This document shows positions 1-24,964 of a DNA stretch of 24,964 nt, piece by piece. The notes beneath the pieces were generated by a model, which did no database searches, was not told the DNA's origin, and saw nothing but the letters and a program-made list of their open reading frames with translations. This DNA is from a virus. The DNA lies in the IMG/VR virus record IMGVR_UViG_3300046674_000403, positions 1-24,964 of that record; one strand, 5' to 3'. A program made the position numbers and the translations under genes. The number at the start of each line of letters is the position of its first letter. Positions within the stretch are counted from its first letter, which is position 1.

Positions 1-67
1 CGATGTCCCCGGACAGGTCGTAGCCGCCGGAGTAGAAGTTGTCGCCGAGCCCGCCAGTCTTCGTCAT
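1..67 (-). CDS. tail protein, N-terminal fragment (runs off the window)
   Basis: Only the first 22 codons are visible, beginning MTKTGGLGDNFYSGGYDLSG. The ATG overlaps the TGA of the upstream gene by one base (TGATG), so translation is probably coupled. Its place directly after the gp10-like and tail-terminator candidates is where siphoviruses put the tail tube or another tail protein. From memory, starts of the GDN(F/L)Y..GYDLSGD kind occur in Streptomyces phage tail proteins. The gene is real; the function is inferred from position. Confidence 0.55.
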   Translation of the reverse strand, partial: MTKTGGLGDNFYSGGYDLSGDI

Positions 68-522
68 CACTCCGCCTGATCCCACGCATCGTTGACGATC
101 ACGGGCAGCGTGATCGTCATGACCCTGTAGAGCTTCTGGTCCTGGTTGAGGTAGCCGGCCTTGGCTTGCAGCGGGGCGCCGTCGGAGCCGAGAAGGTCCA
201 CCTCGCGGGCGTTACCGCCGAGCGTGAAGTCACTGCTGTAGGCGTCGAACAGGGCGCTCACGGCCCGCAGCATCGCCGGATCGATCGCGTCCTGCGGCTC
301 CTGCAGCATGCTGGTGTACAGCCGCACGTTGAGGACCACCACCGCAGACGTCGAGGACAGGCCAGAGGACTGCACGGAGCGGACGGAATCCGCCCACACC
401 GCGGCTGACAGGCCGTTGCCGGGGGCGTTCTTCGGCTCGTGCCCGTTGACGCGGTCGAAGTATCCGGAGGCTAGGGCGTGCGACATGACGACATCGACGA
501 TCTCGTCCACGGCGAGGGCCAT
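67..522 (-). CDS. putative tail terminator / neck protein (151 aa)
   Basis: The protein starts MALAVDEIVDVVMSHALASG and ends at a TGA that overlaps the next ATG. Its ATG overlaps the stop of the gp10-like gene by one base, which fixes the start; the longer reading frame upstream of this Met is Arg/Pro-rich and overlaps the neighbour, so it is not used. The size and the slot after an HK97 gp10-like gene and before a tail gene match the tail-completion (terminator) proteins that cap the tail tube at the neck. I see no diagnostic motif, only a helical N-terminus followed by beta-rich sequence, so the function rests on gene order. Confidence 0.55.
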   Translation of the reverse strand: MALAVDEIVDVVMSHALASGYFDRVNGHEPKNAPGNGLSAAVWADSVRSVQSSGLSSTSAVVVLNVRLYTSMLQEPQDAIDPAMLRAVSALFDAYSSDFTLGGNAREVDLLGSDGAPLQAKAGYLNQDQKLYRVMTITLPVIVNDAWDQAE

Positions 523-899
523 CAGAGCCTCCCCTGGACGCGTGCGAAGATCGCAGCGAACGTCCGGTCGGCGCGCTTCTCGACCCGCTCGGCGACCCGC
601 CGGAACGTCGCGTAGCCCTTGAAGCGGGTCGAGTCGTTTCGGCTGCTGATCCCTTCCAGCCACGGCCCGTAGACAACACCGCCGTCCGTGATGGAGAAGC
701 TGTCGGCGGACGCCCGCTCGACGCGGACCTGCGACTCGTAGTAGCCGGTGGGGGCCCGCAGTACCTGGTTGAGGACACGGTGGACCTCGGCGTCCGCCCA
801 CTGGGCGACCTCCTCGCCACCCTCTTGCGTGTACCGCTCCACCAGCGCGCTGGACACGCCGCTGAACAGCGGCCCGGACGCGATGACTGTGACCTCCAT
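522..899 (-). CDS. HK97 gp10-like head-tail joining protein (125 aa)
   Basis: The 125-residue protein begins MEVTVIASGPLFSG and has the usual size of the HK97 gp10/neck family. It has an N-terminal helix rich in E/A with a VLNQVLR stretch, a central segment YYESQVRVER, then GPWLEGISSRN.STRFKGYATF. The G.W.EGG..R...FKGY.tFR pattern is typical of gp10-like proteins that sit at the neck between connector and tail. It overlaps the adaptor gene upstream by one base and the terminator candidate downstream by one base. Assignment rests on the motif pattern and on position. Confidence 0.7.
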   Translation of the reverse strand: MEVTVIASGPLFSGVSSALVERYTQEGGEEVAQWADAEVHRVLNQVLRAPTGYYESQVRVERASADSFSITDGGVVYGPWLEGISSRNDSTRFKGYATFRRVAERVEKRADRTFAAIFARVQGRL

Positions 900-1978
900 C
901 AGACCCCCCTGATCCGGGCCTTGCGGCCGTGCGACGTGTACGTCTTGTCCCGCAGGTCCTCGATGCTGGTGCCGTACTGGGTCTTGGCGATCTGACCGCC
1001 ACCGACCTGCCGGGCCCCCGAGCCGACGCCCGTCGTCCGGGCGTAGCCGGAGGCCTCCTGCAGTAGGTCTACAAGCGCCTCAGCGATGGACAGGGAACGC
1101 ACCGGGGCCGGGGCCTGCCACCGCTGGATGGCAGCCCCCGGGGCGATCGTCGCGGCGGTCGTACCGAGTGCGCCCCGGATGACCGTGAGGCGCCGGCTCG
1201 CATAGATGCCGGCCATCGCCGCGTGTGCGGCCAGTGTCGAGCCGTCCCAGGCGCGCCGCACCACCAGCGTGTTCCCCGCGATGTCGTCGATGCGCATCCG
1301 CTCCGCACCGAGCAGCAGCACCTCGCCCACCGTGAAGGCCGTGCCGTCGGTGACGGTCAGGGCCTGGTCGTTCTGCCTGGCTTCGAGGTTGGCCTGTAGG
1401 GCCTGGCCCGTGTCGAGCATTGACCGGTCCGAGACGAGGAGCCGCTCGGTGCCGATCCGCAAGATGTGGCCCACGCCGATCGCAGCGGAGTTGGTCACGT
1501 CGAGGGCAGTCGCGCTGGCCGAAGCGCCGGCGGCAGTGCTGCCGGCCGGGGCCTCGTCGTTACGGCAGCCTGCCCACAGGCCGGTGATGGCGATGTCCCG
1601 CTGCGGGGTGGAGCCGCCGCCGAACGCCGAGTCGGTGTCGAGCTTGATCTCGATCCGGTTGTACGGCGGCCCGTTGCGGTTGGGCTCCAGGTTGAACCGG
1701 CCGGCGGGGATGTCCACGCCGCCCGAGGACAGGGCGGTCGCGGAGATCAGCTCGGAGTCGTCCAGCCACAGGCGCCACGGCCGTGCGTACTGGTCCGGCC
1801 AGTCGAAGTACCGGGTTGCCACGACCGGGTAGAAGACACGGTGACACAGGCCCTCAACCGACGTGGTGGCAGCCTGAATCGCACGATCGACGGCTCCATC
1901 GGAGCGGGCAGTCTCCTTGAGGTCAAGGGCCTGCTTGACGTCCTCGCGCGTGCAGTACACCGGTGTGTCGAGTGCCAT
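899..1978 (-). CDS. head-tail connector/adaptor protein with repeated beta modules (359 aa)
   Basis: The start is the ATG giving MALDTPVYCTREDVKQALD, with AAGG eight bases upstream; 41 in-frame residues before it look like non-coding Arg/Pro-rich sequence. Residues 1-140 resemble gp6/adaptor proteins that dock under the portal: the helix TREDVKQAL is followed by AIQAATTSVEGLCHR, FYP and a YFDWP.Q..RPWRLWL segment. Classic gp6-like adaptors are far shorter. Here residues about 157-253 hold two similar beta modules (ALDVTNSAAIGVGHILRIGTE and ALTVTDGTAFTVGEVLLLGAE), and a weaker third copy (RRLTVIRGALGTTAATI) follows. The C-terminus returns to a helix, SIAEALVDLLQEASGYART. From memory, such enlarged adaptors are common in Streptomyces phages. 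Confidence 0.7.
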   Translation of the reverse strand: MALDTPVYCTREDVKQALDLKETARSDGAVDRAIQAATTSVEGLCHRVFYPVVATRYFDWPDQYARPWRLWLDDSELISATALSSGGVDIPAGRFNLEPNRNGPPYNRIEIKLDTDSAFGGGSTPQRDIAITGLWAGCRNDEAPAGSTAAGASASATALDVTNSAAIGVGHILRIGTERLLVSDRSMLDTGQALQANLEARQNDQALTVTDGTAFTVGEVLLLGAERMRIDDIAGNTLVVRRAWDGSTLAAHAAMAGIYASRRLTVIRGALGTTAATIAPGAAIQRWQAPAPVRSLSIAEALVDLLQEASGYARTTGVGSGARQVGGGQIAKTQYGTSIEDLRDKTYTSHGRKARIRGV

Positions 1979-2002
1979 GTCCCGTGCCTTGCTTTCTGGC
2001 CA

Positions 2003-2024
2003 GCCGCCCCGGGTGCGGGGCGGC
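2003..2024 (-). terminator. hairpin between the zinc-protein locus and the adaptor gene
   Basis: GCCGCCCCG and CGGGGCGGC form a perfect 9-bp stem closed by the tetraloop GGTG (plus-strand sequence). It lies in the 85-base gap between the stop at 2064 and the adaptor start at 1978. There is no U-tract, as is common for high-GC terminators. It may be a partial terminator or an mRNA processing/stability element. Confidence 0.45.
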
Positions 2025-2063
2025 AGGATCACTGGCGGCGAAGTTACGGACGGCCCGTGACGG

Positions 2064-2243
2064 TCAGCTACTGAGGTAGGTGCCGTCCGGGCGCCATCCA
2101 TCCCAGCGGCAGTACAACTGCCCGTCGGGGCCGTTCAGGAGGGGCTCTCCGTCGTTCGGGCACGCGATCGGGCCGCGCTGGCGTTCCGCTTCGGCGAGGT
2201 CGGCGGCTTCTCGGATGATGTCTCGGAGCTGTTCCCAGGAGAT
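2064..2243 (-). CDS. start-less ORF with CPNDG/CRWDG motif, possible -1 frameshift product
   Basis: This open frame reads ISWEQLRDIIREAADLAEAE and then a short domain with IACPNDGEPLL and LYCRWDGWRPDGTYLSS before its TGA. It looks like real protein: an amphipathic helix followed by two Cys knuckles (CPNDG, CRWDG). It overlaps the 3' part of the gene at 2135-2470 in the -1 frame. I find no ATG, GTG, TTG or CTG in this frame near the conserved-looking segment; the residue before ISWEQ is Ala and the codon there is ATC. Either the upstream protein shifts by -1 into this frame, or a rare ATC start just after GAGGAGGAG is used, or the true start has been lost. I see no perfect X XXY YYZ heptamer. 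The coordinates mark the coding-looking part only. Confidence 0.45.
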   Translation of the reverse strand: MSWEQLRDIIREAADLAEAERQRGPIACPNDGEPLLNGPDGQLYCRWDGWRPDGTYLSS

Positions 2244-2470
2244 GGCTCCTCCTCGGGCTGAGGCTGGACGGGGGTGCCGTCCGGCAGGTCGGTGACCTCG
2301 GGGCCGGGCTCGCCGACGACGACGGGCTCGGCGTCGTTGGTTGGGCCGCCGTGGATGCTGATCTTCGGCATGAGATGGTCCTCCTCGCGGTCGGTCGAAA
2401 GGCAGTGCGGGCACGCGGACAGCCCCACCGCGTAGACGGTGGAGCAGTCCGCGCACACCAGCAGAGCCAT
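2135..2470 (-). CDS. small Cys-containing phage protein in the head operon (111 aa)
   Basis: The protein starts MALLVCADCSTVYAVGLSAC and has a Cys4 ribbon (CADC, then CPHC) in its first 25 residues. Its ATG overlaps the stop of the upstream gene (TGATG). After residue 33 comes MPKISIHGGPTNDAEP, then an acidic, Pro/Ser-rich and finally basic tail. A strong GAGGAGG lies seven bases before the internal ATG at 2371, so the second part may also be made as a separate 78-aa protein. From memory, MPKISIHGGPTN-type proteins occur beside capsid genes in Streptomyces phages; their function is unknown. The last third overlaps the -1 frame ORF at 2064-2243. Confidence 0.65.
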   Translation of the reverse strand: MALLVCADCSTVYAVGLSACPHCLSTDREEDHLMPKISIHGGPTNDAEPVVVGEPGPEVTDLPDGTPVQPQPEEEPSPGNSSETSSEKPPTSPKRNASAARSRARTTESPS

Positions 2471-2925
2471 CAGGCCGCCGTCACCGTCGCGCCGTTGTCC
2501 AGCGGTACGTACGTGATGGTCCAGGTGACGCCGCCGTCCGCGCCGGTCGCCGTGACCTGCTCGATGGTGCCCGCGGCGACCACGATCGGCTGCTTGAGCG
2601 TCGGGGTGGCTCCCACACCGAAGACGATGGAGTCGCCCTTGAGGCCCTGGAAGGAAATGAGGTCGCCGGCCGGGGTGTCGGTGGTGCCGAGGTCGGTGGC
2701 GGCGCACAGGTCGCCGGTGGTGCCGGTGGTGGGGTTGGCCTGGAGCTTGGTGGTGCCCGCGACGGTGATGGCCGTGGTGACCTCGCCGACGATGGACGTG
2801 ATCATCACCTTGCCGCTGACGGTGAAGAGAGTCTTCGTCTCCACCGCGATGGTGGGGTAGGCCTTGCTGACGACCGTGCCGAAGAGCAGGGTCCGCAGCT
2901 GGTCGCCCTGGAGGATGACGGACAT
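2470..2925 (-). CDS. putative virion structural protein (151 aa)
   Basis: The sequence begins MSVILQGDQLRTLLFGT and continues as a Thr/Val/Gly-rich, mostly beta pattern (ETKTLFTVSGKVMITSIVGE, WTITYVPLDNGATVTAA) with few charges. It has no signal peptide and no membrane helix. It lies two bases below the preceding 145-aa gene in the head operon and overlaps the next gene by one base. The beta-rich composition and position suggest a capsid decoration or other virion protein. I do not recognise a family. Confidence 0.6.
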   Translation of the reverse strand: MSVILQGDQLRTLLFGTVVSKAYPTIAVETKTLFTVSGKVMITSIVGEVTTAITVAGTTKLQANPTTGTTGDLCAATDLGTTDTPAGDLISFQGLKGDSIVFGVGATPTLKQPIVVAAGTIEQVTATGADGGVTWTITYVPLDNGATVTAA

Positions 2926-2927
2926 GG

Positions 2928-3365
2928 TCAGACCCCCATGGCGGGCAGGTTGGCGGCGGCGCGCTGGGTCGTCAGGTCGTGGGTGAGGGCGTTGACGGTG
3001 CCGGCGCCCGTGCTCGTGACCTTGACGAACTTGTACGTGTCGGAGAGGGAGGTGCCCAGCACCTCGAACACGGCAGCGTTCTGGGTGGCGGCGGCCGCGG
3101 TGACGACGGTCGCGGCGGCGGCCTGGGTGCGGCGCGTCCAGGCGTCCGTGGAGTCACCGGTGTTGGTGTGGTACTCGGTGACCACGGCGAGGTTCTGCGC
3201 GCCGGTGCCGCTGCTGTCCTTGGCTTCCTGCAGGGTGTACGTGTCGCCGGCGGCGCCGCTGAGGTAGCAGAGGAACGCGATGGCGCCCGCGTCCTTCAGG
3301 TTGATCCACTTGCCGTCGGCGGCAGGGCTGGTGTTGAAGCCCGCGCCGAGTCCCTTCTGGGCCAT
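2928..3365 (-). CDS. putative capsid decoration / virion protein (145 aa)
   Basis: The start chosen is MAQKGLGAGFNTSPAADGKW, with AAAGG eight bases upstream. The protein is beta-rich and low in charge, with sequence such as AIAFLCYLSGAAGDTYTLQE, TEYHTNTGDSTDAW, an Ala-rich stretch TQAAAATVVTAAAATQNAAV and KFVKVTSTGAGTVNAL. Secondary structure looks like a compact beta sandwich. It is the first gene after the major capsid protein, from which it is separated by a strong hairpin. That is where decoration proteins usually sit, often expressed at a different level from the capsid. No diagnostic family motif is visible. Confidence 0.6.
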   Translation of the reverse strand: MAQKGLGAGFNTSPAADGKWINLKDAGAIAFLCYLSGAAGDTYTLQEAKDSSGTGAQNLAVVTEYHTNTGDSTDAWTRRTQAAAATVVTAAAATQNAAVFEVLGTSLSDTYKFVKVTSTGAGTVNALTHDLTTQRAAANLPAMGV

Positions 3366-3422
3366 GAGCTGTGCCTTTCGTCTGGGGCGTCCTGCCGGGG
3401 CGACGCTGCCGGCCCGGATGGG

Positions 3423-3456
3423 GGCCGCCGCCGGGGGTTGAGTGCCGGCGGCGGCC
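3423..3456 (-). terminator. strong hairpin just after the major capsid gene
   Basis: GGCCGCCGCCGG and CCGGCGGCGGCC form a perfect 12-bp stem around a 10-base loop, eight bases after the capsid stop codon. Such a structure would either terminate part of the transcription after the capsid gene or protect the 3' end of the capsid message. There is no T-run. Confidence 0.55.
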
Positions 3457-3463
3457 GGGTGGG

Positions 3464-4828
3464 TTAGCGGGCCGCGAGCTCGACGAACGGCGACAGGGTG
3501 GAGCCGCCGTTCTTCGGGGTGATCGCGGACTTGAGCCAGGGGCGGCCGTCGACGCGCTGGATGATGCGGAACGTCGTCTTGTCCGAGCCGAAGTTGAAGT
3601 CGGTGGAGCTGTCGGCGGTCATGGTCTGCCGGTCGCCGACCAGGTAGTACGACAGGTCCACGAAGGAGATGTCGCCGCGGGTGCCGAGCGCGCCGGCCTT
3701 CTCGGTGACGATGAGCGGCCGGCCGAAGATGGTCATCGGGGCGGGGCCGGCCGCGTTGGTGACCATGATCGGGCCGCCGCCGGTGCCCACGGCGAGGGCC
3801 ATGGTGAATAGCTCCGGCAGGGCGTCCGGGGAGCACAGCCACACCGCCCGGGAGAGGGAGCTGGGCAGCATCCGGGCGTACATCTTGACGATGTTCTCGT
3901 AGACGATGGTGCTCGCTACCTGGCCGGACTCCGCCGCGACGGCGATGGCCGCCGTGTTGGGTGCGCCCATGAAGCCGAGCGGCTCGCCGACGCCGGTGCC
4001 GGACATGAACGCGGCGTCCTCGGAGAACGCGAGGGCCTTCGGCCACAGGGACTCGATGAGCGCGCTGAAGCTGACGATCGAGTCCTGCAGCAGCTCGTTG
4101 GGCACGGCGCTGAGGCCGGTGAGCTTCTTGGCGTCGAGGACCGCGCGGCCGAACTTCGGGTTGGAGTCGGTGAGGGCGGCGCCCTCCTCGCCCCAGTAGG
4201 CGACCATGCCGCCGAAGACGGAGCCCTGGTTGGTCGTCGAGTCGATCATCGGGAACGGGACGCGTGCGCTGTCCATCGGGACGACGGTGGCCAGCGGCCG
4301 CACGACCGACTCCTCCAAGGCGATCTGCAGGAGCTGCGAGCGCAGCGTCTCGGGGACCAGGAACCCGCCGTCGGACGGGGACACGGAGCCAGCAGCGTTG
4401 CGCAGGGCGTCGAGCTTCTCGCCGAGGTTCGTCGCCGGGTTCTTGTGCCAGATGGTGCGCACGTAGTCGATGCCGTCGGTGAAGTGCTGGTCCAGGACCG
4501 CGCCGGCAGCGGACGCGTTGTGCGCGGTGCCCTGCCGGTGGCTGGTCAGCATGTTGGCGTTGCGGGCCGGGGCCTGCGGGTCGAGGTTCGGCCGCTTGAT
4601 GGCGGTGTCCTGGCCGTTGTCGCGCAGCATGTTGGCGAGCTGACGCTGGGTCTCCTCGGCGACCGCGCGGTTCAGCTCGGTGCCGTCGCCCTGCTGCTGC
4701 CGGGCGTAGGCGTCGATGAAGCTGGTGAGGGCGTCCTTGTCGGCGAGGACCGGGGCGAGGCGGCCGGGGTCGGCCATCATCTCGGCGAGCTCGGCGGAGT
4801 TCTTCGGGACGGGGATGGCGGTGGTCAC
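3464..4828 (-). CDS. major capsid protein, HK97 fold (454 aa)
   Basis: The start is a GTG that overlaps the protease stop by four bases (GTGA). Residues 1 to about 110 are a charged helical region (SAELAEMMADPGRLAPVLAD, ELNRAVAEETQRQLANML), the expected delta/scaffold domain removed on maturation. The shell domain then shows classic HK97 features: SDGGFLVPETLRSQLLQIAL, VRPLATVVPMDSARVPFP, EGAALTDSNPKFGRAVLDAK, LLQDSIVSFSALIESLW, FMSGTGVGEPLGFMGAP, and the late segment MTIFGRPLIVTEKAGALGT. The mature protein would build the icosahedral head. It follows the portal and prohead protease in canonical order. Confidence 0.92.
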   Translation of the reverse strand: MTTAIPVPKNSAELAEMMADPGRLAPVLADKDALTSFIDAYARQQQGDGTELNRAVAEETQRQLANMLRDNGQDTAIKRPNLDPQAPARNANMLTSHRQGTAHNASAAGAVLDQHFTDGIDYVRTIWHKNPATNLGEKLDALRNAAGSVSPSDGGFLVPETLRSQLLQIALEESVVRPLATVVPMDSARVPFPMIDSTTNQGSVFGGMVAYWGEEGAALTDSNPKFGRAVLDAKKLTGLSAVPNELLQDSIVSFSALIESLWPKALAFSEDAAFMSGTGVGEPLGFMGAPNTAAIAVAAESGQVASTIVYENIVKMYARMLPSSLSRAVWLCSPDALPELFTMALAVGTGGGPIMVTNAAGPAPMTIFGRPLIVTEKAGALGTRGDISFVDLSYYLVGDRQTMTADSSTDFNFGSDKTTFRIIQRVDGRPWLKSAITPKNGGSTLSPFVELAAR

Positions 4829-5727
4829 AGGAGTGCCTCCCTGAGGCGTGCGAACGCGTCCTCAGTGGACGGCGCGGGGACAGTGAGATGTGCGGTGATG
4901 CTGGCCCAGTCGTCGGCCGCTTCGGCCGGCTCGGGGTCGTCTGCGGAGGCGACCGGGCTGGGCTCGGCTACCTCAGGTACTTCTGGCGTGGTCGGCTCTT
5001 CGGCTGCGGGCTCGGCAGCGGGTGCCTCGGCCGGGCGCTCGACTACGGCGGCCACAGCCACCGGCGCGGGTGCTTGGTCGCGACCGGCGTAGGTGAAGGC
5101 GCTCAGATCCCAGGAGTTTTCGAGCGGATTGTCATCCGCCGAAGTCCGGGTTGATGCGATCTCGTCGGCGAGGCCGGCTTCGACAGCCTCCGCTGCCGTG
5201 TACCAGGTCTCATCGGTCATCCGTGTCCGCCACTCGGCGACGTCGCCGCCGGCTCGTTCGGCGTAGACCGCGGCGATGTTGTCGGACTGCCGGTCGAGGA
5301 GCTCCGCCGTCGAGCGCATGTCTGCGGCGTTGCCGATGCACAGCCCGGATCCGTCGTGGATCATCAGCTGGGAGTGCGGGGCCATGACGATCCGGTCGCC
5401 GGCCATCGCGATGACGGACGCGATGCTCGCCGCGAGGGAGTCGACGTAGGTCGTCACCGTCGCGGGGTGTGAGCGCAGGGCGTTCATGATGGCGATGCCG
5501 TCAAAGATCTCGCCGCCGGGCGAGTTGATGTGCAGGTCGATGGCGGTCGCGTCGAGGCTTGACAGCTCGCGGATGAAGTCGGAGGCGGTGATGCCCCAGT
5601 AGCCGATCTCGTCGTAGACGTGGACCTGCGCCGGAGCGTCGCCCAGGGCGTTGGTGATCCGGTACCAGTCGGTGCGGCCCTGCCGCAGCTGTGCTCGGGG
5701 CCGGGCGGTCCGTAGCCTGCCAGGCAT
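4825..5727 (-). CDS. prohead (capsid maturation) protease, ClpP/S14-like (300 aa)
   Basis: The start is the ATG giving MPGRLRTARPRAQLRQGRTD, with GAGGAGG four bases before it and 17 bases after the portal stop. The ClpP-like serine protease domain spans about residues 30-195. It has HINSPGGEIFDGIAI (oxyanion loop, 66-80), the nucleophile in SLAASIASVIAMAGD (Ser101), the histidine in LMIHDGSG (His124), and a candidate Asp172 in MTDETWYTAAEAVEAGLADE. The enzyme would cleave the delta domain of the capsid protein and then itself inside the prohead. After residue 215 comes an acidic Pro/Glu/Ala-rich tail ending in a short helix (TEDAFARLREALL), possibly a scaffold-like part. Confidence 0.92.
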   Translation of the reverse strand: MPGRLRTARPRAQLRQGRTDWYRITNALGDAPAQVHVYDEIGYWGITASDFIRELSSLDATAIDLHINSPGGEIFDGIAIMNALRSHPATVTTYVDSLAASIASVIAMAGDRIVMAPHSQLMIHDGSGLCIGNAADMRSTAELLDRQSDNIAAVYAERAGGDVAEWRTRMTDETWYTAAEAVEAGLADEIASTRTSADDNPLENSWDLSAFTYAGRDQAPAPVAVAAVVERPAEAPAAEPAAEEPTTPEVPEVAEPSPVASADDPEPAEAADDWASITAHLTVPAPSTEDAFARLREALL

Positions 5728-5744
5728 CAAGCCTCCTCGGGTTG

Positions 5745-7808
5745 CTATGCCGACGGCCAGGACGCGACCACCGTGCCGCGGCAGCGGATACCGCCGTCGC
5801 AGTTGATGTAACCGCCCGTGCCGTACGCCGCCTCGGCATCCTCGATGCTGGGGAAGGCAGTTCCGTCGATCTCGCCGCACGGCCCGCACTGGTTGCCGTC
5901 GTGGACCTCGGTCGCAGTGATGACGACGTCTGCCGGTCCAGCTCGGACGACGGCGAGGCGCCCGGTGTTCTGTGCGCGGTGCAGTGCGCCACCGAGCTGG
6001 TCACGCCGGAACCAGCCCTTGACGGCCCGTAGCGCATCACCCACAGCGGAGGCGACGGCCCGGCCCGTGGCGCCCGGCCGGGCGAGACGCAGTGCCTCCC
6101 TGCCGGCGGCGCCAGCCAGCCCAGAGGCCAGCAGAGATGCGATGGCCGGGGCCAGGTCGGCGAGTTCACTGCCGAAAGCGGCCCGCAAGGGGCTTCCGCC
6201 GTTGTGCTTGGCGAAGGGGCTGTCGACGGTGGGCAGCTCGATCCTGACGCCCTGGTCGGCAGCCTCGCGCACCATCCGCGCCGCAGCCTGCCCGGCCATC
6301 ATCGCGAGGGAGCGTTGCAGGGCGACGGCTGCGTCGTCCCACGACACGGCGAGAGCAGCGAGGGCTACGGTGTCGCCGTTGTCGACGGCGGTCTCGATCT
6401 GTCGTTCCAGGTCGTCGATCCATCCGGATTCGATGCCGTCCCACGTGGCGGTGAGGCTGTCGAGTGCGGCGTTGAAGTCCGCTCGGACGTCCTCCAGGTC
6501 GGTGTCGGCCTGGTCGCCGAGCTTGAGGCGCGTGCCGCTGGTGCGGGGCGTTTGCCGCGGCAGGGCGGCAGCCAGTCGGCGGGTGAGATGCGCGGTGGGA
6601 GGGGGCGGGGCGGAGTCCGGGGTGCCGCGCCAGCGCATCGGCGGGAGGCCCACGGTGTGCAGTACGTCATCCGGCTCCCAGCCGGCGGCGGCGAGTGCGG
6701 CGGCGGCGTTGCTCTTGGCTGTCAGCTCGGCGTTCTCGGCCTCCTCGTCCTCGGGGACTGGGCTGGAGTAGTCAAACTCCAGGTCGGCTGCGGCCGGCCC
6801 GAACAGCGGCAGCAGGTCGTGGTTCAACGCCTGCTTGATGCGCTCGAGGCGCGGCACGATCAGCCAGCGTGCGAACACCACCTCGCCGGCCTCGGCGTTC
6901 GCCCTGTTGACGTCGTCGACGGAGCCGAGGAGGGGCTTAGGGAAGCCGAACGCCTCGCGGATCAACTCACGGGACTGGTTGCGGAGCTCAGCGAACTGCA
7001 TGTCCCGCTGGGAGTACTTCCGGTCGACCCACTCGCCCTGCTCGAGGATGGCGACGCGGTGGGCGTTGGCGACGCCGCGGTGCTGCTCGTTCCAGCGGTA
7101 CCGCATCTCGTCGAACTCGGGGTCGGAGAGGCGCTTGTCGACGCGGATGATGCCGCCGGGCTCCGCGCTGTTGAGGAAGAAGTTGCGGTTCCACTCAGCG
7201 CTGTACTTCGTGGCGTCGAGATCGGTGAGGACGGACTGCACCGGGCCCATGCCGCGGTACGGATCCAGCGGGTTGGGGGTCCGCAGGAAGATGACCTCGT
7301 CAAGGGCGAGGGGTACCTTCTCGCCGTCGGGGCTGGTGTAGATGTACCCGGCGAGGTAGTTCGTGACGGACGGAACGGGTGCCATCCGGTCCGGCCGGAC
7401 GGGCCACAGCTCCAGCGGGATCGTGGAGCGCGGGTTCCGGGCGATCACCCACCATGCCTCGCCGGTGAGGTCGTGGTGCTGCTGGAACGACTCGACGAAC
7501 TCCTGCTGCGGCATGAACGGGTTGGGCTTGTTCCACAGGTCGAGGGCGGCGTGTCGGGTCACCTCGACCCGGTCCTCCTCGAGGCCGGACGGCGCCTTGC
7601 GGTAGAGCTTCCACTGCTGCTGGGCGGTGGCGTTGGATGTGCGGTTGACGATGGCGAAGAGCGTGCCCACGGCGCCCATCGCCCGCATCTGCGCGGTCGA
7701 GTTACTGTGCTGGCCCCACGGAAGCGTCACGCTGCGGGTCGGCGCGAAGGGGACGGGGGCGCGGCCGAGCAGGGAGCGGAGGAACGACGCCACGGCCACA
7801 CCCTTCAT
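5745..7808 (-). CDS. portal protein fused to a MuF-like C-terminal domain (687 aa)
   Basis: The N-terminal ~400 residues are an HK97-type portal: VNRTSNATAQQQWKLYR, LWNKPNPFMPQQEFVESFQQ, HHDLTGEAWWVIARN, PLELWPVRPDRM, LRTPNPLDPYRGMGPVQSVL, and REAFGFPKPLLGSVDDVNRA near residue 310. A Pro/Ala-rich linker follows. The rest is helical and ends in a MuF/head-morphogenesis-type segment with VHDGNQCGPCGEIDGTAF and a final NCDGGIRCRG. The start chosen is the ATG that forms an ATGA overlap with the upstream membrane gene; an in-frame GTG lies six codons earlier. The portal forms the dodecameric DNA gate; the MuF part is usually a separate minor capsid protein that may enter the head. Confidence 0.9.
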   Translation of the reverse strand: MKGVAVASFLRSLLGRAPVPFAPTRSVTLPWGQHSNSTAQMRAMGAVGTLFAIVNRTSNATAQQQWKLYRKAPSGLEEDRVEVTRHAALDLWNKPNPFMPQQEFVESFQQHHDLTGEAWWVIARNPRSTIPLELWPVRPDRMAPVPSVTNYLAGYIYTSPDGEKVPLALDEVIFLRTPNPLDPYRGMGPVQSVLTDLDATKYSAEWNRNFFLNSAEPGGIIRVDKRLSDPEFDEMRYRWNEQHRGVANAHRVAILEQGEWVDRKYSQRDMQFAELRNQSRELIREAFGFPKPLLGSVDDVNRANAEAGEVVFARWLIVPRLERIKQALNHDLLPLFGPAAADLEFDYSSPVPEDEEAENAELTAKSNAAAALAAAGWEPDDVLHTVGLPPMRWRGTPDSAPPPPTAHLTRRLAAALPRQTPRTSGTRLKLGDQADTDLEDVRADFNAALDSLTATWDGIESGWIDDLERQIETAVDNGDTVALAALAVSWDDAAVALQRSLAMMAGQAAARMVREAADQGVRIELPTVDSPFAKHNGGSPLRAAFGSELADLAPAIASLLASGLAGAAGREALRLARPGATGRAVASAVGDALRAVKGWFRRDQLGGALHRAQNTGRLAVVRAGPADVVITATEVHDGNQCGPCGEIDGTAFPSIEDAEAAYGTGGYINCDGGIRCRGTVVASWPSA

Positions 7809-7990
7809 CGTCTGTCTGTACGCCACATCTCAGCGGCCAGGCAGGACAGGCCGGCGACGATCCAGCCGAGCGGGTGGTAGATCGACCAGACCCCGTAGGC
7901 GATGGAGGTGAGGCCGGTGACGACGATGAGCACTGGCAGCGCGGCGTTCAGCCGGGGCAGGGCCGCCGCCAGGCGCTGGTGCCAGGTCAC
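7805..7990 (-). CDS. small two-helix membrane protein between terminase and portal (61 aa)
   Basis: The GTG start overlaps the large-terminase stop (GTGA) and its TGA overlaps the portal ATG (ATGA), so it is fully coupled into the packaging operon. After the amphipathic start MTWHQRLAAALPRLNA there are two hydrophobic segments, PVLIVVTGLTSIAYGVW and PLGWIVAGLSCLAAEMW, and then a charged end RTDRR. This predicts a helical hairpin in the membrane. I do not recognise a family and give no function. Confidence 0.75.
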   Translation of the reverse strand: MTWHQRLAAALPRLNAALPVLIVVTGLTSIAYGVWSIYHPLGWIVAGLSCLAAEMWRTDRR

Positions 7991-9372
7991 ATCCACCTCA
8001 GCCGGGGCCGGGCGCCGAGGTCTTGCTCGGCGACGATGTACCGTCCGGCGTCCATGCCGTGGTCGTCCTGCTTCACTGGGGCCTCCTTGGGGGTCTTGCC
8101 GGGCTGAGCGTCCCAGACGTACCCGACGATCTCCTCGGCCGTGCAGCACGGCTTCATGGCTTCCTGCAGCTCCAAGTCCCGTTCGACGAGGGCATCGCGC
8201 AGCAGGTAGAGGCGTGGCTTGCCGTCGCCGGCCGGGCGCAGGCGGGACTGGAACGCCTGGATGCCGTCCTTGACGGTCTTGTGGGCGGCGCTGGTCGACA
8301 TGCCGAGGTGGCGCTCGAGGGTGGCGCGGTCCTCGGCGTCGTGGTCGCAGATGACGGCGCGGGGTTGCGGCTCTGTCCATTCGAGGTGGCAGGCGTCGCA
8401 GTCGTGGCAGTCGTGGTTGCTGGCCTTGGAGTTGCAGCAGTCGACGCACCGTCGGACGAGGCGGAGGATGTGCCGGGCGTGGTCCTCGACCAGGGTCTTC
8501 GTCTTGTAGATCTCCCGGTAGAGGTAGAGCCGGCCGTCGGGGTCCTCGGCCCAGCACTGCAGGACGAAGGGGTTGGTGAACCCGAAGTCAACGACCCACC
8601 AGCGGGTCCAGCTGTCGGGGACGGTGAACGGGGCGAGAAGGTGGACGGCTGGATCCCAGTCCTCGTAGATGAGGCCTTCGGCGGCGACCCAATGGCCGCC
8701 GCGGAGCCGCTGTTTGCGGACGCCGGTGAGGGCGTCGAGCTTCGAGATGTAGGCGCGGCCGCGCACGGTGAGGGTGCCGTCGTCGGCGAAGAGGACGGGG
8801 TTGTCCTCGTGCTTGCAGTGGATCATCTGGGTGGCGCCAGTGTCGCAGCGTTGCTTCAGCCAGTGGGTGGGGACGTCGGGGTTGCAGTCGGCGATGAGCT
8901 GCTGGAACGAGATGACGCCGTTGCGGAGGCGGGTGGTGATGTTCTCCCAGTCGGTGGTGGTGAGTTCGGTTGCTTCCTGTGCGTAGACGACGTCGTACTC
9001 GGACGACATGATGCGGGTGGCCTTGTCCATGCCGCCGACGACGATCACGGATCCGTTGTCGTACTTGTACTGCGGGGACTCCTGTGGGCTGCCGCCGTAG
9101 AAGCGGACGAGGCCCTGCTCCAATGCCTCCTTGACGACGTGCTCGCGCCAGGTGACGAGGGCGGTGGAGCCGAGGGAGGCGAGGGTCTTGCGGACGATGA
9201 GGCCGCGCATGCCGGGGTTGAGGAGCGCCATCATGTGGAGCTTCTCCAGGCAGCCGCGGCTCTTGCCGGTGCCGGCCGGCCCGGAGAGCAGCACTTCGGG
9301 GGCGCGGCAGGCGAACACCTCGGCGGCGGCACCGCGCGGGTGGTAGCGGCGCACCAGCGGCGCGGTGGTCAC
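7987..9372 (-). CDS. terL: terminase large subunit (461 aa)
   Basis: The start is a GTG overlapping the upstream stop by four bases (GTGA), giving MTTAPLVRRYHPRGAAAEVF. The ATPase domain shows Walker A VLLSGPAGTGKSRG (about residues 27-40) and Walker B YDVVYAQEATE (about 126-136). The RNase H-like nuclease domain shows WWVVDFGFTNPFVLQC (Asp262), VICDHDAEDR (Asp343/345) and DDHGMDAGRYIV (Asp436/437 and 441). The enzyme pumps and cuts concatemeric DNA at the portal. Between the first and second nuclease motifs is a Cys/His cluster at residues 309-328 (C..CC, then C..C..CH) that could bind zinc. The small terminase gene lies two genes upstream. Confidence 0.95.
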   Translation of the reverse strand: MTTAPLVRRYHPRGAAAEVFACRAPEVLLSGPAGTGKSRGCLEKLHMMALLNPGMRGLIVRKTLASLGSTALVTWREHVVKEALEQGLVRFYGGSPQESPQYKYDNGSVIVVGGMDKATRIMSSEYDVVYAQEATELTTTDWENITTRLRNGVISFQQLIADCNPDVPTHWLKQRCDTGATQMIHCKHEDNPVLFADDGTLTVRGRAYISKLDALTGVRKQRLRGGHWVAAEGLIYEDWDPAVHLLAPFTVPDSWTRWWVVDFGFTNPFVLQCWAEDPDGRLYLYREIYKTKTLVEDHARHILRLVRRCVDCCNSKASNHDCHDCDACHLEWTEPQPRAVICDHDAEDRATLERHLGMSTSAAHKTVKDGIQAFQSRLRPAGDGKPRLYLLRDALVERDLELQEAMKPCCTAEEIVGYVWDAQPGKTPKEAPVKQDDHGMDAGRYIVAEQDLGARPRLRWM

Positions 9373-9680
9373 GGCTTGCGCAGCCCCGCCCGGAGGGCAG
9401 CGGTCTCGCCCGGGTGCTCGCCGTTGACGCTGAAGCTGATCCCTATGTCGGCGCCCCTGTCTGCGCGTGGGGGGAGGACGAGCGTGCATCCGTCCTCGCC
9501 GATCACGGGCAGCCGTACGACACCGCCCGTGGCCGGCAAGGGTGGAGCGCCCTGGGTGAGGAAGTCGTCGGGGAGCTCGGCCGCTTCGACAAGGTCGCGG
9601 TCCAATGGCCCGCAGCCGTAGTGGCCAGCGCAGGTCATGCCGTCTGCAATCTGCTTGATCAGTTCCTCGCGCGTGGTCAC
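9369..9680 (-). CDS. hypothetical protein between the terminase subunits (103 aa)
   Basis: The protein begins MTTREELIKQIADGMTCAGH with a GTG start that overlaps the small-terminase stop, and it overlaps terL by four bases, so it is a true operon member. It contains GCGPLDRDLVEAAELPDDFL followed by a beta-like region VVRLPVIGEDGCTLVLPP. No known domain is recognisable. The position suggests a packaging accessory, but nothing in the sequence proves it. Confidence 0.65.
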   Translation of the reverse strand: MTTREELIKQIADGMTCAGHYGCGPLDRDLVEAAELPDDFLTQGAPPLPATGGVVRLPVIGEDGCTLVLPPRADRGADIGISFSVNGEHPGETAALRAGLRKP

Positions 9681-10183
9681 TTCAGCGCCTCCGTGTCCAC
9701 GCCGACGACCTCGTAGGTGAGGCCGCCGCTCACGTTCATCTTGGCGGGCTGGTCGAGGCCGAGGAGCTTGCGGCGGGACTCGGAGATCCGCACGAGCCGG
9801 TCGATCGCGGCGAGCACTGGGCCGTCATCCAGCAGCGGTTCGCCGTCGACGACGATCACCTTGCCGTTGGACACGGTGACGTGGTGCCGCTCCAGCACCT
9901 CCATAGCCGCGCGGTGGAGGCGGTCGAGCCGGTCGAGTTCGAAGTGAATGGCGGCGGCGGCCGGCTCGGCGACGACGGCGGCGATGGCACGTTGCACGGC
10001 GTCGTGCGCTGTGTGCAGGTCGCAGCCCAGCTCAGCGGCGATCTGCCGGTAGCTCTTGCCTTCGGAGCGGAGGCGGGCGGCAGCGGCGTCCCGCTCGATG
10101 CCCTCAACGGTGCGGGTCCATTTGCCGTTGGTGCCGCGGGCGGGCTCGATGGGGTCGGCGTGCTGGGTGGTCGGGTCGGTCAT
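9677..10183 (-). CDS. terS: terminase small subunit (168 aa)
   Basis: The ATG has AAGGGGG eight bases upstream. An N-terminal basic segment leads into a helix-turn-helix, RSEGKSYRQIAAELGCDLHT followed by AHDAVQRAI (about residues 38-67), which would recognise the packaging site. A helical oligomerisation region follows (FELDRLDRLHRAAMEVLERH), and the C-terminus has RKLLGLDQPAKMNVSGGLTY, a tail seen in many phage small terminases. It is the first gene of the packaging/head operon and lies just below a perfect hairpin at 10229-10258. Confidence 0.82.
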   Translation of the reverse strand: MTDPTTQHADPIEPARGTNGKWTRTVEGIERDAAAARLRSEGKSYRQIAAELGCDLHTAHDAVQRAIAAVVAEPAAAAIHFELDRLDRLHRAAMEVLERHHVTVSNGKVIVVDGEPLLDDGPVLAAIDRLVRISESRRKLLGLDQPAKMNVSGGLTYEVVGVDTEALK

Positions 10184-10228
10184 GGTTGGGGCCCCCTTTC
10201 TCTGCCGAGGGTAGGGAGCGCATGGGTC

Positions 10229-10258
10229 AGCCCCCGGGTCCCGTCAGTCCCGGGGGCT
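10229..10258 (-). terminator. perfect hairpin upstream of terS
   Basis: AGCCCCCGGG and CCCGGGGGCT form a perfect 10-bp stem around a 10-base loop in the gene-free stretch 10184-10370. It probably separates the early/middle transcripts from the late packaging operon. No clear promoter could be assigned between it and terS; a TACCCT hexamer at 10208-10213 has no matching -35 box. Confidence 0.55.
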
Positions 10259-10289
10259 GTGCCTGCCGTGCCCTCACCCAGTGGGGTGG

Positions 10290-10329
10290 CTGGCGGCCTG
10301 CTCTCGGGGGGAGTAGGGCGGGCCGCCAG
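10290..10329 (-). terminator. hairpin after the 32-codon membrane peptide gene
   Basis: CTGGCGGCC and GGCCGCCAG are a perfect 9-bp inverted repeat with a 22-base spacer, starting about 40 bases below the stop at 10371. Together with 10229-10258 it forms a tandem hairpin pair before terS. Confidence 0.4.
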
Positions 10330-10370
10330 GACCCCGCGAGCAGAGTGGCAGTGTGGCCGGACAGGGCCTG

Positions 10371-10469
10371 TTACTTCCTGCGGGCCGCCTTCACTGCGGT
10401 GACGATGATGACCGGTATGGCGACGAGGATGAGTAGGGCCAGGCCGACGACGATGTGCCACGGTTCCAC
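10371..10469 (-). CDS. 32-aa single-helix membrane peptide
   Basis: The GTG start has GAGGAG six bases upstream, and the frame ends in TAA after 32 codons. The peptide is a short N-terminus MEPWH, one hydrophobic helix IVVGLALLILVAIPVIIV, and a basic end AVKAARRK. That is the layout of a single-pass membrane protein with its positively charged tail inside. It stands alone between hairpins at 10490-10518 and 10290-10329, directly before the late operon. It could be a small membrane regulator, a lysis accessory or a toxin-like peptide; the sequence does not decide. Confidence 0.6.
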   Translation of the reverse strand: MEPWHIVVGLALLILVAIPVIIVTAVKAARRK

Positions 10470-10489
10470 GGGGTGCTCCTCTGCGCTGT

Positions 10490-10518
10490 TCCTGCGGGGC
10501 GCTCATCCTCCCGCAGGA
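10490..10518 (-). terminator. hairpin below the DUF6221-type gene
   Basis: TCCTGCGGG and CCCGCAGGA form a perfect 9-bp stem with an 11-base loop, between the stop at 10550 and the ribosome binding site of the 32-aa peptide. It is probably a terminator of the upstream three-gene cluster. Confidence 0.45.
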
Positions 10519-10549
10519 GTTCCGGGCAGGGAAGGCAGACGGGGCAGGC

Positions 10550-10897
10550 TTAGGCGGAGGGCGCCCACTCGGGCCGGTAGTCGGGGTAGTTGGCGTACGG
10601 CAGCGCGAGCGCGCGAAGGGTGCACTCGCCACCGCTTCCGATCGAGTGCGACCAGAGCTCAACAATGCGCCGCTTGGCGGCGACCTCGGCCAGCACCCGC
10701 TTCGGGTCCCAGCGTTCCATGTGGCGGGTGATGGCCGAGTCGCCGATGCCGTGCAGTTCGGAGCCGGTGCTGAGCGCGCCGGAGCTGACCTCGGTCCACT
10801 CGGGCCCGTCATCGTTGTGGTCCCCGAAAGCATGGCGCGCTGCCTGCTCGTCTTCGTCGAGGCGGGCCCGCAGGAACGCCACCAGGTCGCCGGTCAT
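10550..10897 (-). CDS. DUF6221-type protein (115 aa)
   Basis: The protein starts MTGDLVAFLRARLDEDEQAA and ends TLRALALPYANYPDYRPEWA. The start motif, the middle stretch HMERWDPKRVLAEVAAKRRI and the end motif are the hallmarks of the DUF6221 proteins found in Streptomyces and their phages. The function of that family is unknown. The usual Cys-containing segment before TLRALA is reduced here to GGECTLRALA. Its ATG overlaps the upstream stop (ATGA). Confidence 0.8.
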   Translation of the reverse strand: MTGDLVAFLRARLDEDEQAARHAFGDHNDDGPEWTEVSSGALSTGSELHGIGDSAITRHMERWDPKRVLAEVAAKRRIVELWSHSIGSGGECTLRALALPYANYPDYRPEWAPSA

Positions 10898-11154
10898 GCC
10901 ATCGCCTCGACGAGCACGAGACTCCAGGCGGCAGCGAGTTCAGCCGTACTCGGGGGGCTTCCAGCGGCAAGGCCCTGCGCTTCGGTGAGCAGAGTGTCGG
11001 CCCGCTCCCGGGAGACGCCGAGGCTGGCAGCGCGCGAGTGGTACAGCTCCACCTCGACGGCCCTGTCCACCGCAGCGGTCAGGCCAGCTACAAGCGGGGC
11101 CACCATCAGGCTGAGACTGGCGGCCCGCAGTTCATCGACGCTGGGGAAGGTCAT
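10894..11154 (-). CDS. hypothetical protein, alpha-helical (86 aa)
   Basis: I chose MTFPSVDELRAASLSLMVAP, which has GAGAGG nine bases upstream. A second ATG three codons earlier (11163) forms an ATGA overlap with the upstream stop and is an equally possible start. The sequence is Ala/Leu-rich and predicted all-helical, with a basic middle part (LYHSRAASLGVSRERADTLL). No family is recognised. It is coupled to the DUF6221-type gene by a 4-base overlap. Confidence 0.6.
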   Translation of the reverse strand: MTFPSVDELRAASLSLMVAPLVAGLTAAVDRAVEVELYHSRAASLGVSRERADTLLTEAQGLAAGSPPSTAELAAAWSLVLVEAMA

Positions 11155-11159
11155 GCTGT

Positions 11160-11390
11160 TCATCCTCTCGCAGTGCTGCCCGCCCGGGGAGTGGCCGGGG
11201 CGGGTGCACTGTCGATGCGGGGCGTCCAGCCGGCGATGTCCCCGGTACGGACCGGGGCATCGCAGGCGGCGCATACCCAGTGCGCGCCGTCCTCATGGAA
11301 TGCGAACCCGCCGCAGTGGACCGGGATGTTCTCGCGGCCGATGGGGGCGTATCCCCAGCCGTCGCCGGCCGGGCTGGTCTTCTCGCTCAT
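11160..11390 (-). CDS. hypothetical Cys-containing protein (76 aa)
   Basis: The protein begins MSEKTSPAGDGWGYAPIGRE and contains VHCGGFAFHEDGAHWVCAAC, where one Cys/His group followed by a CAAC pair could form a small zinc ribbon. The C-terminal third is Pro/Ala-rich and looks unstructured. It is the first gene of a three-gene group with the next two minus-strand genes and lies below the 11391-11587 hairpin region. Function unknown. Confidence 0.55.
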   Translation of the reverse strand: MSEKTSPAGDGWGYAPIGRENIPVHCGGFAFHEDGAHWVCAACDAPVRTGDIAGWTPRIDSAPAPATPRAGSTARG

Positions 11391-11453
11391 GGAGCGATGA
11401 TCCCAGCCCGGGCGGCGGCAGGTGGAGGTATCGGTCGATCAGCTGGCGCGTCG

Positions 11454-11469
11454 CTCCCCGATCGGGGAG
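11454..11469. repeat. 16-bp perfect palindrome, candidate operator
   Basis: CTCCCCGATCGGGGAG reads identically on both strands. It lies in the gene-free stretch 11391-11587, upstream of the minus-strand gene starting at 11390 and just before two copies of GGTAGGCGTG (11471-11480 and 11507-11516). As DNA it could be a dimer binding site; as RNA the loop would be too tight unless inner pairs open. No promoter boxes were convincingly placed. Confidence 0.45.
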
Positions 11470-11502
11470 TGGTAGGCGTGGCGGGTAGGGCGGCCGGTAG
11501 GG

Positions 11503-11557
11503 GGCCGGTAGGCGTGCTCTGACCTGCGAGTCCTACCGGCCTGCCAGCCCCTGGCAG
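11503..11557 (-). terminator. two adjacent hairpins ending the membrane-protein operon
   Basis: GGCCGGTAGG (11503-11512) pairs perfectly with CCTACCGGCC (11532-11541). Next to it, CTGCCAG-CCC-CTGGCAG (11541-11557) is a perfect 7-bp hairpin with a 3-base loop. Both lie within 90 bases below the stop of the last gene of the operon (11588), where a transcription terminator is expected. Confidence 0.55.
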
Positions 11558-11587
11558 TGGGGGCCGGCAGCAGGCCGGGGAGGGGTC

Positions 11588-12313
11588 TCAGGCAGCGGCA
11601 CTGGCCACCGCCGGGACGGGCGCGGGGTCGGTCTGGGGAAGGGCGGCCAGCAGTACCGCCATGCGGGTGTAGTCGCGGCCCCCCACGGTGAGCTTCTTCT
11701 TCTCCACCACGGGCACCCCGAGGGAGGTCAGATGGTCGCTCAGGTCGGCCACCTCCCAGCCCCCCAGGAGAGAGCGCCTCTCGCCCTCTTCCAGGACCTG
11801 GGAGAGGTGCGCGGCGGTGCCCTGCTTGGTGAGTCCGGCGACGTGCCGGATGAGGGCGTAGAGGGTCGCGGCCAGCGGCGCGTCCTGGATCTCGTCGTCC
11901 TCCTGGCCGTCGACCGCGGAGGCGTCGTCAGGCTTGGCCGGGGAGGACTTCTCGGCGGAGCTGGTGGCTGGTCGTTCCTGACCGGCGACCAGGGCGGCCA
12001 GCACCCACAGGGTGAGGCCGCCGGCGGCTGCGGTGGGCAGCCACTTGCCGACCAGCGGCCACAGCAGGAACAGGACACCGGCGGTGCTTCCGATCCGCTT
12101 GGCCCAGGTGACGAACGGGTGCTCGGCGACGTCGGCCGGGGCCTGTGGTGCTGGGTGGCTGGCGCAGTGCTCGGCGTGCGACGGCTTCTTGTGGTCGGGG
12201 TGCCCGCACGGGTCGGGCTCGGCGACGGTGGAGCGTGCCTTCACGGCCGAAATGATCCGGCGGTTGCCCCGGGCGACCGCCTTCAGGCTGACGCCCTGCA
12301 GCAGCTCTCGCAT
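11588..12313 (-). CDS. membrane protein with C-terminal winged-helix-like domain, plasmid-transfer type (241 aa)
   Basis: The ATG overlaps the upstream stop (TGATG). A basic start (MRELLQGVSLKAVARGNRRI) is followed by a Cys/His motif C-x2-PDH...HAEHC at residues 36-50 that could hold a metal. Two hydrophobic segments lie near residues 75-91 and 94-111, then an acidic linker. The C-terminal domain (about 146-222) has LYALIRHVAGLTKQGTAAHL, WEVADLSDHLTSLGVPV and KKLTVGGRDYTRM, a winged-helix-like pattern. From memory, such domains occur in proteins beside tra/spd genes of Streptomyces plasmids and integrative elements; this is a resemblance, not a proof. It is the last gene of the operon. Confidence 0.6.
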   Translation of the reverse strand: MRELLQGVSLKAVARGNRRIISAVKARSTVAEPDPCGHPDHKKPSHAEHCASHPAPQAPADVAEHPFVTWAKRIGSTAGVLFLLWPLVGKWLPTAAAGGLTLWVLAALVAGQERPATSSAEKSSPAKPDDASAVDGQEDDEIQDAPLAATLYALIRHVAGLTKQGTAAHLSQVLEEGERRSLLGGWEVADLSDHLTSLGVPVVEKKKLTVGGRDYTRMAVLLAALPQTDPAPVPAVASAAA

Positions 12314-12720
12314 CAGGCACCGAACCCGTGCAGCAGGGCCGCCAGGATGGTCGCGGGGATGGCGAGCAGGCCGCCGGCGGTGGAGAGGGCGCCGGGCAGA
12401 GCGACACCCACGATCAGGTCCTTGCCCATGCTGGGCTTGGTGCCGAACCCGATCAGGATCAGGATCAGGGCGACCGCTCCGGCGCCGATCGGGCCGACGG
12501 TGCCGGACTGCGCGTCGAGGGACTGGCTGATGGTGGTGGAGACGGTGCCGATCTGGCTCAGGGCCTGCCCGGCGTTGGCGGCCAGCAGCCCGAGCGCGGC
12601 GCCCCAGTAGATGACGTGGTGGCTCTTGACCGGCTGCAGTTTGCCGCCCCCGCGCTTGTGCAGGGCCAGGGCGATGACGATCAGCAGGATCATGCCGCCG
12701 GACCCGATGGCTCCGAACAT
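12313..12720 (-). CDS. polytopic membrane protein (135 aa)
   Basis: GGGAG lies eight bases before the ATG. About four hydrophobic segments are seen: residues 4-20 (AIGSGGMILLIVIALAL), 37-55 (VIYWGAALGLLAANAGQAL), 74-93 (VGPIGAGAVALILILIGFG) and 101-130. Between the second and third is a polar loop with SQIGTVSTTISQSLDAQSG. The protein is small and Gly/Ala-rich. It sits in a run of membrane-protein genes whose largest member resembles SpdB-like plasmid spread proteins. No family is recognised for this one. Confidence 0.65.
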   Translation of the reverse strand: MFGAIGSGGMILLIVIALALHKRGGGKLQPVKSHHVIYWGAALGLLAANAGQALSQIGTVSTTISQSLDAQSGTVGPIGAGAVALILILIGFGTKPSMGKDLIVGVALPGALSTAGGLLAIPATILAALLHGFGA

Positions 12721-12739
12721 GGTGTGAACTCCCGTGCTG

Positions 12740-13381
12740 TCAGTGGTTGTGGATCAGGTGGCCGGTGGCGGCGAGCAGGGGCGCGAGCTGGCAGACGGCG
12801 GCGAGAGCGGAGCTGACCGGGATGCGGACCAGCACCAGCACGCTGACCCGCCGCAGGCCGCGCACCTGCGAGATCGGAAGCGCCGCGACGCCCCGGATGC
12901 GCATGTCGAGTGCGATGGCTGCGGCGAGCACGCCCACCCCGGGCCAGTAGGGGAGGGAGTCGACCCACTGGACGAGGCCGACCGAGTAGCCGACCGACGC
13001 GGACAGGGCGGTGAGGGTGAGCCAGCGGCGGAAGCGCTTCGCGCGTTCGGCGTGGTGCAGTCTCCACGGCAGGGCTGCCGCGACCTGTGCCCGGCGGCGC
13101 CTGCCGGCGTCTTCGCGGCGGTGGCGCCGGATGCGGGCGTGGGGGTGCTCCCCCGCCCTGGCGTGGGCGTCGTCGTCTTCCTGGCGCTGGCGCCGGTGGC
13201 GTTCGTCTGGGGTTTCGGTGATGGTGCGGCCGAGTTGGTCCATGGCTTCGACGAGGCGCTCTTGGCCGGTCTCGGCGGAGGCGATGCGCTCCGGCGTCCA
13301 GACGTGGGCTGAGGTGTACTCCCACCAGGTCGTGTGGAGGCCGACGGTGGGCGCGTACTTGGGCGGGGGTGGTGTGGTCAT
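12740..13381 (-). CDS. membrane protein with long charged N-terminus (213 aa)
   Basis: The ATG overlaps the stop of the 29-codon gene (ATGA) and has GGAGG five bases upstream. Residues 1-118 are soluble: a start MTTPPPPKYAPTVGLHTTWW, a helix around ETGQERLVEAMDQLGRTI, and then a very basic/acidic stretch of Arg, His, Glu and Asp. Hydrophobic segments follow at about 119-140, 146-168 and 178-207. The layout is a large cytoplasmic domain anchored by three helices. No family is recognised; operon context links it to the SpdB-like gene. Confidence 0.6.
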   Translation of the reverse strand: MTTPPPPKYAPTVGLHTTWWEYTSAHVWTPERIASAETGQERLVEAMDQLGRTITETPDERHRRQRQEDDDAHARAGEHPHARIRRHRREDAGRRRRAQVAAALPWRLHHAERAKRFRRWLTLTALSASVGYSVGLVQWVDSLPYWPGVGVLAAAIALDMRIRGVAALPISQVRGLRRVSVLVLVRIPVSSALAAVCQLAPLLAATGHLIHNH

Positions 13382-13467
13382 CGGGGCCTCCGGGTGAGGA
13401 GGAGCAGGCCGTAGGCGGCGCCGATGGCGTCGATGATGACGAGCACGATGGAGATGGCGTCGGCCAT
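13378..13467 (-). CDS. 29-aa single-helix membrane peptide
   Basis: The frame starts at an ATG with GGAG five bases upstream, one base after the stop of the gene above it, and ends in a TGA that overlaps the next ATG by ATGA. The peptide is MADAISIVLVIIDAIGAAYG followed by LLLLTRRPR: one hydrophobic helix with a basic end. The tight spacing on both sides supports real translation. Function unknown. Confidence 0.6.
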   Translation of the reverse strand: MADAISIVLVIIDAIGAAYGLLLLTRRPR

Positions 13468-13468
13468 G

Positions 13469-13627
13469 TCAGCTCCACTCCTTCGGCGCCAGGCCGCCGG
13501 CCTTGAGCCAGCCGGCCGTGCGGCGGTCGATGCCGCTGATCTCCTTGGCGCGCCGCTTGCGTTCCTTCGCGGTGCGGCCGGTGGGCGGGGCGTCTGTGGC
13601 GCCGGTGAGCTTCGTCCAGATGCCCAT
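13469..13627 (-). CDS. small basic protein (52 aa)
   Basis: The ATG overlaps the stop of the SpdB-like gene by one base. The protein starts MGIWTKLTGATDAPPTGRTA, has a strongly basic helix KERKRRAKEISGIDRRTAGW, and ends LKAGGLAPKEWS. The basic helix could bind nucleic acid or membrane lipid. No family is recognised. Overlap with the upstream gene and a one-base gap to the downstream gene show that it is an operon member. Confidence 0.6.
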   Translation of the reverse strand: MGIWTKLTGATDAPPTGRTAKERKRRAKEISGIDRRTAGWLKAGGLAPKEWS

Positions 13628-14691
13628 CAGCGGGCCGCCTTGCCGAGGATGGCCGCGCGCAGGTCCGTGGCCTCACGGCGGGAGAGGCCGAGCTGGGACT
13701 GCAGGGTCTCGATGGTGACGGGTCGCGCCGGCTTGCCCTTGCGGGCCTCGCGGTCGAGCTTGCGGGCGGCGGCCAGGCGTTGGGCGCCGGTCATCTCCGT
13801 GGGTGGCGTGCTTACCGGCGAGGTGACCACCTCGCGGCGCTGGAACCCGGCCGAGATGGTTGCCGGTGAGCGGTCATGTCGGTGGTCATGTGGCCGGTCA
13901 TCGGGGTGGTCACCCCAGGAGTCCGAGGTGACCGACGAGGTGACCGGTGAGATGACCAGTCCGAGGGCCGCCAACTGGGCTTCGATGTCGTCGTCACTGG
14001 CGTCCGGGGAGAGGGCGCGGGCGTACTCGGCGGCCCGCTCGGCGTCGGTCGGCCTGTCGTCCTCGACGTGCGGGTAGGCGGCGGTGTGCGCGGCGAGCTG
14101 CTGGCGGGAGCGGGCGAGGCGCCGGCGGACGGCGGCGAGCGCGAGTTCCCCGCCGACCTCTGCCATCTCCAGCTCGACCCACTGCTGGGTGTCCGGGTCG
14201 AGGGCCTTGGCGTGGTGCCGCAGGACGAGTACCCACAGGGCCTTGACGCCGACGGAGATGGCGGCGCCGACGATGCCGGCTGCGAGGTGACCGCCGCGGG
14301 CGCCTTCGGTGATGAGCGCGCCAACGGCGATGGCGAGGCCGAGGTAGCCGGCGATCTGCGGACCGGTGGCCTTGTCGGGCTCGTACCGGGCGAGCCATTC
14401 GAGGGCGAGGCAGGTCATCCACAGCAGGTCGAAGGTGGCGGCTCCGCCGTAGGCGATGGCGGGGTGGGCGGCGGTGGTGAGGAGGTGGCCGATGGCGCTG
14501 GTGGACCAGGCGATGCAGCCGGCGCCGACGGTGATGGCCACGCCGGTGACGGCGGTGAGGACGATCTGGTCCCAGTCGCAGGGCGGCCGGGGCTGGTCGA
14601 CGGTAACGGTGCGGGGTGCCAGGTGGGTCTTGCCCTCGCGGGTGACGGGCACCATCTCGGTGCGCTCGACGGTGCGGGTGCGGGGCTTCAT
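13627..14691 (-). CDS. SpdB-like membrane protein of Streptomyces plasmid-spread type (354 aa)
   Basis: The ATG overlaps the upstream TGA (ATGA). The N-terminus (RTRTVERTEMVPVTREGKTH, then P..P.DWD) is followed by four membrane segments near residues 42-64, 78-100, 112-130 and 135-157. Key stretches are AIAYGGAATFDLLWMTCLAL, EWLARYEP and VKALWVLVLRHHAKALDPDT, then a long helix (EVGGELALAAVRRRLARSRQ). The C-terminus has an HTH-like segment (VTIETLQSQLGLSRREATDL). From memory this matches the proteins annotated SpdB or 'protein transporter Sec' in Streptomyces conjugative plasmids, which help plasmids spread between hyphal compartments. No TraB translocase gene is in the window. Confidence 0.65.
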   Translation of the reverse strand: MKPRTRTVERTEMVPVTREGKTHLAPRTVTVDQPRPPCDWDQIVLTAVTGVAITVGAGCIAWSTSAIGHLLTTAAHPAIAYGGAATFDLLWMTCLALEWLARYEPDKATGPQIAGYLGLAIAVGALITEGARGGHLAAGIVGAAISVGVKALWVLVLRHHAKALDPDTQQWVELEMAEVGGELALAAVRRRLARSRQQLAAHTAAYPHVEDDRPTDAERAAEYARALSPDASDDDIEAQLAALGLVISPVTSSVTSDSWGDHPDDRPHDHRHDRSPATISAGFQRREVVTSPVSTPPTEMTGAQRLAAARKLDREARKGKPARPVTIETLQSQLGLSRREATDLRAAILGKAAR

Positions 14692-14831
14692 CGGGTCGCC
14701 CCGGTGGTGCGCGGGGCGGGCTTCGGGCGGCCGACGGTGGCGGGGGTGCGGCGGAGGGTCTTGCCGGGGTCGCGCTGCGGCAGCGGGTCGGGGGCCGAGC
14801 GGGGGCGCGCGCTACTGTTCGTTCGGGTCAT
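14688..14831 (-). CDS. small basic, proline-rich protein (47 aa)
   Basis: The frame starts MTRTNSSARPRSAPDPLPQR and ends RTTGATR in a TGA overlapping the next ATG by four bases (ATGA). It is rich in Arg, Pro and Thr and is probably unstructured. An AGGAG lies 12 bases upstream, rather far for a ribosome binding site. Its exact fit between two operon genes is the main support. It may serve chiefly to couple translation into the SpdB-like gene. Confidence 0.45.
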   Translation of the reverse strand: MTRTNSSARPRSAPDPLPQRDPGKTLRRTPATVGRPKPAPRTTGATR

Positions 14832-14917
14832 GGGAGGGCATATCTCCTGTGGTCAAGGGCCTGGGCTGGGGCTGCGATCCCCGCGCCTGGGCCCGTTCTG
14901 TGTTCGGGTGCTGCTGG

Positions 14918-15094
14918 CTACAGGTGCTCGTCGATGAGGCGGCGGATCACGGCGGCGCGGCTGGTGCCGGCGCCGACGAGCGCGTCGAGCTTGGCGAGCT
15001 GGGGTCCGTAGAGGGTGATGCCGCCGATGACCTTCTTGGTCGGGGGCGTGCGGGAACTGCCGGGCTGGGCCGGCTTGGTGTCGGCTTCATGCAT
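14918..15094 (-). CDS. ribbon-helix-helix regulator, first gene of the membrane operon (58 aa)
   Basis: The chosen start gives MHEADTKPAQPGSS. Earlier in-frame Met codons arise from the TGCATATGCA operator repeats and are unlikely starts. The C-terminal part, KKVIGGITLYGPQLAKLDAL then VGAGTSRAAVIRRLIDEHL, is a CopG/Arc-type RHH domain: a beta strand, then helix, turn SRAAVIR, helix. There is no ribosome binding site; the ATG lies six bases after a TACGTT -10 box, so it is probably translated leaderless. It would bind DNA as a dimer, most likely the three palindromes upstream, and control its own operon. Confidence 0.7.
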   Translation of the reverse strand: MHEADTKPAQPGSSRTPPTKKVIGGITLYGPQLAKLDALVGAGTSRAAVIRRLIDEHL

Positions 15095-15156
15095 ATGCAC
15101 AACGTAGCAGTCGTGCATATGCACAGCAAGAGGCTTCCTCGACGTATGCATATGCA
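15090..15156. promoter_or_regulatory. three TGCATATGCA operators in a divergent control region
   Basis: Exact copies of the palindrome TGCATATGCA lie at 15090-15099, 15114-15123 (here extended to GTGCATATGCAC) and 15147-15156. The first overlaps the ATG of the minus-strand RHH gene. The second and third fall inside the -35/-10 spacers of the two proposed divergent promoters. In a genome of about 70% GC, three copies of a 60% AT palindrome within 67 bases are not expected by chance. The likely ligands are the flanking RHH proteins. Confidence 0.8.
15101..15129 (-). promoter_or_regulatory. proposed promoter of the membrane-protein operon
   Basis: On the minus strand, -35 TTGCTG (15124-15129) and -10 TACGTT (15101-15106) are 17 bases apart. 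The ATG of the RHH gene begins six bases after the -10 box, the spacing expected for transcription starting at the ATG itself. The second operator fills the part of the spacer next to the -35 box, so repressor binding would block RNA polymerase. Confidence 0.6.
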
Positions 15157-15167
15157 GCCTCTAGCCT
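15139..15167 (+). promoter_or_regulatory. proposed promoter of the plus-strand RHH gene
   Basis: On the plus strand, -35 TCGACG (15139-15144) and -10 TAGCCT (15162-15167) are 17 bases apart, and the ATG starts six bases after the -10 box. This mirrors the minus-strand promoter exactly. The third operator lies inside the spacer. AGAGGCT (15129-15135) and AGCCTCT (15156-15162) form a further inverted repeat around it. Confidence 0.6.
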
Positions 15168-15173
15168 GGCCGC

Positions 15174-15368
15174 ATGGTCAGCCGCGCGAAGGACACCCAC
15201 ACCACCAACCGCGTCGTGCGCGTACCCGACGCCGACTGGGATGCCCTCGGCGCGCGGGCCGGCGCCCGGAACCGCGCTCAGGTGATCCGCGACCTTGTCG
15301 CCTGGTACCTGCGGCGCCCTGGGGCGAAGTTGCCAGAGCGCCCGCCGGTGGACACGACGGGCGCCTGA
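15174..15368 (+). CDS. plus-strand ribbon-helix-helix protein (64 aa)
   Basis: The protein begins MVSRAKDTHTTNRVVRVPDA and continues DWDALGARAGARNRAQVIRD then LVAWYLRRPG. The strand TNRVVRVP followed by two helices with the turn ARNRAQVIR fits a CopG/Arc-type RHH fold. It is one of only two minus-to-plus exceptions in the window. It is divergent from the other RHH gene and shares the operator region. No ribosome binding site is seen, consistent with a leaderless transcript starting at its ATG. It may be the partner repressor or anti-repressor of the minus-strand RHH protein. Confidence 0.7.
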   Translation: MVSRAKDTHTTNRVVRVPDADWDALGARAGARNRAQVIRDLVAWYLRRPGAKLPERPPVDTTGA

Positions 15369-15376
15369 CCTGAGGC

Positions 15377-15415
15377 GTATCAGGGGCGCTTCACCTGCGC
15401 TTCACGGTGTATCAG
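15377..15415. repeat. nested short direct repeats
   Basis: GTATCAG occurs at 15377-15383 and 15409-15415, and between them GCGCTTCAC occurs at 15386-15394 and 15397-15405. The cluster lies between the ends of the convergent genes 15174-15368 and 15402-15593. CCTGA/TCAGG around 15369-15384 can also form a weak stem. It could be a binding site for a small protein or simple repeat noise. Confidence 0.35.
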
Positions 15416-15593
15416 CGTGGTCGTCGGTCGGCTCGCCGAAGGCGGCCCAGGCGGCGGGCCGACTGTCGGGGTCGGCCCAGCTGAAGCCGAAGGCGGGCCG
15501 CAAGGAGTCGACGGTGTCGGGCGCAAGGGCGGCGCCGGGCTGGCGGGTGGGCAGCGGCTCGGCGACGGGGGTGGCGTCGGTGGGTCCGGGCAT
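15402..15593 (-). CDS. hypothetical protein (63 aa)
   Basis: The ATG has GGAG seven bases upstream. The protein begins MPGPTDATPVAEPLPTRQPG and ends with SLRPAFGFSWADPDSRPAAW, then AAFGEPTDDHADTP. The front is Pro/Ala-rich; the aromatic, Asp-rich back half looks coding. An alternative 89-codon frame over the same bases is almost pure Pro/Ser/Thr and was rejected. Function unknown. Confidence 0.5.
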   Translation of the reverse strand: MPGPTDATPVAEPLPTRQPGAALAPDTVDSLRPAFGFSWADPDSRPAAWAAFGEPTDDHADTP

Positions 15594-15688
15594 GGCGGTG
15601 CTCCGTTCGGTGCGGAGGGCGGCAGTGCGGTGCCGGCCAGGGTGGGCACTGGCGGCAGGGGCGGCGGGTGGTCAGCCGCGGGGGTGGG

Positions 15689-15826
15689 TCAGTAGGCGTA
15701 CGGGCGGTTCTGGGCGATCGTCTGCAGGCAGTCCGAGCAGTGCGGGTCGCCAGACGGGCCGGGCTCCAGCTCGACGGGCTCGCACTCCCAGCCGCAGCCC
15801 TCGCAGGCGACCAGCTCGATCAGCAT
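15689..15826 (-). CDS. small zinc-ribbon protein (45 aa)
   Basis: The frame starts MLIELVACEGCGWECEPVEL, passes GDPHCSDCLQTIAQN and ends in TGA. It has CEGC, a further Cys in WECE, and CSDC: four or five Cys spaced like a zinc ribbon. The ribosome binding site is weak, and the gene begins 18 bases below the stop of the gene above it. Proteins of this type are frequent in actinophage early regions; their partners are unknown. Confidence 0.6.
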   Translation of the reverse strand: MLIELVACEGCGWECEPVELEPGPSGDPHCSDCLQTIAQNRPYAY

Positions 15827-15844
15827 GGCGGCGGTGGAGTTGGT

Positions 15845-16228
15845 CTATGCGGCCTCCGTGTACGAGGTTGCGGTGAGGGCCTCGCGGGTGGCCTTGTAGG
15901 TGTAGAGCGCGGTGGTGAGGGCGGGGTCGGCGGGGCTGTAGACGTACACCTGGATCCAGCGGCTGGTGGTGCGGTGCTGGACCCAGGCGCGGCGGGGGTT
16001 GGTGCCGGTGGTGGTGCGGTAGGCCTTGGCGGTGTGTCGGCCGTACCAGGACTGTTGGCCGTCGGGGAGGGTGAGGCCGAGGGCGGTGAGGATGTCGCCG
16101 GTGCGGATGATGGCGCCGCGGGTGAGCTGGGCTTGGAGGCGGCCGTTGAGGGTGGCGTACTGGGTGTGGCGGTTGGTGGTGCGGGCTTGGGTGGTGTTGC
16201 GGTGGCGGAGCTTGGCGGTGGCCTTCAT
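15845..16228 (-). CDS. hypothetical basic protein (127 aa)
   Basis: The start is MKATAKLRHRNTTQARTTNR, with AAGGGGG six bases upstream; 25 in-frame codons before it cover the operator region and are not used. The protein is rich in Thr, Arg and Tyr: LNGRLQAQLTRGAIIRTGDI, QSWYGRHTAKAYRTTTGTNP, RRAWVQHRTTSRWIQVYVYS. The high Thr/Tyr/Gln content is unlike its neighbours, and the basic start could bind nucleic acid. It is divergent from the small HTH gene and shares the AGTTGGCAG control region with it, so it is likely a regulated gene. No family is recognised. Confidence 0.6.
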   Translation of the reverse strand: MKATAKLRHRNTTQARTTNRHTQYATLNGRLQAQLTRGAIIRTGDILTALGLTLPDGQQSWYGRHTAKAYRTTTGTNPRRAWVQHRTTSRWIQVYVYSPADPALTTALYTYKATREALTATSYTEAA

Positions 16229-16248
16229 GGTGTCCCCCTTCAGATTGA

Positions 16249-16347
16249 CTGCCAACTTTCTTGGCACTTTCAGTATGGGGGGATCCGCCGAAGAGTGCAA
16301 CATAGTTGGCAGTAAATCTCGAATGGTCCTGCCTAGTCAGTTGGCAG
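16249..16347. promoter_or_regulatory. iterated AGTTGGCAG operator sites
   Basis: Exact AGTTGGCAG occurs at 16304-16312 and 16339-16347, and its exact reverse complement CTGCCAACT at 16249-16257. A partial copy, TTGGCA, is at 16261-16266 and makes TGCCAA-x5-TTGGCA with the first. All lie in the 142-base gap between divergent genes (15845-16228 minus, 16371-16613 plus). This layout fits binding sites for the small HTH protein encoded on the plus side. Confidence 0.65.
16272..16300 (-). promoter_or_regulatory. proposed promoter of the 127-aa gene
   Basis: On the minus strand, -35 TTGCAC (16295-16300) and -10 CATACT (16272-16277) are 17 bases apart. The expected start near 16265 falls inside the inverted TGCCAA/TTGGCA pair, so a bound protein would repress it. 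No equally good promoter was found for the plus-strand gene. Confidence 0.5.
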
Positions 16348-16370
16348 CCGGACATGGGACCATGCTCACC

Positions 16371-16613
16371 ATGACCCCAAAGCCAGACCCAGACGAGACA
16401 GCCGGGTGGCTGCGCAAGCTCGACCGCGCATCAGCGGCCCACGAGAAGACCCGCGTGGCGCTGGAGGAACTCATCGCCGACGCCCGATCAGCTGGGGTCC
16501 CGCTCCTCACCGTGGCCAAGCACACGCCGTTCAGCCGCGAGTGGGCCCGGAAGATCGCCGACCGAATCGACGCCGAGCGAGCCGCCAAGGCAGGGCCGCC
16601 GGCTCAGCCCTGA
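16371..16613 (+). CDS. small HTH-type DNA-binding protein (80 aa)
   Basis: The protein begins MTPKPDPDETAGWLRKLDRA; an ATG three codons earlier is an alternative, and neither has a ribosome binding site. A charged helix (HEKTRVALEELIADARSAGV) is followed by PLLTVAKHTPFSREWARKIA, which fits a helix-turn-helix (LLTVAKHTPFSREWARK), then a basic end. It is one of only two plus-strand genes. It is divergent from the 127-aa gene and next to the AGTTGGCAG sites, which suggests an autoregulatory repressor. A strong hairpin follows its stop. Confidence 0.65.
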   Translation: MTPKPDPDETAGWLRKLDRASAAHEKTRVALEELIADARSAGVPLLTVAKHTPFSREWARKIADRIDAERAAKAGPPAQP

Positions 16614-16626
16614 CCTCGAGCGCGCC

Positions 16627-16656
16627 GCAGCCCCCGACCACCCGGCCGGGGGCTGC
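16627..16656. terminator. bidirectional terminator between convergent genes
   Basis: GCAGCCCCCG and CGGGGGCTGC form a perfect 10-bp stem around a 10-base loop. The hairpin lies between the stop of the plus-strand HTH gene (16613) and the stop of the minus-strand HTH gene (16674), so it can serve both. Its core AGCCCCCG/CGGGGGCT is the same as in the hairpin before terS. Confidence 0.65.
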
Positions 16657-16673
16657 TCGCTGGCGCTGCCCAC

Positions 16674-17429
16674 CTACTCGTGCACCACCGGCACCGGCAG
16701 GCCAGCCCGGCGGTGCGCCTGCCGCACCGCGTCCCACTGGATGCCGAGCCGGGCCGCGATGCCCTCCCTCGACAGGCCCTCCGCCACCAGCTCCGCCGTG
16801 TCCTCGACCACCGCATCGACCCGCGACACGACATCGCCGAGCTCGGGAGCCGCTGCGGGGTCGTCGAGGCTGTCCCAGGCGAGGGGCGGCGCCCACCCCC
16901 ACCGGTCGGCCAGCAGCCGGGCACGGCCCGCCGCAGCGGGCTTCACGCCACGCTGCTCGGGCCGCTGGTCCCACAGGTCGGCGAACAGGCCGGTAACCCT
17001 GGCGGCGGTGCGGATCGCGACCTGGTCTTCGGTGCGGTGCAGCAGTTCGTGCAGCTGCTGGAGGTGCATGCCGAGTGCGGCGGCGAGGATGGCGGGCGGC
17101 CAGCCGATGGTGACGAGTGCCTGGAGGCGGCGGCGGGTACCGTGCGGGGCCACGGCGGAGGTGCTGCAAGGGGGTTGGACGGCGGCGGGGACGATGGCGA
17201 GGATCCGCTGCTCGGTCGTCCGCATGATGGGGCCCTGTCGGCCGGCGGCGCGGTAGTAGGTGGCGAGTCCGCATTGGGCGGCGGCGCGGATCTGCAGGTC
17301 CGTCATGCCGGCCTGCCGCAGCGAGTTGATCTTGTGGGCGGCGCGGTCCGGAGAGCACGTCGCACGATGACCGGCGGCACGACGGTACCGGGCCTGCTTG
17401 AGGTGGCGGCTGGTGGTGGCAAGGGTCAT
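16674..17429 (-). CDS. helix-turn-helix DNA-binding protein (251 aa)
   Basis: The ATG has AGGAG six bases upstream. Near the N-terminus is HKINSLRQAGMTDLQIRAAA, an HTH-like region. A second one is TRRRLQALVTIGWPPAILAA followed by ALGMHLQQLHELLHR. A third, at the C-terminus, is LVAEGLSREGIAARLGIQWD then AVRQAHRRAG. The central GWAPPLAWDSLDDPAAAPEL stretch is, from memory, typical of a family of actinophage HTH proteins of unknown role. The three HTH-like units suggest a regulator or an architectural DNA binder. Confidence 0.75.
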   Translation of the reverse strand: MTLATTSRHLKQARYRRAAGHRATCSPDRAAHKINSLRQAGMTDLQIRAAAQCGLATYYRAAGRQGPIMRTTEQRILAIVPAAVQPPCSTSAVAPHGTRRRLQALVTIGWPPAILAAALGMHLQQLHELLHRTEDQVAIRTAARVTGLFADLWDQRPEQRGVKPAAAGRARLLADRWGWAPPLAWDSLDDPAAAPELGDVVSRVDAVVEDTAELVAEGLSREGIAARLGIQWDAVRQAHRRAGLPVPVVHE

Positions 17430-17484
17430 CGTGGCTCCTGTGCAGGGTGCGGTGGGACGTTGATGCGGTCTGGCGTTGCGCAGG

Positions 17485-17613
17485 TCAGGCGGTGTATGTG
17501 GCGAGGTCGGGTAGGTCGGTGACGGGCCGGCCGTAGCGTTCGTACGGCTCGTCGTCGGGTTCCCAGTCGAGGTCGGGGAGTTGCTCGTCCCGCCAGTCGG
17601 CCCCGCAGGTCAC
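17485..17613 (-). CDS. small acidic protein (42 aa)
   Basis: The GTG start overlaps the upstream stop by four bases (GTGA). The sequence MTCGADWRDEQLPDLDWEPD then DEPYERYGRPVTDLPDLATY is acidic and rich in Tyr, Trp and Pro. No domain is recognised. Strict coupling and composition different from the other frames support the gene. Confidence 0.55.
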   Translation of the reverse strand: MTCGADWRDEQLPDLDWEPDDEPYERYGRPVTDLPDLATYTA

Positions 17614-18131
17614 GACGTGGCCCGGGGCTGGCCTTCGCAGGTGCGGCAGTAGCCGACGGGCGTGGCGGCCGGGGTGTCGGCGGGCCCGTCGAGGGCGGCC
17701 ACCGTCGGGCACGGCCACGGGACGCCGTGACTGCTGGTGCACGCCGCGCAGAGCCCGGAGTCGTCGTGGTGCAGCGCCCGGACGACGGCGATGCGGGCCT
17801 CGGCGTCCCTGGCGCGGTCGGGCCAGTTGTTCATGAAGCAGCCGTAGTGGTGGTCGGCGTCGTTGAGGATCTTGCCGACCACGTCGAGCCGTTCCTCGGT
17901 CGTTGCCTGGTTCCACTGCCAGATCCACTGGCCCGGGGTGGGGACGGTCCGCTCGTCGAGGTGCGGCTCCTCGCCCTCGTGGAGCGCGGCGAGCGCGGCC
18001 TCGGCCTTCTCGGCGCGGGCGCGCCAGCGGGCCTTGCTGGCCTGGTCGTGCTCGATGCTCCGACGGAGCTCCGGCAGCGTGTTGTCGTGCAGGAACCGGA
18101 GCTGCTCAGCTAGGTCGGTGGGCTCGGTCAT
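17610..18131 (-). CDS. hypothetical phage protein with coiled coil and Cys motifs (173 aa)
   Basis: The protein starts MTEPTDLAEQLRFLHDNTLP and has a long charged helix (SKARWRARAEKAEAALAALH). The middle has WIWQWNQATTEERLDVVGKI then FMNNWPDRARDAEARIAVVR. The C-terminus has CAACTSSHGVPWPCPTVAAL and GYCRTCEG, two Cys pairs that could bind zinc. The CxxC...WPCPTVxALDG pattern is, from memory, frequent in Streptomyces phage proteins. It overlaps the genes on both sides by four bases. Function unknown. Confidence 0.65.
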   Translation of the reverse strand: MTEPTDLAEQLRFLHDNTLPELRRSIEHDQASKARWRARAEKAEAALAALHEGEEPHLDERTVPTPGQWIWQWNQATTEERLDVVGKILNDADHHYGCFMNNWPDRARDAEARIAVVRALHHDDSGLCAACTSSHGVPWPCPTVAALDGPADTPAATPVGYCRTCEGQPRATS

Positions 18132-18388
18132 GCGGCGCTCCTGGTGGTGTCGGTGGTGGTGATGCCGGGGAGGTGGAGTTGGTCGGTGCGGACGGCGAGG
18201 ATGACGGCGTGGGTCCGGTCGGCGGCGCGGAGCTTGGTGTAGATGCGGCCGAGGTGGGTGGTGATGGTGTGGTAGCTGACGTGGAGTGCGGTGGCGATCT
18301 GCTGGTTGGTTCGGCCGGCGGCGACGTGGTGGAGGACTTCGAGCTCTCGGTCGGTGAGGGGATCGCCGGGGTGGACGGGTGTGCTCAC
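18128..18388 (-). CDS. LuxR-type HTH protein (86 aa)
   Basis: The GTG start overlaps the upstream stop (GTGA). Residues 12-70 form a GerE/LuxR-type HTH: LTDRELEVLHHVAAGRTNQQ, IATALHVSYHTITTHLGRIY and TKLRAADRTHAVILAVR. The core residues E..VL..VA.G..N..IA..L..S..T...H...I..KL are all present. There is no receiver or sensor domain, so the protein is a stand-alone DNA-binding module, probably a transcriptional regulator of phage or host genes. Confidence 0.8.
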   Translation of the reverse strand: MSTPVHPGDPLTDRELEVLHHVAAGRTNQQIATALHVSYHTITTHLGRIYTKLRAADRTHAVILAVRTDQLHLPGITTTDTTRSAA

Positions 18389-18609
18389 GGCTGGTCTCCC
18401 TCGGGGATGAGGCCGGATGCGGTGGCGTCGAGGCGGAGTTGGATTTCGGCTTGTTCGGCGGCGGCCGCGCATCGGGCTTGGACGGTCTGCTCGTAGGCGT
18501 GTTCGGCGCGGGTGGTGGTGGGGCGGTAGTCGCGGACGAGGCCCGCGAGGACGGTGCCGACGACGGTGGTGAGGGCGGCGTACAGGCCGGCCTCCTCGGG
18601 CCCGGTCAC
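18385..18609 (-). CDS. hypothetical protein (74 aa)
   Basis: The GTG start overlaps the upstream stop (GTGA). MTGPEEAGLYAALTTVVGTV then LAGLVRDYRP suggests a short hydrophobic helix near the N-terminus; the rest is a helical region with many Ala and Glu (CAAAAEQAEIQLRLDATAS). No family is recognised. It is coupled to the LuxR-type gene below it. Confidence 0.55.
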   Translation of the reverse strand: MTGPEEAGLYAALTTVVGTVLAGLVRDYRPTTTRAEHAYEQTVQARCAAAAEQAEIQLRLDATASGLIPEGDQP

Positions 18610-18920
18610 GAGGCGTCCTCGTCGTCTTCGACGTAGCCGCTGATCGTCGGGTACACGTCCGAGAAGCTGAGGCAGGCGTCCACGACCGAGGTCAGGATCT
18701 TCCGGTCTCCGGGGCACTTCAGGTCGTGGTGCCGCATGCCCTGCACCCAGCCCATGACTGCGGCCTCCCTGACGAGCAGCAACTCCCGCTCGGTGAGGCC
18801 GGTGAGGACGTTGGCGACGGCTTGGGCCCGGCTGGCTTCTCGCTGCGTGAAGTAGTCGACGAGGAAGTCGGGAACGCCAGTGGCGGCGGTGACAGTCTGG
18901 GCGGGGGTGCGGTCGGGCAC
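18606..18920 (-). CDS. hypothetical protein (104 aa)
   Basis: The start is a GTG with GAGGAG five bases upstream, giving MPDRTPAQTVTAATGVPDFL. The sequence is helical: TQREASRAQAVANVLTGLTE, RELLLVREAAVMGWVQGMRH, ILTSVVDACLSFSDVYPTIS, with an acidic end. It opens a group of five genes joined by 4-base overlaps down to 17485. No family is recognised. Confidence 0.6.
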   Translation of the reverse strand: MPDRTPAQTVTAATGVPDFLVDYFTQREASRAQAVANVLTGLTERELLLVREAAVMGWVQGMRHHDLKCPGDRKILTSVVDACLSFSDVYPTISGYVEDDEDAS

Positions 18921-18964
18921 GGTGGCTCCTCGGCTTTGAGGCGACTTTGGGGCGGGTGTTGCAG

Positions 18965-18993
18965 GGGCCGGCCTTCGCGGGGACGGCCGGCCC
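18965..18993 (-). terminator. perfect hairpin between early genes
   Basis: GGGCCGGCC and GGCCGGCCC form a 9-bp stem with an 11-base loop, eight bases below the stop of the gene at 19001 and about 45 bases above the next start. It is a probable partial terminator or RNA processing signal. Confidence 0.5.
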
Positions 18994-19000
18994 AGGCGGG

Positions 19001-19348
19001 TCAGGTGACGGGTCCTTCGGCGGTGCGCCTCAACCACTCGCGGACGGGGATCAGAGCGCGGCGCTTGAGCTCGCCGAGGTAGGTACGCATCTCCCGCGGG
19101 TCGATCGTTCCGCCGTCCTCAACGGCCTCGTCCACGTAGCCGGTCAGCTCGGCCCACACCTCGCCGTAGGCGGGCTGCGGCACGGTGCGCTCGACGCCGA
19201 GGGCGAGGGCTGCGGCGGCCCAGGCATGGCGGATGCGGTCGCCGAGGTCGTCCCAGGCGGGCATGGGGCGGCCGTCGTGGGTGAGGCCGCCGGTGGCCTG
19301 GCTGTAGGCGGCGTACGCGGTCTGGGCGGGCGTGAGCTGGTCGGTCAT
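19001..19348 (-). CDS. hypothetical protein (115 aa)
   Basis: GAAGGAG lies six bases before the ATG. The protein begins MTDQLTPAQTAYAAYSQATG and contains MPAWDDLGDRIRHAWAAAAL then GEVWAELTGYVDEAVED. The pattern AYAAY....GG....G..MP.WDDL....R.AW..AA is, from memory, seen in small Streptomyces phage proteins. Function unknown. It is followed by a perfect hairpin. Confidence 0.6.
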   Translation of the reverse strand: MTDQLTPAQTAYAAYSQATGGLTHDGRPMPAWDDLGDRIRHAWAAAALALGVERTVPQPAYGEVWAELTGYVDEAVEDGGTIDPREMRTYLGELKRRALIPVREWLRRTAEGPVT

Positions 19349-19400
19349 CGTGTTCTCCTTCAGCAGGGGATGGGCTGGTCGTCGGGCGCGGGCGGCTCGG

Positions 19401-19676
19401 TCACGAGGTGGCTTCGGGCCCGTACTGGGTGTCGTGGATGGAGCGGCAGCGGCCGCAGATCCGCCAGGTCGTGCAGATGCCGGACGTCATGCGGTCGCGG
19501 TATCCATGGCAGTTCGGGGCCTCGCCCGCGTAGGGCACCCGTTCGGCGGCGTCCCGGGCGGCGGTTCGGGCGGCCCGCAGGTTGTCGGGGGTGGGGTCCT
19601 GGAGGAGTCGAAGGGCTTGCTGGAGGTGGGCGATGGTCTCGGCGATGGCGGGGTGCGGGACGGACTGGTCGGGCAT
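19401..19676 (-). CDS. small Cys-containing protein (91 aa)
   Basis: GAAGGAG lies seven bases before the ATG. The first 50 residues are helical (IAETIAHLQQALRLLQDPTP, then NLRAARTAARDAAERV). The C-terminus has NCHGYRDRMTSGICTTWRIC then GRCRSIHD: four Cys and two His that could form a zinc finger. Function unknown. Confidence 0.6.
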   Translation of the reverse strand: MPDQSVPHPAIAETIAHLQQALRLLQDPTPDNLRAARTAARDAAERVPYAGEAPNCHGYRDRMTSGICTTWRICGRCRSIHDTQYGPEATS

Positions 19677-19697
19677 CGGGTCTCTCCTTCGGGGTGG

Positions 19698-19724
19698 GCC
19701 GGCCGCCGGTGTGCGGCGGCCGGC
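19698..19724 (-). terminator. perfect 11-bp hairpin between early genes
   Basis: GCCGGCCGCCG and CGGCGGCCGGC form an uninterrupted 11-bp stem with the 5-base loop GTGTG, between the stop at 19735 and the start at 19676. It is the most stable hairpin of the early region. Confidence 0.55.
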
Positions 19725-19734
19725 AGACAGGCGG

Positions 19735-20028
19735 TCAGCGGGGGGCGACTTGCCAGCCGAACGGCAGGTCGTGCCCGGGGCGGTCCGGGTCTGGCGTGAA
19801 GCCGGCCTGGTAGCGCAGGAGGTAGCCGCCGGGGGGTCGGACGCCGGCGCCGTGGATGGTGTTGCCAGCGTCGATCTCTTGGATGGTGTTGACGCCGAGC
19901 TGGTCGGCGATGTTGCCGAGGGGCATGAGGCCCCAGTCCTCCAGGGCCTGGATGGCGTCGGCGAGGTTCTGCCAGAGGCCGTGTTCGATGGCGTCGGCCA
20001 TGATCTGGTCGACGGGATGCTGCGGCAT
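19735..20028 (-). CDS. hypothetical protein (97 aa)
   Basis: AGGAG lies six bases before the ATG. The protein starts MPQHPVDQIMADAIEHGLWQ, continues NLADAIQALEDWGLMPLGNI, and ends GGYLLRYQAGFTPDPDRPGH then DLPFGWQVAPR. Helical front, beta-like back. No family is recognised. Hairpins flank it on both sides. Confidence 0.6.
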   Translation of the reverse strand: MPQHPVDQIMADAIEHGLWQNLADAIQALEDWGLMPLGNIADQLGVNTIQEIDAGNTIHGAGVRPPGGYLLRYQAGFTPDPDRPGHDLPFGWQVAPR

Positions 20029-20069
20029 CGGTGTCTCCTGGGCTGTCGTGACGGGCGTCAGCGGGTGGG

Positions 20070-20095
20070 GGCCGGGCGGTGGTGGCCGCCCGGCC
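20070..20095 (-). terminator. perfect hairpin below the zinc-protein gene
   Basis: GGCCGGGCGG and CCGCCCGGCC form a 10-bp stem with a 6-base loop, just below the stop at 20101. It would end or weaken the methyltransferase transcript after the gene that follows it. Confidence 0.5.
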
Positions 20096-20100
20096 GGGGA

Positions 20101-20283
20101 TCAGCGGTCCGGGGTGGCGCCCGAGCACTTCGGGCCGAGGTCGCGGCCGTCGCGGGTGCGACGCCACCCGGCGGGCCGGTTGTGCTTGCGGACGTCGCGG
20201 TGGGTGTAGGCCTCGAACGGCGTGCCGGCTTCCTCCTCGCCGCACTCGTCGCAGCGAATGACGAGGTACGCGGCGGCGCTCAC
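20101..20283 (-). CDS. small zinc-binding protein candidate (60 aa)
   Basis: The GTG start overlaps the methyltransferase stop by four bases (GTGA). It contains LVIRCDECGEEEAGTPFEAY, then VRKHNRPAGWRR and LGPKCSG. The CDEC pair plus a later Cys, the His and the GW(R) motif resemble the small rubredoxin-like proteins common in Streptomyces and their phages. Coupling suggests co-expression with the methyltransferase. Confidence 0.6.
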   Translation of the reverse strand: MSAAAYLVIRCDECGEEEAGTPFEAYTHRDVRKHNRPAGWRRTRDGRDLGPKCSGATPDR

Positions 20284-21752
20284 GCGGCAACCCCGGCGGG
20301 CTGCCGGCCGGCGGGCAGCTCGATCGGCATGCCGGTGAGGGCCTCGACGGCCATGGCGACCAGGTCGCGGGCGGCGTTCGGGGTGACGGCGTTGCCGAGC
20401 ATCTTCACGCGGGTCCGCTTGTCGGCCGGGGTGAGGATGTACCCCTTCGGGAAGTGCATCGCTGCCTGGTACTCGTGCGGCTCCAACATCCGGTACCGGC
20501 AGTCCTCCACGGACCGCACCCGGCCGCCGTAGATCGCCGCGTGGCCCTCGACGGTCGTGACGGTGCCGAGGGGAGCAGCGGCCGGTTGCGCGATGCTGCT
20601 GCTGTAGTACGGCAGGACCATGTCCGGGGCCGACACCAGGAAGTGATGGTTCCCGCCGGCGGTGACGGTCGACAGCGGCTCGGTGATGGCCCGGTGGGAG
20701 GAGCCGCCGCCGCGCAACTCCACCATGTAGGGAGGGAGCGCGACGCCTGTCTCGTTGCGGGTGGTGACGGTCCGCAGCGGCTCCAGGATGTCCATCGCAG
20801 GCTTCTCACGGCCCTCGTTCGGGACGAGGAACGGCCGGGAGAACTTCTCGTACCCGGCGTTGATGCGGCGCAGGGTGTTGGCTGCGAGCTCGTCCTTGGT
20901 GCCCTTGCGGTCGCCGATGGTGCGGGCGGGCAGGTCCCAGTCGATGATCTCGGAGGCACTGCGGACGGCCGGAGTGACGACCGCGTTGCGGCAGGCGACC
21001 TGCGGGCAGCGCCACACGTACTGGCCGGTCTTGCCGTACCGGCCCCAGGGGCTGGCCGGCGTGCACATCTTTGTGCTCTTCCACGCCTGGACCGCCCGGA
21101 TGGGGCCGTGCATGGGGCAGAGCGCGGTGGGCCGCAGCCACTTGTCGAAGTCGGGGGCGTGCTCGACCTGCTCGGGGAGCCAGAAGATGTCGTACTTGCG
21201 GTCCCTGGACTGGGCGGCTCCGTCGCCGAGCATGGAGGCGAACATGCTGTTCAGGTAGACGGCGCGGTGCTGGTAGCCGAGGCCGTGCTTCATGGTGTGC
21301 AGCCACGACTCGTAGATCGCGCCGGGGCGGGACTTGGGTCCCCACCAGCGGGAGTCGACGACGTTCTCGACGATGACGAGGCGGTAGGCGTGCTCTTCGC
21401 AGAAACGAGGGACGTCCCACATGGTGGCGCGGGAGCGGATCTCCGCCTCGTTGGCGCCGTCGGGGGCGAACAGGCCGTCGTTCCACTCGCCGTGGTCGCG
21501 CTTCTTGCCCTTCGCCACGGAGTGGTTGGTGCACTCGGGGGAGGCCCACAGGATGTCGGTGCGGGGGTAGCGGCCGGGGACGACCTGGGAGATGTCGGCG
21601 CAGTCGTGGCGGGCGTCGGGGTGGTTGACCTGGTGGGTGTCGATGGCATGCCGGGAGTGGTTGGCGGCCATGGCGACCTGGACGCCGGGGATCTGGATCG
21701 CCCCGGTGGAGGAGCCGCCGGCGCCGCAGAAGAGGTCAGTCAGGGTGATCAC
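20280..21752 (-). CDS. DNA (cytosine-5) methyltransferase (490 aa)
   Basis: The GTG start has GGAGG six bases upstream. Motif I is TLTDLFCGAGGSSTG (residues 3-17). Motif IV is LWASPECTNHSVAKGKKRD with the catalytic Cys, and motif VI is VIVENV. Motif VIII is AAQSRDRKYDIFW, and motif X is LGNAVTPNAARDLV. The target recognition part has ALCPMHGP, YVWRCPQVACRNAV and other Cys, possibly a zinc ribbon. Later come RTIGDRKGTKDEL and a VELRGGGSSHRAITEPLSTV unit. It would methylate cytosine in a specific site of phage or host DNA. No restriction gene is next to it, so it is an orphan enzyme, probably for protection against host restriction or for regulation. Confidence 0.92.
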   Translation of the reverse strand: MITLTDLFCGAGGSSTGAIQIPGVQVAMAANHSRHAIDTHQVNHPDARHDCADISQVVPGRYPRTDILWASPECTNHSVAKGKKRDHGEWNDGLFAPDGANEAEIRSRATMWDVPRFCEEHAYRLVIVENVVDSRWWGPKSRPGAIYESWLHTMKHGLGYQHRAVYLNSMFASMLGDGAAQSRDRKYDIFWLPEQVEHAPDFDKWLRPTALCPMHGPIRAVQAWKSTKMCTPASPWGRYGKTGQYVWRCPQVACRNAVVTPAVRSASEIIDWDLPARTIGDRKGTKDELAANTLRRINAGYEKFSRPFLVPNEGREKPAMDILEPLRTVTTRNETGVALPPYMVELRGGGSSHRAITEPLSTVTAGGNHHFLVSAPDMVLPYYSSSIAQPAAAPLGTVTTVEGHAAIYGGRVRSVEDCRYRMLEPHEYQAAMHFPKGYILTPADKRTRVKMLGNAVTPNAARDLVAMAVEALTGMPIELPAGRQPAGVAA

Positions 21753-21764
21753 GGTGGTCCTCCG

Positions 21765-21944
21765 TCAGTTCTCGGGGTTGGGGTCGACGAGCAGCAGGCC
21801 GACGGCCTCGCGGAGTTCGTCGTCGAGGAACAGGGCGACGGGCTGCCCGTCGTCGGTGAGGCAGCAGACGATGGTCTGGTCGTCAGGCTTGTCGGGGTCG
21901 GGGCGGATGACGGCGTGGTCCCAGTGGGCGATGAGCGGGTCCAT
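21765..21944 (-). CDS. small acidic protein upstream of the methyltransferase (59 aa)
   Basis: The start gives MDPLIAHWDHAVIRPDPDKP with GGAGG nine bases upstream. The remainder, DDQTIVCCLTDDGQPVALFL then DDELREAVGLLLVDPNPEN, alternates beta and helix and is acidic. The 13-base segment CGGAGGACCACCG in its ribosome-binding region is repeated before the methyltransferase gene. No family is recognised. Confidence 0.6.
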   Translation of the reverse strand: MDPLIAHWDHAVIRPDPDKPDDQTIVCCLTDDGQPVALFLDDELREAVGLLLVDPNPEN

Positions 21945-21960
21945 GGCGGTGGTCCTCCGG

Positions 21961-22587
21961 TCAGGTGGCGAGCTGGGCACGGGCGGCGAGGAGGTGCTCG
22001 GCGCAGTACGAGTGGCTGCTGACCTTGGCCCAGAGCAGCTCGGCGGCTTCGGTGAGCGCGGCGTTCCGGGCGCTGGCCAGCTGCTGGCGGGCGATGTCGC
22101 GTTCGGCAGCCAGCGCCTGGATCGCGGGTGAGATGGCGGGCCAGTCGTCGCCGTGCGCACCGGTGAGACCGACCGCCTCCAGGACGTCGCGTGCGTCCTC
22201 CAGCAGTGCGGCACGTTCCAGAGCGCCGAGTTGGTACCGCTCGGCCTGCTCGCGGACGGTGGCCAGCTCGGCGCGGAGGTTGTCGCCCTCGGTCGCGAGG
22301 TTGTCGGCCCGGTCCCGGGCGGAGTGGAACAGCTGGCGGAGCTGGGCCAGCTCGGCGCGGGCGGCGTCCAGCTCGGGCTGCACTGCAGCAGCGGCGACGG
22401 TGGCCAGCGCGGGGATGTCGGCGTACACGGACCCGACCTCGCCGTGGTGCCACGCCGACACCTGGATGGGGTGCTGGGCGTCGCAGTCACGCTCGGTCAG
22501 GCCGCAGTGTCCGTCGCAGGAGAACGCGGCGTCGCGGAGGGCCTGCTCGATGCGCTCGGCGAGGGTGGTCAGGGGCGGGGTGGTCAC
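21961..22587 (-). CDS. coiled-coil protein with N-terminal Cys motif (208 aa)
   Basis: The chosen GTG, two bases after the upstream stop, gives MTTPPLTTLAERIEQALRDA. Next come FSCDGHCGLTERDCDAQHPI, a possible metal site, and WHHGEVGSVYADIPALATV. From about residue 75 to 180 the protein is one long helix with heptad-like Leu spacing (ARAELAQLRQLFHSARDRAD, LRAELATVREQAERYQLGAL). A YCAEHLLAARAQL end completes it. It is probably an elongated dimer. Function unknown. Confidence 0.6.
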   Translation of the reverse strand: MTTPPLTTLAERIEQALRDAAFSCDGHCGLTERDCDAQHPIQVSAWHHGEVGSVYADIPALATVAAAAVQPELDAARAELAQLRQLFHSARDRADNLATEGDNLRAELATVREQAERYQLGALERAALLEDARDVLEAVGLTGAHGDDWPAISPAIQALAAERDIARQQLASARNAALTEAAELLWAKVSSHSYCAEHLLAARAQLAT

Positions 22588-22588
22588 G

Positions 22589-22858
22589 TCAGCCCTCCAG
22601 GGCCGTGGTCGGAGCGGTGCGCTGGTAGTCGGCGACGGCCCGGCCAAGCTGGTCCCAGACGAGGCCGTAGGCGAGACCGCGGGTGTGCGGGTCGAGCCGC
22701 GGGGCGTCCGGGTCGTCGCCGAGTGCCTCGCCGATCGCGTCGCCGAGGTAGTCGCGGGCTTCGGCGAGGAGGTGGTTGATGAGGCCGCGGGCGACCCGGT
22801 CGGCCATGACCGGGATCTCCTGGTTGGTGATCGGCTCGGGCTGCGGGGTGGTGGTCAT
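22589..22858 (-). CDS. hypothetical protein (89 aa)
   Basis: The ATG overlaps the upstream stop by four bases (ATGA) and gives MTTTPQPEPITNQEIPVMAD. A second ATG at residue 18 has AGGAG nine bases before it and may be the true start. The body has RVARGLINHLLAEARDYLGD then LAYGLVWDQLGRAVADYQRT, all helical. No family is recognised. Confidence 0.55.
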   Translation of the reverse strand: MTTTPQPEPITNQEIPVMADRVARGLINHLLAEARDYLGDAIGEALGDDPDAPRLDPHTRGLAYGLVWDQLGRAVADYQRTAPTTALEG

Positions 22859-23163
22859 CGCGGGGTGTCCTCGGGGTGGTCGTAAGCGATCAGGGCGTGG
22901 TGCGCGGCGTGGGCAACCGCGAGGCAGCGACGCTGGGCCCGGTCGTGGAGGTGCGCGGACAGCAGCGGGGCGAGGGCCTGCGCGAGGTAGGCAACCCGGA
23001 CGGAGGGCGCGAACGCGGTGCACGCGTACTCCGGGTCGAACGTGCAGTCCTCGCAGGTGCAGCCGGTCTCGGTGTGGTCCGCGAGGGTGCCGCCGCAGTC
23101 CTCGCACTGGCAGGACGGGCACCGGTCCGGCTGGACGGCCGCGGTGGGCGGGGGTGTGGTCAT
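22855..23163 (-). CDS. Cys-rich zinc protein candidate (102 aa)
   Basis: Residues 15-48 carry eight Cys: RCPSCQCEDCGGTLADHTET followed by GCTCEDCTFDPEYAC. The spacing CxxCxCxxC...CxCxxC could bind one or two zinc ions. The C-terminal half is helical and His-rich (LAPLLSAHLHDRAQRRCLAV, then AHAAHHALIAYDH). GAGAGG lies six bases before the ATG. No family is recognised. Confidence 0.65.
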   Translation of the reverse strand: MTTPPPTAAVQPDRCPSCQCEDCGGTLADHTETGCTCEDCTFDPEYACTAFAPSVRVAYLAQALAPLLSAHLHDRAQRRCLAVAHAAHHALIAYDHPEDTPR

Positions 23164-23172
23164 GGCGGCCTC

Positions 23173-23541
23173 TCAGACGGTCGGGGCGGGCTGGGGGTTG
23201 AGCGCGGCCCGAAGGTCGGTGATGAGGACCGTGGCGTCGGGACAGAGGGACGGGTCGTCGTGCTGCTCGATCACGTCGAGGGCGTCCCCCGCGCGCTTCT
23301 CGGCGCGGTGCGCGCGCTCGTTCTCCTCAGCGACCCGGGCAGTGAGACGGGCCACCTGGGCGATCAGGGCCGGCACGTCCTCGGCGGACTCCTGCGCGGC
23401 GCACTGGGCGAAGGCACCCGAGGTGCTGTGGATGGCGTCGAGGTCGAGCGGCGGGGTGATGCCGAGTTCGGTGGCCATGGCGTCGAGCCACTGGTCGAAG
23501 CCGGCGGGCTCGGGGACGGGAGTGGGCTGGGGCTGGGGCAT
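23173..23541 (-). CDS. hypothetical helical protein (122 aa)
   Basis: The ATG has GAGGA six to seven bases upstream. After a Pro-rich start (MPQPQPTPVPEPAGFDQWLD) comes AMATELGITPPLDLDAIHST, then a long charged helix (PALIAQVARLTARVAEENER, AHRAEKRAGDALDVIEQHDD), probably a coiled coil. The end is again Pro-rich. Function unknown. Confidence 0.6.
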   Translation of the reverse strand: MPQPQPTPVPEPAGFDQWLDAMATELGITPPLDLDAIHSTSGAFAQCAAQESAEDVPALIAQVARLTARVAEENERAHRAEKRAGDALDVIEQHDDPSLCPDATVLITDLRAALNPQPAPTV

Positions 23542-23590
23542 GGCGGGTCCTCAGGTGGTCGGGGCGGGAGCGGGGCGCGGGACAGATGGG

Positions 23591-23818
23591 CTACTCGACG
23601 CGGTCGCGGACCCATTCGGCGATCTGCTCGCCCGTCGGCTCCAGCCAGTACGTGATGCCGTGCGGGCAGGTGAGGCCGGGCTTGGTGTACGGGCCGATGA
23701 CGAGCGGCGGGATTGTGCTGACCGTGATCTCGGTGGGCTGGTCGCCGCAGACCTTCGCCCACCTCTCGCGGAGGGCGGGCTCGCACTCGTGGGTGAATGC
23801 GGCGGGCAGGGTGCTCAC
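23591..23818 (-). CDS. hypothetical protein (75 aa)
   Basis: The GTG start has AGGAG seven bases upstream and gives MSTLPAAFTHECEPALRERW. The rest, AKVCGDQPTEITVSTIPPLV then IGPYTKPGLTCPHGITYWLE and EQIAEWVRDRVE, is compact and mixed alpha/beta with three Cys. No family is recognised. Confidence 0.6.
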   Translation of the reverse strand: MSTLPAAFTHECEPALRERWAKVCGDQPTEITVSTIPPLVIGPYTKPGLTCPHGITYWLEPTGEQIAEWVRDRVE

Positions 23819-23897
23819 GGGGCTCTCCTGGGGGTTGTGTGGGCGCGTGGCGGGCGGGGTGGGGTGACGGGGCTGTCCCCGGCGCGCGAGGGCGGCA

Positions 23898-23909
23898 GGG
23901 ACCGGTCCC
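23898..23909. repeat. 12-bp palindrome
   Basis: GGGACCGGTCCC is a perfect palindrome in the 97-base gap between the genes at 23591-23818 and 23916-24092, seven bases from the stop at 23916. It could be a protein binding site; high GC makes chance occurrence plausible. Confidence 0.25.
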
Positions 23910-23915
23910 GGGGCG

Positions 23916-24092
23916 TCAGGCGGGTGTCTCCGTCTCGGGGTCGACCATCGGTGCGGGGGTGATCTGCCAGCCGTCGGCGGCGAGGGCTTCGGCGACGAGT
24001 CGGGCGGCGGTCCAGGGGGCGGGGTGCCAGTGGTCGCGGAGGGTGGTGCCAATGAGCATTTGGGCGGCGGGCGGGATGTGGTGGGCGCTCAT
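23916..24092 (-). CDS. hypothetical protein (58 aa)
   Basis: The ATG overlaps the stop of the zinc-finger gene above by four bases (ATGA). The protein is MSAHHIPPAAQMLIGTTLRD, then HWHPAPWTAARLVAEALAAD and GWQITPAPMVDPETETPA. The pattern TAARLVAEALAADGW is common in small Streptomyces proteins of unknown role. Confidence 0.55.
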   Translation of the reverse strand: MSAHHIPPAAQMLIGTTLRDHWHPAPWTAARLVAEALAADGWQITPAPMVDPETETPA

Positions 24093-24286
24093 GCGGCGTT
24101 CTCCTGCTGGACGAGCCAGGTGTCGAGGCGGCTGGGGTGGCTGCCTGCCGTGAGGTGGCGGCCGCGGGGGGTGGTGCAGCGGGCGCCGGGCCTGGCGCCG
24201 CAGCCGGGGACGGGGCAGGTGATGGCCCACTCGGGGGGCCGGTCCTGCTTGGAGGGGCGGAGGCCGGCGGGCATGGGGGCGTTCAT
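24089..24286 (-). CDS. zinc-finger protein (65 aa)
   Basis: The start MNAPMPAGLRPSKQDRPPEW has AGGAG six bases upstream and is chosen over an in-frame Met 36 codons earlier that lies inside the neighbour. The body AITCPVPGCGARPGARCTTP then RGRHLTAGSHPSRLD is a small finger: three Cys and two His in the CP..GCGA..G..C....GR....H..R pattern frequent in Streptomyces proteins. It closely resembles the C-terminal finger of the protein encoded directly upstream, so one may derive from the other. Confidence 0.7.
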   Translation of the reverse strand: MNAPMPAGLRPSKQDRPPEWAITCPVPGCGARPGARCTTPRGRHLTAGSHPSRLDTWLVQQENAA

Positions 24287-24825
24287 GTGCGGCTCCTGGA
24301 GGCTTCGAGGCGGGCAGGGTGGACGTCGGCCATGCGGCGGCCGCGGAAGGTGGTGCGGCAGGCCTTGCCGGCGGCGGAGTGGCAGCGGGGGCATTCGAGG
24401 CCAAGGGGGCCGGGGCGGCGGAGGGGCTCGGCCCCCTCGGGGAGCTTGCGAACGACGTCGGTCACGTCACCGAGGCTGCGTCCCGGGGGCAGGGCGAGGA
24501 CGGGCGGCCGGTGGCCGGCAACGACCTCGGCGAGCTGCCGGCGGTAGTTGGCGATGTACTGCTCGGGCGTCTCGTCAGGGTCGAGGGGTTCGTACTGGAA
24601 CTCGCCGACGCGTTCGGCGGAGGTGTCGCGGATGGCGGCGATGATCTCGGCCGGGGAGACGAACGGCTTCTTGGCTGCGCAGGTGACTACGGCAGCTTCG
24701 ACTGCGTGGCCGTCGTACGTACCGAGAACCCGGTACCAGGCGTCGGGGGTGTACTCGTCGAAGCGCTGCTGTGGGTACATCGCCTTGATGTACCGGAAGG
24801 CGATGACCCACTCTTCGCGGTTCAT
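24283..24825 (-). CDS. replication accessory candidate: G39P-like helicase loader with zinc finger (180 aa)
   Basis: AGGAGGAG lies about five bases before the ATG. Residues 1-70, MNREEWVIAFRYIKAMYPQQ, RFDEYTPDAWYRVLGTYDGH, AAVVTCAAKKPFVSPAEIIA, follow the pattern Y....F.....W...L......A...........F.P..AEI of the G39P-type helicase-loader/inhibitor domain. A linker with FQYEPLDPDETPEQYIANYR follows, and the C-terminus is a finger (LECPRCHSAAGKACRTTFRG, RRMADVHPARLE). A helicase-loading role is inferred from this resemblance and from its place in the early region; no helicase gene is visible. Confidence 0.55.
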   Translation of the reverse strand: MNREEWVIAFRYIKAMYPQQRFDEYTPDAWYRVLGTYDGHAVEAAVVTCAAKKPFVSPAEIIAAIRDTSAERVGEFQYEPLDPDETPEQYIANYRRQLAEVVAGHRPPVLALPPGRSLGDVTDVVRKLPEGAEPLRRPGPLGLECPRCHSAAGKACRTTFRGRRMADVHPARLEASRSRT

Positions 24826-24964
24826 GAGATCTCCTCCTGCTGTGCGTCGGCGGCGCGGGCGCGGGCCATGGCGCGGGTGAACCAGTCGTCGGTCTCCTGC
24901 TGCTGGCGGCTCTTGGGCTGCAGGGGGGCGACGTTGCTGCCGACGGGGGTGGGGATGGAACGCC
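24822..24964 (-). CDS. C-terminal end of an unidentified early protein (cut by the window)
   Basis: The last 46 codons are visible: RSIPTPVGSNVAPLQPKSRQ, then QQETDDWFTRAMARARAADA and QQEEIS before a TGA that overlaps the next ATG (ATGA). The basic/polar linker followed by a short amphipathic helix (DDWFTRAMARARA) looks like the tail of a larger DNA-associated protein, for example a replication initiator, but too little is present to say. Confidence 0.55.
   Translation of the reverse strand, partial: RSIPTPVGSNVAPLQPKSRQQQETDDWFTRAMARARAADAQQEEIS

Follow-up and report, generated by a model that had tools for sequence, protein, structure and literature searches.

Spd proteins are required for the transfer of double-stranded DNA within the mycelium (PMC12857230). 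Among them, SpdB2 of pSVH1 is an oligomeric integral membrane protein that binds double-stranded DNA and contacts TraB (PMC4170104). On plasmids, spdB adjoins spdA and the FtsK-like traB, whereas the phage relative described here, protein A, has no FtsK neighbour and is accompanied by three other proteins, B, C and D. While Spd proteins are known as a kind, the parts of this phage gene set are known as unnamed families: the phage members fall into PHROGs 35187 and 29416 (A), 15316 (B), 16379 and 38677 (C) and 5650 (D), whose function is listed as unknown and whose linkage into one module is unstated. Judged from homology and gene order, the set is a member of a widespread module of Streptomyces mobile elements, in which an SpdB-family A (or a DUF2637 or other protein with 3-4 transmembrane (TM) helices in its place) is combined with B, C and D, the last being a winged-helix protein anchored in the membrane.

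The window, that is the whole stretch of DNA analysed here, is the complete IMG/VR record IMGVR_UViG_3300046674_000403, a linear fragment of 24,964 bases with a G+C content of about 71%, related most closely to phages and prophages of Streptomyces. A gene caller using codon statistics learnt from the window itself returned, on the minus strand from 11588 to 15118, the same eight packed co-directional genes that a previous sequence-only reading had proposed (Table 1), and all eight score as coding by codon usage. That reading had the genes mostly joined by overlaps, which holds for four of the seven junctions (4, 1, 4 and 1 bases), while the other three are gaps of 86, 1 and 19 bases. Its count of five membrane proteins was reproduced, with helices in A, the 29-aa peptide, B, C and D, as was the placement of the operon between early and late genes, the flanks being methyltransferase, HTH and sigma-like genes versus the TerS-like gene, TerL, portal, protease and capsid. 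The operon is real, and stands above chance because the order A-C-D recurs in 21 viral contigs.

Table 1. Features of the window, ordered by position
Feature	Positions	Strand	Remarks
Capsid	3464-4828	minus	head/packaging block
Protease	4825-5727	minus	head/packaging block
Portal	5745-7808	minus	head/packaging block
TerL	7987-9372	minus	head/packaging block
TerS-like gene	9677-10183	minus	phrog_645, labelled 'Rnase E'
Palindrome CTCCCCGATCGGGGAG	11454-11469		perfect, 16 nt; after the last operon gene; without T run
D	11588-12313	minus	241 aa; TM segment and predicted C-terminal winged helix (residues 145-221); iterated HMM and AF2
C	12313-12720	minus	135 aa; of the type II family (134-157 aa), small and polytopic in the membrane; ten relatives at other loci align with it
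B	12740-13381	minus	213 aa; N-terminal half charged, C-terminal TM helices
29-aa single-TM peptide	13378-13467	minus	76% identical in L003
52-aa basic protein	13469-13627	minus	conserved in L002/L003; present in L026
A	13627-14691	minus	354 aa; SpdB-like 4-TM protein; N-terminal beta hairpin, long helix, C-terminal HTH-like helices
47-aa basic protein	14688-14831	minus	4-base overlap with A; 76-78% identical in L002/L003
RHH regulator, first operon gene	14918-15118	minus	gene call; weak RHH_1 match, E 0.075; 96-97% identical in L002/L003
Three TGCATATGCA palindromes	15090-15156		at 15090, 15114 and 15147; between the two divergent RHH genes; from the sequence
Arc-like ribbon-helix-helix (RHH) regulator, divergent	15174-15368	plus	64 aa; phrog_6506 Arc-like repressor, E 1.1e-07; 91-95% identical in L002/L003
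Block of 87% DNA identity with L024/L025	13375-15406		blastn; both RHH genes, A, small genes
DNA methyltransferase	20280-21752		right of the operon, along with small regulator-like genes

The resemblance of the 354-aa protein to SpdB, suggested from the sequence, is borne out by two profile methods. Using hhalign, the A profile aligned with the single pIJ101 SpdB at 92.8% and with five plasmid SpdB proteins at 95.6% and 93.4% (E-values of 4e-7 to 1e-8 over all three comparisons), while the negative controls failed, with at most 7.6% for A against the B or C profiles and 1.2% against reversed SpdB. An iterated HMM search from A, run on 2,186 proteins and an equal number of reversed decoys, reached pIJ101 SpdB at E 0.005 in the first round and all five plasmid SpdBs in the second (E 7.6e-14 for pIJ101 SpdB to 3.4e-11), with no decoy. 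By these profile comparisons, A belongs with the plasmid SpdB family. None of the four proteins A-D of the window had a usable match in Pfam, NCBIfam or PADLOC; in PHROGs, A matched phrog_35187 (E 4.4e-61) and also phrog_29416. Comparison of A with two relatives indicated purifying selection (dN/dS about 0.34 and 0.48).

A shares with pIJ101 SpdB and the SpdBs of four other plasmids a 4-TM-type core, the D..W / K.LW signature, the long helix behind the membrane part and an HTH-like C-terminal tail; the N-terminal beta hairpin distinguishes A from the plasmid proteins. The AlphaFold2 (AF2) model of A, of moderate confidence (mean pLDDT 72), comprises this hairpin, four membrane helices within residues 39-160, the long helix and C-terminal helices at 302-318, 327-334 and 338-348. 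In the model, A thus has the SpdB-type layout of an integral membrane core with a C-terminus of DNA-binding type, similar to that of SpdB2 (PMC4170104). Searches of solved structures with A or D, by sequence and by fold, returned no match at E 1e-3. Since A has no FtsK-type partner, we file it as an SpdB-related protein of a different module and not as a plasmid spread system.

The last gene had been credited with a winged-helix-like domain, and AF2 indeed predicts a confident winged helix in D (H-E-H-H-E-E, core pLDDT above 90). An HMM seeded from other phages and iterated recovers the D of the window at 2.8e-39. Weak winged-helix structure hits of D, to PadR and to TcpK of the pCW3 relaxosome, did not reach E 1e-3 and were set aside. 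Proteins in the C slot form two families, type I and type II, between which profile comparison detected no kinship (2.5%); the type II model, built from the C of the window and ten relatives, matches genes in the C slot of other loci, for example that of an S. anulatus plasmid at E 2.5e-25. The C-terminal region of B recurs in L026, TurkishDelight gp98 and the record pSITFR-21c, and many relatives carry small 2-TM proteins at the position of the 29-aa peptide.

In an alignment-based scan, A was found in 24 viral contigs, two of which end right behind it, leaving 22 IMG/VR relatives with readable downstream sequence. A is followed by C and then D in 21 of these 22, the exception being phage SF3 (L040), which has A alone; L024/L025 are the same contigs as L002/L003 and L047 is the same locus as L020, so that the independent lineages are somewhat fewer. 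B is present in most of the 21 contigs and is diverse. The module usually lies just upstream of TerS/TerL. In L024/L025, the half that contains A is 87% identical to the window at the DNA level, and B, C and D are of other families (C is of type I there and of type II in the window); the module is therefore mosaic, its halves meeting just ahead of B. TurkishDelight gp97-gp100 have all four parts in the same order as the window, as do OnionKnight gp57-gp60, except that in the latter a DUF2637 protein (gp57) occupies the A position and the last gene product has 128 aa and no winged helix. Both sets are annotated merely as membrane or hypothetical proteins.

Proteins with DUF2637 (PF10935) resemble A in their 3-4 TM helices, their C-terminal tail and their slot before B-C-D. 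Several prophage or element loci with D but without an A match carry another 3-4-TM protein before B or C. In three of seven such loci tested, this protein exceeded the PF10935 cut-off of 22.8 bits (L093, 41.5; L095, 52.8; L096, 31.2), and in others it is a 450-530-aa membrane protein without family. The sequence link between A and DUF2637 is weak (hhalign 10.6%; L096 at E 1.4e-4 in the iterated HMM search): the A of the window does not match PF10935, and the best value among members of its family is E 0.82. The DUF2637-type proteins of phiSASD1, Dubu and mu1/6 have no recognised B-C-D neighbours, which, together with the lone A of SF3, means that the full complex is not always needed. As a separate observation, phrog_733, phiSASD1 gp15 (L112) and Dubu gp38 (L114) are DUF2637-type 3-4-TM proteins labelled 'excisionase' in PHROGs and RefSeq, which looks like a propagated misannotation.

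The FtsK_SpoIIIE/TraB motor (PF01580) was detected in none of 25 phage-type records, the window fragment included. TraB, an origin and parA had been pointed out as genes to look for in the rest of the element; no TraB or FtsK was found in any phage record searched, and the 25-kb fragment showed neither parA nor an origin of plasmid type. A search for tandem repeats as TraB-type binding sites gave nothing convincing. By contrast with the phage loci, relatives of A in plasmids and in AICE-like and T4SS-like ICE loci adjoin an FtsK-type or similar ATPase and are without B-C-D. In gene order, FtsK and B-C-D as partners look mutually exclusive in our sample, where the FtsK scores beside the plasmid and ICE relatives are partly just below the cut-off. 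Clusters on Streptomyces chromosomes (L068-L072 and L074) combine an RRQRL-type gene, an A relative, an FtsK-like ATPase, NlpC/P60 and SLT lysozyme with two membrane proteins, one of 91 aa (2 TM) and one of 421 aa (6 TM); each looks like a T4SS-type integrative element containing an SpdB relative.

B-C-D together with an SpdB-like or DUF2637 protein was also found in three elements lacking both phage genes and FtsK. On contig G339:C129 (L115), 11.2 kb and of rolling-circle type, B, C, D and an SpdB-like protein accompany a Rep_1 replication protein, a MobC-like gene and a GntR gene. The S. anulatus plasmid CP108727.1 (L123), a circular record in which a 14.1-kb unit apparently occurs twice, head to tail, encodes a relaxase, a MobC-like protein, GntR, B, the type II C mentioned above, a D-like protein (hhalign 94.8%) and an SpdB-like protein whose tail matches pIJ101 SpdB (97.4% over 57 columns); FtsK was not found on either. 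The third, G068:C1:4579830-4594111 (L093, L101, L102), is a 14.2-kb element bounded by att repeats, perfect 64-bp direct copies of which the left one lies in a tRNA-Ser (TGA) gene. Besides D, C, B and a DUF2637 protein, it encodes an integrase, Xis, a DnaB/DUF3987 protein and GntR. It lacks FtsK, none of its genes was recognisable as a phage structural gene, and we read it either as a phage satellite or as an integrative element devoid of TraB. These three copies are the strongest hints, from gene content, that the module serves mobile DNA generally and not virion production, although their carriers could themselves be phage satellites or hitchhikers.

The two divergent RHH genes enclose three TGCATATGCA palindromes, against 0.003 expected from base composition, and the related phages L024, L025 and L026 each have three copies between the same two genes. 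The repeats are probable operators of both genes, to which the RHH proteins would bind. The first codons of the 77-aa RHH ORF are TGCATATGCA palindromes, so the start given for it is probably placed too far upstream; 15118 or 15091, each lying behind operator copies, is the likely true start. The promoter and double-hairpin terminator that the sequence-only reading had assigned to the operon were not recovered: site scans returned no sigma-70-like and no terminator-like site, and the 201 nt of the supposed double hairpin fold no better than many shuffled versions (z = -1.29; 17 of 200 shuffles equally good). The palindrome CTCCCCGATCGGGGAG is a possible terminator.

Across 199 Streptomyces genomes, A occurs in 34 and D in 48; the module is therefore common and no curiosity of this contig. 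Among 50,697 deposited phage records searched by tblastn, the A queries matched only SF3 and TurkishDelight, the DUF2637 query matched OnionKnight, Dubu, phiSASD1 and mu1/6, all of them Streptomyces phages, and the D query matched none. No phage of a non-Streptomyces host was retrieved from these records with the A, D and DUF2637 queries, tblastn being a blunt tool whose absences are indicative only. An integrase exceeds the cut-off in 11 of the 25 phage-type records and a serine recombinase is present in two others, several records being fragments; no integrase was found within the 25-kb fragment of the window. TurkishDelight is temperate, with integrase, Xis, repressor and Cro. From their gene content, the carriers appear largely temperate. 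The circular 103-kb record pSITFR-21c (L090, NZ_CP134608), which has major capsid, minor head, amidase and recombination genes, is likely a phage-plasmid filed as a non-mobilizable plasmid.

The sequence-only reading had seen a phage or phage-plasmid carrying a spread or cell-envelope module. Part of this stands, as the gene set also occurs on real plasmids and an integrative element; the set is, however, routine in temperate Streptomyces phages and not a stray piece of plasmid. The same reading had opposed to its idea an operon standard in lytic phages with no plasmid relatives: the operon is standard in (mostly temperate) phages, yet plasmid relatives exist.

Our working interpretation, held tentatively and with slightly less than even confidence, is that A-B-C-D assemble in the membrane, where they anchor phage DNA and perhaps pass it from one hyphal compartment to another. 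Binding of this DNA by A and D would take place on the cytoplasmic side, and the two would join B and C in a complex at hyphal membranes or cross-walls. The complex would tether the phage genome and aid its passage into, or sharing with, neighbouring compartments, as Spd proteins do for plasmids, and the timing of the module would be controlled by the two RHH proteins through the TGCATATGCA sites. Actual pumping of DNA would call for a translocase of the host, because the phage records have no FtsK motor of their own. We infer complex formation, DNA binding, location, regulation and the role in transfer or spread alike. The spread interpretation is supported because A joins SpdB and intermediates of A adjoin FtsK/TraB-like ATPases on plasmids and ICEs, and because the queries match Streptomyces phages only, D is a winged helix by model and the carriers are largely temperate. 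It is weakened because there is no motor, SF3 has A alone, the A-DUF2637 link is weak and no solved structure matches A or D. On the non-phage elements, spread or maintenance would be the natural role, because B-C-D occur there without phage structural genes and without FtsK. A bolder version, in which A-B-C-D are a motorless machine for DNA transfer or spread that temperate phages have in common with small plasmids bearing a relaxase and with a minimal integrative element, we regard as doubtful.

The two membrane proteins with predicted C-terminal HTH or winged-helix domains would suit a membrane anchor acting within one compartment, where A and D keep the phage's own DNA in place while it is replicated, segregated or packaged and nothing passes. 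The usual position of the module just upstream of TerS/TerL fits such an anchor, as does the reported stabilisation of plasmid SLP2 by spdB2, as quoted in a passage of PMC4170104. Anchoring should nevertheless be useful in any host, whereas the module was confined to Streptomyces phages in the searches made, and its relatives are spread genes; we consider this explanation rather unlikely. Superinfection exclusion or envelope modification by a membrane complex expressed from the prophage, with the variable B-C-D as specificities, would account for the joining of near-identical A halves (87% DNA identity) to unrelated B-C-D families in three phages, for the separate regulators and membrane location, and for a module common in prophages and rare in deposited phages. 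Winged-helix and HTH domains are unexpected in exclusion proteins, however, the PADLOC models returned no known defence family (one stray hit, E 0.042) and the set is also found on relaxase plasmids without phage genes, all of which makes this role improbable. A row of small membrane proteins ahead of late genes could suggest an auxiliary lysis or holin-type module, a highly improbable role that we reject, since the module neither contains nor adjoins an endolysin or holin in TurkishDelight (where both lie at 33-34 kb, far from gp97-gp100), has DNA-binding domains and occurs on plasmids without lysis genes.

A literature search in which subscription journals were thinly covered returned no paper describing the module in phages, and the text of the Samy prophage paper makes no mention of Spd or DUF2637 genes. 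In the papers searched, we found no description of an SpdB-family protein coupled to B-C-D in a module that recurs among temperate phages, nor of this module on plasmids that have a relaxase but no TraB or on a small TraB-less integrative element.

At stake is the way in which phages deal with hosts whose compartments are connected. The module, which about one sixth to one quarter of the sampled Streptomyces species carry and which has been labelled unknown until now, is related to plasmid spread genes and is a concrete gene set for asking whether phages spread within the mycelium without lysis. One interchangeable membrane apparatus would link Streptomyces phages, conjugative elements and small plasmids. 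If motorless transfer were true, a phage genome would pass between compartments and colonise the mycelium without lysis, giving the phage a second, conjugation-like mode of propagation.

Follow-up and report, generated by a model that had tools for sequence, protein, structure and literature searches.

Arc-like RHH proteins of actinophages: beta-strand class goes with operator class at putative divergent leaderless promoters

INTRODUCTION

Three identical palindromes lie between two small divergent genes in the window, the whole 24,964-base stretch of an actinophage record that was analyzed here, and they raise the question of which protein reads them and what is controlled. RHH proteins are among the commonest regulators of phages, plasmids, and antitoxin systems. 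Arc and Mnt of phage P22 are small RHH repressors in which alternate residues of the N-terminal strand read the DNA sequence. To our knowledge, only a few structures reveal how these strand residues specify DNA. A first-pass annotation of the window proposed a compact switch with two RHH regulators, controlling a membrane-protein operon and perhaps the lysogenic or transfer state of the element. We compared the locus with its relatives and found an Arc-like family in which the strand of the plus-strand protein, RHH-A, goes with the sequence of the palindrome.

RESULTS

Three palindromes at two putative leaderless promoters

The palindrome TGCATATGCA occurs exactly three times in the window, with start-to-start steps of 24 and 33 bp (Table 1), and there is no further exact copy; 0.01 copies are expected by chance, and none of 100 shuffles contained three. 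The first-pass annotation had placed the three copies between two divergent genes, with each ATG six bases past a -10 box, one operator in each 17-bp spacer, and one over the minus-strand ATG, and direct reading of the sequence bears this out in full, both -10 boxes being TANNNT hexamers. The reported lack of a ribosome binding site at both genes also holds, with no Shine-Dalgarno sequence found upstream of either ATG. The claimed -35/-10 promoters fared less evenly. The -10/ATG layout is conserved in relatives, as described below, whereas the -35 boxes are poor, and because they are weak a sigma-70 consensus scan of the switch found no promoter; the promoters of the window therefore rest on conservation. 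According to PMC4681348, regulators of mobile elements, among them lambda cI, can be translated from leaderless mRNAs.

Table 1. Predicted features of the switch region in the window
Feature	Position	Strand	Description	Basis
Operator 1, TGCATATGCA	15090..15099		covers RHH-B start codon	read from sequence
Operator 2, TGCATATGCA	15114..15123		within minus promoter -35/-10 spacer	read from sequence
Operator 3, TGCATATGCA	15147..15156		within plus promoter -35/-10 spacer	position conserved in relatives
Plus -35-like TCGACG	15139..15144	+	17-bp spacer	read from sequence
Plus -10 box TAGCCT	15162..15167	+	6 nt upstream of ATG 15174, leaderless	conserved
Minus -35-like TTGCTG	15124..15129	-	17-bp spacer	read from sequence
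Minus -10 box TACGTT	15101..15106	-	6 nt upstream of ATG 15094 (15094-15092), leaderless	
RHH-A, 64 aa	15174..15368	+	Arc-like repressor, proposed TGCATATGCA reader	ORF, phrog_6506, column association
RHH-B, 58 aa	14918..15094	-	RHH-like, ATG inside operator 1	present only in part of triplet loci
ORFs behind RHH-B	11588..14831	-	probable target operon	partly syntenic in relatives

The two divergent genes and their surroundings

RHH-A matches phrog_6506, an entry described as Arc-like repressor, with an E value of 1.1e-7 over positions 3 to 51 of the 59-position profile. Four other RHH-A homologues tested also match, the range including RHH-A being 2.9e-8 to 3.2e-3; the entry itself comes without an operator or a mechanism. 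The RHH-A beta strand reads T-x-N12-R-V14-V-R16, and its structure model, a monomer without the strand (pLDDT 77.5), has helices at residues 19 to 29 and 34 to 47. A Foldseek search of this model against the PDB gave no significant match (best E value of 1.2, with NikR chains among the weak ones), the RHH-A sequence found no useful match among solved structures, and the NCBIfam profiles reached no family call for RHH-A type proteins.

RHH-B does not match the phrog_6506 profile. Against Pfam RHH_1 (PF01402; cut-off, 20.5 bits) both proteins fall below threshold, RHH-A with 12.3 bits and RHH-B with 14.3 bits (E value of 0.041). The RHH-B sequence matches solved structure 2kke, an uncharacterized protein (E value of 0.0085), and a modest model (pLDDT 70.5), for which Foldseek was uninformative, shows strands at 20 to 23 and 26 to 29 and helices at 30 to 41 and 46 to 57. 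The assignment to the RHH class is supported for RHH-A and weaker for RHH-B.

Behind RHH-B, one ORF of the probable operon encodes 47 aa, and putative membrane proteins, judged from hydrophobic stretches rather than computed, lie at 14691-13627, 13381-12740, 12720-12313, and 12313-11588. The minus strand of the window also carries a tailed-phage head module (terminase, portal, head protease, and major head protein). Another regulator of the same phage, a sigma-factor/LuxR-like helix-turn-helix protein, is encoded on the minus strand at 18131-18472 (phrog_3282; E value of 6.4e-12). A stretch of about 75 bases behind RHH-B, 14826-14901, is 88% identical to Streptomyces phage mu1/6 near the gp29/gp30 junction and may be a conserved element that acts in regulation or termination.

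The triplet, its spacing, and the leaderless layout recur

When viral contigs were searched for palindromes in pairs, 115 stretches came up. Most of those above 60% G+C have two or three copies at spacings of 22 to 25 and 33 to 36 bp, and the gene beside these sites opens with MVSRAKDTHTTNRVVRV, VPN.PKTPNRV, or similar; six stretches above the cut (L016, L058, L060, L066, L075, and L091) have no RHH-A beside the sites. The G+C cut of 0.6 set aside low-GC loci whose TGCATATGCA repeats, at spacings of 6, 12, 15, 36, and others, look like other things. Some low-GC viral contigs (L043 at 6373-7158, L045 at 2169-2292, and others) contain long TGCATATGCA arrays in 33-, 12-, or 6-bp steps that are apparently unrelated to RHH-A. 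Searching the genome collection for exact triplets yielded five loci, all of them actinobacterial by title.

The leaderless arrangement is equally recurrent. Of 129 non-redundant upstream regions of RHH-A genes, 121 have an in-frame start with TANNNT 6 to 7 nt before it, versus 5 of 607 control ORFs, and TANNNT stands at this distance in all 25 distinct NRV/NRA-type upstreams. The spacer of the plus promoter holds the exact operator core in 61 of 72 promoters and the core with at most two mismatches in all 72, and a minus-strand TANNNT lies just beyond operator 1 in 73 of the 81 loci having at least two sites. The plus -35-like hexamer TCGACG is identical in 6 of 23 NRV promoters. Conserved triplets beside RHH genes, which the first-pass annotation had suggested looking for in related phages, are indeed present, together with their spacing and the leaderless promoter.

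A profile built from 17 RHH-A proteins matches 40 of 392 Streptomyces genomes (two of them chosen by operator), 51 of 297 genomes in the order of genome G004 (operator-chosen G004 and G005 included), and 9 of 298 in the order of genome G003 (G003 included). Protein searches with RHH-A against cultured phages and plasmids, and with RHH-B against phages, gave nothing at an E value of 0.01. The window DNA has only short matches to cultured phages, namely SF3 and mu1/6. In SF3, the plus-strand gene beside the membrane protein belongs to another family and has other repeats.

One reader or two

If each of the two proteins recognizes the palindromes, they might oppose each other in the manner of CI and Cro, or RHH-B might pair with RHH-A and weaken it. 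Both genes are RHH-like, the start of RHH-B lies inside an operator, and its strand, KKVIGGITLY, is well conserved. In a search of viral contigs, 12 of 17 RHH-B matches were true, and every one of them adjoined an NRV operator. The remaining five are RHH-A proteins of the PRQ type; these loci, L152 to L156, had been candidates for an RHH-B with a different operator. However, RHH-B was matched in only 11 of 22 loci compared, the triplet is kept without it at seven loci (L133, L134, L138, L119, L120, L122, and L123), and no RHH-B adjoins the switch in the operator classes other than NRV. We regard a switch with two readers as possible, though on the doubtful side. Since RHH-B is found in only some of the triplet loci, RHH-A is the likely reader, and this pattern, along with the agreement between operator sequence and the RHH-A beta strand described below, points to a single operator reader rather than two equal regulators. 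What stands of the two-regulator proposal is its architecture, in which two divergent leaderless promoters carry sites that behave as operators for an RHH regulator; a second reader is doubtful.

Beta-strand class goes with operator class

Homologues of RHH-A found by protein search have other palindromes in the same layout, and the palindrome varies with the strand (Table 2). No core of another class occurred among the 106 upstreams of the NRV, HRS, ARP, ARQ, PRQ, and GRV classes; the 23 GRM upstreams, for which no exact core was defined, were left out of this scoring, and 11 loci with no readable strand motif were dropped from the strand/operator table. It was the operator that first led to most of the NRV loci, which makes this class partly circular, with L139 and L161 as independent cases. 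L139 has one exact TGCATATGCA and three one-mismatch copies, and L161 has GCATATGC cores with degenerate ends. In protein-first searches, TGCATATGCA was upstream of 16 of 16 NRV-type viral loci.

Table 2. Strand classes of RHH-A, their operators, and proposed code entries (each upstream counted once)
Strand	Proposed entry, residues 12 and 14	Operator	8-bp core	Upstreams with cognate core
NRV (NRVVR)	N-V	TGCATATGCA	GCATATGC	24/24
HRS (HRSVR)	H-S	TGTACGTACA	GTACGTAC	25/25
ARP (ARPVR)	A-P	TGTACGTACA	GTACGTAC	6/7
ARQ	A-Q	TGTAGCTACA	GTAGCTAC	14/14
PRQ	P-Q	TGTAGCTACA	GTAGCTAC	13/13
GRV	G-V	TGACCGGTCA	GACCGGTC	17/23 (exact)
GRM	G-M	TGTRTAGTCA (individual sites: GGTGTATAGTCACC, GGTGTGTAGTCACC, or closely similar)		
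KHG (one case)	K-G	TGTGGCCACA		
LRP (one case)		TGTATATACA		
VRQ (one case)		TGTACGTACA		
QRA (one case)		GGTGTATAGACACC		

Among 101 proteins less than 80% identical, columns 12 and 14 track operator type best, with values of 0.757 and 0.721, and the next column reaches 0.473 (L091, L214, L321, and L347, where the chosen palindrome was not the operator or was tied, were dropped). Columns 16, 22, and 34 are nearly invariant in the same set, and R16 is invariant. Alternate strand residues, positions 12 and 14 foremost, thus appear to go with operator sequence, an association that is statistical rather than biochemical. The helices behave differently: two quite different helix regions, the second 25 to 45% identical to the window protein, occur under NRV strands with one operator, and NRV, HRS, and ARP proteins have similar helices and differing operators. 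Judged across these sequences, the operator follows the beta strand rather than the helices. The code involves more than these two residues, since the NRA strand is split (TGTATATACA at L346 and TGCATATGCA at L023), and VRQ and ARQ differ in their operators. SRS-type homologues at L324 and L325 have odd-length palindromes, GGTGTGWCACACC, so their half sites are spaced unlike those of the other classes.

A natural experiment at residue 14

The GRV and GRM classes differ at residue 14. The operator center is CG in 24 and CC in 4 of the 28 GRV (Val14) loci, and TA in 23 and CA in 3 of the 26 GRM (Met14) loci; with CG/CC grouped against TA/CA, a grouping chosen after the counts were seen, the residue tracks the center in all 54 loci. 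The GRV sites at L273, L286 to L288, and L308 were picked again by hand where the script had taken another inverted repeat. In the closest contrast, L272 (Met) and L278 (Val) are otherwise identical over their first 44 residues, and their operators read GGTGTATAGTCACC and GGTGACCGGTCACC, respectively.

In 42 of the 54 loci, the divergent neighbor belongs to a replication-initiation cluster, one member of which, from an NRV locus, matches phrog_2447 (E value of 3.9e-32). A tree of the divergent genes from 42 loci, a quick tree with some long branches, requires at least nine changes of residue 14 on well-supported branches, and residue and center agree in all nine of the independent pairs (P = 0.0039); the other 12 loci lie outside the tree, their neighbor being too short or not in the cluster. 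RHH-A is adjacent to its operator, and exchange of a cassette explains these pairs as well as point mutation does. The tree test therefore speaks for a matching of gene and operator, not for point mutations arising repeatedly, and the two may move together.

Alternative roles for the palindromes

RHH centromere-binding proteins bind repeats ahead of their own gene and autoregulate, and the palindromes could in principle be a partition array read by a ParG- or omega-type protein. This is very improbable, in that no ParA-like gene was found among the window families scanned, there are only three sites, each at a fixed promoter position, and virion genes are present. We give still less weight to host-regulator or DNA methylation sites unrelated to the RHH genes. 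Such palindromes are generic, and the window does encode a DNA methyltransferase, but five whole actinobacterial genomes of 4 to 8 Mb hold only 3 to 6 TGCATATGCA copies each, three of which are the triplet cluster, and the operator changes along with the RHH-A beta strand. Likewise, in the phage records searched the operator is confined to the triplet cluster; 26 of 28 genomes or records searched, the 28 chosen from loci already found, hold TGCATATGCA. Equally remote is the possibility that RHH-A is an antitoxin controlling its own toxin-antitoxin operon: binding to promoter palindromes is common among RHH antitoxins, but RHH-A is followed by convergent genes, no toxin partner was recognized beside it, and its divergent partner varies between loci.

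DISCUSSION

We consider it very likely that RHH-A is an Arc-like RHH autorepressor that would shut both leaderless promoters through the three palindromes. Asn12, Val14, and Arg16 of each strand would contact bases. A dimer on operator 3, between -35 and -10, would block the protein's own promoter, and occupation of operators 2 and 1 would block the spacer and the start of the divergent promoter and so shut off RHH-B together with the operon that follows. The replication-initiation gene that lies divergent in the GRV and GRM relatives would be as expected of a repressor holding the phage quiet, and it fits a lysogeny-type repressor better than the transfer switch that had also been suggested.

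More broadly, the family is probably modular, with a natural recognition code in which matched pairs swap between phages and define separate immunity groups within one layout. The outer TG...CA would be read by the invariant Arg16 and the inner bases mainly by residues 12 and 14. The fold and this kind of switch are known; what is new is a well-populated natural specificity series, and since matched pairs occur at one fixed leaderless layout, natural variants already at hand allow a test of an RHH code. Such pairs amount to a ready-made specificity table that includes one-residue differences in the DNA-binding core. If confirmed, the code would make operators of uncharacterized actinophage repressors, and their immunity groups, predictable from sequence, and it could supply small orthogonal repressor/operator sets for Streptomyces. 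In the literature searched, with most subscription papers outside its scope, neither these operators nor an RHH strand/operator code came up.

At the protein level, RHH-A resembles Arc and Mnt as a small, putative phage RHH repressor. Unlike them, the switch of the window is leaderless on both sides, has three spaced single palindromes, and comes with many natural strand/operator pairs. PMC3325190 describes alternate residues of the N-terminal strand as reading DNA in RHH proteins generally and, in AmrZ of Pseudomonas aeruginosa, Lys18, Val20, and Arg22 as contacting bases. AmrZ is likewise an autorepressor, and its alternate pattern corresponds to RHH-A positions 12, 14, and 16; it differs as a chromosomal regulator with a 5'-GGC half site and two dimers on an 18-bp site. 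Repressors and cognate sites also co-diverge among related actinophages in the Cluster A mycobacteriophages (PMC6550527), but there an HTH repressor has 20 to 30 genome-wide sites, against a single promoter pair with three palindromes in the window.

Closer in layout are Gordonia phages, 18 records of which were returned at E values up to 1 with a distant NRV protein as query. The Arc-like repressors of Hedwig, Phistory, and Getalong are 39 to 47% identical to an NRV protein, and in each the RHH gene points away from a small gene on the minus strand, which in Phistory and Getalong is annotated as a membrane protein; an integrase lies nearby. Their repeats are class-specific and differ from those of the window in being imperfect and otherwise spaced. 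Hedwig (L360; NRT strand) has GGTGCATGTGCACC/GGTGCCAATGCACC upstream and Phistory (L361; KRG strand) has GGTGTGGGCACACC, both being GGTG...CACC repeats. The repeats of Getalong (L362; LHC strand) are GGTGYTATAACTCC-like. A distant homologue, preceded by GGTGGTTAACCACC and GGTGGTCAACCACC, lies on a Streptomyces dengpaensis plasmid (L366), and the module may therefore extend beyond phages.
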